From positions 1 through 64,000 of the forward strand of contig JARVKA010000003.1 in NCBI GenBank assembly GCA_029775915.1: a DNA stretch of 64,000 nt, in the 5' to 3' direction. Below the pieces are notes generated by a model. It had not been told where the DNA came from, did not search any database, and was given only the letters and a program-made list of their open reading frames with translations. The stretch is from Nitrososphaeria archaeon. Lineage in GTDB: Archaea; Thermoproteota; Nitrososphaeria; Nitrososphaerales; JANXEG01. Shown here piece by piece: positions 1 to 64,000 of the stretch. Position numbers and translations under genes: made by a program. How positions within the stretch are numbered: position 1 is the stretch's first letter; every line of letters starts with the position of its first letter.

Positions 1-1
1 C

Positions 2-163
2 AAACTCTCTAGAATGGAAGGGGTATTTTGCGGTATGTCTACAGGGGCTAATGTACATGTGGCTATTAATGAGGCAAAAAAGCTTAAAGCTGGTCAAAAT
101 GTCGTTACATGCGCCGTTGATCGAGGTGATAGATACTTAACGGATGAACGCTTCATAACTTAA
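2..163 (+). CDS. C-terminal fragment of a PLP-dependent cysteine synthase-family protein (truncated by window edge)
   Basis: Frame 2 reads KLSRMEGVFCGMSTGANVHVAINEAKKLKAGQNVVTCAVDRGDRYLTDERFIT*, resembling the cysteine synthase/OPSS C-terminus (GxSSGAN...VVT...DxGDRYL). Confidence 0.7.
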   Translation, partial: KLSRMEGVFCGMSTGANVHVAINEAKKLKAGQNVVTCAVDRGDRYLTDERFIT

Positions 164-182
164 TTTCCATAAAAATTGAAAG

Positions 183-1040
183 TCAAGCTAATAATTTCGT
201 TACAGCCATAAAAATACCGATAATCATAATTATCAATCCGAATATAAATTCCATTGTTTTACTCTTTAACCTTTTAGCTATTCGAGTACCAATTTGAGCG
301 CCTGTAACCATACCGATTATTAAAGGAATGGCATATTCTAAGGAAACATTATTAAGTAAAATATGTGCCCAAGCTCCTGAAGTGCTGGTAAAGATCATAG
401 CGAATAGTGAAGTGGCTACAGCCAAATGTATAGGTATATTCATTACAATCACATAAACTGGTACTATCATCGTTCCACCACCAACACCGAGGAATCCAGA
501 GGCAAATCCACATAAAGGGAGTAATAATAAACCTAGAGTTAGATTTACATTATAATCGAATACCACACCTGAAGCATCTATTAATTTACGATGCCAACCT
601 TTTAAGTTATTCGTTTTCAACATAACTTGGTTTTTATGAGTTTTTTCTTTCCGCTTAAGAAGAAAGCCAGATCCTAAAATTATTCTCAAACCTACCAAAG
701 CTAAAACGATGCCAAAAATACCACTTAATGTTCTTGAGTCAAAAAATTTAGTAGCGTATGCTCCAAGATACGCTGTCGGGATCGTTAAAATTGCTGTAAG
801 AGCACCGAGCTTCCAATCGATTCTTTTTTGTTTAAAATAAACAATCGTAGCTGAAATAGCTGTGAAGAATACAGTTACGATACTTGTTCCTATAGCAATA
901 TGAGCTTTTAAATTATAAATGAGAATGAGTAATGGGACCATGATAAAGCCACCACCCACACCTATAATACTTGATAAAATACCCATCATTATGGCTATTA
1001 TTGTAAGAATAAACGCTGCTATGATCTCCATACCTCTCAC
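183..1040 (-). CDS. TSUP family (TauE/SafE-like) membrane permease
   Basis: 285 aa, two GxxxGxGGG repeats (IIGVGGGFIMVPLL, FLGVGGGTMIVPV), multiple TM segments. Confidence 0.85.
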   Translation of the reverse strand: MRGMEIIAAFILTIIAIMMGILSSIIGVGGGFIMVPLLILIYNLKAHIAIGTSIVTVFFTAISATIVYFKQKRIDWKLGALTAILTIPTAYLGAYATKFFDSRTLSGIFGIVLALVGLRIILGSGFLLKRKEKTHKNQVMLKTNNLKGWHRKLIDASGVVFDYNVNLTLGLLLLPLCGFASGFLGVGGGTMIVPVYVIVMNIPIHLAVATSLFAMIFTSTSGAWAHILLNNVSLEYAIPLIIGMVTGAQIGTRIAKRLKSKTMEFIFGLIIMIIGIFMAVTKLLA

Positions 1041-1174
1041 AACCCCTTATAATAAAGGGTTATTAATCTTTTGAGTATTAAACTCATTAATAATAATTTG
1101 TACGGGCATATGTGATTGTTATATGGATATGTTAAAGCTTTAGAATTTTTTAAAGCAGAATCAAAATACTATTA

Positions 1175-1864
1175 ATGGCGGGGGATATTTTGCAACAATA
1201 TGATATGGATATAAAAAAGGTTTTGAAGGGTATAGCGGAGATGATTGGAGAAAAAATATCTGCTCTTGAATGGGTAAGTCAAAAAAGGGATCCTTTTCAA
1301 GTCTTAATATCAACTATAATCTCATCAAGAACTAAGGATGAGGTTACAAGAAGAGCTAGTGAAAAACTCTTTAGCGTATATAAAAATGCTTATGAGCTTT
1401 CTCAAGCGAATGAAAGCAAAATCGAAGAGTTGATCAAGCCCGCTGGTTTTTATAGAGTTAAAGCAAAAAGGATTAAGGGAGTTGCTCAATTAATCGTTAA
1501 GAATTTTAATGGTAAAGTTCCAAATAATATTGATGATTTACTTAAGCTACCATCTGTAGGTAGAAAGACTGCAAATTGTGTTTTAGTATATGGTTTTGGT
1601 GAGTCAGCAATACCAGTTGATACTCATGTACATAGAATTGCAAATAGATTGGGCTTGGTAGAATCAAAAACACCTGAGGAGACTGAGCATCAATTAAGAG
1701 AAAGAGTTGAGAAGAAGTATTGGATTCACATTAATGAGCTCTTTGTAAAGTTTGGGCAGAGAATTTGTAAACCTATTAAGCCTAAATGTGATATTTGTAA
1801 ATTAAAATCGGCTTGTAAATGGTATGAAATTAACAAGAAAATTAAAAGCAATATTCAGATTTAA
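1175..1864 (+). CDS. nth: Endonuclease III (HhH-GPD, 4Fe-4S)
   Basis: LPSVGRKTANCVL helix-hairpin-helix, VDTHVHRIANRLGL, C-terminal CxnCxxCxnC cluster. Confidence 0.9.
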   Translation: MAGDILQQYDMDIKKVLKGIAEMIGEKISALEWVSQKRDPFQVLISTIISSRTKDEVTRRASEKLFSVYKNAYELSQANESKIEELIKPAGFYRVKAKRIKGVAQLIVKNFNGKVPNNIDDLLKLPSVGRKTANCVLVYGFGESAIPVDTHVHRIANRLGLVESKTPEETEHQLRERVEKKYWIHINELFVKFGQRICKPIKPKCDICKLKSACKWYEINKKIKSNIQI

Positions 1865-1872
1865 TAAAGAAA

Positions 1873-2436
1873 TTATGCTCTCCACCAATCAAATGATAAA
1901 AATTTAACCTTTCCTTTCTTCACATCACTAATAGCCATAATAAATTGCTTTCTTACAGTAGTAGCCAATCTACCCGATAGAATTATCCCAGTAGCAGATA
2001 TTTTATAATTGGGCTTTACCACTTCTATTAAATATGGAGCATGATCAATACCAGGTCCATATTCATAAACTGCAAAATCACATCCAAATTTGATACCTGG
2101 AGTTACTATATAACCAGCCTTTCTCAACTCCTCATATACCAATAACTTCTCTTTAAAATTCACATATTCTTTACTACAAATCTTTTCAACAGTGTTGAGA
2201 GAAAGTTCTTTATTCGAACCAGCTTTATATACTTTAAGCCTACCGATTTTGATTAAATAAAAGCCCTCAATTAAATCGAGAATTAAAGGCGCTTGAAAAT
2301 CAGCATTTTTCGGCTTTGATATACCAAGAGGTTTGCCATAAAAACCTTCTTTAAATAAAGCTCTAGAATCTTCAATATTCCAAATCACAATTCGATTTTC
2401 AACCAACTCTCCACGAATAATGTTCATAATTATCAC
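1873..2436 (-). CDS. endA: tRNA-splicing endonuclease
   Basis: FAVYEYGPGIDHAPYLIEVV catalytic Tyr/His region and C-terminal domain. Confidence 0.85.
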   Translation of the reverse strand: MIIMNIIRGELVENRIVIWNIEDSRALFKEGFYGKPLGISKPKNADFQAPLILDLIEGFYLIKIGRLKVYKAGSNKELSLNTVEKICSKEYVNFKEKLLVYEELRKAGYIVTPGIKFGCDFAVYEYGPGIDHAPYLIEVVKPNYKISATGIILSGRLATTVRKQFIMAISDVKKGKVKFLSFDWWRA

Positions 2437-2440
2437 TAAT

Positions 2441-3094
2441 TTAAAGGCCTAATGCAAGTATAATAGCTGAGTCTGCAGCACGAAGGCATGTATCACATAC
2501 AGCTTCCATATGCTCAATAATATCTTTTAACATAATTAAACCCCTTATATCACTAACGGTATTCAAAGCTTTAGTAATAATAGCCCTATATTTCGCATCC
2601 ATTTGCCGCTCAACTTTTTGCACATCATTAACCAATTCAATGCTAGCTGAAGGATTTATAATCAAGGCTTGAATTAATTTATTTAAATTTTGAACCGCTT
2701 CAACCGTTAAATCGATTATATCTTTAAGTTCATCTTTTAACTTACCCTCAATTAAAATATTTGGATTTAATTGAGTTAATCTGAAAAATGCAGCACCAAT
2801 ATAAGCTACAACTTCCTCAATATTATACGCTGTTCTTAAAAGATCTTCCCGATTCATCATCATAGTCCCTATTTCAGCAACCTCTCTCGTTAAAGTTCTT
2901 CTAAGAAACTCTACATCCTCCTCAGCCTTTCCCATCCTCTCCTTTATCTCAGCTATGATCTTCTCATCACGATTTGTAATAGAGGAGAAAGCTAAAGCGA
3001 GATCACGAGCCGCATCTAATACGAGTCTAGATTCATCTTGGAGTATCGATAAAGTCTTCCTACGTGCTTGTGTCTCTAACTCTCCGCTGAACAT
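2441..3094 (-). CDS. DUF47/PhoU-like phosphate transport regulator family protein
   Basis: Helical protein with DIIEHMEAVCDTCLRAADSA C-terminal motif typical of the DUF47 family. Confidence 0.7.
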   Translation of the reverse strand: MFSGELETQARRKTLSILQDESRLVLDAARDLALAFSSITNRDEKIIAEIKERMGKAEEDVEFLRRTLTREVAEIGTMMMNREDLLRTAYNIEEVVAYIGAAFFRLTQLNPNILIEGKLKDELKDIIDLTVEAVQNLNKLIQALIINPSASIELVNDVQKVERQMDAKYRAIITKALNTVSDIRGLIMLKDIIEHMEAVCDTCLRAADSAIILALGL

Positions 3095-3265
3095 TGTTAA
3101 ATCACAAAGACTATAATATAATATAGCATATTGCTTAAAATATTTATCTTTAGAAATAAAGTTTAATAAAGATTGAATTAATTAAAAATATTTAAGTAAG
3201 ATTCGAGTAAAAGTTAAGTTTTTAAAAAGAATTTAATAAAATTTTAAATATTGTATTATTTGAAA

Positions 3266-5047
3266 TTATTCTGAAGGTTTCTCCTCAATTCTCTTTAATT
3301 GTTTACGATAAATTTCAACAATCTCATCAACCGTTGTAGCATCTTCAGGGTCTTTATCATCTCTTAATCGACCAGTGTATTTAGGAAATCTTAAAGCCAA
3401 GCCACTACCCTTTCTAATTCTATCTAATCCACAAGTATGTATTGGGCTTAAGGTAATCTCAGCAGCAATAGTTTCAATCACTATTTTTGGTAAAAACCAT
3501 ACATCAGCATCTATCTTTGAATCAACCCTCGCATGTTTATGAGGAATTTTGTAAGGATCGAGAAGTTTAGGAAAATAATCTAAATCCTCATCAGTAAAAC
3601 CAGTACCAATTTTACACGCAGTTTTAAACTCATCAGTTTCTTTATCATATGCAGCTAAAAGAAAAGTACCATACTTTCCAGCCCTTCTTCCTTTACCATA
3701 AAAGGCGCCTACAATAACAAGATCGATGGTATCACTCAATTCAACTCTATATTCTCTCTTTAACTTTATCCAAGCGAACTCACGTGCACCCGCACGATAA
3801 ATGCTATTCAAATCTTTAATAACGAGACCTTCACAACCATCAGTTATAGCTTGCTCCATAAATCTCTCAATCTCTTCAGGCTTGGTAGCGATAATTGTAG
3901 GAACAAGCTTAACCCTCTCCATCTCCACAATAATTTCTTCCAAGCGCTTCCTTCTCTCCACATAAGGCTTCGTCACATACTCTTCACCATTTGCATATAA
4001 TAAATCGAAGAAGTTAAGAGCTATAGGGTATTGTTTCATCGCCTCCTCTATACCATACTTTCTTCTACGATGCATCAATTCTTGAAAAGGCAAATATTCA
4101 CCAGTATCTATATTTATCGCTACCACTTCAGCCTCCAAAATCCCATCATTAACCTTAACACTTTCATTCACCAATTTAATAGCATCTGGATAATGGTGAG
4201 TTATATTCTCCAATCTTCTTGAAAAGAGTATTACTTTATCGCCTTGCTTATGAATTTGTAACCTTTCACCATCGAGTTTATACTCAGCTGCAGCCTTACC
4301 CTCCAACTTATTTAAAATTTCTTCAGCGCTCTCCAACCTTTCAGCTAACATAGGTCTTATAGGCCTTCCAACTTGAATCTTAAACTCTTCCAAACCTCGA
4401 AGACCTTTTAAAGCTACAGTCTTTGCAACCAAGCCTAAATCACTGGATAAATTGTAAGCTCTTTCTAAAATTGGTCTATTTGCTTTATCATCAGTGTATG
4501 CAATAGCTAAAGCATCTAAAACGGTGTAATCGGCTATACCTAAGCGGAGTTGACCAGTAACCATTCTCACAATATACTTAGCCTCCAAAGGTGTAGCATC
4601 ATTTAATAAACGTGATAAATTCCGAAGTTTAATATCTATAGAGCCTTCGCCTGAAGTTTTAGCCATTCTTTCAAATGTGGCATAAACATCCTCTACAGTT
4701 AATGGCTTGGAGAATAGAGTTGTTTGAACTTTATTCTTCAAAAGGGCTTCAGCCACTAATCCGATATCGCCAAGTTTTTGAAAAGTTTCTGCAACTTTCT
4801 CTTGACTCGCCCCAGATACCATTGAAAGAGCTCTCATAGCCAATTTTTCAGCCACACCAATTTCAACACCCATATAATCTGGGTAAAGCTTGCCTTGTGT
4901 TAAATAAACTACTTTATCAACTAATTCTTTGGGCGTTTTCTTTAATAAATCCACAAGTATACTTGTTAATTCAAGCCTTTTTGTAGTTTGGCTCATAGCT
5001 TCGTAAGCTTCAGCTATAATAGAATAATCCACATTACCGCCCTCCAA
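3266..5047 (-). CDS. lig: ATP-dependent DNA ligase
   Basis: 593 aa; motif I EYKLDGERLQIHK, motif III FFDLLY, C-terminal ALRFPKYTGRLRDDK. Confidence 0.95.
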   Translation of the reverse strand: MEGGNVDYSIIAEAYEAMSQTTKRLELTSILVDLLKKTPKELVDKVVYLTQGKLYPDYMGVEIGVAEKLAMRALSMVSGASQEKVAETFQKLGDIGLVAEALLKNKVQTTLFSKPLTVEDVYATFERMAKTSGEGSIDIKLRNLSRLLNDATPLEAKYIVRMVTGQLRLGIADYTVLDALAIAYTDDKANRPILERAYNLSSDLGLVAKTVALKGLRGLEEFKIQVGRPIRPMLAERLESAEEILNKLEGKAAAEYKLDGERLQIHKQGDKVILFSRRLENITHHYPDAIKLVNESVKVNDGILEAEVVAINIDTGEYLPFQELMHRRRKYGIEEAMKQYPIALNFFDLLYANGEEYVTKPYVERRKRLEEIIVEMERVKLVPTIIATKPEEIERFMEQAITDGCEGLVIKDLNSIYRAGAREFAWIKLKREYRVELSDTIDLVIVGAFYGKGRRAGKYGTFLLAAYDKETDEFKTACKIGTGFTDEDLDYFPKLLDPYKIPHKHARVDSKIDADVWFLPKIVIETIAAEITLSPIHTCGLDRIRKGSGLALRFPKYTGRLRDDKDPEDATTVDEIVEIYRKQLKRIEEKPSE

Positions 5048-5126
5048 AATTAAATTTAAGATCTTTATATAAATTCATAATCTTTGGAAATAATGGATTT
5101 TAACCTATTTTTTTCAAAATGAGAAT

Positions 5127-5498
5127 TTGAGTTTTTATCAAAAAATACTTATATTTGTTAATATTATAATGGTTATTGAAATGGGCGGTACTAAAAAGAG
5201 ACCATTAGCTCAAATGGAGAAGGCTCAATTAAGAGAAGCACTTGCTAAAAAAGAAAAAGAGGTTGCTCGAGCTGCTCAACAATCTAAAAAGCCGAGCGGC
5301 GTATCCTTCAAGTTTGATGAAGCTGATATAATTAAAACCTTCAATACATTAAAAGCTATAACCCTTTACAATGTTGCAAAGAGCTTAGGGGTGAAAGCAT
5401 CGGTAGCTTCCGCATTGATTAAAACATTCGAGTCAAAAGGATTATTGAAAAAGGTTGGAGGGTATAGTGGCCATTACGTATATGCATTATCAACTTAA
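5127..5498 (+). CDS. rps25e: 30S ribosomal protein S25e (true start probably downstream, near MVIEMGGTKKRP)
   Basis: Lys-rich N-terminus followed by winged helix: ITLYNVAKSLGVKASVASALIKTFESKGLLKKVGGYSGHYVY. Confidence 0.85.
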   Translation: MSFYQKILIFVNIIMVIEMGGTKKRPLAQMEKAQLREALAKKEKEVARAAQQSKKPSGVSFKFDEADIIKTFNTLKAITLYNVAKSLGVKASVASALIKTFESKGLLKKVGGYSGHYVYALST

Positions 5499-5515
5499 TT
5501 AAGATAATACTTACA

Positions 5516-5683
5516 TTAATCTTCTAACTTCTTCACTTCAATCCCATCAGGTTTAAATGGCCATACCTCATTCAAAATAGCATTCTTAATAATCTCACAA
5601 ATTTCATCCTCACTTTTATCCTTCAATTCAGAATTCTTAATCTCAAGAATTATCGATTTTTGAATTAAAATTTTGAACTTCAC
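5516..5683 (-). CDS. Small hypothetical protein (55 aa, GTG start), not in supplied ORF track
   Basis: Reverse frame reads VKFKILIQKSIILEIKNSELKDKSEDEICEIIKNAILNEVWPFKPDGIEVKKLED*, preceded by a GGTGAT Shine-Dalgarno-like motif; fills the S25e to 5755 gap. Confidence 0.5.
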   Translation of the reverse strand: MKFKILIQKSIILEIKNSELKDKSEDEICEIIKNAILNEVWPFKPDGIEVKKLED

Positions 5684-5754
5684 ATTAATCACCTTTATGG
5701 ATAAAATTTATCACCCTTTACAACGGAAATAATTTTACCCATTGGAATGAATAT

Positions 5755-6135
5755 TTATTCAATTATTCGAATTGAAATTACATCACCAGGTCCAACTTTC
5801 TCAAGAATCTCTATACCTGAATTAATTCTACCCAAAGGATTCATAGCTTTTAACACACTTGTGTCTTTGAGAAAGAAGCAAATACTCCCATTGAGGGGAA
5901 GAAAAGCAATCTCACCTCTCTTAAAAGATGTGCGAGCCTTCTCCAAACCAATCACCACCCCAGATATAAAGTATATAAAGCTATCTTCAAACTTATTAGC
6001 CCTACCCTCTAAAGGCATACTCCTTATTAAGTGATTTACGGTAATGGGAGCTAAGTGTTTAAAGAATGTTCCCTCAGCAACACCCTTTCTTAAAACTTCA
6101 ATTCGAATATTTACCTTTGAGTAAGAAATCAACAA
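5755..6135 (-). CDS. Cyclophilin-like family protein (COG2164-like)
   Basis: 126 aa; HLIRSMPLEGRANKF...YFISGVVIGLEK...KRGEIAFLPLNGSICFF resembles archaeal cyclophilin-like proteins. Confidence 0.6.
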   Translation of the reverse strand: MLISYSKVNIRIEVLRKGVAEGTFFKHLAPITVNHLIRSMPLEGRANKFEDSFIYFISGVVIGLEKARTSFKRGEIAFLPLNGSICFFLKDTSVLKAMNPLGRINSGIEILEKVGPGDVISIRIIE

Positions 6136-6192
6136 TAATACAATTGATTAAAGGGATTTAAATTTTATAGCTTTTCAAATCACGCAGTTTAA

Positions 6193-6603
6193 GTGCTCAA
6201 TTATTCAAAAATCACTCAAAAAGCCTCCGTAAGCTTTATTTCCCTACAATTTATTCTTTTAATATCTTCAAGGGGGCTTATTATGATCAAATCTTATGAG
6301 TCTTTAATAAAGAATAAAAATATGGTGAAGAGTAATTTAAAAGAAGTGAAGAATTCTGTTGAACAATTTCAAGTTAAAATTGGACCTAATAAATTAACAC
6401 GTTTTGAGAGAGCGAGAATTATTGGGGCAAGAGCGCTTCAACTCTCTCTTGGCGCTCCACCATTTATACCAATCCCTCCAAATATAAAAGATCCAATTAG
6501 TTTAGCAATAGCTGAGCTTGAAGCAAAAGCTCTTCCAATTTCAATACGACGCACACTTCCAGATGGGACTTATCAAGATATACCCATTGATGTATTACTT
6601 TAA
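6193..6603 (+). CDS. rpo6: DNA-directed RNA polymerase subunit K/Rpo6 (start uncertain)
   Basis: [24 protein letters not shown]...[26 protein letters not shown] is the Rpo6/RpoK signature. Confidence 0.9.
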
Positions 6604-6680
6604 TTGCAATAATCACAATAAAACTCTTTTTTAAAAATAAGTTTATATAGAAAGTTTTAACCTTTTTAATGTGAGCGGTA

Positions 6681-7028
6681 TTGTCCAAGCCTAATATTAG
6701 TAAATCAACGGGAGAATCAGCCAAGCCTCAAGAAGTAGTTAAAAAGCCAGTAAGAGCTTCACCTCCAAATCATATCTTTATAGGAAAGAAGCCGATTATG
6801 AGTTATGCTTTATCATCATTGATCCAATTGGCACAAAGTGATGAAGTCGTTTTAAAAGCAAGAGGTATGGTTATTTCTAGAGCGGTTGATGTAGCTCAAA
6901 TTATAACGAAAAAATTGGGCAATAATGCATATGAAGTGAAGAGTATTAAAATCGATACAGAGAAAGTAGGAACTGGAGAAAATGTTAGAAATGTATCCAC
7001 AATTGAGATAACGATAGGGCGTAAATAA
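6681..7028 (+). CDS. albA: Alba DNA/RNA-binding protein
   Basis: NHIFIGKKPIMSYALSSLIQL...VVLKARGMVISRAVDVAQII. Confidence 0.95.
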   Translation: MSKPNISKSTGESAKPQEVVKKPVRASPPNHIFIGKKPIMSYALSSLIQLAQSDEVVLKARGMVISRAVDVAQIITKKLGNNAYEVKSIKIDTEKVGTGENVRNVSTIEITIGRK

Positions 7029-7230
7029 TAATTAAGCCTTTTTAAACAAGCTCTTAATAAATGGCTTTGGCTTGATTGAAGTTTAATTAAATTAATAAAT
7101 CAAGTTTAGAAAATTAGAGTTACAAAAGGTTTGCATATTCACTCTTTCATAATTTTTGATTTATAATAAGAAATATTTGATCGAAATATTTTTAAGCAAA
7201 TTTTTTGAAATCTTTTGTAACTAATAAAAG

Positions 7231-8559
7231 ATGGCTGAATTAAATTACTTACCATTGTTGGAAACACAAGTTTCACAACGCATTCTCTCCGATAGTGAAA
7301 TTGAGCTATTGGTTAAGCATTATGGCACACCCCTTTATGTAATAGATGAAGCAACACTTAGAAAAAAGGTAAGGGATCTTAAATCTGCTTACAGCAATTT
7401 TGAAGGTTTTGTGAAGATAGCATACTCTATGAAGGCTAATTTTAACCCTAGTGTGATTAAAGTCTTTATCTCAGAGAATACACTTTTTGATGTTACTTCA
7501 ATTGGCGAATTATACTTTTATTTAAAGTGTGGTGGAAATAGTGAAAATGTTATTTACACTAGCGTCACAGAAGAAAAATCTGAGTATATTGAAGTATTGA
7601 AGAAAGGTATATCTACAATCGTTGTTAGTTCATACAATGGATTATTAAATTTAATCGATGCATCCAATGCATTAAATATACAACCAAAAGTTCTTATTCG
7701 AGTCAATCCAGAAGTTGGTGTTAAAGCTGAAGTAAGAGCATCTTATAGATATGGTAAATTTGGTGTACCATTTAATACAAATGCATTGGATAGTGCAAAA
7801 TGCTTATTAAAAAAGATTCTTTCTACACAACAATTAAAATTTGAAGGATTTCATTTCCACTTGGGCTCACAAATCACTGATCCAACTTGTTATTTAAATG
7901 CTTTAGATAAACTTGAGAATTTCATATTAAGAATGAGAAAAATCTATCCAGATTTAAACTTCAATACTATAGATATAGGTGGTGGTACACCAGTTTTTTA
8001 TGATGAACCGGTACCAACACCTTATCAAATTGGATCATTGGTATCAGAGAGATTGAATCGTATGAGAAATAATTTAAATTGTAAATTCGATTTGATTGTT
8101 GAGAGTGGTAGATATTTATCTGCAGAGGCATGTATTTTAATTTCAAAAGTTGTGAATGTTAAAGAGTATGCGAATCAAAAGTATGTATTTTTGGATTCTG
8201 GCTATCATTTACTCCTCGATGCCGCTTTACTCCGCCAACCATATCCTTTAGAAGTTATTCCTAAATCATGGGTTAAAGATAATTTAAAGGTAAATGTTGT
8301 AGGTAGATTGTGTGATACTTATGATGTATTCGTAGTACCACCATCATCAAATCTATCAGGGATTGAATGTGGCAAATTGGTTGTATTTTACAATGTGGGC
8401 GCATATTCAATAGTCTTTAATATGCCATTCCATTGCCAAACCAAGCCAGCTATAGTAATGAGATTAATGGATGGTAGGTATGTATTAGCAAGAAAGGCTC
8501 AATCATTAGAAGAGCTTTTCAATGAAGAAGGCGGGTATTTAGATCTTTCATCAACATAA
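7231..8559 (+). CDS. lysA: Diaminopimelate decarboxylase-family PLP decarboxylase
   Basis: YGTPLYVIDEATLRKK, VKIAYSMKAN, GFHFHLGSQI, IDIGGGTPV, VESGRY motifs of fold-III decarboxylases. Confidence 0.8.
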   Translation: MAELNYLPLLETQVSQRILSDSEIELLVKHYGTPLYVIDEATLRKKVRDLKSAYSNFEGFVKIAYSMKANFNPSVIKVFISENTLFDVTSIGELYFYLKCGGNSENVIYTSVTEEKSEYIEVLKKGISTIVVSSYNGLLNLIDASNALNIQPKVLIRVNPEVGVKAEVRASYRYGKFGVPFNTNALDSAKCLLKKILSTQQLKFEGFHFHLGSQITDPTCYLNALDKLENFILRMRKIYPDLNFNTIDIGGGTPVFYDEPVPTPYQIGSLVSERLNRMRNNLNCKFDLIVESGRYLSAEACILISKVVNVKEYANQKYVFLDSGYHLLLDAALLRQPYPLEVIPKSWVKDNLKVNVVGRLCDTYDVFVVPPSSNLSGIECGKLVVFYNVGAYSIVFNMPFHCQTKPAIVMRLMDGRYVLARKAQSLEELFNEEGGYLDLSST

Positions 8560-8699
8560 TCCTTTTAAAATTAATTCATATTAAAATTTTATAACACAAT
8601 TATAAGCTATCTAATCTATCCAATATATGAGTTAGTGTTAAAATTGTAAATAAAAATTATTTTTCTTTTAATACACTAAACGAGAAAAATAATAATTAA

Positions 8700-8749
8700 A
8701 AAAGTTTCAAAATAAAAATAAAAAGTGGGGGAGCTCCTTATCGGAGCTT
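8700..8749 (-). terminator. Candidate intrinsic terminator of the S-layer/anchor operon, hairpin overlaps the stop codon
   Basis: Minus strand AGCTCCGATAAGGAGCT (6-bp stem, 5-nt loop containing TAA stop) followed by CCCCCACTTTTTATTTTTATTTT. Confidence 0.5.
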
Positions 8750-9835
8750 TCTTACAAGTATTACTAGCTCTAATACTAAAGTGATAACTACTAGCGCTGC
8801 TACAACCAGTATGAATGTTGTTGATGATGATACTCCAGCACTTATACTATCAAGTGTGCCCTTTAATGCACCTACATCAGTCTTAACTCCAGCTACTGCA
8901 CCACTTATTGCAGCTTGAGCTGATGATACTGCACCACTTATTGCAGCTTTTGAGTCATCTACAGCTTTTGCTAAAGCCTTTTGTGCATCACTTACAGCTG
9001 TTTTGATCTTATCTTCAGTAGCTTTTATTGAGTCTGTTATAGCTTTTTGTACACTATCTAACTTCTTTGAGATTGCCTCACTACTATCAGTAATTGCTTT
9101 CTTTAAATCTGCAATATCAGTTGCGGTAGCCAATTTTGGTATAACTTGGAATGTTGCTTGACCATTACCATCTGTATCTTCAGCTGTTGCAGCTATTTGG
9201 ATACCATAAATTCCTGTGTCTGTAACTTTATATTCTAAGTAATACCAACCTGTATCGATCTTTTTAATAGCAGGTTTTACATTAATCTTTGCACCTTTTG
9301 GATCCACAATTGTAGCTGATTTAATATCTGGATCAACCGTTTTTCCTGCGTATGTGAATAATACATAAGCTTTAGCGGTATCACCAGATTGAATCGTTGA
9401 TGGAACGCTAATACTCACTTGTAATGTAACTAATGGTACTGGTGGCTTTGGTGGTACAATTTCTTTTATAAGTGTTATTTTCTTCTCAGCTGTGAGTCCA
9501 GTTATTGAGTCGGTAGCTTTTAAAGTATATGTTCCTTCAACCCAAGCCTTTGATGTAATAATCTTTGCGCTATAAGCACCTGTTGAATCACTCATCGCTT
9601 GCTCTAAAGCTACTAAAACGTTAGCTGGGTTGTAAAGTCTAATCGTTATTGCACTATTAGGTGTCGCTGTACCTGATATAAGAATTGACTCACCTAAAAC
9701 ATATGAGTCTTTATCAGTCGCTATTGTAATAACCTCAGCAGATACTGGTGCTATCGCTGATATAAGCATCAATGCGACGAATATTGGCAGTATTAATTTA
9801 TTGGTAAAAAAGAGGGGGTGGGAGGCCATTTTCAT
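8738..9835 (-). CDS. Secreted S-layer anchor/stalk-like protein (signal peptide, Ig-like domains, coiled coil, C-terminal TM)
   Basis: N-terminal signal, Ala/Lys heptad-rich region, C-terminal TTFILVVAALVVITLVLELVILVRKLR TM; 5 bp downstream of the putative S-layer gene. Confidence 0.7.
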   Translation of the reverse strand: MKMASHPLFFTNKLILPIFVALMLISAIAPVSAEVITIATDKDSYVLGESILISGTATPNSAITIRLYNPANVLVALEQAMSDSTGAYSAKIITSKAWVEGTYTLKATDSITGLTAEKKITLIKEIVPPKPPVPLVTLQVSISVPSTIQSGDTAKAYVLFTYAGKTVDPDIKSATIVDPKGAKINVKPAIKKIDTGWYYLEYKVTDTGIYGIQIAATAEDTDGNGQATFQVIPKLATATDIADLKKAITDSSEAISKKLDSVQKAITDSIKATEDKIKTAVSDAQKALAKAVDDSKAAISGAVSSAQAAISGAVAGVKTDVGALKGTLDSISAGVSSSTTFILVVAALVVITLVLELVILVRKLR

Positions 9836-9840
9836 TTACC

Positions 9841-12800
9841 TCATGTTACAGTGACAGTTGTTGAGAAGACTGGTGATAATGCTATTGGCTTCTCCAAGCT
9901 CTCCCATATATAGACCTCAATAGTATAACTACCAGCCGCAGTTGGTACCCATGTAATACCTGGTGTGGCTGATGTACCTGCAGCTAAAGTAATATCTTGA
10001 ATCCAAGCGATATGCACAACTACACCTGCAGCATCCTTGATTTGTATAATGTATGTAAAGGTATGAGCGATAACATCCTTGTTCGTAACTTTAGCTCTTA
10101 CCACTGTGAGTTGACCGACCTTTGGTTCAACTATTGGTGCACCTGTAGTATCTACAAGCTCAGGTGTGCTTGCAGGGCATTGCTCTATAGTTGGTATTGG
10201 TGACTTTATTACAACTTCCTTTGTAAATAATTTAGCCTTATCCTCTGCTGTTCCTATCCTTTCAACCCAGTCCGCAGGGAACTCATCTTTGTATTGAACG
10301 GTAACGATGTCTCCAACTTTCACGTAAAGGGTGCCTGTAACACCCGCTTGCGAGGTGAGCGGTATTTGAGCCATGAACCTTCCAGTATTCTTATCGGTTT
10401 CAACAGCTGTAAGTGAAACGCCTACTGGATCGCTAGTGGAAGTTATGATTAGCTTCTGTATTATTCTGTCAGTTTCAATCGGTGATACACTTGGTATAAC
10501 ATCAGTAGAGTCTGGATCTTTGTTAGCATCTGGGTCTGTGATGAATACTCTTAATAAATCACCAGGCATATAAGTAGTTTTCTCAAACTCGATCACAGGA
10601 TCCCAGCTTTTTATTGCTACTTCCTTTGTTAATGTAGTTGAAACTCCTGTCGCATCCTCCTTATCAATGTAAGATATTGATAATCTATCACCGGGCTTTC
10701 CATAAATTCTCGCTGTTACATCGGGATCAGTGGCTCTTGTAACCAGTGTTGTATCCCTGGGGATTACTTGTATCTTTCTTTCAAAGATGCCTGTACTGAT
10801 ATCTGTTTCTTTTATATACATAGTGTAGCCTTCTGGATATGAGTCTGTCTTTACCCTAATAGAGCCTCTACCACCTCTTCCATCAACTATGTCCTTTGAA
10901 GCTATATCGCTGTTTTCATCAGGGTCTACCAATGTAATAATAATCTTACCTCCAGGCCCTATTTCAGTTGCTGATAAAGTGAGGCTTCCTGTGTGTGATG
11001 GTACTTTAACGTTGGCTACCCTTCTAGACCACTCTGTCCAATCTGCTGGCCAAGCGGCAGTGGATGGAGTGAGTCCTATTGGTGTCTTGTCAAAGACTCT
11101 AATCTCTAGGTTTGAGCCTGGCTTCGGTCTAAAGTTGATACCAGCTATAACATCACCAACCTTGAAATCTGCTACAAAAATTCCAGAATTGCGTTCTGTT
11201 TCTTTAGCATCTTTATAAACAGCAGTTGCGTTGCCACCCTCTCTATTTGTCCACACTACATAAACCCTTACTGTATTGTTCTCTTTCCTCTCAGAATCCA
11301 AGTTCCTATCAGGGTCATTGACAGTAACTTTAAATATCTCTCCATAACCCGCAGTTGCTCTATCAACGGATATAACAGTATCATGGTTTTGGAAGATTAC
11401 CTCCTTCTCAACAGTCTCACCAACTGTCTTATCATAATAGACGATCTTGAGCTTAGCGTTAATCCAGTTGCGAGTGTTTGTTTGCGTTACATCAATAGTA
11501 GCTTTGAATTCTCCTGTATTTACTTCTGTTTCAGTGAATAAGACCGTACGTCCTATCTCGTATGCAGCTATTTTAACTAAAGCTGAGCCATCTGCAGCCG
11601 TAATATTAATGTACTCTCCGGGATTGTCACCTACCGCTATGGTTTGAGCGATTCTAGGATCTGTATTCTCATCTGGATCCCTTATAGTGATCCTAACCTT
11701 AACTGTGTCCCCAGCCGTTACTGGATATACATCTCGATCAAAGGTGATCGTAGCTTTAATTATGCCCACTTTAATGGTAGTAGAAACCTCTGTAGCTGGG
11801 TCGTAGAGAAGGTCTTTCCACACTACCTTAATAATATCACCATCAGCGAGCGGGCTACCATCACCTCTTTTTATCGCAGGTATCTTTAACTCCAATTTGA
11901 AGACTCCAGTATCAGCTCCAGTTTCAATCAAGCTTACGCTGCTTTGTACAGTCCTATCGATTCGTGCAAGAACATCATTGACCTTTATTGCTAATGTTCC
12001 AAACTTATAGCCAGGTGTGCCAGCTTCGAATGTAGCATGCACCGTAGTAGTACTCTCTGCAAGTGTTGCTGAGTAAACTTCTACTGTGCCTGAGGCATCA
12101 TTCAAACCAGGCTTTGTGATGAAGAATTTGGCAGTTTCATCTTTCCTATATGATGCTTTTTCAGGCTCAATACTTGCCAAAGGAGTACTCATAGTCGTTA
12201 TAACCCTTGCTGTAGTCTTATTCTTGCCAAGGTCTGTATCAAAGTAAACCACTTCAATCTTCTGAGCCGGTCGGACAGTAATAATATCATCGGTTCCATT
12301 ACCTGAAGCTTTCCAAGTGAAGTCTATACTCTTTGTTTCAAAGATTCCAGTATTTATATCAGTCTCGGTTAAGTTGAACCATCTATAGTCTTGAATACTC
12401 GTACCATTCCATACACCCACCAATAATACTCCTTCAATCCTCTGTGAATAATTCGTCCTACCTCCTGCCTCGAGAGTAACGTTGTTCATTAAAGCCTTAT
12501 TGTAATAGCCTTTAAGCTTAATTTCATTCTTTATTCCAGTATCTGAGTTCCTATCAGGATCATTTACCTTCAACTTTAAGTCTGGGCTATATACTATGGT
12601 TGGGAGAGGTTCTATAGAGCCACTCGTCCTCGCTATGTTAATTGAAGCAGTCTTCCATTTCTTTGCATCATAATCATAATACTTGAATTTAACAGCGGCA
12701 ACAGCGTCGTCCATTTGAATCTTTGTTACATCCAGTCCAGTAATGGTACCAGCATAAGCTGTGAGGGCTGTTGCATTATAGAATTTAGCTGTATTTACCC

Positions 12801-13506
12801 CGGTTTCACTAGCATTAAATTTATGAGAATCGACTAAATTGGGCGTTTCCTTTACCGTCCCATTCTTGAATATAAATTCAACTGTGAATTGATGCACATT
12901 TACCTTTGTGATATTATATTCAAGTTTTGTTGGGTCTAGGTTCAAGTCTGGATCATATACGTACACATATACCTTATTGTCCAACCAAGCAGTATCCCGA
13001 TCTGTTGTGACGACCCCTTCTGTATGGTCATGCTCCAAAGTCCACTCGGCAGTGCTATAGATAATGGTGACATACTCATCTTTTTTCAGGGTTAGGTTAG
13101 TGAGAACAGTCTTTTGTATAGTAGACCTTTGTAGAGATGGAGACGTTGATATATTTGCAGTTTCATTTCTCATGAAAAATTCGAAGACGCCCGAATCTCC
13201 TACCTCACCGACTTTGATTGAGTGTTCCTTAAAGACTTCTAAAGTTGCTCTCTTCTCCTTAAGAGAAACTGTGATATTATCACATCTCCCATTACGTGCA
13301 TAAGCTTCATCTGTAATTTCGACCTTCACCCAATTCCTCCAAAACTTCTTACCATGCTCATCTGCAGATGTTTTAATAGAAGGTGCTTGTGCCTCCACAT
13401 TTGGTATAAATGCTGGTATCGCTATTGATAATGTGCTGAATATTAGGAAGAATATGAATATTGATGCTAAAGCTTTTTTACCTATATTATCCATTCTATA
13501 CATCAC
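9841..13506 (-). CDS. Putative S-layer protein, 1221 aa, repeated beta domains with DPDxNxD motifs
   Basis: Signal peptide, large secreted beta-rich repeat protein, six DPD(L/R/E/A)N(L/S/T/K)D motifs, no C-terminal TM. Confidence 0.75.
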   Translation of the reverse strand: MMYRMDNIGKKALASIFIFFLIFSTLSIAIPAFIPNVEAQAPSIKTSADEHGKKFWRNWVKVEITDEAYARNGRCDNITVSLKEKRATLEVFKEHSIKVGEVGDSGVFEFFMRNETANISTSPSLQRSTIQKTVLTNLTLKKDEYVTIIYSTAEWTLEHDHTEGVVTTDRDTAWLDNKVYVYVYDPDLNLDPTKLEYNITKVNVHQFTVEFIFKNGTVKETPNLVDSHKFNASETGVNTAKFYNATALTAYAGTITGLDVTKIQMDDAVAAVKFKYYDYDAKKWKTASINIARTSGSIEPLPTIVYSPDLKLKVNDPDRNSDTGIKNEIKLKGYYNKALMNNVTLEAGGRTNYSQRIEGVLLVGVWNGTSIQDYRWFNLTETDINTGIFETKSIDFTWKASGNGTDDIITVRPAQKIEVVYFDTDLGKNKTTARVITTMSTPLASIEPEKASYRKDETAKFFITKPGLNDASGTVEVYSATLAESTTTVHATFEAGTPGYKFGTLAIKVNDVLARIDRTVQSSVSLIETGADTGVFKLELKIPAIKRGDGSPLADGDIIKVVWKDLLYDPATEVSTTIKVGIIKATITFDRDVYPVTAGDTVKVRITIRDPDENTDPRIAQTIAVGDNPGEYINITAADGSALVKIAAYEIGRTVLFTETEVNTGEFKATIDVTQTNTRNWINAKLKIVYYDKTVGETVEKEVIFQNHDTVISVDRATAGYGEIFKVTVNDPDRNLDSERKENNTVRVYVVWTNREGGNATAVYKDAKETERNSGIFVADFKVGDVIAGINFRPKPGSNLEIRVFDKTPIGLTPSTAAWPADWTEWSRRVANVKVPSHTGSLTLSATEIGPGGKIIITLVDPDENSDIASKDIVDGRGGRGSIRVKTDSYPEGYTMYIKETDISTGIFERKIQVIPRDTTLVTRATDPDVTARIYGKPGDRLSISYIDKEDATGVSTTLTKEVAIKSWDPVIEFEKTTYMPGDLLRVFITDPDANKDPDSTDVIPSVSPIETDRIIQKLIITSTSDPVGVSLTAVETDKNTGRFMAQIPLTSQAGVTGTLYVKVGDIVTVQYKDEFPADWVERIGTAEDKAKLFTKEVVIKSPIPTIEQCPASTPELVDTTGAPIVEPKVGQLTVVRAKVTNKDVIAHTFTYIIQIKDAAGVVVHIAWIQDITLAAGTSATPGITWVPTAAGSYTIEVYIWESLEKPIALSPVFSTTVTVT

Positions 13507-13918
13507 CCATATTTTCGCATTAAGATTTGTAAATTATCATATTTAAACGTGATGGATGATTTATCTATATTGTTAATGAGCTTTCTCATCGATTTAATGA
13601 ATAGTCAAAGCCAAATGATAATAAGCTCAAAAAGATTTGATCCTACCCTTCATATATCTTTGGTGGCTTAATATTGACTATAGCCATATCGACACCATTA
13701 TGCATCTTATTACTAACTTATTTGATTGTATAATAAGGCATGAATCAAACACCCTTGTTGTATGACATTATTCCCTATAGTGGTAAACTGTAAAATGCGA
13801 GCCTAACGATGCATATTCTCAAGAAAAGCACCATCAAAATGATAAGAAAATCTCAAGAAGCCTCAGAGGCAGTTAAGAAGAAAATATATTAGCATCATGA
13901 AGAAGATTATATCATTAA

Positions 13919-13954
13919 TATGCTTTAAGCATCTTTAACATACCTTAAAGCATA
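13919..13954. repeat. 11-bp perfect inverted repeat (TATGCTTTAAG / CTTAAAGCATA, 14-nt loop)
   Basis: Read directly; arms at 13919-13929 and 13944-13954 in the S-layer upstream region. Confidence 0.7.
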
Positions 13955-14130
13955 GAGGAAAATAAGTAAGGATGTTACCATAATAAGATTTACTCTTCTA
14001 TAGGTTCATTGAATCATTTATAGCTATGTACAACTGGGTCTCATCAATGATTTATCTTGACATCATGATAGTGAAGACTTGTTCATCTATCTATTAAAAA
14101 TGGCTTTGGTTAAGTTGATTCATTATCCTT

Positions 14131-14153
14131 AGCGAGTCTCATTTTGACTCGCT
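14131..14153. repeat. 8-bp perfect inverted repeat AGCGAGTC-TCATTTT-GACTCGCT
   Basis: Read directly; arms 14131-14138 and 14146-14153. Confidence 0.7.
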
Positions 14154-14436
14154 TCTTATCTCGCTGAAGTAAGAGGTGGGAAACAATATAGTAGCATTAT
14201 GAGAAGTCACAGTTGGTGAACTTTTATTAATATGGTTGCACCTTAGCAGATCATAAAAGTTTCCACACAATGATATTTATTTCGAGATTTTATAGATGAA
14301 AGATTGTAATTTAAAAAGTAGTTATAAGAGTTTAACACTCAATTATAACAAATGGAAGAGTTTAGCATTAAATCTTTTAACACACCTTAACAACATGAAT
14401 ATATTTATTTACTACGAATACGCTTAATTAATTGTA

Positions 14437-15252
14437 TTGATAAATCTTAAGAAAGAATTCTTAGAGTTATTGGAGAAGGATATAGAGTTTAGGTATGCGG
14501 TAGCTGGATATTTAGGGCTATTGGAGATATTAAAAAGGTTAGATTCCTTAACGGAAGAGCAAACAAAGTTAAGAGAAGAGATGAGTAAAGTATGGAATGA
14601 AATAGTAAGATTAAGAGAGGAGCAATCGATGATTATGAAAGAGCAAGAAAAGTTGAGAGAGGATATGTTAACTGGATTTGCTAGATATGATGAACGAATG
14701 GAGAAGTTGAGAGAGGATATGGTTGCAGGATTCAAAAGGCATGATGAGCAAATTGCGAAGTTGAGAGAGGATATGTTAACTGGATTTGCTAGATATGATG
14801 AACGAATGGAGAAGTTGAGAGAGGATATCCATGGCATATTTCACAGATTTGATTTAAGGCTTACAAGGGTGGAGAGAACTCTTGAGAAGCTTACAATGGA
14901 TGTAGAAGATGAGGCTCGATCTATCTTGAAGTATAGAATAAAGAATGAATTAGGATTGGATGTAGAGTTAAGCTTTTTAATACTGCCAGAGTTAGAGCTT
15001 AATATTTATGGAGTTACAGATGAGTTATGTGTAGTTGGAGAAGCTACAGTAAGAGGGGGATTAAGCGTTTTAGAGGATTTTATGAATAAGATTGAGATAT
15101 TAAAGAATAAATATCCGAATAAGCTTAGGAAAAGAATGATTCGTGTGATATATATTTGCTTACCGATGCCAGAATTGATAAACGAAGCGAAAAAGAAAGA
15201 TATATGGATATTGAAAGCGACAGAAGACTTTTACAAACCGAAATTTGAGTAA
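14437..15252 (+). CDS. Coiled-coil protein with C-terminal nuclease-like domain (DUF3782/PD-(D/E)XK-like)
   Basis: Repeated EKLREDMLTGFARYDERM coiled coil followed by a C-terminal alpha/beta domain (LELNIYGVTDELCVVGEATVRGG) like archaeal DUF3782 proteins. Confidence 0.6.
   Translation: MINLKKEFLELLEKDIEFRYAVAGYLGLLEILKRLDSLTEEQTKLREEMSKVWNEIVRLREEQSMIMKEQEKLREDMLTGFARYDERMEKLREDMVAGFKRHDEQIAKLREDMLTGFARYDERMEKLREDIHGIFHRFDLRLTRVERTLEKLTMDVEDEARSILKYRIKNELGLDVELSFLILPELELNIYGVTDELCVVGEATVRGGLSVLEDFMNKIEILKNKYPNKLRKRMIRVIYICLPMPELINEAKKKDIWILKATEDFYKPKFE
14650..14828 (+). repeat. 71-bp perfect direct repeat, copies at 14650-14720 and 14758-14828 (108-bp period)
   Basis: aagttgagagaggatatgttaactggatttgctagatatgatgaacgaatggagaagttgagagaggatat occurs twice identically. 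Confidence 0.9.
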
Positions 15253-15346
15253 TGGTTAGTCAGAAGAAACTTTAATGTATAAAATTTTTGTATTTACATG
15301 CAAATTACCTCTTCTCTTAACTCCTCATATAAATATAATAAATTAT

Positions 15347-16150
15347 TCATTGTTGTCTCATCACGAACCTTATAGTCGCTATTATTAAAACTACTCCAAG
15401 TATGGGCTTTAAGTGCTGCTCATGTATAAATATTGCTAAAAAAGTTCCTGTAAAAGCTCCTAATATAGAGCCAATCGCCATGGATAAAGTAATCCATGTA
15501 AATTTAACTTCAAAATGGCCCATATGAAAATGTTTTAAAAAGCCGATACCTACAGTTACTATAGATGCGAAAAGGCTCGCAGTCCCAGCCAACTTTATCC
15601 CAAGACCAAAAGCCATTATGAGAATAGGAATACGCATCTCTCCACCTGCAACACCAAACATAGCAGATAGCATACTAATTAAGAAGCCAAAAACAATTAA
15701 GTAAAAAGGGATTAAGTTTTCTTGGAATAAAAGATTTTCACGAACTTCTCCTATTAATGGTTCAAAGGTAAACCTTAGCCCCATTATTAGCAAGTATGCA
15801 ACTATTATTAGTCTAAGTATCCTATCTGAGAACTTCCCTGTTATCATAGCCCCTAAATAAGCTCCAAAGATTGAGCCTATGGAAAGATAAGCACCATAAA
15901 GAATACTATTATCCCCTGCTAAACTTGTTGATAAGCGTAGAAAAAAGGAAACAATAACGGTAAAGAAGCCTATTAGTAGATTTAATGATGCAGTAACAAT
16001 TATGGAACTACCCATAAGGTAGGTCAAAGCGGGTATTCTAAATTCTCCTCCCCCTACCCCTATTATACCCGCAACTATTCCTATTACTAAACCTAAGATA
16101 AAGCTTAATGCTATCCTCTTTCCATGGATTGTTAGCATGTACATCGCCAA
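15347..16150 (-). CDS. TSUP family (TauE/SafE-like) membrane permease
   Basis: GIVAGIIGVGGGEFRIPALTYL and MLSAMFGVAGGEMRIPILIM duplicated motifs. Confidence 0.85.
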   Translation of the reverse strand: MAMYMLTIHGKRIALSFILGLVIGIVAGIIGVGGGEFRIPALTYLMGSSIIVTASLNLLIGFFTVIVSFFLRLSTSLAGDNSILYGAYLSIGSIFGAYLGAMITGKFSDRILRLIIVAYLLIMGLRFTFEPLIGEVRENLLFQENLIPFYLIVFGFLISMLSAMFGVAGGEMRIPILIMAFGLGIKLAGTASLFASIVTVGIGFLKHFHMGHFEVKFTWITLSMAIGSILGAFTGTFLAIFIHEQHLKPILGVVLIIATIRFVMRQQ

Positions 16151-16503
16151 GTGTATAAAAAATTGTAGATAAAAATTTTAGAGTTGCTAAGATAAAGTTA
16201 TTGGAAAAACTATTGATTAATAAGTTTCTATCATTTTAAGGATTTGTCTACCATTTGTAAGTAGAATCACGATAATATTCACAAACGAAATTACATTTTT
16301 AAGTCTTCACCTTTTATAATCAAAATCCTATATGATTTGAATATGGAATGCGCTAAAATTGTGTAGATGTAGAATAATCGTCATTTCACTATCGATAGCA
16401 CAGTTTATTTATATGAATGCGCTTAGTAGTGATAGAAGACTTTCACAAATTAAAATTTAAGGTTTAAAGCTTAATATCATTAGAATAGATTTATCTTCCT
16501 ATG

Positions 16504-17190
16504 TTATATTATTCCCATCTTAGCTTTCAACAAAGCGATATCTCGCTCAATCTTTATCAATCGCTCTTCAAATATTGATTTTAAATCCGATCTTAAGCCT
16601 TTCAACTCTTTCAATAGTTCATCTTGCTTAACTAACATTTGGTCTTGTTTTGCTAACATTTGGTCTTGTTTCATTAACATTTGGTCTTGTTTTGCTAACA
16701 TTTGGTCTTGTTTCATTAACATTTGGTCTTGTTTTGCTAACATTTGGTCTTGTTTACTCAATAAGTCATCTTGCTTATTGAACATTACTTGAAAATAAGA
16801 TGCTCCTGTTGAGAAGCCTTCAATCATCTCATCAACCAACTTTCCCGCAATTATACGAAATGTTTTAAACTCACCTTTATAAGGCTCATACTTCACATCT
16901 AACTTCTCCACATTGATTGGAGGCATCTTTAAATCTATACTTTTTATAAAATTCTCAATGTTTTTCTCCTCACCTTCACATAAAATTTCAACTCTACCAT
17001 CCTTCAAGTTCTTTACCCAACCATTCACCTTTAACCTTCTCGCCAATCTCGATACTTGGTATCTATACCCAACACCTTGCACATCACCTTCAGCTATAAT
17101 TCTAGCTCTAATTTGTGCCATTAGTATAAGATTACACAATAAGCTATTTAAATTATTAATATATAAACTCCAATTTGAATTTAAAGACAT
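16504..17190 (-). CDS. Acylphosphatase domain fused to heptad-repeat coiled coil (true start probably MAQIRARIIAEG)
   Basis: RARIIAEGDVQGVGYRYQVSRLARRLKVNGWVKNLKDGRVEILCEGEEK is acylphosphatase; then (A/M)KQDQML repeats. Confidence 0.85.
   Translation of the reverse strand: MSLNSNWSLYINNLNSLLCNLILMAQIRARIIAEGDVQGVGYRYQVSRLARRLKVNGWVKNLKDGRVEILCEGEEKNIENFIKSIDLKMPPINVEKLDVKYEPYKGEFKTFRIIAGKLVDEMIEGFSTGASYFQVMFNKQDDLLSKQDQMLAKQDQMLMKQDQMLAKQDQMLMKQDQMLAKQDQMLVKQDELLKELKGLRSDLKSIFEERLIKIERDIALLKAKMGII
16633..16758 (-). repeat. 21-bp tandem repeat, six units, alternating in a 42-bp higher-order pattern
   Basis: taacatttggtcttgttttgc / taacatttggtcttgtttcat alternate; the last unit diverges at its 3' end. 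Confidence 0.95.
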
Positions 17191-17225
17191 TAAGCATTAT
17201 ACACTACTTGTGTTAACGAAAAGGA

Positions 17226-18269
17226 TTAACTAAAAGCATTACGAATAGATAGCTCATAAGGTGGCTTTAAAACCCCCTTATCCGTAATTAAAGCGGTAAT
17301 TAAATCAGGGGGTGTGATATCAAAAGCTGGATTTAATACTTTTACACCCTTTGGTACGATTCTCCTACCCTTTATCATCACAACTTCATCAACACTTCTC
17401 TCCTCAATCATTACATCATGCCAATCTGAAACTAAATCGAATGTTGAGCTTGGAGCAGCTACATAAAATGGTATATTATGCTTGTTAGCTAAAATTGCAA
17501 TTTGATATGTGCCAATTTTATTGAACACATAACCATCCTTTGTAATACGATCTGCACCCACTATTACCTTATTCACAAATCCCTTACTCATTACATAACC
17601 AACCATATTATCAGTAATTAAAGTGACATCGAAACCATCCTCCTTTAATTCAAAAGCATTTAATCGAGCGCCTTGTAAAGCAGGTCGAGTCTCTGTAGCG
17701 ATGACCTTTATACATTTACCTTCTTCTCTAGCTGCTCTAATCACACCCAAAGCTGTACCATAACTAACGGTAGCTAATGTACCAGTACTACAATGAGTTA
17801 ATATTGTATCGCCATTATTTATTAATTGTGAACCATAATAGCCAATTTTACGATTAGTTTCAATATCCTCTTCAGCCATAATTTGAGCCTCATTAATAAT
17901 CGCTAACTTTAAATCATTCACATTTCCTAATGTTAAGTTCGCTTTATTAAGAATTCTTTGAATCGCCCAGAATAAATTTACTGCAGTAGGTCTTGTAGCT
18001 CTTAAAATCTTACCAGCTTCATTCAATTCATTAATCAACTCCTCACGAGTATTTGCATTGCTATTCTTAGCTACCAATGCTAAGCCCATCGCTGCTGCTA
18101 CACCAATAGCTGGAGCACCCCTTACAACCATTCTTTTAATCGCATCAACCAATTGATTAAAAGTTTTACATTTCAAATAGGTGAGTTTATTTGGTAATTT
18201 CGTTTGATCTATAAGAATTATCGATTCACCATCCCATCTTACCGTTCTAAGATTTTGAAAATTCACCAT
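17226..18269 (-). CDS. mtnA: S-methyl-5-thioribose-1-phosphate isomerase / eIF2B-like isomerase
   Basis: MVVRGAPAIGVAAAMGLAL, LTHCSTGTLATVSYGTALGVI, ETRPALQGARLNAFEL, GADRITKDGYVFNKIGTYQ. Confidence 0.85.
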   Translation of the reverse strand: MVNFQNLRTVRWDGESIILIDQTKLPNKLTYLKCKTFNQLVDAIKRMVVRGAPAIGVAAAMGLALVAKNSNANTREELINELNEAGKILRATRPTAVNLFWAIQRILNKANLTLGNVNDLKLAIINEAQIMAEEDIETNRKIGYYGSQLINNGDTILTHCSTGTLATVSYGTALGVIRAAREEGKCIKVIATETRPALQGARLNAFELKEDGFDVTLITDNMVGYVMSKGFVNKVIVGADRITKDGYVFNKIGTYQIAILANKHNIPFYVAAPSSTFDLVSDWHDVMIEERSVDEVVMIKGRRIVPKGVKVLNPAFDITPPDLITALITDKGVLKPPYELSIRNAFS

Positions 18270-18330
18270 TTATTCTGATAATAAATTACCATTATTTAAA
18301 TAATCAGATTCTTTTTATACCTCTTAATTA

Positions 18331-19041
18331 TTGAATGTAATTAGAAGATGGATGTCGGGAAAGTTTACTATAGTACGCTTAACAATAGGTGGGGAGCATT
18401 TTGAGATTTTAGTACATCCAGATGCTGCTTTAGGTTATAAAATGGGTAAGAAGATAGAACCATCACAAGTAATAGCTGTAGATGAAGTTTACTCTGATGC
18501 ATCAAAAGGATTGAGAGTATCTACTGAGAAGCTCATGAAGTACTTCCAAACGAGTGATATGAGTAAAGCAGCTGAGATTATATTAAAAAAAGGTGAGCTT
18601 CAATTAACATCTGAGCAAAGGAGAAAGTTAATTGAGGATAAAAAGAAGCAAATTATTTCAATAATCTCAAAAAATTATGTTGATCCTAAAACGGGCTTAC
18701 CACATCCACCATTGAGAATTGAGCAAGCTATGAAAGAAGTAAAAGTATCGATAGATCCATTTAAAGATGCTGAAGAGCAAGCGAAGATCGTTATTGAAGA
18801 ATTGAGAAAAATTTTACCATTAAAGTCTGAGAGATTAAAAGTGATGGTAAAAATTCCATCTCAATATGCTCCACAAGCTATAGGCGTTTTAAAAAGTTTT
18901 GGTGAGATTTTGGATGAGAAATGGGGTTCAGATGGTAGTTTAACAACGATAATTGAAATTCCAGCTGGTGTACACTCAGCACTTTTAGATAAATTGGGCT
19001 CAATTACAAAAGGTTCAGCTCAAGCTTCAATTATGAGGTAG
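18331..19041 (+). CDS. Ribosome maturation factor SBDS (true start probably MSGKFTIVRL)
   Basis: SBDS N-terminal FEILVHPDAALGYKMGK, followed by exosome genes as in the archaeal superoperon. Confidence 0.9.
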   Translation: MNVIRRWMSGKFTIVRLTIGGEHFEILVHPDAALGYKMGKKIEPSQVIAVDEVYSDASKGLRVSTEKLMKYFQTSDMSKAAEIILKKGELQLTSEQRRKLIEDKKKQIISIISKNYVDPKTGLPHPPLRIEQAMKEVKVSIDPFKDAEEQAKIVIEELRKILPLKSERLKVMVKIPSQYAPQAIGVLKSFGEILDEKWGSDGSLTTIIEIPAGVHSALLDKLGSITKGSAQASIMR

Positions 19042-19047
19042 TTTTAA

Positions 19048-19740
19048 TTGGCTGGGGTTAAAAGAAAATATGTGGTTCCGGGAGATTTAATTTGTGAAGG
19101 TAATTACACATCATTGGCAAATGTGATGAAAATAGGTAATCGATTTTATTCTACAAGGATCGGTATGGCTGAAATTAGCCGTGAAGGTGTAAGAGTAATA
19201 CCATTATCAGGCATATATATACCTAGAGTGGATGATATAGTAATAGGTAAGATTATAGATTATTCAGCATTCGCATGGGAAGTTGATATAAACTCTTGCT
19301 TCTCAGCTTACTTACCTGCACAAAGTGTATTTGGAAAGAATTTCTCACCAGCAAAAGACTCATTAACGAAAAAGTTTGATATAGGTGATTTAATAGCGGG
19401 TAAGATTATAGCTTTTGATCGCACTCGTGATCCTTTATTAAGTGTGTCTGGACCGGGTTTGGGAAAGATTCCAAAGGGAGAGATTATTAAGATAGCACCT
19501 TCTAAAATACCACGTTTAATAGGGAAAAAAGGATCTATGGTTAAAGCTATTGAGAATGCTACGAAATGTAAATTAAATATAGGTCAAAATGGCTTAATAA
19601 TAGCGATTGGTCCTCCAGATGGATTGCTATTAGCTATTAAGGCGATTCGATTGATAGAGGAAGAAGCTCATATTGCAGATTTAACTAAAAAAGTACAAAA
19701 ACTCTTAGAGGAAGGTGATAAGTTTGAGAAAGTTGATTGA
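19048..19740 (+). CDS. rrp4: Exosome complex RNA-binding protein Rrp4
   Basis: S1 and KH domains: [33 protein letters not shown]. Confidence 0.93.
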
Positions 19741-20452
19741 TGAGAATGGATTAAGAGTGGATGGTAGAAGAGTGGATGAGTTAAGGCCTATAAAGATAGA
19801 AGTGGGTGTTTTGAAAAATGCGAATGGCTCAGCCAGTATAGAGCTTGGTAAGAATAAGATTATTGCAGCAGTTTATGGACCTAAAGAGGTTCATCCTAAA
19901 CATATGGCGAGGCCCGATCGCTCACTCCTTAGATGTAGATACCATATGTCACCATTCTCAACAGAGACTCGTAAAAGCCCTGCGCCTTCAAGAAGAGAAG
20001 TTGAGATATCAAAGGTGATAAGAGAGGCTTTAGAGCCAGCTTTAATCTTAGAAGATTATCCAAGAACAGCTATTGATGTTTATATTGAAGTGCTTCAAGC
20101 GGATGGTGGTTCAAGAGTTGCTAGTATCACAGCTGCTTCTACAGCGCTCGCTGATGCTGGGATTAATATGAGAGATCTTGTAACAGGTTGCGCAGTAGGT
20201 AAAGTGGATGGGCAAATCGTTCTCGATCTCAATGATATAGAGGATAAAGAGGGCGAGGTAGATATGCCTATCGCAATTATGTTAAATTTGAATCAAATTA
20301 CTTTATTCCAATTGGAAGGAATACTTACTCCAGAAGAGTTTAAAAAAGCTTTTGAAATGGCTTTGGAAGGTTGTAAAAAGATTTATCAAATTCAAAGGGA
20401 AGCACTTATTAAGAAGTATTTTGGTAGCTCTGAACCTATACCGGTTGAGTGA
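19715..20452 (+). CDS. rrp41: Exosome complex exonuclease Rrp41
   Basis: RNase PH fold: [46 protein letters not shown]. Confidence 0.95.
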
Positions 20453-21282
20453 ATATGATGGCTAAAAAATCGATGGTTGTGGAGCGATTAAGAAAAGCTC
20501 AAATGATAGAGTGCTTATCAAAAGGTAAAAGATTGGATGGGCGTGGCCTTTTAGATTATAGGCCGATTGTGATAAATACGGAAGTTATTGAGAAGGCTGA
20601 GGGCTCAGCAAAAGTAAGTATTGGTAATACACAAGTAATTGCTGGAGTTAAAGTTGAAGTTGATGAACCATTTCCCGATACACCGAATGAGGGGCTTTTA
20701 ATTGTGAATGCTGAAGTTTTACCACTTGCATCACCTTACACTGAGCCAGGTCCACCAGATGAGGATGCTATAGAGTTAGCAAGAGTTGTGGATAGAGGGA
20801 TTAGAGCGTCTGAAATGATCGATTTATCAAAATTGGTTTTAATAGAAGGTGAGAAAGTGCTTGCGGTATATGTTGATGTGAATATGTTGGATTTGGATGG
20901 GAATTTATTCGATGCAGCATCTTATGCTGTAGTATCTGCTCTTCTTACCGCTCGAATCCCTAAATTCACAATCTCTGATAAAGGAAAGGTTGTTAAATTG
21001 AATGAATTTACCAAATTACCTATAAAAACAATACCCATCTCTGTAACGATGGCGAAGATTGGTGATACACTTATTGTGGATCCAACTTATGAAGAAGAAT
21101 TAGTGATGGATGCAAGAGTTACCCTTGTTATCGATAGTGATGGGAATTTATGTGCAGGGCAAAAAGGATGCTCTGGTGCGCTCTCATTTGAGCAAATTAA
21201 ACTCGCTTGTGAAAATGCAATAGTTAAAAGTAAGGAGGTTAGGGAGATAATAAAGAGGGTAACTGGGTATGGGGAGGCGTAA
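20449..21282 (+). CDS. rrp42: Exosome complex component Rrp42
   Basis: [46 protein letters not shown]. Confidence 0.95.
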
Positions 21283-21499
21283 GGAAGGGAGTTTAGCTGG
21301 GCTGGGTGTGAAGTATGGTGCTACACTTAGAAAACGGTATAGTAAAGTCTTTAGGATTTTGAAATCAAAAAGAGCATGTCCGTCTTGTGGTTCACATAAA
21401 TTCAAAAGAGTAGCAATAGGGATTTGGGAATGTCCAAATTGCAATTTTAAAGTTGCTGGTGGCGCATACGATATATCGTTAGAGCAAGTTGAGTTATAA
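21269..21499 (+). CDS. rpl37ae: 50S ribosomal protein L37Ae
   Basis: ACPSCGSHKFKRVAIGIWECPNCNFKVAGGAY zinc ribbon after LGVKYGATLRKR. Confidence 0.93.
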   Translation: MGRRKEGSLAGLGVKYGATLRKRYSKVFRILKSKRACPSCGSHKFKRVAIGIWECPNCNFKVAGGAYDISLEQVEL

Positions 21500-21770
21500 A
21501 TCTACACCTTTTATTAAAAATATTGAAATTGAAATTTTTATCGAGTTAGATAAGAGTTACTTAAAAAATATATATCAAGCCTTAATGCCCGAATTGGATA
21601 AAAAACATTTCACATTGGGAATAAAGGATGATAAACTTTGGCTATTAATTAAGGGTAATAACATCTCTCAAATCCGTGCAGCAATTAACTCTTACCTTAG
21701 ATTGATTAAAGTAGCGATTGAGGTTTTATTCATTACAACTCATAAGATTGACTTAAACAATAAGTTATAA
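21489..21770 (+). CDS. KEOPS complex Pcc1-like subunit
   Basis: Small protein in Pcc1 position of the exosome superoperon; NNISQIRAAINSYLRLIKVAIEV. Confidence 0.7.
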   Translation: MSYKSTPFIKNIEIEIFIELDKSYLKNIYQALMPELDKKHFTLGIKDDKLWLLIKGNNISQIRAAINSYLRLIKVAIEVLFITTHKIDLNNKL

Positions 21771-21836
21771 TATCATTGCTTTAAGATTTAAGCTCGTAAT
21801 AAAATTTATTTATGAATCTTATAATTTATATTTGGT

Positions 21837-22214
21837 ATGAGCAAAGAAGAAATCCCGCCATGGCTTCGTGAACAATTAGCAAGATTTGAGCAACTTCAAC
21901 AAAATTTACAAGCGATTTTAATGCAAAAGCAGCAAGTGGAGCTTGAGCTTGCTGGGATTGAGAAAGCGGTTAATGAGTTGAAAAAGTTGGGCCCTGATGA
22001 TGTTGTTTATAAGTCTGCTGGACCTTTATTACTCAGAGTGAAGCGTGATAATATTTTAAGTGAGTTAGAGGAGAAAAGGGAGTTAGCGAATACTAGAGTT
22101 ATGGTTTTAGCAAAGCAAGAGAGTAGAGTAAGAGAAAGTGTGAGAGAGCTTCAAATGAAAATTGATGAGGCGATAAGGGGGAGAACTCGACCATCAGAGA
22201 CTCAAGCCTCTTGA
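21837..22214 (+). CDS. pfdB: Prefoldin beta subunit
   Basis: Coiled coil with QLQQNLQAILMQKQQVELEL...YKSAGPLLLRVKRDNILSELEEK. Confidence 0.92.
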   Translation: MSKEEIPPWLREQLARFEQLQQNLQAILMQKQQVELELAGIEKAVNELKKLGPDDVVYKSAGPLLLRVKRDNILSELEEKRELANTRVMVLAKQESRVRESVRELQMKIDEAIRGRTRPSETQAS

Positions 22215-23224
22215 ATATTAAAAATCGAGTAAAATTTCCTCCTATAAATAAAAGAAAGCTTAAGCGATTGCAAATTATATGCCATCGCCATGCAGATGTT
22301 GATGCTTATTGTTCAGCTTACGCCCTTTTCCATATTTTAAAGAGATTTTCTAAAGGGGTTAAGGTATCAATAATTGCACTTGAGGGGTTGAGTAATCTTG
22401 CTAAAAAGGTGCAATGTAATTTTCCAGTAAAAGTTATTGAGAAGCCCAAGCTCTCTTTAACTGATTTAACAATTATAGTTGATACAGGCCACGCTTCATT
22501 AATTGAAGAGTTATTGAGTCAATTAAAATCTTCCAAGTCGATTAAAATTGTTATTGATCATCATCCGCTCGATCAATCGATAAGCGCTATAACTAATTAT
22601 ATATTTGTAGATGAGGAAGCTTCATCAACTAGTGAGATGGTTTATAACATTGCAAAAGAAAATAAGCTTAAGATTACAAGAAAAGTAGCTCAAGCTTTAC
22701 TCATTGGGATATTATTTGATTCACAACATCTTACCATAGCAAAGTGTAAAACATTGAAAGTGGTTAGTGAATTATGTGATTTAGGCGCATCAATAATTGA
22801 TGCGAAAAAGATTTTAAGTATTCAACGTGATCCCTCAGAAACGATCGCTCGCCTTAAAGGTGCACAAAGGCTTAAGATTTATCGTTTAGGCAAGTGGTTT
22901 GTTGCTATTACGCATGTAGGATCTTTTCACGCCTCAGTTGCGAGAGCTTTAATAGATTTGGGGGCTGATGTGAGTTTTGCAGCCGTTTATGAAGATAATT
23001 ATACAAGGGGTAGTTTGAGAGCTTCTTACTTCTTTCAATTAGAAGCTAAAATCCATTTAGGTTTAGATGTAGCGAAAGAAGTTGCATCCAACTTATGTGG
23101 AACTGGTGGTGGGCATCCAACTGCTGCATCAATTACTGTTAAGAGTGATTTTGAGAATACTGTTAAAATGATATTAAAGACACTATCAAGTAAGTTAAAG
23201 GAAGAGATTAAAGAGATTTTATAA
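22211..23224 (+). CDS. DHH/DHHA1 family phosphoesterase
   Basis: CHRHADVDAYCSAYAL, VIDHHPLD, CGTGGGHPTAAS. Confidence 0.85.
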   Translation: MNIKNRVKFPPINKRKLKRLQIICHRHADVDAYCSAYALFHILKRFSKGVKVSIIALEGLSNLAKKVQCNFPVKVIEKPKLSLTDLTIIVDTGHASLIEELLSQLKSSKSIKIVIDHHPLDQSISAITNYIFVDEEASSTSEMVYNIAKENKLKITRKVAQALLIGILFDSQHLTIAKCKTLKVVSELCDLGASIIDAKKILSIQRDPSETIARLKGAQRLKIYRLGKWFVAITHVGSFHASVARALIDLGADVSFAAVYEDNYTRGSLRASYFFQLEAKIHLGLDVAKEVASNLCGTGGGHPTAASITVKSDFENTVKMILKTLSSKLKEEIKEIL

Positions 23225-23300
23225 TAAACTTATATGGCTCTTAATTTTGAGATTGTGGATAGTAAATGTATTTTTAATAATACTAATGGTGTAAAGACTT

Positions 23301-24155
23301 ATGAGTGATTTGATAAGTGTTAAAAATTATAATTTCACTTACGCAGGGAGCAATAAACCCGCTCTTATCGATATAAATTTTAATGTTAAAAAAGGTGAAA
23401 TTGTTGTTATAGCTGGACCGAGTGGTTGTGGTAAATCCACATTATTAAGATCACTTATCGGTTTAATTCCACATATGTATGCTGGTAAGAGCTCTGGTAG
23501 TGTTATTGTAGATGGTCTTGATGTTTCTCAAACACCAATAAGTGAATTGGCTAAAAGAATTGGTTTCGTATTTCAAAATCCTGAAAATCAAATCTTTATG
23601 TTTTCTGTTGAGCGTGATATTGCTTTCGGTCTTGAAAATTTACAATTACCAAGAGATGAAATTCAAAATAGAGTGATATGGGCTTGTGAACTTTTAGGAA
23701 TAATCGATTTGATGAAAAGAGCACCTTATGAGTTATCTGATGGGCAAAAGCAAAGGGTTGCATTAGCTGGAGTCATAGCTATGAAGCCGAGCATATTAAT
23801 TCTTGATGAACCGACTTCATTACTCGATCCTTACACTGCGCAAGAATTAATCAATCTTGTTAAAAAGCTTCATGATGAGTTAGGAATTACGATATTAATT
23901 GTAGAGCATAGATTAGACCTTCTTTTGAATATCGCTTCAAGAATTGTGATTATGAATGAAGGTAAAATAGTTTTGGATGGCAAACTTGATGAGGTTTTAA
24001 CTAAGAAAGAAGCGATGTTGATAGGCGTTGGCATACCTACTATTGTGAGGTTGCAAAATCTTTTAAAAGAGGGAGGTTTAGATCTAGGTAGAATAAGTTT
24101 AACGGTAGTAGAGCTCGCAAATAAGTTGAATGTGATTCTCCGTGATAACATTTGA
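23301..24155 (+). CDS. ecfA1: ECF transporter ATPase A1
   Basis: GPSGCGKSTLLRSLIGL, ELSDGQKQRVALAG, ILDEPTS; QNPENQ Q-loop typical of ECF ATPases. Confidence 0.88.
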   Translation: MSDLISVKNYNFTYAGSNKPALIDINFNVKKGEIVVIAGPSGCGKSTLLRSLIGLIPHMYAGKSSGSVIVDGLDVSQTPISELAKRIGFVFQNPENQIFMFSVERDIAFGLENLQLPRDEIQNRVIWACELLGIIDLMKRAPYELSDGQKQRVALAGVIAMKPSILILDEPTSLLDPYTAQELINLVKKLHDELGITILIVEHRLDLLLNIASRIVIMNEGKIVLDGKLDEVLTKKEAMLIGVGIPTIVRLQNLLKEGGLDLGRISLTVVELANKLNVILRDNI

Positions 24156-24957
24156 ATCTGTAACTTACACATATCCGAATGGAATTACGGCATTGAGAGA
24201 AATTAATCTTCAAATTAATGATGGTGAAATGGTAGCTATTGTAGGCGGGAATGGTGCTGGTAAAACTACCCTTATTCGCCATATAAATGGTCTTTTAAAG
24301 CCTTCAATTGGTAGAGTATTGGTAGATGGTTTAGATACAAGAAGTGCGAGTGTGGCTCAACTCTCACGTAAAGTGGGTATCGTTTTTCAAAATCCAGATC
24401 ATCAATTATTCTCAGAGAATGTTGAGGATGAAATTAAATTTGGTTTAAAAAATTTTGGCTTTCCAGAGGATATTATTAATAAACGTGTAAATTGGTCACT
24501 AAAATTCTTCGATCTTGAAGAGTATCGAAAATTATCTCCATTAATGTTGAGTGGAGGGGAGAAGAAGAGGCTTTGTTTAGCAGCCGTTTTGGCTTGGGAT
24601 CCGAAAATCCTCATATTAGATGAACCTACCGTTGGTCAAGATTTTATTCAAAAAGAGCGATTAAGCCAAATTATAAAAATGCTACTCACCCAAGGTAAGA
24701 CTGTGATTATAGTTTCTCATGATATTGAATTTATTTGGCCCCTCCAACCAAGAATGATTATTATGTCTGCTGGAAGAATAATCGCAGATTCACCATCTGA
24801 ATTGATATTTAACAACATTTCCTTAATTAAAGAAGCACATTTAATCAAACCTCAATTGGTAGAGCTTTATGAGAGATTGAGAGTAAAGCCAAATAAGCCT
24901 TTTCCAAATGTTTATGAAGCAAGAGTTTGGTTAATGAATAAAATTCGAGGTCGGTAA
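24142..24957 (+). CDS. ecfA2: ECF transporter ATPase A2
   Basis: GGNGAGKTTLIRHINGLLKP, FQNPDHQLFSENVEDE, LSGGEKKRLCLAAVLA. Confidence 0.88.
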   Translation: MITFESVTYTYPNGITALREINLQINDGEMVAIVGGNGAGKTTLIRHINGLLKPSIGRVLVDGLDTRSASVAQLSRKVGIVFQNPDHQLFSENVEDEIKFGLKNFGFPEDIINKRVNWSLKFFDLEEYRKLSPLMLSGGEKKRLCLAAVLAWDPKILILDEPTVGQDFIQKERLSQIIKMLLTQGKTVIIVSHDIEFIWPLQPRMIIMSAGRIIADSPSELIFNNISLIKEAHLIKPQLVELYERLRVKPNKPFPNVYEARVWLMNKIRGR

Positions 24958-24959
24958 AT

Positions 24960-25691
24960 TTGTATTGGGTTGCAAGTGGTTTTTTATTTCAACGAGTCGA
25001 CTCAATTATACAAAGATTAGATCCTCGAGTTAGATTATCACTCTCTTTAATGCTATTCATACTCGCTTTAATTAGCGACTCTGCAATCAAAATTACGATA
25101 ACCATGCTTACTATTATAAGCTTAGCTTTAATAAGTAACATAGCAAAAAGAATGGCTCGCACAACATTATTCTCAGCCACATTTGCCATTTTAATATTTT
25201 TAATCAATCTCCTTCTTGATTATGGTTTAATAACATCACTCGTATTGGCCCTTAGATTTATAGCTATTATAACCTCAACATCTTTCTTTTTTCTTACAAC
25301 ATCTCCAGATGAATTGGAGTGTGTTATGAAATGGTTTCGTTTACCTCAAGATATAATATTTGCTTTTGTTACTGCGGTACGCTTTGTACCAGTACTTATG
25401 ATGGATGCTTTACAAATTATGGATGCTCAAAGATCGAGAGGTTTGGAGCTTGATAAAGGCCGCTTTTACAAGAGGATAAAGAATCTCATACCAATACTTG
25501 TACCTCTTGTGATAAGTGCAGTAATTAGGAGTAGTGAGTTAGCGGAAGCGATGGAAGTAAGAGCTTATGGAGCAACAAAAAAACCCACTAGTTTATACGT
25601 ATTGAAAATGAGTAATAAAGATAAATTTGTAATGATAATGAGCATTATTCTTTTCATTCCTACTATTTACTTATACCTTTTTGCTTGTTGA
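24960..25691 (+). CDS. ecfT: ECF transporter transmembrane component T
   Basis: CbiQ/EcfT family: DPRVRLSLSLMLFI, DAQRSRGLELDKG coupling motif, AMEVRAYGA. Confidence 0.87.
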   Translation: MYWVASGFLFQRVDSIIQRLDPRVRLSLSLMLFILALISDSAIKITITMLTIISLALISNIAKRMARTTLFSATFAILIFLINLLLDYGLITSLVLALRFIAIITSTSFFFLTTSPDELECVMKWFRLPQDIIFAFVTAVRFVPVLMMDALQIMDAQRSRGLELDKGRFYKRIKNLIPILVPLVISAVIRSSELAEAMEVRAYGATKKPTSLYVLKMSNKDKFVMIMSIILFIPTIYLYLFAC

Positions 25692-25749
25692 TTAAAAAGT
25701 TTTTCAATTAGGTAGTTAAATAATAATTGGGGGGTGGGGGTTTACGAGT

Positions 25750-26358
25750 ATGGATACTGGCTCAGCAGTTAAGAGTAGTATATTTGGATTAACAACGATG
25801 ATTACTCAAAACCTTTCAAAAGTTTCAGAAGAGCAAATCGGCCTTGCTGTAGAGGTTCTATTAAAGCATCGAAATAATAAGATCTTAGTAGTAGGTGCGG
25901 GTAGAAGTAGTTTAGTTGCTAAAGCTTTTGCTCTTCGATTATTACACTTAGGTTACAATGTGTATGTGTTAGGAGATACTTTAGTACCATCGATTGGTGA
26001 ACAAGATTTGGTTATAGCGGTATCAGGTTCAGGAACTACGAGGTTAGTAGTGGCTGCAGTTGAGGCTGCTAAGTATGTAGGTGCAAAGGTTTTAGCGGTA
26101 ACTTCATTCCCAAATTCACCCTTGGGTAAATTGGCTGATTACATTATTGAGGTAAAGGGGAGGATTGTAGAATCTGAGGAGAGTGGGCGCGATTACTTTT
26201 CTCGTCAAATTTTAGGACTTCACGAACCACTCGCTCCACTCGGTACGCTTTTTGAAGACTCTTGCATGATTTTATTTGATAGCATGGTAGTTGTGTTATT
26301 GGATAAACTTAAAATAAATGAAGGAGAATTGAAAAAAAGGCATGCAAATATCGAGTAA
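25750..26358 (+). CDS. SIS-domain protein, 6-phospho-3-hexuloisomerase-like
   Basis: KILVVGAGRSSLVAKAFALRLLHLGYNVYVLGDTLVPSIGEQDLVIAVSGSGTTRLVV. Confidence 0.8.
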   Translation: MDTGSAVKSSIFGLTTMITQNLSKVSEEQIGLAVEVLLKHRNNKILVVGAGRSSLVAKAFALRLLHLGYNVYVLGDTLVPSIGEQDLVIAVSGSGTTRLVVAAVEAAKYVGAKVLAVTSFPNSPLGKLADYIIEVKGRIVESEESGRDYFSRQILGLHEPLAPLGTLFEDSCMILFDSMVVVLLDKLKINEGELKKRHANIE

Positions 26359-27474
26359 TTATTTATGAAGTTTAAACAACTCTAGTATAGCATTTTGATA
26401 AACTTTAATGCTCTCTAAATATTCTTTTATCTCAATATATTCATCGGGTGTATGGGATAAACGGGAGTTACCAGGTCCATAAGTTACCACAGGAATCTTT
26501 AACTCATTACCTAAGATATTCATATCACCAGTACCAGTTTTATAAATAAACTTAGGCTTTACACCTTGTGTATTAAGAATAGCCCTTACCAAAGCTCTAA
26601 CTATTGGTGAGTTTATATCAGCTTTAAATGGTTCAGTTATATCTATAATCTCAGTTAATACCTTTGTTTCGCCAGAATTGAATTTTAAAGCGATATTCTT
26701 CAACTCCTCACTTACTTGCAAAGATGAATTACCTACGGGTATTCTTGCATTTATTACCATCTCACATCGATTGGGTATCATACTATGAATCGAGCCGCCA
26801 TGAATCTTTAATATGGAAGCGGTTAATGATCGATGATTATTATGCTCAATCCCTTGTCTTGAAATATATGTTTGTATACTTTGCCAAATCTCAAAAGCTT
26901 TTTGAATTGCACCACCATTTGCAATCCAAGGCGCACTCGCATGGCCCGTTGGTGTTTTACAAATTATTCTCAAGCAAACACTCCCACGATAACCTATAGT
27001 AATAGCATTAACACCACCAGGCTCTCCAAATATTCCATAATTTATACCTAAATTCTCTTTAATCAATTCCTTAACCCCTAAACTATTCCCCTCCTCATCC
27101 ACAACTGCAGCGATTATTACCCTACCTTGAATTGGTTTATCCCTTAGCCTTGAGGTAGCGATAATCATTGCTGCTAAAGCTGATTTAGCATCTACTGCAC
27201 CGCGACCATAAACTCTATCATTCTCAACTTTAACTGGTCTAAAGCCTGGTACAGTATCCATATGGCCGCAAAGTAATAAAGTTGGACTTCCAAAACCAAT
27301 TTCACCAAATACATTATTCACTCGATCCATCCATACTTTTTCAAAACCCAAATCTTTTCTCATCCACTCAGCCAATTTTTTAGCCAATTTCTCCTCTTTG
27401 AGAGGAGGGCTGTATATCTTTAACATATTTATTAAAAACTCTACTTCATCCATAGCTTGATAATCACTTTGCAA
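26359..27474 (-). CDS. lysK: [LysW]-lysine/[LysW]-ornithine hydrolase (M20 family)
   Basis: LLCGHMDTVPG, GRGAVDAKSALAAMI, VDEEGNSLG; next to lysW/lysX. Confidence 0.88.
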   Translation of the reverse strand: MQSDYQAMDEVEFLINMLKIYSPPLKEEKLAKKLAEWMRKDLGFEKVWMDRVNNVFGEIGFGSPTLLLCGHMDTVPGFRPVKVENDRVYGRGAVDAKSALAAMIIATSRLRDKPIQGRVIIAAVVDEEGNSLGVKELIKENLGINYGIFGEPGGVNAITIGYRGSVCLRIICKTPTGHASAPWIANGGAIQKAFEIWQSIQTYISRQGIEHNNHRSLTASILKIHGGSIHSMIPNRCEMVINARIPVGNSSLQVSEELKNIALKFNSGETKVLTEIIDITEPFKADINSPIVRALVRAILNTQGVKPKFIYKTGTGDMNILGNELKIPVVTYGPGNSRLSHTPDEYIEIKEYLESIKVYQNAILELFKLHK

Positions 27475-28324
27475 CCTCTATTAAATAATCAATTATTAAT
27501 CCTGGTATATCAACACCCGTAGCCGGTACTGTATTTTTAAACTCAATCGTATGATTAACCTCGTGAACCACAAGTCCATTTGGAGATTCCATACAATCAA
27601 CACCAAATATTCCATCACCAATCGCTTTAGCAGCTTTAACGCATAAATCCTCCAATTCATTCGTAATAGGGCAATTTACAGCTTTCGCTCCTCTTGCAGT
27701 ATTAGTTCTCCAATCACCAGTTGTAGATACTCTATATATAGCAGCTACAGCTTTATCACCAATCACAAAGCATCTTATATCACGAGGTGGCCTTTTTACC
27801 ATTTCTTGTAAGTAATAAATTTGATAAAGGGGTGATAAATGTTCACGATGCTCACATATAGCTTGTGCCGTATCCATATCTTTTATTAATGAGATAAGCC
27901 TGCCCCAGCTCCCAATTGTAGGCTTCATAATAGCTGGATAACCCAATTTATCCAAAGCTTGAAGAGAGCCTTTGGTAGAGAATGATACCATCGTTTTAGG
28001 CATTGGAATACCAGCATTCATTAACTTTAATGTGCATAAAAGTTTATTACCAGCGGTTAATATAGCGTTAAAGCAATTCACCACTTTTAAACCTTTACTC
28101 TCTAAAAGTGCTGTTAAATGAAGATTTCTAAAGTAGCTTACACATCTTTGAAGTGTAATATTACCAAAATTCGATTTTAAATCATTACTTAAATCAAAAT
28201 AAAGATCGGTAGGATTTATTAATTGAAGTTCTACATTCTTTCTTTTAGCAGCCTCAATTATGGATCTTTCTTCCCATCTTACATAATCATAAACCATAGA
28301 TATTTTCAAATTTATTCTCCCCAA
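27464..28324 (-). CDS. lysX: RimK-like LysW-dependent ligase, copy 1 (LysX-like motif EVNHTIEFKN)
   Basis: ATP-grasp; KPTIGSWGRLISLIKD, RPPRDIRCFVIGD, WRTNTARGAKA, VHEVNHTIEFKNT. Actual start probably downstream near KISMVYDYVRW. Confidence 0.85.
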   Translation of the reverse strand: MGRINLKISMVYDYVRWEERSIIEAAKRKNVELQLINPTDLYFDLSNDLKSNFGNITLQRCVSYFRNLHLTALLESKGLKVVNCFNAILTAGNKLLCTLKLMNAGIPMPKTMVSFSTKGSLQALDKLGYPAIMKPTIGSWGRLISLIKDMDTAQAICEHREHLSPLYQIYYLQEMVKRPPRDIRCFVIGDKAVAAIYRVSTTGDWRTNTARGAKAVNCPITNELEDLCVKAAKAIGDGIFGVDCMESPNGLVVHEVNHTIEFKNTVPATGVDIPGLIIDYLIEVAK

Positions 28325-28479
28325 TCTTCACCTTCAATTTTAGCTGGGCGGATTTGAAAATTATTACCCTCCTTGTAAACTTCGTAAGCCGACCCACAAT
28401 CTGGACATGATACTATCTCACCCTCAATCACATCTTTTGGAATAGTGATTTCAGCATCACACTCTAAACACTTTACCAA
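28312..28479 (-). CDS. lysW: Amino-group carrier protein LysW, copy 1 (TTG start; missing from ORF track)
   Basis: Reverse frame MVKCLECDAEITIPKDVIEGEIVSCPDCGSAYEVYKEGNNFQIRPAKIEGEDWGE*; zinc CxxC pairs and C-terminal EDWGE. Confidence 0.93.
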   Translation of the reverse strand: MVKCLECDAEITIPKDVIEGEIVSCPDCGSAYEVYKEGNNFQIRPAKIEGEDWGE

Positions 28480-28494
28480 ATCATCACCCCCATT

Positions 28495-28537
28495 TTTAAC
28501 GATTTAAGCGAAGAATCATATAATATTTAACGATTTA
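28495..28537. promoter_or_regulatory. Direct-repeat pair upstream of lysW1 (TTTAACGATTTA x2), candidate regulator site
   Basis: 12-mer TTTAACGATTTA at 28495-28506 and 28526-28537, 31 bp apart; GCGAAGAA also repeats nearby. Confidence 0.4.
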
Positions 28538-28547
28538 CGTTACGAAT

Positions 28548-29012
28548 TTAGCGAAGAACACGTAATATTATGATGCTATTTGTATTTGCTACCCCATTTA
28601 CTTTACGAATATCGTCTATGCATTTATTAATTTCAGCGATATTCGGAGCAGAAATTATTACAGCGATATCGTATTGACCAGTTATCTCATAAACTACCTC
28701 TACACCTTTAAGATTTCTCAACTTTTCTGATACATCATGTGTAGGTGTTGATGGTGCAACGGAAATTAATGAAATAGCATTTACACCCCTTCCCACATCT
28801 ACCTCAGCAGTGAAGCGTTTAATCACTCCTCGCTTAATCAAATTTTGAATCCTTCTTCTTACTGCTGCTTCTGATAATCCAACCAATTTACCTATTTTTA
28901 CAAATGATGCTCTACCATCCTCTTTTAATATATTGAGGATTTTCTCATCCTTTTCATCGAGATTAAAATTTGGCATAATCATCACAATGGTTTTAAAAAA
29001 TCTAACATTCAT
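28548..29012 (-). CDS. Lrp/AsnC family transcriptional regulator (LysM candidate)
   Basis: LDEKDEKILNILKEDGRASFVKIGKLVGLSEAAVRRRIQNL HTH and RAM domain; located inside lys/arg cluster. Confidence 0.9.
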   Translation of the reverse strand: MNVRFFKTIVMIMPNFNLDEKDEKILNILKEDGRASFVKIGKLVGLSEAAVRRRIQNLIKRGVIKRFTAEVDVGRGVNAISLISVAPSTPTHDVSEKLRNLKGVEVVYEITGQYDIAVIISAPNIAEINKCIDDIRKVNGVANTNSIIILRVLR

Positions 29013-29036
29013 TATATCGTAGCGATTTTATTAATA

Positions 29037-30242
29037 TTAAGTGTTATGAGACTCTCTTATCGCTTCCTCTTCACTAAGTAAACGATCTAAAACATCCAAT
29101 GTAAACTTAATTTGCTCCTCTTTAATCACCAATGGTGGTAAGAAGCGTAATATATTCCTTCCTGAGTAAAGTAGTAAAACACCATCTCTAATCCCATTTA
29201 GTAAAATACTCCTTATATCAAAACGAGATTCTAAACCGAGCATCAAGCCCAAACCTCTTACTTCACGAACTATTTTATGCTTTTTTGCTAACCCTTCCAA
29301 ACCAGATTTGAATATACTACCCATTTTTGCTGCATTTTCAATTAAATTATTCTCTAATAAGTAATCTATTGCAGCAGAAGCAGCTGCGCAAGCGAGTGGA
29401 TTACCACCAAATGTGCTAGTATGATCACCAGGCTTAAAAATTGACATAATTTCACTTTTAGCTAAAGTAGCACCAATTGGAAAGCCACCACCAATACCTT
29501 TAGCCACACACATAATATCTGGTTCAACATTCCAATGTTGAGCACACCACATCTTACCAGTTCTACCGAAACCTGTTTGAATCTCATCAATAATTAGTAA
29601 TATATTCTTTCGATCACAAATCTCTCTAAGACCTTTAAGGAATCCATTTGGAGCAACATGTATACCACTCTCACCTTGTATAGGCTCAACGATAATTGCA
29701 GCGGTATCATTACTGATTAATTCTTCAACTTTATCTAATTTACCAAAAGGAGCAAATCTTACATGTGTAAGTAAATTGGAATAAGCCTCACGATACTTTG
29801 GATTCCATGTAGTTGATAATGCACCAAGAGTTTTGCCATGGAAACTTCCAGTCATAGCGATTATCTCTGGCTTACCAGTATACTTTCTAGCGAGTTTAAG
29901 TGCACATTCTACAGCTTCTGCACCACTATTCGCTAAATACACTTTATCCAAGCTTTTTGGCGCTATCTTAATGAGTTTTTCAAGTAAGGTAGCTCTTGTA
30001 TCATTGTAAAGTGAACCATGGCAAGTGATTAATCTCTCAGCTTGCTTTTTAATCGCCTCAACTACTTTAGGATTACAATGGCCTACTAGAGCAACACCAT
30101 AACCGCCCATACAATCCACATATTCCTTTCCATTAATGTCCCATACAGTTGCACCAAAGCCTCTTACAATAGCGATAGGAAACTTTTGATATACTGGAGC
30201 AAAGTACTTATCCTCTAATTCTTTAATCAGTTCCCAATTCAA
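29037..30242 (-). CDS. lysJ: [LysW]-aminoadipate semialdehyde/glutamate semialdehyde transaminase
   Basis: Class III aminotransferase: LLIIDEIQTGFGRTGKMWC, DIMCVAKGIGGGFPIGA, TSTFGGNPLACAA. Confidence 0.88.
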   Translation of the reverse strand: MNWELIKELEDKYFAPVYQKFPIAIVRGFGATVWDINGKEYVDCMGGYGVALVGHCNPKVVEAIKKQAERLITCHGSLYNDTRATLLEKLIKIAPKSLDKVYLANSGAEAVECALKLARKYTGKPEIIAMTGSFHGKTLGALSTTWNPKYREAYSNLLTHVRFAPFGKLDKVEELISNDTAAIIVEPIQGESGIHVAPNGFLKGLREICDRKNILLIIDEIQTGFGRTGKMWCAQHWNVEPDIMCVAKGIGGGFPIGATLAKSEIMSIFKPGDHTSTFGGNPLACAAASAAIDYLLENNLIENAAKMGSIFKSGLEGLAKKHKIVREVRGLGLMLGLESRFDIRSILLNGIRDGVLLLYSGRNILRFLPPLVIKEEQIKFTLDVLDRLLSEEEAIRESHNT

Positions 30243-30247
30243 TTAAC

Positions 30248-31063
30248 TCACTTACTTATTATTGTACCAACTTTGCCCTCAATAGCTGATAAAAGTGGAT
30301 GCTCATGCTTACCTGAGCAAATCACAGCTTTATTTACACCCATTTTTAAAGCTTCAAGGGAAGCTAATAATTTAGTCTTCATACCAAAGCCAATTTTTGG
30401 CATTAATTGCTCAGCCTCTTCTAAACTTAATCTCCCAACAATTTGATTATCAATAATAATACCTTCAACATCTGTGAGAAAGATTATTAAATCGGCTTTA
30501 ATCGCACCAGCTACATATGCAGCAGCTCTATCACCATCAACATTCAACAACTCTGATTCATTCCCTATAGCTACAGGTGCTAAGACTGGTAAATAACCTT
30601 TATCAAGAATTGAGCATAATAATTCTGAATTCACTTGATAAATCTTACCTGTATAACCTCCATCAATAATTCTTTTCCTACCCCTTTCATCAATAATAAC
30701 CAACTTTTTCTTACGCTCAGCTTTTAAAATCTCACCATCTACACCTGAAAATCCTAATGCACGTAATCCAACTTTATGTAAAGCTGCTACAATCTCCTTA
30801 TTGATTAATCCAGACATTACCATGGTATATATCTCAACAGTCTCTTGATCGGTGTAACGGCTTCTAATACCATCTGGTGATACGATAAACTCTTGCTTCT
30901 TACCCAATTTCTCAGCTATCTCAGTAACTAATCGCCCACCACCATGCACCAATATTAACTTCCCTTTTCGATTAATCTCAACTATATCATCTAAAATCGT
31001 TGGATTAATACCCTCACCAAGGATAGATCCTCCAACTTTTACTACAATTAGCATATTAATCAC
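30248..31063 (-). CDS. lysZ: [LysW]-aminoadipate/glutamate kinase
   Basis: VVKVGGSILGEG, LVHGGGRLV, LTDVEGI; ArgB-like amino acid kinase. Confidence 0.88.
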   Translation of the reverse strand: MINMLIVVKVGGSILGEGINPTILDDIVEINRKGKLILVHGGGRLVTEIAEKLGKKQEFIVSPDGIRSRYTDQETVEIYTMVMSGLINKEIVAALHKVGLRALGFSGVDGEILKAERKKKLVIIDERGRKRIIDGGYTGKIYQVNSELLCSILDKGYLPVLAPVAIGNESELLNVDGDRAAAYVAGAIKADLIIFLTDVEGIIIDNQIVGRLSLEEAEQLMPKIGFGMKTKLLASLEALKMGVNKAVICSGKHEHPLLSAIEGKVGTIISK

Positions 31064-32124
31064 ACAGGGTGTAATCCAGGATTTTCTAAACCGAGTTTCT
31101 CATCAAAGTTGAGCATAATATTCATACATTGTACAGCTGTGCCAGCCGCACCCTTTATTAAATTATCAATAGCAGATAAAATTACCAATCGATTAATATT
31201 TTCATCAATCTCAAATCCAACATCACAATAATTTGAGCCAATAACCACTTTAGGATCTGGTAATTTATAAAGGCCCTTCTTATCCTTCACAATTCTAACA
31301 AAAGGCTCATTTTGATAAAAACTTCTATAAATTCTCCATAACTCTTGAGTATTAAACCTTTTAGTAGTGAAAACATGATTCGTGCATAATATCCCTCTTA
31401 CCATATTCACTGCATGTGGAGACATTGAAACCTTAACTTCATCATTCGCTATTCTACTTAACTCTTGCTCAATCTCTGCTGTATGGCGATGGCCTACAGG
31501 CTTATATGCTCTTACTACACCAAATCGCTCAGCATGATGTGTAGCAATAGTTGGTTTAATCCCTGCACCCGATGAACCAATTTTTGCATCCACAACGATA
31601 TGCTTCTTATCCACCTCATTACTCTTCATTAATGGTGCAAGTGCGATAATTGAAGTTATAGCCATACAGCCGGGGCAAGCTATTAAATTTGAATTCCTTA
31701 TTTCATCACGATGAAGCTCTGGTGCTCCATAAACGAATTTTTTTAATAAATCTGGATAAGGATGTTCATAACCATACCACTTAACGTAATCTTTAGGATT
31801 TTTTAATCTAAAGTCTGCACTCAAATCAATAATTTTGATACCGCTATTAATAAGACTCGGTATTATCTTTATAGCAGCACCATGTGGGACAGCTGTAAAT
31901 ACCAAATCGCACTTATTTGAAAGTTCATTCAAATTCTCCACAGTAAATTGCAAATTGGTTAAACCTCTTAAGTTTGGATGTACTCTAAACACATATTCAC
32001 CTTTATATTGGCGTGAGCTTGTAAAAGTTACTTCAACCTTTGGATGCAATAATAATATTCTGAGAAGCTCACCACCTACGTAACCAGATCCTCCTATAAT
32101 CCCAACTCTTACCAATAATCTCAC
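31060..32124 (-). CDS. lysY: [LysW]-aminoadipyl/glutamyl phosphate reductase
   Basis: GIIGGSGYVGGELLRIL, ACPGCMAITSIIAL, GHRHTAEIEQEL. Confidence 0.9.
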   Translation of the reverse strand: MRLLVRVGIIGGSGYVGGELLRILLLHPKVEVTFTSSRQYKGEYVFRVHPNLRGLTNLQFTVENLNELSNKCDLVFTAVPHGAAIKIIPSLINSGIKIIDLSADFRLKNPKDYVKWYGYEHPYPDLLKKFVYGAPELHRDEIRNSNLIACPGCMAITSIIALAPLMKSNEVDKKHIVVDAKIGSSGAGIKPTIATHHAERFGVVRAYKPVGHRHTAEIEQELSRIANDEVKVSMSPHAVNMVRGILCTNHVFTTKRFNTQELWRIYRSFYQNEPFVRIVKDKKGLYKLPDPKVVIGSNYCDVGFEIDENINRLVILSAIDNLIKGAAGTAVQCMNIMLNFDEKLGLENPGLHPV

Positions 32125-32984
32125 CTCTTTTGCTCCTTAATTGCGTAATTTAGAATAGCTTCAGCAATATCAACATTACTTACAGATGCTGCTCCTCGAA
32201 ATTCAACTCTACTATTCACTTCATGAACTAAAATTCCTCGATTACTCTCCATCATATCCACAGCCAATACACCACCTCCAACAGCTTTAGCAGCTCTTAA
32301 GGCCAAATCCTCCAACTCTTTTGTTATTTGGCAAAGCTCTGCCTTACCGCCTCGAGCTATATTTGTTCTCCAATCTCCAATTGGCGCATAGCGGTAAATG
32401 GCTGTAATTAACTCCTCACCAACTATGATACATCTAATATCTCTTGGAGGGCGTTGAATATACTCTTGAATATAATAAATTTGATTTAAAGGGCCATTTA
32501 AAAGTTCACGAGCCTCAATTATAGACATTGCAGAATCTCTATCCTTCAATTGAGCTACTAATCTACCCCAACTCCCTGTAACTGGCTTTAATACAGCTGG
32601 ATAGCCTAAATACTCTACAGCGTTTAAAGCTGAGTCTGCTGTAAATGAGAGTATGGTTTTAGGTGTTGGTATATTAGCTTTTATTAATTGTAATGTGGTT
32701 AAGAATTTATTACCACATATCTCAGCAACTTTGTAGGAATTAATCACTTTAATATCTTTACTCTCTAAAAAGGCTGTTAAATGAAGACCTCTAAAATGGC
32801 TTATACATCTTTGAAGTACTACCTCACCAAATTTCTCATGAATAACTTTTGGCTCGATTTGAACATCAACCAAATATGTTTTTGCATCGATGGATTGAAG
32901 GTCAATGCCCATCTCTCGAGCTTTTAACTCAAATCTTTTCTCTTCCCATCCGATTCTATCGTATACTAAACTTAACTTTACCAT
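32121..32984 (-). CDS. argX: RimK-like LysW-dependent ligase, copy 2 (ArgX-like; EVNSRVEFRG)
   Basis: ATP-grasp with KPVTGSWGRLVAQLKD, WRTNIARGGKAELC, VHEVNSRVEFRGA; immediately downstream of lysW2 and argGH. Confidence 0.78.
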   Translation of the reverse strand: MVKLSLVYDRIGWEEKRFELKAREMGIDLQSIDAKTYLVDVQIEPKVIHEKFGEVVLQRCISHFRGLHLTAFLESKDIKVINSYKVAEICGNKFLTTLQLIKANIPTPKTILSFTADSALNAVEYLGYPAVLKPVTGSWGRLVAQLKDRDSAMSIIEARELLNGPLNQIYYIQEYIQRPPRDIRCIIVGEELITAIYRYAPIGDWRTNIARGGKAELCQITKELEDLALRAAKAVGGGVLAVDMMESNRGILVHEVNSRVEFRGAASVSNVDIAEAILNYAIKEQKR

Positions 32985-33158
32985 TTATTCACCCCAATCC
33001 TCGCCAACCATCTCAGCAGCTTTCAACTCAACCTTTCCAGAACTCACTTCAACCACTTCAAAATCTGCACCACAATCTGGGCATGATACAATTTCTCCTT
33101 CAACTACATCATCAGGTATTGTAATCTCTCCTTCACATTCTAAACATTTTGCTTTCAT
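32985..33158 (-). CDS. lysW: Amino-group carrier protein LysW, copy 2 (missing from ORF track)
   Basis: Reverse frame MKAKCLECEGEITIPDDVVEGEIVSCPDCGADFEVVEVSSGKVELKAAEMVGEDWGE*. Confidence 0.94.
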   Translation of the reverse strand: MKAKCLECEGEITIPDDVVEGEIVSCPDCGADFEVVEVSSGKVELKAAEMVGEDWGE

Positions 33159-34636
33159 TAACTACCAACCCCTCTTAATAAAGCTATTTTATTATGCAAT
33201 AAAGTAAAAGATCTTTCTAATTTTGATTTACATTCTAAGACCCAATTCTCTAAGCCATTTATCTCAGATTTGTAATAATCCATCATCTTAATAACCTCGA
33301 ATGAACTTGGTCCTCCAATAACCTTTCTAATCTCTACTGCTTTCTCAACATTTAAAACATCCTTCAATTCATTAATTGGCACATTTACTTTCAAACCAGT
33401 AATTTCCTCAATAAATTTACTCAAATCACCCACAACCTCGCTAAGAGTTTTACCATTTTCAATAGCTCTTCTCACAAGAGCACCAATAATTCTATGTGCA
33501 ATTCGGAAAGAGATTCCGAATTTTTGAGTTAAGTAATCTGCTAAATCTGTGGCTAAAAGCATATCATTCTTTATCAAATCTTTTAAACGATTCACATTAA
33601 ACTTTACTCCTTTCATCATACCATCCATAACCATTAATGATGTGAGAGCTATATTACAAGCATTCCAAATTCTTGGCGTGAGATCTTGTAAATCAAGATT
33701 GTAACTATAAGGTAAGGATTTAAGAATTGAGAGTGATGCTATAAGATCCCCATAAATTATTGATGTTTTTGATCTAATCATCTCAGCAACTACTGCATTC
33801 TTTTTTTGTGGCATAATGCTACTTGTAGATGCATATTCATCAGGAATTTCAACTATACCAAACTCATAAGTACTCCACAAAATTAACTCTTCAGCTAATC
33901 TACTCAAATTCATCATTAATAATGAAAGATTTGATATTACTTCAACAGCAAAGTCTCTTGAACTAACTGCATCAATAGAATTCCTTATCAAACCATCAAA
34001 GCCTAAGAGTGAGGCTACTAAGTTTCTATCAATATTCAATCCTGTCGTGGCGAGCGCAGCTGCACCCATAGGGCTTAAATTAATACGTTTATACGAATCT
34101 CTTAATCTATAGCCATCTCTAAGTAGAGCTTCACAATAAGCTAATAAATGATGAGCTAAAGTTACGGGTTGAGCATGTTGGAGGTGTGTGTAGCCTGGCA
34201 TAATGGTTTCTAAATGCTCCTCACATCTTTGGATTAATGTTTTACAAAGTTTTATGAGATTTGAAATTATATCCAAAATGTAATCTCTCAATACCATTCT
34301 TATCGCAGTTGCAACTTGATCATTTCTACTCTTTCCTAAGTTTAATTGACCACCTATTTCCTCGCCTAATTTTTTAATTACCAATGATTCGATATTCATG
34401 TGAACATCTTCTAACTTTGGGTCTAACTTTAAATCGAGAGGAATAGACTCCAATGCTTTTAAACATTCAATACCATACTCACGCTTCACTAATCCATATT
34501 CTATTAACATAATCATATGGGCTTGATTAATCATAATTACAGGCTTTATCAATGGCTCATCATGTGAAATGGATGATATGAAATTAATAGCTTCAGGAGC
34601 TAAGCCTTTAAGCCTCTCTCCCCTCAATATATCCAT
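33158..34636 (-). CDS. argH: Argininosuccinate lyase
   Basis: GKSRNDQVATAIR, GYTHLQHAQPVTLAHH, STSSIMPQKKNAVVAE. Confidence 0.95.
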   Translation of the reverse strand: MDILRGERLKGLAPEAINFISSISHDEPLIKPVIMINQAHMIMLIEYGLVKREYGIECLKALESIPLDLKLDPKLEDVHMNIESLVIKKLGEEIGGQLNLGKSRNDQVATAIRMVLRDYILDIISNLIKLCKTLIQRCEEHLETIMPGYTHLQHAQPVTLAHHLLAYCEALLRDGYRLRDSYKRINLSPMGAAALATTGLNIDRNLVASLLGFDGLIRNSIDAVSSRDFAVEVISNLSLLMMNLSRLAEELILWSTYEFGIVEIPDEYASTSSIMPQKKNAVVAEMIRSKTSIIYGDLIASLSILKSLPYSYNLDLQDLTPRIWNACNIALTSLMVMDGMMKGVKFNVNRLKDLIKNDMLLATDLADYLTQKFGISFRIAHRIIGALVRRAIENGKTLSEVVGDLSKFIEEITGLKVNVPINELKDVLNVEKAVEIRKVIGGPSSFEVIKMMDYYKSEINGLENWVLECKSKLERSFTLLHNKIALLRGVGS

Positions 34637-35868
34637 TAATGTATACCCTCTTTTTTAACCTCTTTACTCATTGAGTTAGCAAGGCAAGATGGTAAGCCCC
34701 ACAAATTTATAAATCCTATTGCAGCTCTTTGATCGAATATCGATTTTGACTCATAAGTTGCTAAAGCATAATTGTATAGTGAGTATGGTGATTTTCTACC
34801 AACAACCCTTAACCCACCTTTATACAATTTTAATTTCACTTTACCTTCAACGTAACGTTGAGTTGAATCTATAAAAGCTTGCAAATCAATTCTTAATGGA
34901 TCTACCCAAAGGCCACTGTAAACTAACCAAGCCCATTGTTGCTCAACGATAGATTTAAAGGCCAATTGATGCCTTGTTAAAATGAGCTTCTCTAAATCTT
35001 TATGAGCTTCAATTATACAAGTAGCTGCAGGATATTCATAAACTTCTCGAGATTTAATTCCAACAACTCTATCCTCCATATGATCTATAACACCTATACC
35101 ATGCTCACCCGCAACTTTATTCACATATTGTATTAAACTCACAGGATCCATCTCCTGACCATTTACAGCTATAGGTACGCCTCCTTTAAACTCAAGCTCT
35201 AAATATTCTGGTTGATCTGGTGTTTTATCCAAAGGCTTTGTCCATTGAAAAACTTCTGGTAATGGTTCAGAGTAAGGATCTTCTAAAGGTCCACTCTCTA
35301 TAGATCTACCCCAAAGGTTTTGATCTATACTGTAAATAGATTTTTTAATCTCAACGGGAAGATTATGCTTCTTCACATACTCAATCTCTTCATCTCGTGA
35401 TAAATTCCAATCCCTTACTGGTGCGATAATCTTTAACTTTGGATTGAGCGCTTTTATAGTTACATCGAAACGTACTTGATCATTACCCTTTCCAGTACTA
35501 CCATGTGCAACTATATTAGCGCCTTCTTTTTCAGCTACCTCTACTAACTTACTTGCAATTAATGGCCTTCCTAAAGCTGTACCAAGAGGATACTTGCCCT
35601 CATAAAGTGCATTTGCCTTTATTGCGGGAAAGATGTAATTTACTGCAAATTCATTTAAAGCATCTATTGAATAATGTTTAATCGCACCTAAAGCCTTTGC
35701 CCTTTCAGCAATTTCATTCAAATCCTCAAGTTGACCTATATTCACAGTAACGGTTATAACATCCATATTATACTTTTCTTGAAAGTATTTTATTGCTACC
35801 GATGTATCCAATCCTCCCGAATATGCTAAAACTACCTTCTCCCTCATCATGCTAAACAATTTTAACAT
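34636..35868 (-). CDS. argG: Argininosuccinate synthase
   Basis: VVLAYSGGLDTSVAIKYF, AHGSTGKGNDQVRF, IGVIDHMEDRVVGIKSREVYEYPA. Confidence 0.95.
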   Translation of the reverse strand: MLKLFSMMREKVVLAYSGGLDTSVAIKYFQEKYNMDVITVTVNIGQLEDLNEIAERAKALGAIKHYSIDALNEFAVNYIFPAIKANALYEGKYPLGTALGRPLIASKLVEVAEKEGANIVAHGSTGKGNDQVRFDVTIKALNPKLKIIAPVRDWNLSRDEEIEYVKKHNLPVEIKKSIYSIDQNLWGRSIESGPLEDPYSEPLPEVFQWTKPLDKTPDQPEYLELEFKGGVPIAVNGQEMDPVSLIQYVNKVAGEHGIGVIDHMEDRVVGIKSREVYEYPAATCIIEAHKDLEKLILTRHQLAFKSIVEQQWAWLVYSGLWVDPLRIDLQAFIDSTQRYVEGKVKLKLYKGGLRVVGRKSPYSLYNYALATYESKSIFDQRAAIGFINLWGLPSCLANSMSKEVKKEGIH

Positions 35869-35889
35869 TGCGATACATTTTTATATTTT

Positions 35890-36594
35890 TTGGTCAATAT
35901 TGTTCTGAATATAGATATGTCTGTACCAAAATTGGTCAAATCGACAATATCTAGTGCTGTACGTGAGATTATAGATTCGGATTTATCATTTCAAGACGCT
36001 TTGTATAGAGGTTATGCGAATATTAGCGCTATGGCGCGAATAATCAAACCGAGAGTTGAAGAGGTTGTAGGAAGAAGAGTGAATATTGAAAGTATAATAA
36101 CTTCATTGAAAAGATTGAAGATTGAATATAAACAAATAACTCCATCTATTCGATCAGTTATAGCCAATAGCACGATTAATGTGAGAACGGATGTGGTTAA
36201 AATATCAATTGAAAAAACAAAAAGAACACTTGAGGTAGTTAGAAGGGTATTGGCAGATTATCAAGAGGAATTTCTTCAAGTATCTGAAAGTATCTCTGCA
36301 ATAACTCTCATTTTTGATCAAAGATTGTTAAATGAGGTTAAATCTTTATTTAAAGGTGAGAATATTCTTGAAGAGGCTTCAAATTTGGCAGCTATAATTG
36401 TGCGTAGCCCTAAAGAAATTATTAAAACTCCAGGTTGTGCAATCGCCTTTTATAATCAAGTTTCACGTAGAAGGATCAATATTGAAGATACGGTTAGTTG
36501 TTACACTGATACTATAATAGTGGTGAAGATGGATGATGTAGGTAAAGCATTTACAGCTTTAACTGAATTAATATCAACAGCTAGAAGATCATAA
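35890..36594 (+). CDS. Conserved archaeal protein, possibly ACT-domain regulator (function unknown)
   Basis: Intact 234-aa ORF divergent from argG; alternative start MSVPKLVKST at 35917. Confidence 0.6.
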   Translation: MVNIVLNIDMSVPKLVKSTISSAVREIIDSDLSFQDALYRGYANISAMARIIKPRVEEVVGRRVNIESIITSLKRLKIEYKQITPSIRSVIANSTINVRTDVVKISIEKTKRTLEVVRRVLADYQEEFLQVSESISAITLIFDQRLLNEVKSLFKGENILEEASNLAAIIVRSPKEIIKTPGCAIAFYNQVSRRRINIEDTVSCYTDTIIVVKMDDVGKAFTALTELISTARRS

Positions 36595-36595
36595 A

Positions 36596-37027
36596 TTAAT
36601 TATACTTAACAGTAATGATCATTAAGCCCTCCTTTGATGAATCTTTCAACTTATTTATAATGCTACGTGGTATATCCTTGGCAGCCGCTTTGCATTTAAT
36701 AGCTAATGTTCTTTTACACACATAATCACTCTTTCTCACAACTATATCTCGATCATCCTCTAATGTAAGTAATGGATTACCAAAGGCAAAGGTTTTAAAA
36801 ACTTCATTATTTACAATTAATTCAATTTTCACTATGGCATTGAAGGAGCGAAGAGCTATTTTTATCTCATCATTCAAATCTTTACATGCTTTATTCGCTT
36901 TTACCCCTACAATACATGTTCCTCTTTTTGAAAGAGTTTCATCCTTCGTAATCTCGAATGTAGTTTTATGAGTAGCTTGAATTAAAGGATGGCCATAAAA
37001 CTTTATTGATTCGCTAACCTCCATCAA
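36596..37027 (-). CDS. DUF371 family protein
   Basis: FYGHPLIQATHKTTFEITKDETLSKRGTCIVGVKANKACKDL is DUF371-like. Confidence 0.75.
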   Translation of the reverse strand: MMEVSESIKFYGHPLIQATHKTTFEITKDETLSKRGTCIVGVKANKACKDLNDEIKIALRSFNAIVKIELIVNNEVFKTFAFGNPLLTLEDDRDIVVRKSDYVCKRTLAIKCKAAAKDIPRSIINKLKDSSKEGLMIITVKYN

Positions 37028-37119
37028 TTTATTTAATTAATAATTAGAATTTAAGCTTCACAATCGCACATTAAAAGATTTAAATCACCGTTAATTAACC
37101 ACTTTATCAGTGGTAAAAT

Positions 37120-37845
37120 TTGTTCCCAGCTGCTGCTGGTTATGATAGAGCAATAACAGTATTCTCACCAGATGGGCGCCTTTATCAAGTTGAATATGCA
37201 ATAGAGACCGTTAGAAGAGGAACTTTAGCGATTGGTATAAAAACTCCACAAGGGGTAGTTTTAGCTGCTGAAGAGAGAATAAGAAAGCTTCAAGCCTCTG
37301 GTACAACTCAAAAAATCTTTCAAGTTGATGATCATATCGGCGTAGCTGCTGCTGGCTACATACCGGATGCACGTGTTCAAGTGGATTACGCTAGGCTTAT
37401 AGCGCAAAGCAATAAATTGGTGTATGATGAGGCAGTTGATGTTGAAACTGTTGCTCGAAGAATTGCTGATTTAGCTCAACAATACACTCAATACGCTGGT
37501 GTTAGACCATTTGGCGTTTCTTTAATATTCGCAGGTGTTAGTAATAATGGCTCAGAGCTATATCTTACAGATCCCAGTGGTACGTATTTGGATTATAATG
37601 CAGTAGCTATTGGTGCAGGTAGTGATCAAGTAACTGCATATTTAGAACAAAATTATAAAGAAGATATGAGTTTGGAAGAAGCGATTATTTTAGCTATCGA
37701 ATCTATATACCTCGTTAGTGAGGATAAAGTTGGGACTCGTCATATTAAGTTAGCAGTAATAGATACCACTATGAGAAAGATGAGATTTCTCTCTCAAGAA
37801 GAGATACAAAAGTATGCAGAAAAAGCAAGAACAAGAAAAGCTTAA
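37120..37845 (+). CDS. psmA: Proteasome subunit alpha
   Basis: GYDRAITVFSPDGRLYQVEYAIETVRRGTLAIGIK. Confidence 0.97.
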   Translation: MFPAAAGYDRAITVFSPDGRLYQVEYAIETVRRGTLAIGIKTPQGVVLAAEERIRKLQASGTTQKIFQVDDHIGVAAAGYIPDARVQVDYARLIAQSNKLVYDEAVDVETVARRIADLAQQYTQYAGVRPFGVSLIFAGVSNNGSELYLTDPSGTYLDYNAVAIGAGSDQVTAYLEQNYKEDMSLEEAIILAIESIYLVSEDKVGTRHIKLAVIDTTMRKMRFLSQEEIQKYAEKARTRKA

Positions 37846-38417
37846 TCGATAATCGACTTCATTAAAACAATCATGGCTCTCATTGGGTTTTTATAAATAA
37901 TTGATAATCTCTCATCATTTTTATTAAAAATCTTCTTCAAAATGTATATTAATAATAAAAGACTAAGAAGATGGATAATAAAGTGAGCTTGGAATTGACC
38001 CAACCATATTACAAGAGGGCCAGTAATATAAGTTGGCCCGATTGGCCAAAATATTGGGTTATATTCGTGATGTAATGTATCGATTAATACATGTAAAAGT
38101 GCGCCTAAAATTCCTGAGATGATTAAATTAACGCTCAATTTAAAAGGCTTTAAGTTTGGAAGCCCTATTCTTCTTAAATTGATATTCGCGATAAGGTATA
38201 CTATTGAAATAGTGAGAAATAAATCGATGGTAAATACCCCAATTAAAGAATGAGTTATTAATCTATTTGGATAAATACCCATAAAAGCTAAAATGATATT
38301 CTCAACATCTGGTATGAATGAAGAAATTAAAAGAGTTAGAGTATTGAGCCTTTTAAAAATCCATTTTAATAGCCATGGATATGCAAAATGGAGTGGTGTG
38401 ATTGGCACTTTCCTCAA
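37842..38417 (-). CDS. Integral membrane protein, DUF4184-like
   Basis: MRKVPITPLHFAYPWLLKW...SSFIPDVENII...THSLIGVF...LLHVLIDTLHHEYNP. Confidence 0.55.
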   Translation of the reverse strand: MRKVPITPLHFAYPWLLKWIFKRLNTLTLLISSFIPDVENIILAFMGIYPNRLITHSLIGVFTIDLFLTISIVYLIANINLRRIGLPNLKPFKLSVNLIISGILGALLHVLIDTLHHEYNPIFWPIGPTYITGPLVIWLGQFQAHFIIHLLSLLLLIYILKKIFNKNDERLSIIYKNPMRAMIVLMKSIID

Positions 38418-38541
38418 ACCTCATACAACATTTGCTAAAAATTAATAATCGCTCTTAAATTAAAGTTTGTTATAAAGATTTGCATGAATGAGTGAAATGT
38501 GTAACTAAAAGCGTTAATCCCATCATAAAAACTATTTAAAA

Positions 38542-38694
38542 CTATTCAGCATTATTAACCAACTCTTCTTTAATGGTATTTAGTGTTAATCGGAAAAAAT
38601 AAAAATTATTAAAAAATCTAACACCAAATGCAGACCACATATTTCTCAAGCTCTCTAACTCTTCTAAATTTAATTTTCTAAAGGTCTTTAGCAC
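38542..38694 (-). CDS. Possible small protein (50 aa, GTG start)
   Basis: Reverse frame MLKTFRKLNLEELESLRNMWSAFGVRFFNNFYFFRLTLNTIKEELVNNAE*; weak support. Confidence 0.3.
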   Translation of the reverse strand: MLKTFRKLNLEELESLRNMWSAFGVRFFNNFYFFRLTLNTIKEELVNNAE

Positions 38695-38868
38695 GATTTA
38701 AATGCTTTTACCATTAAAATTATTAATTAAATTTAATCGATTAAGCTGATCTTATTATCTTGGCAATCTAATAAAGGTGTGCAACAATAAACCATAAAGT
38801 AAAAGAAATTGGTGATAAATAGAGTTCAAATTGTTAGAAACTAATCAAATATACCTAAGTTTTAAATA

Positions 38869-38890
38869 TTGGTATATTATAATATACCAA
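38869..38890. promoter_or_regulatory. 22-bp perfect palindrome upstream of ATPase
   Basis: TTGGTATATTATAATATACCAA equals its own reverse complement; ends 14 bp before the ancestral ATG. Confidence 0.8.
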
Positions 38891-38904
38891 GTCCTAAAAA
38901 GGAG

Positions 38905-40154
38905 ATGTAGAGAGGTTTAACGAATGGTGGTTTACTGGAAGGATAAGGAAAGAATTAGTCCCACCTTTTAGAAGATACGCCTTTTCGAGAATTTTAGAGA
39001 GTATAAAGGAGAGGCAAATACTGATAATTACTGGATTAAGAAGAGTTGGAAAAACAACTCTTTTATATCAAGCTATAGAAAAGCTCTTAGAGAGTGAGAA
39101 CCCTAATAAAATTTTATACTTTTCTTTCGATGAATCTTCTTCAACCTTAAAAGAAGTTTTAGAGTTTTATGAAAAAAAGATTCTTAAAAAGCCATTTGAG
39201 GAAGTTGATAGAGCATTTATATTTTTTGATGAAATACAATATGCAAAGGACTGGCCTTCCATTCTTAAACAATTTTATGACTTGTATCCAAATCTTAAAT
39301 TCTTTATCTCTGGTTCCTCCTCATTACTGCTTTCTAAAGAAGCTTTGGAAAAGTTAGCGGGAAGATTCTTCTTTTTTGAATTAAAGCCTTTAACATTCTT
39401 TGAATTTTTAGAGATGAAGGGCTTAAAGAAAGAGGAGATGGAGATCTTTTCTAGGAGAATGGAGGCTTATTTTTTCGATTATTTGAGAAAGTCTGGCTTT
39501 CCAGAAATTGTTAATTTGGAGAATGAGATAAAAATAGCTGAATATATAAAAAATTCTGTTATAGATAGAATTGCTCTTAAAGATCTCCCTCTTATATTTA
39601 GAACTCGAGATATAATTTTAGCTGATAAGATAATAGGATTGATTCTATCAAACCCAGGCGCGATTATCAATATTAATTCTTTATCGAAGAATTGGGTAGA
39701 GAACAAAATAACAATCTCAAACTATTTAAAATTCTTGGAAATATCACTTTTAATAAAACCTTTATTAAACTTTAGACCAGCTTTTTTATCATCTTCTAGG
39801 AAGTTAAAGAAGTTTTATCCAGCAACGCCCTCCTTAATCTTCTCTTACTCAAAAGAAATTTTTGAAAAAAATCTTGGGGTTGTGTTAGAAACATACGTCG
39901 TAAATACACTTAACGCTAAATATTATTTTAGAGAAGGGAGAAAAGAGATAAATATAATTCTGAGAAATGGAGAGATTTTACCAATAGAAGTTAAGGAGAG
40001 TGTGAATGAAGAAGATTTAGAAAAATTTTCCAAGTTAGTAAGTTATGTTAATGCTAAGAAAGGTATAATCATTTCTTTAAATCAAAAGATTAAAAAGTGG
40101 AATGTAGAAACATTTCCTGTTTATAATGTTGAGAGTTTTGAAAAAAGAAATTAA
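38905..40154 (+). pseudogene. Archaeal AAA ATPase with C-terminal DUF4143-like domain; start codon out of frame by 1 nt
   Basis: Open frame from 38898 reads ...VERFNEWWFTGRIRKELVPPF...ITGLRRVGKTTLLYQ...RAFIFFDEIQ...; no ATG/GTG/TTG until 39282; AAGGAG-ATG-TAG suggests ATG(G)TA with one G lost. Confidence 0.75.
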
Positions 40155-40325
40155 GGCAATCTTCATTTTATGAGTTTAATCATTGAAACTTACCTCGTTC
40201 TTTATAAAGAAAGGGATTTAATTTTTACCCATTTTAAAGCATATTTGTGAGCATCTAGAAATCGGATAGGGTAGTACAGCAGCTCCCAAAGAGATAATTT
40301 TTATAGACGTTCATAGCAGCTCATC

Positions 40326-40956
40326 ATGATAAGCATAGAGAAGCATTATACAATGAAAGAGGCCAGTAGAATTCTTGGTGTCAGCGTTAGACGACTTCAA
40401 ATTTGAGATAAGCAAGGATTAATTAGGTGTGTGAGGACGCCTGGGGGTAGGAGGAGAGTACCTGAAAGCGAGTTGAAAAGGCTCCTTGGAATAAAGGAAG
40501 TCGATGTGAGTCGTAAAGTCGCAATATATGTTAGAGTCTCTCCCATGATCAGAAGCAGAAGGGAGATTTAGAAAGGCAAAAACAAAGCTTACTGGACTAT
40601 GCTAATTCTAAAGGTTATGAAGTAATAGCAATTCTCGAGGATGTGGCAAGCGGGCTTAACGAGAATAGAAAGTCCCTGAACAAATTTTTGACATGGTTGA
40701 GAAAAGGGAGGTAGGAATTATTATAACAGCTTTTAAGGATAGGCTTACAAGATTCGGCTTTAAATACTTAGAGCGTTATTTCGCTTCTCATAACGTAAAA
40801 ATTGTTGTTAACGGTGAAGAGCCTAAAGATGCCTATCAAGAGCTTGTAGAGGATCTCATCGCTTTGGTTTCAAGTTTTGCAGGAAAGCTCTATGGTTTGA
40901 GAAGTCACAAGTACAGGAAGGTGGTTGAAGATGTCAAACAGCTTATTGCTGAATGA
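40326..40956 (+). pseudogene. tnpA: IS607-type serine transposase TnpA, pseudogene
   Basis: ISIEKHYTMKEASRILGVSVRRLQI*DKQGLI (TGA at 40404-40406), frameshift near 40540 ([20 protein letters not shown]) and near 40681 (DMVEKREVGIIITAFKDRLTRFGFKYLERYF). Confidence 0.88.
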
Positions 40957-42101
40957 GACCTGCAGGTTTAAGCTTGAACCCGAAGAAGAGCAAGCGACCA
41001 TTCTTGAGGATCTTTTCAAGACCTACTCAGAGATGGTTAAAGCATGTTTGGATATGGCTATGCATTTAAACGTAACCTCACGTAAGAGGCTTCATGAAGC
41101 AATTTATAAGGAGCTGAGGATGAAATATCTAACTATCTATCTCATTATATCTATACGGCTATAACACAGGCTCTAAGTATATTCAAATCTTACAGGAGGC
41201 TCTCTAGGAAGAATAGGAAAATTAATCCTCCAAGGATTGAAAAGCTAAGCACTATCCTCTTGGACGATACCCATCTATTCTGGTTCAGTTGGGGAAGTAT
41301 AAAGCTGGCTACGCATAAAGGGCATATTACGATTCCATTCAAGGTTCATGAGCATTCAAGGAAGTTCATGTATTGGCAGGTTAAAGGCTCAAGGCTTGTG
41401 AAATTTAATAATGAATACCATCTTCATGTTACTTTTAGAAAGACGGTTGAAGAGAAAAAGGCTGAAGGCATACTAGGTATCGATGTTAACGAGAGTAGCA
41501 TAGACCTAGCTGTTGTGAAGCCAAACAAGGTTAAGTTCATCAAGATAGATATAAGCGAGGCGAAATACATTAGAGACAGATACTTCAGGAAGAGGAGGAG
41601 TATTCAGAGTAAGACTTCAGGGAAAACAAAAGCTGAGCTGTTAGCAAAGTATTCTGGAAGGAAAAGCGGAGGATAAACGACATACTCCATAGAGCAACGA
41701 AGATTATAGCTGGCATAATCGCCGAAGAAAACGTTAAACCGATAATGGAGAAACTCACCTACATTAGGGAAAGAATACAGTATGGTAGGAAGATGAATAG
41801 AAGGCTCCACAACCTGCCATTCAGAAAAATTCAGTCTTACATTTCCTATAAGTCGATGGAGCTAGGCTTTACTCCTGAAATGGTTGACGCTAAGAACACT
41901 TCCAGGACATGCCCGATGTGTGGCGAAATTAATAAGCCGAATGGGCATGTCTCCAAGTGTAGAAAATGCGGCTTCCAAACGGATAGGCACTTAGTTGCAG
42001 CTTGGAACATAGCTACAAGACTCCCCATGTGCCGTCCTCTACCGTTGGCGGCGAAGGCCCTCAATGAATCCCTAGAAATAGAGGTGAGGGGGAAGGGATG
42101 A
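40925..42101 (+). pseudogene. tnpB: TnpB RNA-guided nuclease, two frameshifts
   Basis: CRFKLEPEEEQ..., LGIDVNESSIDLAVV, MEKLTYIRERI, SRTCPMCGEINKPNGHVSKCRKCGFQTDRHLVAAWNIA; frame changes near 41128 and 41665. Confidence 0.88.
42058..42090 (+). ncRNA. Possible omega-RNA 3' hairpin overlapping the tnpB 3' end
   Basis: CCCTCA(42058-42063)/TGAGGG(42085-42090) enclosing CCCTA-GAAA-TAGAGG; position matches known TnpB guide RNAs. Structure inferred by eye. Confidence 0.35.
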
Positions 42102-42462
42102 AAGTCTATGAATCCCACAACGGTAATATAAGGAAGTTCATAAAATCTCATAATAATGCACAATATCTAGCTACTTACAATACTAAACCTTTACAAAGCT
42201 TCTGTTTAGGAGAAGATATTAATTTCTGCATTTACATCCATTCCGTAAATGCAAGTTATATTAAGCCTTTGATTTCAGCCATCGCTTTTTGTGTTTGTAA
42301 GAAGTTACGGTAGTAGAACTTTTTATTATCTATTCCTTGCGTCACTATCCCTCCAAGCTTTGTCTTTTAAACTTATAGAATGAGGATTGAAAGTTGAGGA
42401 GGATAGTATTATGCCAAGTTAACTATTTATAAGGGTAGGAAATTACGCAAAGTGATAATTTT

Positions 42463-43500
42463 ATGATGCCACCCTACCTTGTATCATACGCTATTACAAA
42501 GGAATGTAACCTTAAGTGCAAGCATTGCTATAGTGATGCTACAGATAAACCTGCACTTAACGAATTATCTACTTCGGAAGCGAAGAAGCTCTTAGATGAT
42601 ATTGCAAATTGGGGTATAAAGCTCCTCATTATGGATGGTGGTGAGCCTCTTTGTAGAGATGATTTTTATGAAATCGTTAATTATGCATCAAATAAAGGGA
42701 TTAGAGTTGTAGTTGGTAGTAATGGTACACTTATTAATAAACAAAGTGCTATTAAAATGAAGGAGGCTGGTGTACAATGTGTAGCTATATCTATAGATGG
42801 AGCTAAGCCTGAGACTCATGATTCATTTCGAGGAGAGAATGGAGCATTTTATAAAGCTATGGAAGGAGCTAAGATTTGTAAAGAGATAGGTTTACCTTTT
42901 CAATTCAATATGGTAATTAGAAAGCAAACCCTTAATGAAATTCCGGATATGTTAAAGTTGGCTATTGAAAGTGGTGCGAATGCTGCAGAGTTTTTCGATC
43001 TTGTAGAAGTTCAAAGGGTTAAAGAGAGATGTTATAAGGAGATTTTGAGTAAAAATGAGAGAAAAGAGATTATGGAGTGGTTGGCTGAAGCTCAAAAAGA
43101 TTGCCCCATACTAATTAGAGTACCTGCATGCCCCATGTATCCATTAATTCTTAAAGAGAAGAATATTCAACCAAAACATTTCTCAGCCAATTTATTAAAA
43201 ACCATACCATATTACAATCGTGGTTGTGCTGCTGGAATGCCCAATGGTTATATTACAATATTGCCGAATGGTGATGTTATACCATGTATGCTACTTCAAA
43301 TAAAAATCGGTAATGTAAGAGAAAAGAGTATTATTAAGATTTGGGAAGAATCACCAGTATTGGCAAAGCTTAGATCGAGAGATTTAGAGGGTGAGTGTGG
43401 TAAATGCTCTTATAAAGATATTTGCGCTGGATGTAGAGGAAGAGCTTATGAAGTAACGGGTAATATAATGGCTAGTGATCCAGGTTGTTGGTTTATTTAA
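42463..43500 (+). CDS. Radical SAM/SPASM domain protein
   Basis: TKECNLKCKHCYSDA CxxxCxxC; C-terminal CGKCSYKDICAGCRGRAYEVTGNIMASDPGCW SPASM-like cysteines. Confidence 0.88.
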   Translation: MMPPYLVSYAITKECNLKCKHCYSDATDKPALNELSTSEAKKLLDDIANWGIKLLIMDGGEPLCRDDFYEIVNYASNKGIRVVVGSNGTLINKQSAIKMKEAGVQCVAISIDGAKPETHDSFRGENGAFYKAMEGAKICKEIGLPFQFNMVIRKQTLNEIPDMLKLAIESGANAAEFFDLVEVQRVKERCYKEILSKNERKEIMEWLAEAQKDCPILIRVPACPMYPLILKEKNIQPKHFSANLLKTIPYYNRGCAAGMPNGYITILPNGDVIPCMLLQIKIGNVREKSIIKIWEESPVLAKLRSRDLEGECGKCSYKDICAGCRGRAYEVTGNIMASDPGCWFI

Positions 43501-44861
43501 ATAAAGAGAGATTGTGTGATTGTAAATTGGTTTACACATTGATAATAAAAAATTGTAAGATACCTTTATTCAATGATATTATTGAAGGTGATTTATTAAT
43601 CGATAATGGTAAAATCGCTGGATTTAGTAAAAGTGGTTTAGCAAGAGCTGACAATTATTACGATGCTAAAGGGCTTTTAGCTTTACCTGGCGGTATTGAT
43701 GCACATGTTCATTTCAGAGACCCGAGCTCAAATAAAGCTGAAGATTTTGAAAGTGGTAGTTTAGCAGCAGCTCATGGCGGTATTACTACGGTAGCTGACA
43801 TGCCAAATACAGAACCACCTGTAACAAATATTGAGGCTTTAAGATTAAAATTAGAGCGAATAAAAGGTAGATCTTATGTTGATTATATGCTTTATGGAGG
43901 GGTTGGTAAAACGACTTTAAAAAATATTGAAAGTTTAGCGAAAGAAGGTGTTGCAGGGATAAAAACATTTATGATTAGCAGATTTCCAGCATTATTATCA
44001 CCAGATAATGAAACGATTAAAGCTGCGATTTTAGAGGCTAAAAAAGCAAATATACCTTTATTAATTCATGCTGAAGATTTAACTGTAGCTAATAACTCAA
44101 TTAATGAAGAAGTAAAATCATATGCGATTAAAAGAGGTTGTTTATGTGAGAGTTTAGCGGTAGCTAGAGTAGCTGAGTTAAATAAACAACTTAAAGGTTA
44201 TGTGCATTTTGTTCATATAAGTTGTGCAAATAGTTTACAATTAATTCACTTTTATAAAAGTTTGAATACTCAAATCACAATTGAGACAGCACCCCATTAT
44301 TTATCATTAACTATGGATGACCTTGAGAAAAAAGGTCCTTATGCAAAAGTAGATCCTCCATTAAGAATGAAAAGGGATGTTGAGGAGTTGTTGAATGGAT
44401 TGCGTAATGGTGATATAGATTTTATTGCTAGTGATCATGCGCCTTATACAAAAGAAGAAAAGGATATAGGGTTTAAGGATATCGAACTCGCTCCATCTGG
44501 CATGCCGGGTGTAGAAACGACTTTACCATTTCTTTTAAACCTTTTTAATAAAGGTTTATTAAGCTTAAATAGATTAATTGAGGTATTCTCAACAAATCCA
44601 GCGAAATTTTTAGGCATTTATTCAAGAAAAGGAGTTTTGAGATTAGGCTCAGATGCAGATTTGGTTTTAATAAATCTTAAGCAAGAGTTTAAAGTTTCAA
44701 GTGAGAATTTACTTACAAAAACGAAGCAATCCATATTTGAAGGTATGAGTTTTATTGGTAAACCAATAGCAACATTCTTGAGAGGTGTTTTGATAATGGA
44801 GAATATGGAGATTCGCTCAAAGCCTATAGGCTCATTTATAAAGCGAAGTTCCAATATTTAA
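43485..44861 (+). CDS. pyrC: Dihydroorotase (start uncertain)
   Basis: LPGGIDAHVHFRDPSSNKAEDFESGSLAAAHGGITTVADMPNT, LLIHAED, ASDHAPYTKEEK. Confidence 0.88.
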   Translation: MLVYLNKERLCDCKLVYTLIIKNCKIPLFNDIIEGDLLIDNGKIAGFSKSGLARADNYYDAKGLLALPGGIDAHVHFRDPSSNKAEDFESGSLAAAHGGITTVADMPNTEPPVTNIEALRLKLERIKGRSYVDYMLYGGVGKTTLKNIESLAKEGVAGIKTFMISRFPALLSPDNETIKAAILEAKKANIPLLIHAEDLTVANNSINEEVKSYAIKRGCLCESLAVARVAELNKQLKGYVHFVHISCANSLQLIHFYKSLNTQITIETAPHYLSLTMDDLEKKGPYAKVDPPLRMKRDVEELLNGLRNGDIDFIASDHAPYTKEEKDIGFKDIELAPSGMPGVETTLPFLLNLFNKGLLSLNRLIEVFSTNPAKFLGIYSRKGVLRLGSDADLVLINLKQEFKVSSENLLTKTKQSIFEGMSFIGKPIATFLRGVLIMENMEIRSKPIGSFIKRSSNI

Positions 44862-44983
44862 TAAATTTCTGAAATAATTTTAAAACAAAATCTTGTTTAT
44901 ATTTTTAATATTTTTAGTAATACTAAGTAAACTAAGTAAGAAATCTTTATAAATTTCTCTGACATAGGTAAGAAAGAGCATAT

Positions 44984-46306
44984 ATGGGAGAGAAAGTTGC
45001 AAGACGTGATTGGATAAAAGTTGCTGGTGCTGGTATAGTAGGTTTGGCGATAGGTGCTGGTGCTACATATGGCTTAATGCCTCCTCGTGTGGAGCGTATT
45101 GAAGTTAAACCAACTCCAAAGCCAATACCAAAAGAGCCATTAAGATTAGGTGTTGTGACATTCTTAAGTGGGATACCTGCACCTTCTGGTATCGCTGGTT
45201 TAAGAGCAGCAGAAATATGGGTTGATTGGACTAATGCTGCGGGAGGCATATTAGGTAGGAAAGTCGAATTATTGGTAGAGGATGAGAGTGAAGGTGTGGA
45301 AAAGAGTGTAGAAAGATTTAAAAAATTAACTGTAGAGAAAGGATGTGAAGCTATTTTTGGGACAGAATCGACATCAACTGGATTAGCATTTGGTAAGTTA
45401 GCGGAGGAGATGCAACAACTTTGGTTATCTTGGGATGGTACTACTCAACAAGGTCTTGAAGAAACGATACCAAATAAAAAATTTAGTTTTCCAAGTATTT
45501 ATAATGAGGCTGAGGCGGTAGCGGGTGCTGTATTGGTAGCTAAGTACTTTCCAAATGTCAAGACTGTAGCTGGGATTAATGATGATTATTCATATGGAAG
45601 AAATTGTTGGGAAGCTTTTATGAGTGTGTTAAAAACATTACGCCCAGAGGTAGTACCAGTAAAAGAGTTGTGGCCAAAGTTAGGAGAATCTGATTTTACC
45701 TCACATATAGCTGCACTTGATGCTGCTAAACCAGACTTAATAATGAGTAGCTTTTGGGCAGGGCATGCGACTATATTCCTTAAGCAAGCGGCGGCTGTAG
45801 GTTTATTCAAAAAGTATAAAGGAGCGATGGTAACTGCAGGTGGTGTGTTACCTACATTAAAGAAAGAGTTTGTACCTGAGGGTGTATTAATTGGTTGTAA
45901 CAGTTGGTATTTTGAACATCCTCTTGGATGGCCATTGCGTGATAAGTTTGTTAAAGAATATTTAAGGAGATACGGAGAATATCCAGTTTATGAGTGTGAT
46001 CATGCATTCTTTACATTCCAAGCTTATAAAGCAGCGGTAGAAAAAGCTTACGCATTGAAAGGAGAATGGCCTACTAAGGAAGAAATCGCTAACCAACTTC
46101 GAGGGATAAAAGTACCATCACTCTCTGGTTATAGAGGATATAGAGAGGATAATTATCAAATTTGTAATTTCTTCCTAGGACTTAGTAAGCATGATCCACG
46201 CTACGACTTCGTTACATTAGATCCATTAGATATGGTGCCATTCGAACTTATGTGCCACCCACCAGAAATGAAGTTCCATGACTGGGTTAAAACATGGAAG
46301 TCATGA
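44984..46306 (+). CDS. Branched-chain amino acid-type ABC substrate-binding protein (Tat-like signal)
   Basis: VARRDWIKVAGAGIVGLAIGAGA twin-arginine-like N-terminus; type I periplasmic-binding (LivK-like) fold. Confidence 0.85.
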   Translation: MGEKVARRDWIKVAGAGIVGLAIGAGATYGLMPPRVERIEVKPTPKPIPKEPLRLGVVTFLSGIPAPSGIAGLRAAEIWVDWTNAAGGILGRKVELLVEDESEGVEKSVERFKKLTVEKGCEAIFGTESTSTGLAFGKLAEEMQQLWLSWDGTTQQGLEETIPNKKFSFPSIYNEAEAVAGAVLVAKYFPNVKTVAGINDDYSYGRNCWEAFMSVLKTLRPEVVPVKELWPKLGESDFTSHIAALDAAKPDLIMSSFWAGHATIFLKQAAAVGLFKKYKGAMVTAGGVLPTLKKEFVPEGVLIGCNSWYFEHPLGWPLRDKFVKEYLRRYGEYPVYECDHAFFTFQAYKAAVEKAYALKGEWPTKEEIANQLRGIKVPSLSGYRGYREDNYQICNFFLGLSKHDPRYDFVTLDPLDMVPFELMCHPPEMKFHDWVKTWKS

Positions 46307-46365
46307 ATTCGTGTAAGTTACATATATCCCCCTCCATTTTATTTTTTGTCGTGAGGTTATGCTAA

Positions 46366-47259
46366 TTGTTTACACTAGATGCCATAATAGGGATTTTATT
46401 TAATGGAATATTTTATGGGTCAATACTCTTCTTGATTGCCGCTGGTCTTCAGCTAATATTTGGAGTGCAAAGAATATTGAATTTAGCATGTGGTAGTTTT
46501 TATGCACTTGGAGTATATACTGGAGTTACATTTATTGAATTCTTTATGGGAATTGGATTACCCCATATATACTTCATAATAGCTTTAATTATTGCTGGCT
46601 TAATATTAGGGTTTATAGGACCAATTATTGAGAGAGGAATATTGAAACCCATATATGCAAGAGAGATGGAGTTTCAATTACTTGCAACATTTGCACTCGT
46701 ATTAATATTTGAAGATGTTATAAGATTTGTATGGGGAATATATCCAAAAATATCAAAGGTTAGTCCAGTTATTTATGGAGAATTGAGAATAGGGGCTACG
46801 ATACTCCCTATTTATTACATATTCGTAATAGTAATAAGCCTTACGATAGCGCTATTTATGGGATTTATGATTAAAAAGACAAAACTTGGGAAAACATTAA
46901 GAGCTATTTCAGACAATAGAGAGATGAGTGCAGCATTAGGTGTAAATGTGAATAAATTTTACCTATTAAGTTTTACAATAGGCACTATAATGGGAACGAT
47001 TGGAGGTAGTTTAATGGCTCCAGTGACTGCTGCATGGTTAGGATTAGGTGTAGAGATAATAGTTTATGCGTTTGCAGTTGTAGTTATAGGAGGATTAGGG
47101 AGTATGATAGGTGCATTTATAGGAGCGATGATAGTTGGTGTATTTAAAGGATTGGCTATAGCGATATATCCAGAGTTGGAGGTGCTCATAATATACGCAG
47201 TGGTAATCGCTATATTAATTATGAAACCATCGGGTCTCTTTGGGAGGATTGAAGAATGA
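46366..47259 (+). CDS. livH: Branched-chain amino acid-type ABC permease LivH
   Basis: GLQLIFGVQRILNLACGSFYALGVY, VVIGGLGSMIGAFIGAMIVG. Confidence 0.9.
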   Translation: MFTLDAIIGILFNGIFYGSILFLIAAGLQLIFGVQRILNLACGSFYALGVYTGVTFIEFFMGIGLPHIYFIIALIIAGLILGFIGPIIERGILKPIYAREMEFQLLATFALVLIFEDVIRFVWGIYPKISKVSPVIYGELRIGATILPIYYIFVIVISLTIALFMGFMIKKTKLGKTLRAISDNREMSAALGVNVNKFYLLSFTIGTIMGTIGGSLMAPVTAAWLGLGVEIIVYAFAVVVIGGLGSMIGAFIGAMIVGVFKGLAIAIYPELEVLIIYAVVIAILIMKPSGLFGRIEE

Positions 47260-48284
47260 AAATCGATATTATTAAGGAAGTAAGTACGATTATACCATTT
47301 AAAAATACACGTTTCACATCAATTTTAATAATCTTATTTATTATTGCTCTTATCGCACCTTATGTAGCGCCTCCTTTCCTCACATACATTTTATTAACGT
47401 TCTTTTGCTACGTACCTATCGTAATTGGTTTTAACCTCTTACTTGGATATACTGGGCTCTTATCCTTCGGTCATGGACTTTTTGTAGCAATTGGCATGTA
47501 TACTTCTGTATATTTAATGAGAAATTATGGTGTTACTTCTATTGAGATAATGCTTATACTCGCTGCTACACTATCTGCATTGGCTGGATTTGGTGTAGGC
47601 TTATTGTGTATTCGATATGTAAGGATATTCTTTGCTATGTTAACACTCGCTTTTAGTATGGTATTCTACTCATTCTTGCTGAAGTTTTATTGGCTAACTG
47701 GTGGAGATGAAGGCTTAGGCATATATACAAGACCAGCATTACTCGGTATGAAATTCGATACATTGTACATCATGGATTTCCTTACAAAGGTTTATTACTA
47801 TTATGTTCTAGCCATTATGGTTATTCTTCTAATCTTTATGTATAGAATTACTACATCACATTTTGGTATTTGTTTAAGAGCTGTAAAAGAAAATCCGAGA
47901 AAGGCTGACGAGTCGGGATTAAATGTTAAGAAATATAGGTTATATGCCTTTGTAATTTCAGCCATATACACTGGAATAGGTGGAGCTTTATTGGTTCAAG
48001 TCACACGCCATGTAGTACCAGCAATAACGTATTGGACGTATTCTGGCGAAATAGTATTTATGACACTATTAGGTGGTTTCAATTATTTTACAGGGCCAAT
48101 TATTGGAGCATTCGTTTACATAGTCTTAAGAGATTTAATTATGTCACTTACGATATATTGGAGAGTAATATTAGGTGTAGCATTACTTCTAATCGTTATA
48201 TTTGTCCCTGGAGGATTGATGGGAGGGGCTAAATCTTTATCCAAACTTATTATTAAAAAGCGTGAGAGTTATGAGTTTAGCTGA
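47256..48284 (+). CDS. livM: Branched-chain amino acid-type ABC permease LivM
   Basis: NLLLGYTGLLSFGHGLFVAIGMYTSV; ENPRKADESGLNVKKYRLYAFVISA. Confidence 0.9.
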   Translation: MKIDIIKEVSTIIPFKNTRFTSILIILFIIALIAPYVAPPFLTYILLTFFCYVPIVIGFNLLLGYTGLLSFGHGLFVAIGMYTSVYLMRNYGVTSIEIMLILAATLSALAGFGVGLLCIRYVRIFFAMLTLAFSMVFYSFLLKFYWLTGGDEGLGIYTRPALLGMKFDTLYIMDFLTKVYYYYVLAIMVILLIFMYRITTSHFGICLRAVKENPRKADESGLNVKKYRLYAFVISAIYTGIGGALLVQVTRHVVPAITYWTYSGEIVFMTLLGGFNYFTGPIIGAFVYIVLRDLIMSLTIYWRVILGVALLLIVIFVPGGLMGGAKSLSKLIIKKRESYEFS

Positions 48285-49023
48285 ATTACAGAATGTTAAA
48301 AAATATTTTGGGGATGTACATGCTGTAGATGATGTTTCATTAAAAATAAATGAAAATGAACAAATCTCTTTAATTGGTCCTAATGGTGCTGGAAAGACTA
48401 CATTAATTAATATATTTGCTGGAACGATTAAGCTGAATAGTGGAAAGATTATATTTATGGGCAAAGATATAACTCACTTACCCCCATATAAAAGGTGTGA
48501 ATTAGGATTAGCGAGAAGCTTTCAATTACCAGCCATTTATCCAAATCTTACTGTTTATGATTCCGTTCGTGCATCAATTATTTCTAAGCTTAAAAAAGGT
48601 AAGCGATTTTATTCATCAGTAGACTTGGACGATGAAGTAAATAAAATGACTAAAGAGGTTCTTGAGTTATTTGAATTGTACAATAAAAGAGATATGTTAG
48701 CAATAAAGTTGCCACATGGTGATAAAAAGTTATTAGATGTTGCTTGTGCTTTTGCTTTATGGCCTAAATTAATATTGTTAGATGAGCCAACAAGTGGTGT
48801 TAGTACCATAGAAAAGCGAAAGGTTATGGAGAAAATATTATCTGTATCAAAGGAGATGGGTATTAAGTCATTCATAATTGTAGAGCATGATATGGATATT
48901 GTCTTTTCTTATTCCAATAGAATAATTGTAATGTATGAAGGTAAGGTGCTAGCGGATGGTAAACCTGAAAAAATTAAGGAGAATGCGGAAGTAGTACGCA
49001 TATTACTTGGGAAGGTGAAATAG
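48262..49023 (+). CDS. livG: ABC ATPase LivG
   Basis: GPNGAGKTTLINIFAGTI, LARSFQLPAIYPNLTVYDSVRA, LLDEPTSGV. Confidence 0.9.
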   Translation: MRVMSLAELQNVKKYFGDVHAVDDVSLKINENEQISLIGPNGAGKTTLINIFAGTIKLNSGKIIFMGKDITHLPPYKRCELGLARSFQLPAIYPNLTVYDSVRASIISKLKKGKRFYSSVDLDDEVNKMTKEVLELFELYNKRDMLAIKLPHGDKKLLDVACAFALWPKLILLDEPTSGVSTIEKRKVMEKILSVSKEMGIKSFIIVEHDMDIVFSYSNRIIVMYEGKVLADGKPEKIKENAEVVRILLGKVK

Positions 49024-49024
49024 T

Positions 49025-49723
49025 TTGCTTGAGGTAAAGGATTTAAATGTATTCATAAGTGAAAGCCATATACTTAGAGATATTAACCTTAATGTTAAAG
49101 AAGGAGAGTTCGTGACTATTGTTGGAAGAAATGGTGCTGGTAAGTCTACACTTTTAAAAACTATTATGGGTATAATTAAGCCTAAATCTGGTAAAATCTA
49201 TTTCTTAGGCAAGGATATAACTGGCTATCCACCTCACAAAATTGCAAATATGGGCGTAGGTTACTCACCAGATGACCTTAAAATATTTCCCAGCCTCACC
49301 GTGGAAGAGAATATAGAATTATCAATTTTAACTACTAAAGGGAATAAACAAGAAATATTTGAGCTTGTTTACAGTATATTCCCAAAATTGAAAAGGTATC
49401 GTAAAAAATCAGGGATACACATAAGTGGAGGAGAAAGGAGGATGCTCGCTATAGCTAGAGCTTTAGCATTAAACCCAAAGTTGCTTTTATTAGACGAACC
49501 TTTTGAAGGATTAGCACCAATTGTAATTCCTGAATTAGTCAAAAGTATACATGAGTTAGTAAATAGAGGTTTAACATTAATACTTACCGAACCTAATATT
49601 TTTCGCATACCAGAATTTGCAAGTAGGGTTTACGTAATTGAGAGGGGAGAAGTAATATATAGTGGAGAGGTTAGCGAAATGCATAAAAATGAAAAAGTTA
49701 AAGGATTAATAGGTGTGATTTAA
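49025..49723 (+). CDS. livF: ABC ATPase LivF
   Basis: GRNGAGKSTLLKTIMGIIKPKSG, ISGGERRMLAIARALALNPKLLLLDEPFEGLAP. Confidence 0.9.
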   Translation: MLEVKDLNVFISESHILRDINLNVKEGEFVTIVGRNGAGKSTLLKTIMGIIKPKSGKIYFLGKDITGYPPHKIANMGVGYSPDDLKIFPSLTVEENIELSILTTKGNKQEIFELVYSIFPKLKRYRKKSGIHISGGERRMLAIARALALNPKLLLLDEPFEGLAPIVIPELVKSIHELVNRGLTLILTEPNIFRIPEFASRVYVIERGEVIYSGEVSEMHKNEKVKGLIGVI

Positions 49724-49725
49724 AT

Positions 49726-50376
49726 ATGAGTGAAGATTTATTAAATGAAATCTCAACATCAGTGGCTGAGTGTAGAGAAGTATCTTATACACTTCAACTT
49801 GTGCAAAAAGCGATAGAGAGCAATATAGACCCATTAAAGATTATGGATGCTGTAAGAAAAGGATTGGATGTAGTGGGCGAAAAGTATGAAAAAATGGAAT
49901 ACTTTTTAATGGATTTGGTACTGGCTGGTACAACTGCTAGTGAAGTATTGAGGTTAATAAAGCCATTATTAATGAAAGCAACAAGTAAGCCGAAAGGTAA
50001 GGTAGTTATAGGTACTGTAGCTGGTGATATGCACGATATTGGAAAGAATCTTGTTATTGCTATGTTATCATCAGCTGGTTATGAAGTAATAGATTTGGGA
50101 ATAGATGTACCAGCAAGGAAATTTGTTGAAGCAGTTATAAATGAGAGACCAGATATAGTTGCGATGTCTGCATTACTTACTATAACTCTTGATGAGCAAA
50201 GAAAAACGATAGAAGCATTAAAAAATGCTGGATTAAGGGATAAGGTAAAAATAATGGTTGGTGGCAGACCAGTTACTCCTGAATTTGCGAGAGAGATAGG
50301 TGCGGATGGTTATGGTAAAGATGCAGTAGAAGCTGTTAAAATAGCGGATATGCTATTAGGATACAAAGTGAGTTAA
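49726..50376 (+). CDS. Corrinoid protein (B12-binding, MtaC/MtbC/MttC-like)
   Basis: GDMHDIGKN (DxHxxG), SALLTITL, MVGGRPVTPEFAREIGADGYGKDA. Confidence 0.92.
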   Translation: MSEDLLNEISTSVAECREVSYTLQLVQKAIESNIDPLKIMDAVRKGLDVVGEKYEKMEYFLMDLVLAGTTASEVLRLIKPLLMKATSKPKGKVVIGTVAGDMHDIGKNLVIAMLSSAGYEVIDLGIDVPARKFVEAVINERPDIVAMSALLTITLDEQRKTIEALKNAGLRDKVKIMVGGRPVTPEFAREIGADGYGKDAVEAVKIADMLLGYKVS

Positions 50377-50378
50377 TA

Positions 50379-51488
50379 ATGAATGGTAGAGAGAGGATTT
50401 TAAAAACTTTAGATCATGAAGAGCCAGATATGGTACCGATTACTGAGATATTAATAGAAACAGTGCATAAAGAAGCTTTACTTGGTAAGAAGATAATACA
50501 AGAACCGAATGAAGTAGTAAAAATGGGTTATGAGAATAATGTAAGGCATTATTTAGAGCTTAATGTTGAATTTTATAGCAAAGTTGGTTTTGATGCTATA
50601 CCTTATGTACCTACTGGTGGTATGTTTAAGGGTGAGAAGTATAGGTTAATGCCCGATGGTACAGTAGCTGATCAATGGGGCGCAATATGGGGTTATAATA
50701 TTTACGCAAATGAGTTAGTATATTTACGTGGAGGGGCTAACGGAACAACTATAGAAGAGTTTGAAGAGAATTTTCCAGAAGTTCCAAAAACTTTAGTAGG
50801 TTTAGAATACTTAGTAAAGTTAGCACATAAAAAAGGTATGGCAGTATATCTTGAAGTAGATACGCCCTTTGTGACCGCTTGGTACAGTATTGGTATAAAT
50901 GCATTCTTTAAAGAGTTAAGAGAGAGGCCAAAAACAGTAAAAAGATTAGTATCGAGAATTACGAGTTTTGTTTGTGAGGAGATTAAAATAGCAGCAGATC
51001 TTGGTGTTGATTTTATATTAAGTTCTGGTGATTTTGCTGAGAAGAATGGACCGTTTATGAAATTATATTATTACGATGATATAATTTGGCCAAATTTAAA
51101 GAGAGAGGTAGAGACTGCACATAGTAAAGGTTTGAAGTATATTAAGCATAGCGATGGAAATATAAATAAATTGTTACCGAAATTAAGTGAAATTGTTGAT
51201 GGTATACACTCTATAGAGCCACCAGCAGGAATGAATATTTGTGAGGTAAAGGAGAAGTATGGTGATAAACTTGTATTAATAGGCAATATTGATACTAGCC
51301 ATACTTTACCGAGAGGGACGAAAGAGGAAGTGATAGAGGAGGTTAAACGAGTGATTAAATGTGCAGCACCTGGTGGTGGTTATATATTATCATCAAGTAA
51401 TACATGGGTAGCTGATGCTAAGTTGGAAAATTGCTTAGCGATGGTGGAAGCTGCAAGAAAGTATGGTAAGTATCCAATAAGATTATAA
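50379..51488 (+). CDS. Uroporphyrinogen decarboxylase (URO-D)-fold methyltransferase
   Basis: UroD/MtaA superfamily: RILKTLDHEEPDMVPI, YIKHSDGNINKLLPKL, GGGYILSSSNTW; next to the corrinoid protein. Confidence 0.85.
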   Translation: MNGRERILKTLDHEEPDMVPITEILIETVHKEALLGKKIIQEPNEVVKMGYENNVRHYLELNVEFYSKVGFDAIPYVPTGGMFKGEKYRLMPDGTVADQWGAIWGYNIYANELVYLRGGANGTTIEEFEENFPEVPKTLVGLEYLVKLAHKKGMAVYLEVDTPFVTAWYSIGINAFFKELRERPKTVKRLVSRITSFVCEEIKIAADLGVDFILSSGDFAEKNGPFMKLYYYDDIIWPNLKREVETAHSKGLKYIKHSDGNINKLLPKLSEIVDGIHSIEPPAGMNICEVKEKYGDKLVLIGNIDTSHTLPRGTKEEVIEEVKRVIKCAAPGGGYILSSSNTWVADAKLENCLAMVEAARKYGKYPIRL

Positions 51489-51510
51489 GCCCTTTAAAAT
51501 CATTATTTCG

Positions 51511-51658
51511 AGCTTTGTGGCTTATTTTTTAACTTTTAAATCCTTATATATCTCCTTAAAATAATTTCCTTAAAATAATTATAAGAATTAACCATAAAAT
51601 GTTAGAAAAATTAAATTTTAATCACAAAATACGAAATTCGAAATTAAGCCACAAAGCT
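51511..51658. repeat. 14-bp perfect inverted repeat flanking ~120 bp AT-rich DNA between convergent genes
   Basis: AGCTTTGTGGCTTA at 51511-51524; TAAGCCACAAAGCT at 51645-51658. Confidence 0.85.
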
Positions 51659-51673
51659 ATTATTTGAGCTTAA

Positions 51674-52438
51674 TTAAAACAATGGTTCACAAAATATTCC
51701 TCGATCTTTAAATGTATTTATTAACTCAATCTTTTTCTTCTCAAAAAACTCATTACTCATAGAATGCTTTAATCCATACTTTTCATAAACCCAATCTGCA
51801 TAATGGTAATTCATTTTATCAATCATTACATAATCAGTCTTTCCAACTAGCTTTTCAACAAGATCTTCAGCCTTTGGTAATAAAGGAGCGATCATCACAT
51901 AAGTCTTAATACCAGCTGAATGCAATTTACTCAAAGTATTTATCCTATCTTTAATTGATGGTGCTTTTGGTTCAAAAATATCTTTAATTCTCTCATCACC
52001 AGTCGTTATTGTAAGAATTATTTCAATATTTTTATAATTTCGTAAAAGCTCTATATCACGCAATACAAGTGTTGATTTCGTTTGTATTACAATAGGCCAA
52101 CCTTTCTTTATCAAAATTTCAAGACAACTTTTAGTAATTTTAAATCTTTCCTCTAAAGGTTGATAAGGATCACATAAACTACTTATCCAAACCTTACCAA
52201 ATTTTTTCCTTTTTAATTCACGTTGAAGTAATGTTGCAGCATTAATCTTTATATCAACAAACTCGCCCCATTTTTCTTTATGATTGGTAAATCTTTTAAT
52301 ATAACGAGCATAACAATAAGTGCATCCATGTTCACAACCAATGTAAGGGTTTATAGTGTAATCAAAAACCTTAGATTTTGATAAAATGCTCTTTGCGTAA
52401 ATTTCTTTAATGATCATGGCTCTTTGTAATTTAATCAT
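51674..52438 (-). CDS. SplB-like radical SAM protein (COG1533-like)
   Basis: NPYIGCEHGCTYCYARYIKRF (CxxxCxxC), VWISSLCDPYQPLEERFKITKSCLEIL. Confidence 0.82.
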   Translation of the reverse strand: MIKLQRAMIIKEIYAKSILSKSKVFDYTINPYIGCEHGCTYCYARYIKRFTNHKEKWGEFVDIKINAATLLQRELKRKKFGKVWISSLCDPYQPLEERFKITKSCLEILIKKGWPIVIQTKSTLVLRDIELLRNYKNIEIILTITTGDERIKDIFEPKAPSIKDRINTLSKLHSAGIKTYVMIAPLLPKAEDLVEKLVGKTDYVMIDKMNYHYADWVYEKYGLKHSMSNEFFEKKKIELINTFKDRGIFCEPLF

Positions 52439-52573
52439 TAATTAATATTTTTGCATTACTGAAGCGAAATAGTAAAAATTTCTATTGCAAAAATATAAGT
52501 TTTATAGGTAAGAAATTTGAATAAATTAATGGGTAAGTTTATTTATCCCATTTTAAAAACCCTATCATGATTC

Positions 52574-53092
52574 ATGATGGTTCTATTTGACATGAAAAAG
52601 ATTTTTGTGTTTTTTACTATTCTTTTCCTTCTTTGGATATTTATAACACTAAGTGTGGGATTTGATAAGCTTTTAATTGGTGGTATCGCCTCATTACTTA
52701 TATCAATCTTAACTCATAATTTAGCGATAAAAGGTAAGGTGAGAGATGTAATAAATCCTATTAAATGGTTAAATCTCATAAAATATCTTCTTTATTATTT
52801 ATTTAATGCAGAGATTAAGGCACATTTGAGTGTTATTAAATTGATATTTAAAGGTAAGAAAGCTTTAAAGCCTGGCATAATTGAAGTGCCTTATTATTTA
52901 AAATCTGATCTTGGTATCACATTAGTAGCGAATTCTGTTACGAATACGCCTGGAACGGTAACTATTGAAGTAGATAAGAGTAAGAATAGGTATTTTATAC
53001 ATTGGATATATGTCGAAAGTTTTAAGCCTGAAGAGTGTTATAAAATGGTAACTTATGATTTTGAGAAAGGGATTAGGGGGTTTTGTGATTGA
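52574..53092 (+). CDS. mnhE: Na+/H+ antiporter subunit MnhE-like
   Basis: ITLVANSVTNTPGTVTIEVDKSKNRYFIHWI typical of MnhE/MrpE. Confidence 0.88.
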   Translation: MMVLFDMKKIFVFFTILFLLWIFITLSVGFDKLLIGGIASLLISILTHNLAIKGKVRDVINPIKWLNLIKYLLYYLFNAEIKAHLSVIKLIFKGKKALKPGIIEVPYYLKSDLGITLVANSVTNTPGTVTIEVDKSKNRYFIHWIYVESFKPEECYKMVTYDFEKGIRGFCD

Positions 53093-53355
53093 GTATCTTT
53101 GTTTTAATAGTAACATTTACTCTTATTATCCCAATAATATTATCAATGATTAGACTCTTTTTAGGACCTACCGGACCAGATAGGGTAATAGCATCCGATG
53201 TTGCAAGTTACACTACAGTAATGATAATGATTTATGTAGCATTAATAATTCATGAATATTCCTTATTGGATGCTGCAATACTACTTGCAATATTGATATT
53301 TGTGGGCTCATTAGCGGTTGCTAAATATTTAGAAGGTAGGGGGCTTGGTAGTTAA
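53089..53355 (+). CDS. mnhF: Antiporter subunit MnhF-like
   Basis: RLFLGPTGPDRVIASDVASYT. Confidence 0.88.
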   Translation: MSIFVLIVTFTLIIPIILSMIRLFLGPTGPDRVIASDVASYTTVMIMIYVALIIHEYSLLDAAILLAILIFVGSLAVAKYLEGRGLGS

Positions 53356-53705
53356 TGATGATACTTGAAATTTTATCATATATAATAATGAGTATTGGTT
53401 TATTTTGCTCAATTATTGGTAGTTATGGGATAGTGATATTTCCAGATACTTATACAAGAATTCATGCAGCTACTGTAACGGTAATAGGTGGATCCTTACT
53501 TTTGAGTAGTGGTGCAGCATTATTCATGCTTACTAGCAATATTTTATTCTCTATAAAAGCTATAACAATAGCGGCTATAATATTTGTAACATCGCCTGTA
53601 TCGAGCCATGCGATAATAAGGGCTGCATATAAAAGCAAAGTACCTTTATGGAATGGTTCTGTTGGAGATAAATTAAAAGAGGTTGGCGGGATTGATCGCA
53701 ATTAA
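53355..53705 (+). CDS. mnhG: Antiporter subunit MnhG-like
   Basis: GSYGIVIFPDTYTRIHAATVTVIGG, TSPVSSHAIIRAAYKS. Confidence 0.9.
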   Translation: MMILEILSYIIMSIGLFCSIIGSYGIVIFPDTYTRIHAATVTVIGGSLLLSSGAALFMLTSNILFSIKAITIAAIIFVTSPVSSHAIIRAAYKSKVPLWNGSVGDKLKEVGGIDRN

Positions 53706-53946
53706 TTACGATTTCATTCTTTACATATTAATCGTGATTTTAATTTTATTAGCGATTGTGGCTATAGAGTTAAAGGATTTACTTTACTCAATTATAGTTT
53801 TGGGAGTTGAAGGTGTAGTTTTAGCAGCTTTATTCTATTTGCTTCAAGCACCCGATATAGCGATAACACAAATAGCTGTAGCGAGTGGTGCACTAACTTT
53901 TTTATTCATATTGGCATTGAGAAAGACTAAAAGGTGGGAAGATTGA
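53683..53946 (+). CDS. DUF4040/MbhD-like antiporter subunit
   Basis: DLLYSIIVLGVEGVVLAALFYLLQAPDIAITQIAVASG. Confidence 0.82.
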   Translation: MAGLIAINYDFILYILIVILILLAIVAIELKDLLYSIIVLGVEGVVLAALFYLLQAPDIAITQIAVASGALTFLFILALRKTKRWED

Positions 53947-54212
53947 AGGGTATGAGAATCTTTAGCTTAATACTCATATCATTACTCCTTATTTTAATCT
54001 CTTTAGCATTACAAGATTTACCACCTTACGGTAATCATCCATATCCACTTGGTGAATATTTCTTAAGGAACACATTGAATGATACGGGTGCTACAGCGGT
54101 TGTGAATGCTATCATATGGGATTATAGAGGTTATGATACATTGGGTGAAACTACCGTATTATTTACAGCGATCGTTGTTATCTTAACATTACTTAGAACA
54201 AAAGGGAAGTAA
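53934..54212 (+). CDS. MbhE-like antiporter subunit
   Basis: NTLNDTGATAVVNAIIWDYRGYDTLGETTVLFTAIVV. Confidence 0.85.
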   Translation: MGRLKGMRIFSLILISLLLILISLALQDLPPYGNHPYPLGEYFLRNTLNDTGATAVVNAIIWDYRGYDTLGETTVLFTAIVVILTLLRTKGK

Positions 54213-54213
54213 A

Positions 54214-54636
54214 ATGGAAGGGATGACGATAATCGTTAAAACGATGAGTAGAATTTTAGTACCTTTCTTTCTCTTACTCGCGGTTTACATAACTATTCAT
54301 GGGCATCTCACAGCTGGCGGAGGGTTTCCAGCTGGTGTTGTGATTGCAGCATCTGTAATACTTCTTTTACTCGCATATGGGTTGACTGAACAAGAAAAAA
54401 GATTAGCACTTAGAATTAGTAAATCAATATGGGCTTTTGCAGCTATAATGATCTTTACCATTCCAACGATTGGATTTATCTTTAGCTCTTACTTTTTCAA
54501 GAATGTAGGTGTGTATCCGAGAGGTTGGCCTACTTTAGTATTTAGTGGAGGCTCACTAGCATTATTCAATATTTGGGAAGCGATACATGTAGCTACTGCA
54601 TTCATTGTAGCATTTTATTTACTTACGAGGGAATGA
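54214..54636 (+). CDS. mnhB: MnhB/MbhF-like antiporter subunit
   Basis: TMSRILVPFFLLLAVYITIHGHLTAGGGFPAGVV. Confidence 0.88.
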   Translation: MEGMTIIVKTMSRILVPFFLLLAVYITIHGHLTAGGGFPAGVVIAASVILLLLAYGLTEQEKRLALRISKSIWAFAAIMIFTIPTIGFIFSSYFFKNVGVYPRGWPTLVFSGGSLALFNIWEAIHVATAFIVAFYLLTRE

Positions 54637-54998
54637 GTATGAATATTGTATACATCGCAGCCTTAACTCTTCTCCTCATTGGATTTTATGCCATAATCTT
54701 TAAGGATAATCTTTTGAAGAAAATATTTGGGTACTCATTATTGGGTGATGGTGTAAATTTATTACTCATATCTTTAGGTTACAAATTTAATGGTATACCA
54801 CCAACTATTACTGATGAATATATTGGTGATATAGAAGCTTTCGTATTAAAATCTGTTGATCCAATACCACCGGCACTTGTAATTACAGCTATAGTAATAG
54901 GTTTGAGCGTTATTGCAGCTTTATTAGCATTGACTATCAATGTTTATAGAGTTTATGGAACATTAAATGTAAGAAAAATAAGGAGGCTTCGTGGATGA
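54633..54998 (+). CDS. mnhC: MnhC/NuoK-like antiporter subunit (start trimmed from ORF track)
   Basis: GYSLLGDGVNLLLISLGY...DPIPPALVITAIVIGLSVIAALLAL; ATG at 54633 overlaps the preceding stop. Confidence 0.88.
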   Translation: MSMNIVYIAALTLLLIGFYAIIFKDNLLKKIFGYSLLGDGVNLLLISLGYKFNGIPPTITDEYIGDIEAFVLKSVDPIPPALVITAIVIGLSVIAALLALTINVYRVYGTLNVRKIRRLRG

Positions 54999-56530
54999 TT
55001 CAAATCAACTCTTTACCAATATTTGCTATTCTTACACCTATGTTTATTGGATTTTTAATCATTTTATTAGGAGAAATCATACCAAGAAGAATACAAGTTA
55101 CACTCGCTTCTATAGCTGCATTTATCGCATCAATCTCATCATCAATTCTTTACATTTACGCAAGAGATGGTAAGGTTATTACACATAAAATGGGTGGTTG
55201 GCCACCTCCAATAGGCATAGTAATCGCTATAGACTCTTTAAACTCTTTATTTTCTTTAATAGTCTCAATAATCGTTTTACTCTCAATAATTTACAGTTAT
55301 AGATATATGGAGCATGATTATGGCCATAGTTACTTTTATGCTCTTACTTGCCTCATGTTATGTGGTATGAATGGTATAATCCTAACGGGTGATTTATTCA
55401 ATTTATTTGTATTCTTTGAGATTAGTGCTATATCATCTTATGGTCTTGTTGCATTTAGGAAGGATGAATGGGAGCCTGTAGAAGCTGGTTTTAAATACGC
55501 TTTGATTAGTGCTATAGGCACTATATTTCTTTTACTCGGTGTTGCATTAATTTATGGACTCGTTGGTGTACTCACAATGGCAAGTATTGCAAGTAAAATA
55601 TCCTCAAATGCATTTTTAGAAGGTGCGAAGGTTAATGGTAATTTTGTAATACCTATTGCTGCAGCTTTTCTCATATGGAGTTTTGGTATAAAAGCAGCGA
55701 TGGCACCTATGCATACTTGGCTTCCAGATGCACATCCAGCAGCACCATCACCAATAAGTGCAATACTATCTGGTGTATTTGTAAAAGTTGGTATATATGC
55801 AATGATAAGATTCCTTTACACGATTTATGGTTTATCAATTTCACATAGCTTTTTACCATACTTAGCTGGTTTTGGAGCTTTTAGCATGCTAATAGGTGCA
55901 TATATAGCGCTTGTTCAAGATGATGTAAAAAGAATGCTCGCTTTCTCAACTGTATTGAATATTGGCTTTATACTTTTTGGTATTGGTATAGGATCTAAAC
56001 TTGCACTTATTGGTGCTTTACTACATGTAGTAAATCACGCAATAACAAAAGCACTTCTATTCTTAGCCGCTGGCTCAGTAATTCACCAAACTGGGATAAG
56101 ATCGATGAATAAGCTTGGAGGTTTAATAAAAAAGATGCCTATAACATCCATAATATTCATAATCGCATCACTTAGCATAATAGGTGTGCCATCAACCAAT
56201 GGTTTTATTAGCAAATTTATAATATTAAAAGCTGGTATAGAGGCTGGAGAAACCATTTATTTAATTTATGTATTGATAGGTATATTATCAAGTATTATTG
56301 CCGCAGCATACATGTTAAGAGCATTTAGATTTATTTTCTTAGGAGAAGCAAAGATTGATTTAACAGATGTAAAAGAAGCACCAATTTCTATGCTCATACC
56401 TATGATTATTCTTACGATACTTATCGTAATTTTAGGTGTATTGCCACAAATCGGTATCGATTTAGTAAAGCCAGCTGTTGAGAGTATTTTTGAACGAGAA
56501 AGGTATATAAAGCAGGTGTTAACAAGTTGA
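54995..56530 (+). CDS. mnhD: MnhD-like proton-translocating antiporter subunit
   Basis: GDLFNLFVFFEISAISSYGLVAF, APMHTWLPDAHPAAPSPISAILSG. Confidence 0.9.
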   Translation: MIQINSLPIFAILTPMFIGFLIILLGEIIPRRIQVTLASIAAFIASISSSILYIYARDGKVITHKMGGWPPPIGIVIAIDSLNSLFSLIVSIIVLLSIIYSYRYMEHDYGHSYFYALTCLMLCGMNGIILTGDLFNLFVFFEISAISSYGLVAFRKDEWEPVEAGFKYALISAIGTIFLLLGVALIYGLVGVLTMASIASKISSNAFLEGAKVNGNFVIPIAAAFLIWSFGIKAAMAPMHTWLPDAHPAAPSPISAILSGVFVKVGIYAMIRFLYTIYGLSISHSFLPYLAGFGAFSMLIGAYIALVQDDVKRMLAFSTVLNIGFILFGIGIGSKLALIGALLHVVNHAITKALLFLAAGSVIHQTGIRSMNKLGGLIKKMPITSIIFIIASLSIIGVPSTNGFISKFIILKAGIEAGETIYLIYVLIGILSSIIAAAYMLRAFRFIFLGEAKIDLTDVKEAPISMLIPMIILTILIVILGVLPQIGIDLVKPAVESIFERERYIKQVLTS

Positions 56531-58581
56531 TATTAGAATACTCACCTTGGCTTTGTTGGATAATTCCATACATAGGTGCGATTCTCTCACTTTTATTTAA
56601 TAAAATCCATCATAAATTGAGAGATTGTTGTGCTTTAACATCATCATTCTTATCCGCTATCTTCTCAACACTCATTATATTCGCTTATCCAAATGTGTTA
56701 AAAGGAGAAGCGTACCATAGCATACCCACCCTTTCTATAAAATGGATTGATGCACCAAATGTTACATTGAAAGCGGGTTTACTCATAGATCCTTTAAGTG
56801 TATTTATGGCTAACGTGGTTGCTTGGATATCATTCCTCATAATGTTATACAGTATTGGTTATATGGAAGGGGATAAGGGTATTGTAAGGTATTGGTTCTT
56901 TATGAATTTATTCATTGGTAATATGCTCCTTCTAGTTTTATCAGATAACTTTATCCAAATGATGTTTGGATGGGAGGGTGTTGGTTTATGCTCTTATGCA
57001 CTTATAGGTTATTGGTATGAAGATGATGAAAAAGAGAAGCATATAAAATGGGTTGGAGAAGGTTTAGAAGAATATGCACCATCCCATTGTGGTATGAAAG
57101 CATTTATTACTACGAGAATAGGAGATATTGGACTTTTATTAGCAATATTTATTATATTCTCACAATCTGGTACATTTAATATTATTGAGTTGGGAAAGGA
57201 TTTGAATTGGGCTTCAAAACTCTCAAATATGGGATTATTACTACCCACAGCTTTACTATTCTTGCTTGGTCCTATAGGCAAATCAGCTCAATTCCCACTT
57301 ATGGAATGGCTACCAGATGCAATGGCAGGACCAGCATCAGTTAGTGCACTTATACACGCTGCAACAATGGTAAAGGCTGGTGTTTATTTGATTGCAAGAG
57401 TTTTTCCAATATTTTACATACTTATGCATAGCGGATTCATAGAGCTTAAGATATTCTTTATGAGTATTGCTTTAATTGGTGCTATTACCGCATTTATCTC
57501 AGCTACTCAAGCTAGCGTTAGTAATGAGATAAAGAAAGTATGGGCTTACTCAACCGTATCTCAAATAGGCTATATGATGCTTTCACTTGGTATCGCTGGA
57601 TATTTAATTGGGGATGCGATGATTGCAGCATATGTAGCAGCACTCTTTCATCTTCTTAGCCATGCATTATTTAAAGCAAACCTATTTCTTACTTCAGGTT
57701 CAGTAATACATAGTTGTGAATCAAGATTTATGAGAGATATGGGTGGTTTATTAAAACTCATGCCAATTACATCAATATCTATGCTAATAGGGGTTTTAGC
57801 ATTGTTAGGCATTCCTCCATTGTTAGGATTTTGGAGTAAAGAAGGGATATTGAAAGCTATAGAGTATGGTATTTATGAGTATTCTGAATTATCACTAATA
57901 TTCATTATAGCAGCAATTACTGCCATTATTACCGTATTTTACAGTCTCAGAGCATACATTTTAACATTCATTAAAGAGAAGAGTGGTAGGGTTAAAGAGT
58001 TGGAGCATCATATTCATGAGGTTAAACCAGTTATGTGGATTCCTTACATTATACTCGCATTAGCGATTATTGCATTAGGCTTTTCTGTACCATTTGGTTT
58101 AGAGCATAAACTACATCACACTTTTGGTGATATGTTAAATCATTATTTAATGAAAGTGAGTGAACATAAAGAAGTTGTAACTACTCAAAGTTATTTACCG
58201 ATATTGGCTTCAATATTAGCTATTTCTATTGGTTCAATAATATCTTACACAATTTATTTGAAAAAGGGTAATAATCTATTTGAATCTTTAAAGAATAAAC
58301 GTACAATTTTAATAATTCAAAAATTCTTTTCCAATCGTTGGTATATAAATCGTTTTTGGTATGCAATTACAAATAAATTATTGGTATTGAGTAAGTTGAT
58401 TCATGATAAATTTGAATTACCTATTGTAGATGGATTCAATTATTACTTAGCGAATTTTGTAACTTTTATTTCAAATAGAGTTAGAGGCATACATACGGGT
58501 GTATTAAGTGATTATATGATTGGTGCAACATTAGGCATGGTTGCACTTATTATCTTTCTTATAATCCTTTTAGGGGGTTAA
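56527..58581 (+). CDS. NuoL/MnhA-like proton-translocating subunit
   Basis: QMMFGWEGVGLCSYALIGYWYED, SAQFPLMEWLPDAMAGPASVSALIHAATMVKAGVYL; long C-terminus with terminal TM. Confidence 0.9.
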   Translation: MILEYSPWLCWIIPYIGAILSLLFNKIHHKLRDCCALTSSFLSAIFSTLIIFAYPNVLKGEAYHSIPTLSIKWIDAPNVTLKAGLLIDPLSVFMANVVAWISFLIMLYSIGYMEGDKGIVRYWFFMNLFIGNMLLLVLSDNFIQMMFGWEGVGLCSYALIGYWYEDDEKEKHIKWVGEGLEEYAPSHCGMKAFITTRIGDIGLLLAIFIIFSQSGTFNIIELGKDLNWASKLSNMGLLLPTALLFLLGPIGKSAQFPLMEWLPDAMAGPASVSALIHAATMVKAGVYLIARVFPIFYILMHSGFIELKIFFMSIALIGAITAFISATQASVSNEIKKVWAYSTVSQIGYMMLSLGIAGYLIGDAMIAAYVAALFHLLSHALFKANLFLTSGSVIHSCESRFMRDMGGLLKLMPITSISMLIGVLALLGIPPLLGFWSKEGILKAIEYGIYEYSELSLIFIIAAITAIITVFYSLRAYILTFIKEKSGRVKELEHHIHEVKPVMWIPYIILALAIIALGFSVPFGLEHKLHHTFGDMLNHYLMKVSEHKEVVTTQSYLPILASILAISIGSIISYTIYLKKGNNLFESLKNKRTILIIQKFFSNRWYINRFWYAITNKLLVLSKLIHDKFELPIVDGFNYYLANFVTFISNRVRGIHTGVLSDYMIGATLGMVALIIFLIILLGG

Positions 58582-58584
58582 TTT

Positions 58585-60045
58585 ATGATTGAATATTTAC
58601 TAATCTTAGCCTTATTATTACCTTTAATTTGCTCACCACTTCCGTATTTATTAGGGGGTAAGAAAGGAGGCTTATTATCATTTTTAATTCTACTTATCTC
58701 AACACTATCAATAGGTTATTTACTCATTCAATATTATTTAAACCCGAATAGAGAGCCTTTTATAGTTTGGTATAATTGGGCTCCAGACTTAGGGCTTACA
58801 TTTGGGCTTAATGGTGATGGACTCGGTTTATTCATGAGTTTCACAATTGCAATATTAGCATTAGCATTATCGCTTTATTCTATTGAATACATGGAGCATG
58901 AAGAGGATGTGGGAAGTTATTTCACACTTTACTTACTTTACTCATCAGGTATGATTGGTTGTGTACTCGCTAGTGATCTTATTGAATTTTACCTATTCTT
59001 TGAACTTATGCTTATACCATCATGGGCTTTGATAAATCAATGGGGTACTGGATTAAGGGAAAAGGTTGCTTTTAAATACTTTATATATACTCATGTAGGA
59101 GCTTTATCATTACTTATTGGTATATTAGCTACGGGTATGCTTTATGGCACTTTTGATCTTTTTAGGATTCAAATTTTATTGAGTAAACAATTTAAACCTG
59201 ATATAATAATAAGTCAAATCGCAGCTATTTTAATGCTCATAGGTTTGATGGTTAAGCTAGCTATATTTCCATTCCATACTTGGCTTCCAGATGCTCATGC
59301 TGAAGCTCCTACACCAATTAGCGCTTTACTATCACCAGCTATGATAGGTATTGGTGGTTATGGTATATTGAGATTTGTGTATGGTAGTTATCCACACATC
59401 ATCACAAACTTCTCATCAATATTGATTTTTCAATCTTTATTTACAATGATTTATGGTGGATTAATGGCTTTAAAGCAAAATGATTTGAAAAGATTACTCG
59501 CATATTCGAGTATTAGTCAAATGGGTTATATTTTATTCGGTATAGCTGCAAACTCACCTTTGGCTATTGTTGGCTCTATGTTGCATTACTTTAGCCATGC
59601 TACTTGTAAAGCGATGCTCTTCATGGTATCTGGTATCTTTATGCATCAAATAAATGTGAGAGATATTGATAAATTAGGCAGCCTTGCATCAAAAATGCCT
59701 TATACCGCTATAGCGATGATTATTGGCTTTCTTGGTATCGCTGGAACACCACCATTTAATGGATTCCAAAGTGAATGGATGATATTTTCAGGAGCTTTAA
59801 TTTATGGTTCTTTAGATAAGCAAAGTATAATCGTTGGATTAGCTTTATTATCTACAGCGCTTACTGCATCTTATGGACTTTGGACTGTAAAGAGAGTTCT
59901 TTTTGGATCAAAATATTTAAATCTTGATATTAAAGAAGCGGATATGCTTATGATAGCACCATTAATTTTACTCATTTTATTAACAACAGTTATAGGCATA
60001 TATCCACAACCTCTTATAACCCCTATAAATTCAATAATTTCTTAA
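58585..60045 (+). CDS. NuoM-like proton-translocating subunit
   Basis: FYLFFELMLIPSWALINQWG, FPFHTWLPDAHAEAPTPISALLSPAMIGIGGYGILRF. Confidence 0.9.
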   Translation: MIEYLLILALLLPLICSPLPYLLGGKKGGLLSFLILLISTLSIGYLLIQYYLNPNREPFIVWYNWAPDLGLTFGLNGDGLGLFMSFTIAILALALSLYSIEYMEHEEDVGSYFTLYLLYSSGMIGCVLASDLIEFYLFFELMLIPSWALINQWGTGLREKVAFKYFIYTHVGALSLLIGILATGMLYGTFDLFRIQILLSKQFKPDIIISQIAAILMLIGLMVKLAIFPFHTWLPDAHAEAPTPISALLSPAMIGIGGYGILRFVYGSYPHIITNFSSILIFQSLFTMIYGGLMALKQNDLKRLLAYSSISQMGYILFGIAANSPLAIVGSMLHYFSHATCKAMLFMVSGIFMHQINVRDIDKLGSLASKMPYTAIAMIIGFLGIAGTPPFNGFQSEWMIFSGALIYGSLDKQSIIVGLALLSTALTASYGLWTVKRVLFGSKYLNLDIKEADMLMIAPLILLILLTTVIGIYPQPLITPINSIIS

Positions 60046-60148
60046 TATTATCAATATTGAATAGAGTGGTAATATTCTCAAGTAGTTTTATATTCTCATT
60101 TTATAAAAACATTAAACTTAAATTCGTATTAAATCTTAAGTTTTTAGA

Positions 60149-61042
60149 ATGTGCCCATTACCAAAAGCATTTGAATATTTTGCTCCTGAGAATATTAATG
60201 AAGCTTTAGATTTATTAAATCGATTTAAAGATAAAGCGAAAATACTTGCTGGTGGTCAAAGCCTCATACCTTTAATGAAATATCGATTATTAAGTCCTGA
60301 ATACGTAATCGATCTTCGTAAACTTAAGGATTTAATATTCATAAAAGAGAAGGATCAAAATCGCATATCCATTGGTGCTTTAACAACCTATATTATGATA
60401 GAGTTTTCTCCATTAATTGAGCAAAAATGCCCTTTACTTAAAGAAGTAACAAATTCACTTAGTGATTTACAAGTTAAAAATAGAGGAACGATTGGTGGGA
60501 GTATTTGTCATGCAGATCCTGCTGCTCATTACCCGCCTGCAATGTTAGCATTAAATGCCCAATTTAAATTAATGAGTAAAGAAAATGGTGAAAGAATTGT
60601 TAATGCAGAAGATTTTTTTATCGATGCTTATACAACATTGATTAAACCTGATGAGATATTAACCGAGATTGAAATAGATGCTTTTCAAAATGATTTTGGT
60701 TGGGGATTTGAATACTTGAATTATGGAGGTGCGGGTTATCCAATAGTAATCGCAATTACCATTTTGAAAATGAGGAATGATGTATGTGAGGATGTGAGAA
60801 TAGCTCTTGGAGGGGTAAGTTTAACCCCTATTAGAGCAAAAATAATTGAGAGTTCTTTAAAAGGTGAAAAGTTAAACTCAGAGATTATCGATAAAATAAT
60901 TTTTGAAAAAATGGAGGAAATGAGGATTAATCCACCTTCAGATATTCATGCATCATCCGAATATAGAAAGGAAATGGCAAAAGTTTTAACAAGAAGAGCT
61001 ATTAAAAAAGCGTTAAAAAGATTAAAAGGTGATGGGGTTTGA
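60149..61042 (+). CDS. Molybdenum hydroxylase FAD-binding subunit
   Basis: [46 protein letters not shown]. Confidence 0.92.
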
Positions 61043-61515
61043 GTAAAAAAGTTTCTATCACTGTGAAGGTGAATGGAGAAGTTTTTAAAGCTGATGTAGA
61101 GTCGAGAATGTTGCTTATAGATTTTTTAAGAGATGTTTTAGGATTAACTGGTACAAAAAAAGGTTGTGATGAAGGAAAGTGTGGCGCATGTACAATCTTA
61201 TTCAATGGTTCAGCTGTAAAGTCTTGTTTAATGTTTGCTGTTCAAGCAGATGGTAGTGAGATAATAACTATTGAAGGATTGAGTAAAGAAGGAAAACTTC
61301 ATCCACTTCAAGAAGAATTTATGAAGAATATTGCGATACAATGTGGTTATTGTACAGCAGGTATGATAATGGTTGCTTATAACTTACTCAAGCTTTATCC
61401 TAAAATTAACGAGGATGAAATAAGAAAAGGGATTTCGGGAAATTTGTGTAGATGTACTGGATACGTTAATATTGTAAAAGCGATTCTATCTGCAGCTCAT
61501 AGGTGTGAGAAATGA
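61039..61515 (+). CDS. Molybdenum hydroxylase [2Fe-2S] subunit
   Basis: [41 protein letters not shown]. Confidence 0.95.
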
Positions 61516-63887
61516 GTAATAAAATTGAGGATTGGAGAAAGAGAGAGAGGGATTATCCCATAGTAACTGGGAAGGCTTTATACACCAATGATATAAATTT
61601 GCCGAATATGCTATATTGCACTATTCTTGGGAGTAATTATGCTCATGCGAGAATAAAGAGTATAAATGTGAATAAGGCGCTTGAAATTCCAGGCGTAATA
61701 AATATTATTACTGGAGCTGAACTAATGGATAAAATCAATCCATTACCTACAAATTCTGATTATAGCAAATTAGGTTGGCATTGGAGAATTCCTAAAGTTT
61801 ATCCATTAGCCATTGATAAAGTCCGTTTTGTGGGTGAGCCTATTGCAGCTATCGTTGCTACTAATAGCTATATTGCTGAAGACGCTTTAGAGATGATCGA
61901 TGTAGAGTATGAACCATTACCCGTAGTTGTAAATCCTGAGAAAGCCATGGAGAAAGATGCTCCACTTTTATATGAGGAATGGGGTGATAATATTCAAGCT
62001 TACATAAAATTCATACATGGTGATATTGAAAAATCTTTCTCGAAAGCTGATAAGGTTTTAAGAGTTCAACTTAAAGAGCAAAGATATTCAGGCTTTCCCA
62101 TAGAGCCTAGATGTTGTGTAGCAGATTATGATGAGAGAAGGAATGAATTAAGAGTTTGGTTACCAAATCAAACACCTTATCAATCAAGAAGGTATATAGC
62201 CAGTGTTTTAAATATGCCTGAATCTCACGTTAAAGTAATCGTTCCAAATGTTGGAGGAGGGTTTGGGAATAGAATCGTTCCTTATAAAGAGGTTATCCCT
62301 TGTATTTTATCTTTAATTTTAAAAAAGCCAATAAAGTGGTTTGAGAGTAGAAGAGAGAATTTTCTCTCACAAACACATCAAAGAGATTTAAAATGGGATG
62401 TTGAGGCTGCTTTTAAGAATGATGGGAGAATACTTTCAATAAGAGGGAGGTTTATAATGGATTATGGTGTTGAGGGGACTAATAGAGATGCTGGTTCACC
62501 AGCTATTGTACCTGCGGTAAGATCTATACCTAGCGCATATAAATTGGAAGCGATTCAAATAGATGCTTATGGAGTGGTAACGAATAAAGCACCATACGGT
62601 GCTTACAGAGGTTATGGAAAGGATAAAGGAAATAGATTAATAGAAAGAGTTTTGAATATTGCTGCAAGAGAGTTTAACCTTTCACCAGAGGAGATTAGAT
62701 TTAAGAATTTTATTCAACCAAATGAATTCCCATACCGCCAAATTACTGGTTATTTGTATGATAGTGGGAATTATCCTAAAGTATTAAAAAGAGCGCTTCA
62801 ACTCTTGAATATTGAATATTGGAGGGAGCAACAAAGATTACTCAGAGAAAGAAATAGGTATATTGGTATAGGTTTAGCATTTATGGTTGAGCCAGCTGGT
62901 GCCTCAATACCCTACAGTATATTCACAGGTATAGAGAGCGCTAAAGTATCTTTATTTACAGATGGTAGCATTCACGTATATTCTAATACAATCGATATAG
63001 GCCAACATTCAAAAGTAGCTATTGTATCGGTTGTAGCTGAAAATCTCGGTGTGAAACCTGAGGATATTAAAGTAATTATGGGTGATAGTGATATCGTTGG
63101 ATTGGGTCCATGGTCTAGTAGAGGGGTTATTTATGGAATAAGTGCAGTAGTTAAAGCGACTAAAGCTTTGAAATTAAAAATCCTTAAAGTTGCAGCCAAA
63201 ATCCTTAATGAAAACTTTGAAAATCTTTACATAAAGGATGGGGTTATTTATTCTAAATCAAATTCAGAGAAACAAATATCAATAAGGGATTTAGCAAATC
63301 GTGTTTACTTCTTTCCAGGCCCCCAAATGACACTTACCCAAGATATGCTTGAGAAAGGTGAGACAACGTTAGAAGCAATAGCATCGTGGTTCAGCCCGAC
63401 AACAATTAAAGAGTTAAGCTCTGTATATACAACTTTTTGTTGCGGTGCTGATGCAGCGGTAATTGAGGTTGATTTAGAAACGGGTAAGGTTAAAGTGTTA
63501 AAGTATGTAGCAGTTCATGATGTAGGAAAGATAATCGATCTCGCTTCAGTAGAAGCTCAAGTGCAAGGAGGAATTGCTCAAGGTATTGGAGGAGTACTTT
63601 TTGAAGAGTTAATTTATAATGAGGATGGGCAATTATTAACAACAACATTCACAGATTATTTAATGCCTACCGCTATAGATATACCTGAGATTGAAATTGA
63701 TCATATTGAAACTCCATCACCAGTAACTGAAACAGGTGCAAAAGGTATGGGTGAAGGACCGATTATTATCCCACCAGAGGTTATAATAAGTGCGGTTGAG
63801 GATGCACTCGCCCCATTTAAAGTGAGAATAAGTGAGACGCCATTAAAGCCTGAGAGGATTTGGAGATTATTGAAATGTGTAACTTAA
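61512..63887 (+). CDS. Molybdopterin-binding large subunit, xanthine dehydrogenase family
   Basis: [40 protein letters not shown]; lacks the form I CODH AYRCSFR motif. Confidence 0.9.
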
Positions 63888-64000
63888 TTCTCTAAAAAAA
63901 TCAAAGAGTAATTTCTTAATGATAAAAGCTAACACTATAGCAAAAAAGCTAATATTATGAATCCTTAATTCTAAAGATTTGGCAATATTAACGATTTTTG

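Follow-up and report, generated by a model that had tools for sequence, protein, structure and literature searches.

The seven-gene operon described here is likely to encode an importer together with the first half of a corrinoid-dependent demethylase of the three-component type, whose methyl groups would pass to the acetyl-CoA pathway; a methoxylated carboxylate is our best guess for the substrate. The operon lies in a window of 64,000 nucleotides (the whole stretch of DNA that was analyzed) from the 1.47-Mb genome of a little-known, non-ammonia-oxidizing, Nitrososphaeria-type archaeon. Genes for an SBP, LivH, LivM, LivG, LivF, a corrinoid protein and a UroD-fold protein follow one another on the + strand at 44984-51488 (Table 1). 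LivH is spaced 59 nt from the SBP, LivH/LivM and LivM/LivG overlap by 4 and 23 nt, and intergenic distances are 1 nt for LivG-LivF, 2 nt for LivF-corrinoid and 2 nt for corrinoid-UroD. A sequence-only reading had described a co-directional, tight array of seven genes; open reading frames and coordinates agree with it, with spacings of 1-2 nt or overlaps after LivH. A sigma-70 promoter scan gave matches at chance level, the model not being applicable to archaea.

Table 1. Features of the operon and its upstream region, in window positions
Feature	Position	Strand	Basis
SBP (Peripla_BP_6, twin-arginine signal)	44984..46306	+	Peripla_BP_6 E=1e-46; not canonical leucine binder
LivH-type permease	46366..47259	+	BPD_transp_2
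LivM-type permease	47256..48284	+	BPD_transp_2
LivG-type ATPase	48262..49023	+	ABC_tran
LivF-type ATPase	49025..49723	+	ABC_tran
Methyltransferase corrinoid protein	49726..50376	+	B12-binding plus B12-binding_2; DxHDIG...SxL...GG
UroD-fold putative methyltransferase (MTI candidate)	50379..51488	+	URO-D; His257-Asp259-Asn341
TATA-like element, candidate operon promoter	44938..44955	+	CTTTATAAAT at ~44943-44952, upstream of SBP, read by eye

Judged by its sequence, the UroD-fold protein is probably the substrate:corrinoid methyltransferase (MTI). MtvB, OdmB, VdmB, MtoB and CdmB are MTIs of the UroD superfamily (PMC13222342), and because known O-demethylases and CdmB belong there, the protein is a natural candidate for this role. 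The His-Cys-Cys zinc triad of CoM methyltransferases corresponds to His257-Asp259-Asn341, and 41/44 relatives likewise carry His-Asp-Asn instead of His-Cys-Cys. A carboxylate in place of a zinc ligand is a mark of O- rather than S-methyltransferases (PMC10418091), and the triad therefore fits the expectation for O-, not S-demethylation. The AlphaFold model (pLDDT 90, pTM 0.91) had MtaA and UroD as its top fold matches. A role as HemE was rejected, as TIGR01464 gave no match at E<=0.001 and only the UroD fold is shared. In a phmmer search of PDB with the single protein, CdmB was the sole match (weak, ~38 bits, C-terminal half only).

Little credence is given to the view that the protein is an MtaA/MtbA-like acceptor enzyme, delivering methyl groups from the corrinoid protein to coenzyme M or another thiol while another protein serves as substrate methyltransferase. 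The nearest fold is indeed MtaA of M. mazei (TM 0.72-0.79 to 4AY7/4AY8), and MtaA/CmuA-type models are the best NCBIfam matches, but at 30-76 bits vs cut-offs of 235-600; MtaA and MtbA have His-Cys-Cys where Asp and Asn replace the Cys ligands here. The genome also holds an MtrH acceptor enzyme and is missing McrA, and therefore has no known use for CH3-CoM. The MtaA/MtbA-like assignment of the earlier reading is thus abandoned, given the lost triad and scores far under those models, and its other option, that the UroD protein itself acts on the substrate, is preferred, since the UroD superfamily includes known MTIs and the zinc triad is altered. Its statement that no MttB/MtaB/MtvB-type enzyme was visible extends to the whole genome for MttB and MtaB but loses its force for MtvB, itself a UroD-superfamily protein (PMC13222342).

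In a tree without MtoB and MtvB, the MTI candidate falls within a clade of 11 archaeal members (support 100). A corrinoid gene is adjacent in 8/11 members, the remaining three adjoin a TctABC or SSF (sodium-symporter) transporter, and the clade is thereby found with three transporter types (Liv, Tct and SSF). The host genome carries a UroD paralog, 78% identical, within a TctABC operon. Corrinoid-UroD pairs were found again in Bathyarchaeota, Asgard and Nitrososphaeria genomes; from this recurrence, and from the Liv type in a second family, the pairing is beyond chance. Tentatively, and with somewhat less than even confidence, we propose a previously undescribed UroD-fold clade with His-Asp-Asn in Bathyarchaeia, Nitrososphaeria and Asgard archaea, whose members would be MTI plug-in modules, each accompanied by an importer (Liv ABC, TctABC or sodium symporter) of its own. 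They would act on a substrate new to corrinoid demethylases and share one corrinoid hub, from which methyl groups would enter the Wood-Ljungdahl pathway. Separately, the UroD paralog on C6 has a MetE-like gene (C6:54954-55928) at a distance of ~2 kb and hydantoinase-type HyuA/HyuB genes nearby, and in a Brockarchaeota relative MetE adjoins a corrinoid gene.

A twin-arginine signal (ARRDW) is present in the SBP. In an alignment with LivJ, it has M/L in place of Glu226 and Asp in place of Ala100 (distant sequences; the position of Glu226 may be off by a few residues). Glu226 and related residues of LivJ contact the alpha-ammonium group, and their replacement speaks against a LivJ/LivK branched-chain amino acid binder. 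By family model, a branched-chain amino acid transporter was rejected, the NCBIfam models being far under cut-off, as was a UrtABCDE urea transporter (UrtA 64 bits vs 493, UrtB 171 vs 250, UrtE 226 vs 286; equivalog cut-offs). The AlphaFold model of the SBP is of low confidence (pLDDT 35) and does not constrain the ligand.

One further family has the same Liv type (SBP 63% identical), there next to another UroD-corrinoid pair and a RACo activase. A neighborhood survey, suggested by the sequence-only reading, thus found the linkage of Liv with corrinoid/UroD genes in more than one genome, though this Liv type is carried by two genomes only. The UroD gene adjoining the orthologous Liv genes (G006) is outside the 11-member clade, and a luciferase-like protein near it, considered as Mer, is not Mer. 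Among the matches listed, SBP homologues of <=38% identity in other Thermoproteota had no UroD/corrinoid neighbors. The earlier link between uptake and corrinoid-dependent demethylation is supported, as the SBP is without Glu226 and the corrinoid gene lies 2 nt from LivF.

In the corrinoid protein the motifs GDxHDIG...SxL...GG are intact, completing the set of which the earlier reading had named DxHxxG, and no second corrinoid protein of the same kind was found in the host genome. A genome of the same genus (G001) keeps the corrinoid gene at this site but has neither the Liv genes nor the operon's UroD there. It follows that the corrinoid protein does not need either of them and that the Liv genes were gained in the host or lost in G001; the corrinoid protein resembles a hub that importer-plus-methyltransferase modules share, and is probably common to other modules rather than dedicated to the Liv transporter. 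The lone corrinoid gene and the Liv annotation would also suit a chance junction, in which Liv genes importing ordinary branched-chain amino acids (or urea/amides) came to lie beside a separate methyl-transfer pair. We regard this as unlikely, given the changed SBP residues, the further Liv-type sets elsewhere in the genome, the recurrence of this Liv type in a second family, next to a UroD-corrinoid pair other than this one, and the association of Liv, Tct and SSF with the UroD clade. Moreover, numerous SBPs labeled branched-chain binders instead take aromatic or dicarboxylic acids (PMC3223731).

Whole-genome searches covered 99.96% of host bases, as separate stretches. MtrH was identified at C2:69776-70684 (331.6 bits vs the family cut-off of 287), two RACo/AcsV-type activases above the Pfam cut-off at C10:31980-33884 and C4:194073-195971, and CODH/ACS at C4:190966-200786; Mer, Mtd and Mch are present. 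McrA, MttB and MtaB were not found in the host genome, which leaves the UroD proteins as MTI candidates, the substrate methyltransferase search having covered MttB and MtaB. The sequence-only reading had proposed a genome search for MttB, MtrH and an activase and had allowed for a partner elsewhere; MtrH and both activases were recovered unlinked to the operon, and MttB was not. An MTI-type (UroD-fold) gene by a corrinoid gene, the corrinoid motif, MtrH and an activase, the gene-level features of a three-component corrinoid demethylase, are all in this genome.

In the proposed mechanism, the exported SBP would capture a carboxylate that is methylated, probably methoxylated, for LivHMGF to bring into the cell. 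There the UroD-fold protein may bind it and pass its methyl group to the corrinoid protein, at Co(I). MtrH would hand the methyl group on to tetrahydromethanopterin, the RACo/AcsV-type activases would re-reduce inactive corrinoid, and CH3-H4MPT would be converted by CODH/ACS to acetyl-CoA or oxidized via Mer, Mtd and Mch. That methyl groups are instead destined chiefly for making methionine or for general methyl recycling, passing from the corrinoid to a MetE-like protein rather than to MtrH and CODH/ACS, is quite improbable: the MetE-like gene near the C6 paralog and MetE in the Brockarchaeota relative favor it, but the window locus is without a MetE gene and the alternative route of MtrH, Mer and CODH/ACS is complete. 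Somewhat unlikely, if deserving real weight, is a correct importer-plus-demethylase scheme in which the substrate is not a methoxylated acid but an N-methyl or S-methyl compound (betaine, sarcosine or a methylthio compound). The best scores of the corrinoid protein, all below cut-offs, were with models for glycine-betaine MtgC and methylamine corrinoid proteins, and HyuA/HyuB lie near the C6 paralog; against this, betaine/amine demethylases are MttB/MtmB/MtbB-type, with MttB not found in the genome, and the triad change speaks against sulfur.

Among known systems, Mto combines a UroD-type MTI, a small corrinoid protein, an MtrH-type MTII acting to H4MPT and a 2Fe-2S ASKHA activase (PMC8630106), and the parts list in Methermicoccus shengliensis (MtoA/B/C/D) is like the host's. 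MtoB is 47-48 kDa, whereas the UroD protein has 369 aa; the Mto importer is an MFS carrier, whereas the host, a non-methanogen, has a Liv ABC transporter in the same operon and an unlinked MTII and activase. The Acetobacterium chloromethane dehalogenase Cdm (CdmB/C/A) also pairs a UroD-fold MTI with a corrinoid protein, but CdmB is without His at the triad position and its substrate is a gas that requires no importer. In Bathyarchaeia, MtgABC (lignin O-demethylation) is a corrinoid demethylase system that feeds H4MPT and CODH/ACS, as proposed here, but its MTI, MtgB (~300 aa), is described as lacking homology to known MT1s, in contrast to the UroD-type candidate of the host. Type 1 mlp clusters (Kountz and Balskus) unite UroD-superfamily methyltransferases, a corrinoid protein and an activase in anaerobes, but their enzymes retain His-Cys-Cys, unlike the UroD protein, and are assigned to methyl-sulfur/methyl-selenium.

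If the proposal is true, corrinoid-dependent demethylation would feed carbon fixation in a non-ammonia-oxidizing Nitrososphaeria-type archaeon without McrA and MttB, and such archaea would widen the range of their substrates by exchange of transporter-plus-enzyme modules round one B12 protein. Bathyarchaeia and relatives often have many UroD-type genes without assigned function, and the locus joins one UroD clade to an importer, a corrinoid partner and the acetyl-CoA pathway, giving a concrete, testable route to substrates. In a quick first look at a phylum sample, up to ~50 UroD-type candidates were flagged per genome.

The seven ORFs of the operon (SBP-LivH-LivM-LivG-LivF-corrinoid protein-UroD; window 44984-51488, + strand) were located at the positions proposed by the sequence-only reading, and all its gene assignments were supported at family level by Pfam and NCBIfam. 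SBP and LivH genes are separated by 59 nt, LivH/LivM and LivM/LivG overlap by 4 and 23 nt, and the gaps for LivG-LivF, LivF-corrinoid and corrinoid-UroD are 1, 2 and 2 nt, respectively. As 2-nt gaps flank the corrinoid gene on either side, this spacing makes a separate promoter for it very unlikely. The uptake-and-demethylation reading was supported in part and refined: the operon would encode a new three-component corrinoid demethylase variant, set apart by the altered active-site triad of its UroD clade and by an ABC importer encoded in the operon.

Immediately upstream of the operon (window 42463-44861), a radical SAM/SPASM gene (AhbD/NirJ-like, under cut-offs) overlaps a dihydroorotase-family gene; the two are also adjacent in the same-genus genome G001 (L246). 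A 25-nt inverted repeat, 84% complementary with arms 98 nt apart, lies in the intergenic space where the UroD and rSAM genes converge (window 51511-51658), and could be a terminator or small mobile-element remnant. Two consecutive ORFs at window 41260-41676 and 41745-42101 look like a single IS200/IS605-type TnpB gene that has been split in two.

Searches covered the whole genome, taken in stretches. No match was obtained for McrA or for the substrate methyltransferases included in the search, MttB and MtaB (controls positive). The earlier reading saw no MttB/MtaB/MtvB-type enzyme in the window, but MtvB is itself a member of the UroD superfamily along with OdmB, VdmB, MtoB and CdmB (PMC13222342). 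A corrinoid-adjacent UroD protein therefore has the look of a possible substrate:corrinoid methyltransferase (MTI), and from its sequence the UroD protein is likely the substrate enzyme of the operon. Its assignment as an MtaA/MtbA acceptor enzyme was ruled out by scores of 30–76 bits vs. cut-offs of 235–600, and by the altered triad. At the His-Cys-Cys positions of M. mazei MtaA, the alignment placed His257-Asp259-Asn341, a pattern (H-D-N) present in 41/44 collected relatives. Kountz and Balskus reported that superfamily S-methyltransferases keep His-Cys-Cys, and that O-methyltransferases carry carboxylates or non-ligands for one or both Cys (PMC10418091). By this rule, not by measurement, the H-D-N clade should use an O-methyl compound. 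The AlphaFold model (pLDDT 90.4, pTM 0.91) was closest to the solved folds of MtaA and UroD (TM about 0.7–0.8, identity 13–18%).

In a tree of 48 proteins, with MtoB, MtvB and OdmB sequences not among them, the window UroD fell in an archaeal clade of 11 (support 100). The corrinoid gene directly adjoins UroD in 8 of these, and in 4/33 relatives outside the clade. The other three clade members adjoin a transporter instead, TctABC (contig C6 of the window genome) or an SSF sodium symporter (L072, L219); clade member L218 has both a corrinoid gene and an SSF symporter close by. Because three unrelated transporter families adjoin one enzyme clade, we argue that its substrate or product would pass through the membrane.

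The nearest relative of the window SBP (63% identity) was in the same-order genome G006, where SBP-LivHMGF-UroD is divergent from UroD-corrinoid-(105-aa ORF)-RACo activase. Strong matches to this Liv type occurred in 4/400 genomes (class-wide sample), with close ones only in the window genome and G006. Linkage confined to one genome, which would have counted against the earlier proposal, was not found: though rare, UroD-corrinoid stands beside this Liv type in 2/2. Chance adjacency in G006 was put at ~0.2%, a rough estimate rather than a computed test (two UroD-corrinoid pairs among some 2,000 genes). By tree, the G006 pair is not orthologous to the window pair, so one importer type occurs with two different UroD lineages.

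The SBP is not a canonical LivJ (Glu226 replaced, Ala100 = Asp). By experiment, aromatic or dicarboxylic acids are the ligands of many SBPs that carry a branched-chain annotation (PMC3223731), and SBPs of tripartite tricarboxylate transporters bind mostly dicarboxylates, with some aromatic ligands (PMC8556258). As carboxylates are the ligand class common to both groups, a methoxylated carboxylate may be put forward as a weak guess at the substrate. Confidence in the rival readings overlaps, because the kind of substrate (O-, N- or S-methyl) is one question and how the parts cooperate another.

The window genome (1.47 Mb, 10 contigs, 99% complete) is that of a Nitrososphaeria-type archaeon that falls outside the familiar ammonia-oxidising groups; for Nitrososphaeria that do not oxidise ammonia, genes of an H4MPT-dependent Wood-Ljungdahl pathway are on record (PMC10833072). 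As the suggested partner elsewhere, MtrH and activases were found at other loci, but no second substrate enzyme of the MttB/MtaB kind. HyuA/HyuB-like, MetE-like and nicotinamidase-like genes lie near the C6 UroD-Tct operon.

Other UroD loci and downstream pathway genes in the window genome
Feature	Location	Context
UroD paralog	C6:58045-59148	78% identical to window UroD; 39 nt from TctA, in TctCBA-UroD operon
Whole operon of this C6 UroD, with TctA, TctB, TctC	C6:58045-63734 (L038:10046-15735)	also has 214-aa protein without family match and 246-aa 4Fe-4S protein
UroD, H-C-G triad	C2:68664-69758	immediately before MtrH, near second Liv set
MtrH	C2:69776-70684	
Activase, AcsV-like	C10:31980-33884	
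Activase	C4:194073-195971	within CODH/ACS cluster with CdhA, CdhB, CdhC, CdhD, CdhE
Mer + Mtd	C5:30751-32880	
Mch	C9:25229	

The window corrinoid protein, with intact cobalamin motifs, resembles MtgC (about 198 bits) and methylamine corrinoid proteins (about 182 bits), both under cut-offs, and is the only one of its type in the genome. In G001, a corrinoid gene (protein 84% identical) lies about 140 nt past the pyrC end, with no Liv genes or UroD at the site (L245:1-11612 of G001:C16, syntenic to window 44860-52438). The rSAM gene, next after UroD in the window, is kept there along with pyrC and the corrinoid gene, and a membrane-hydrogenase/antiporter-type cluster occupies the place of UroD. 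The sole UroD match in G001 is UroD3, adjoining MtrH and Liv2. Either a resident corrinoid gene gained Liv and UroD in the window lineage, or both were lost by G001; under both histories the corrinoid protein was retained without them. Most simply, the corrinoid protein would be a hub to which importer-plus-UroD units attach interchangeably (C4 Liv, C6 Tct and C2 Liv2); this makes it less likely that the protein serves a single transporter only.

In two distantly related archaea, the UroD/corrinoid pair of the His-Asp-Asn type has beside it a UroD of a second type, whose triad is His-Glu-Gly (L042:1963-3126, L218:10078-11151). In other Thermoproteota (L223, L224, L227, L231), UroD relatives recur near an aldehyde ferredoxin oxidoreductase-type gene (compared with family models for the L231 copy only) and a small ferredoxin-like gene; aldehydes are possibly their substrates. 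UroD-like genes with one in-frame stop (TAG or TAA) in further Thermoproteota (G081:C5:1326-1907, G074:C2:32168-32749, G248:C9:31573-32328) are pseudogenes, read-through frame extensions or recoding, as alternatives.
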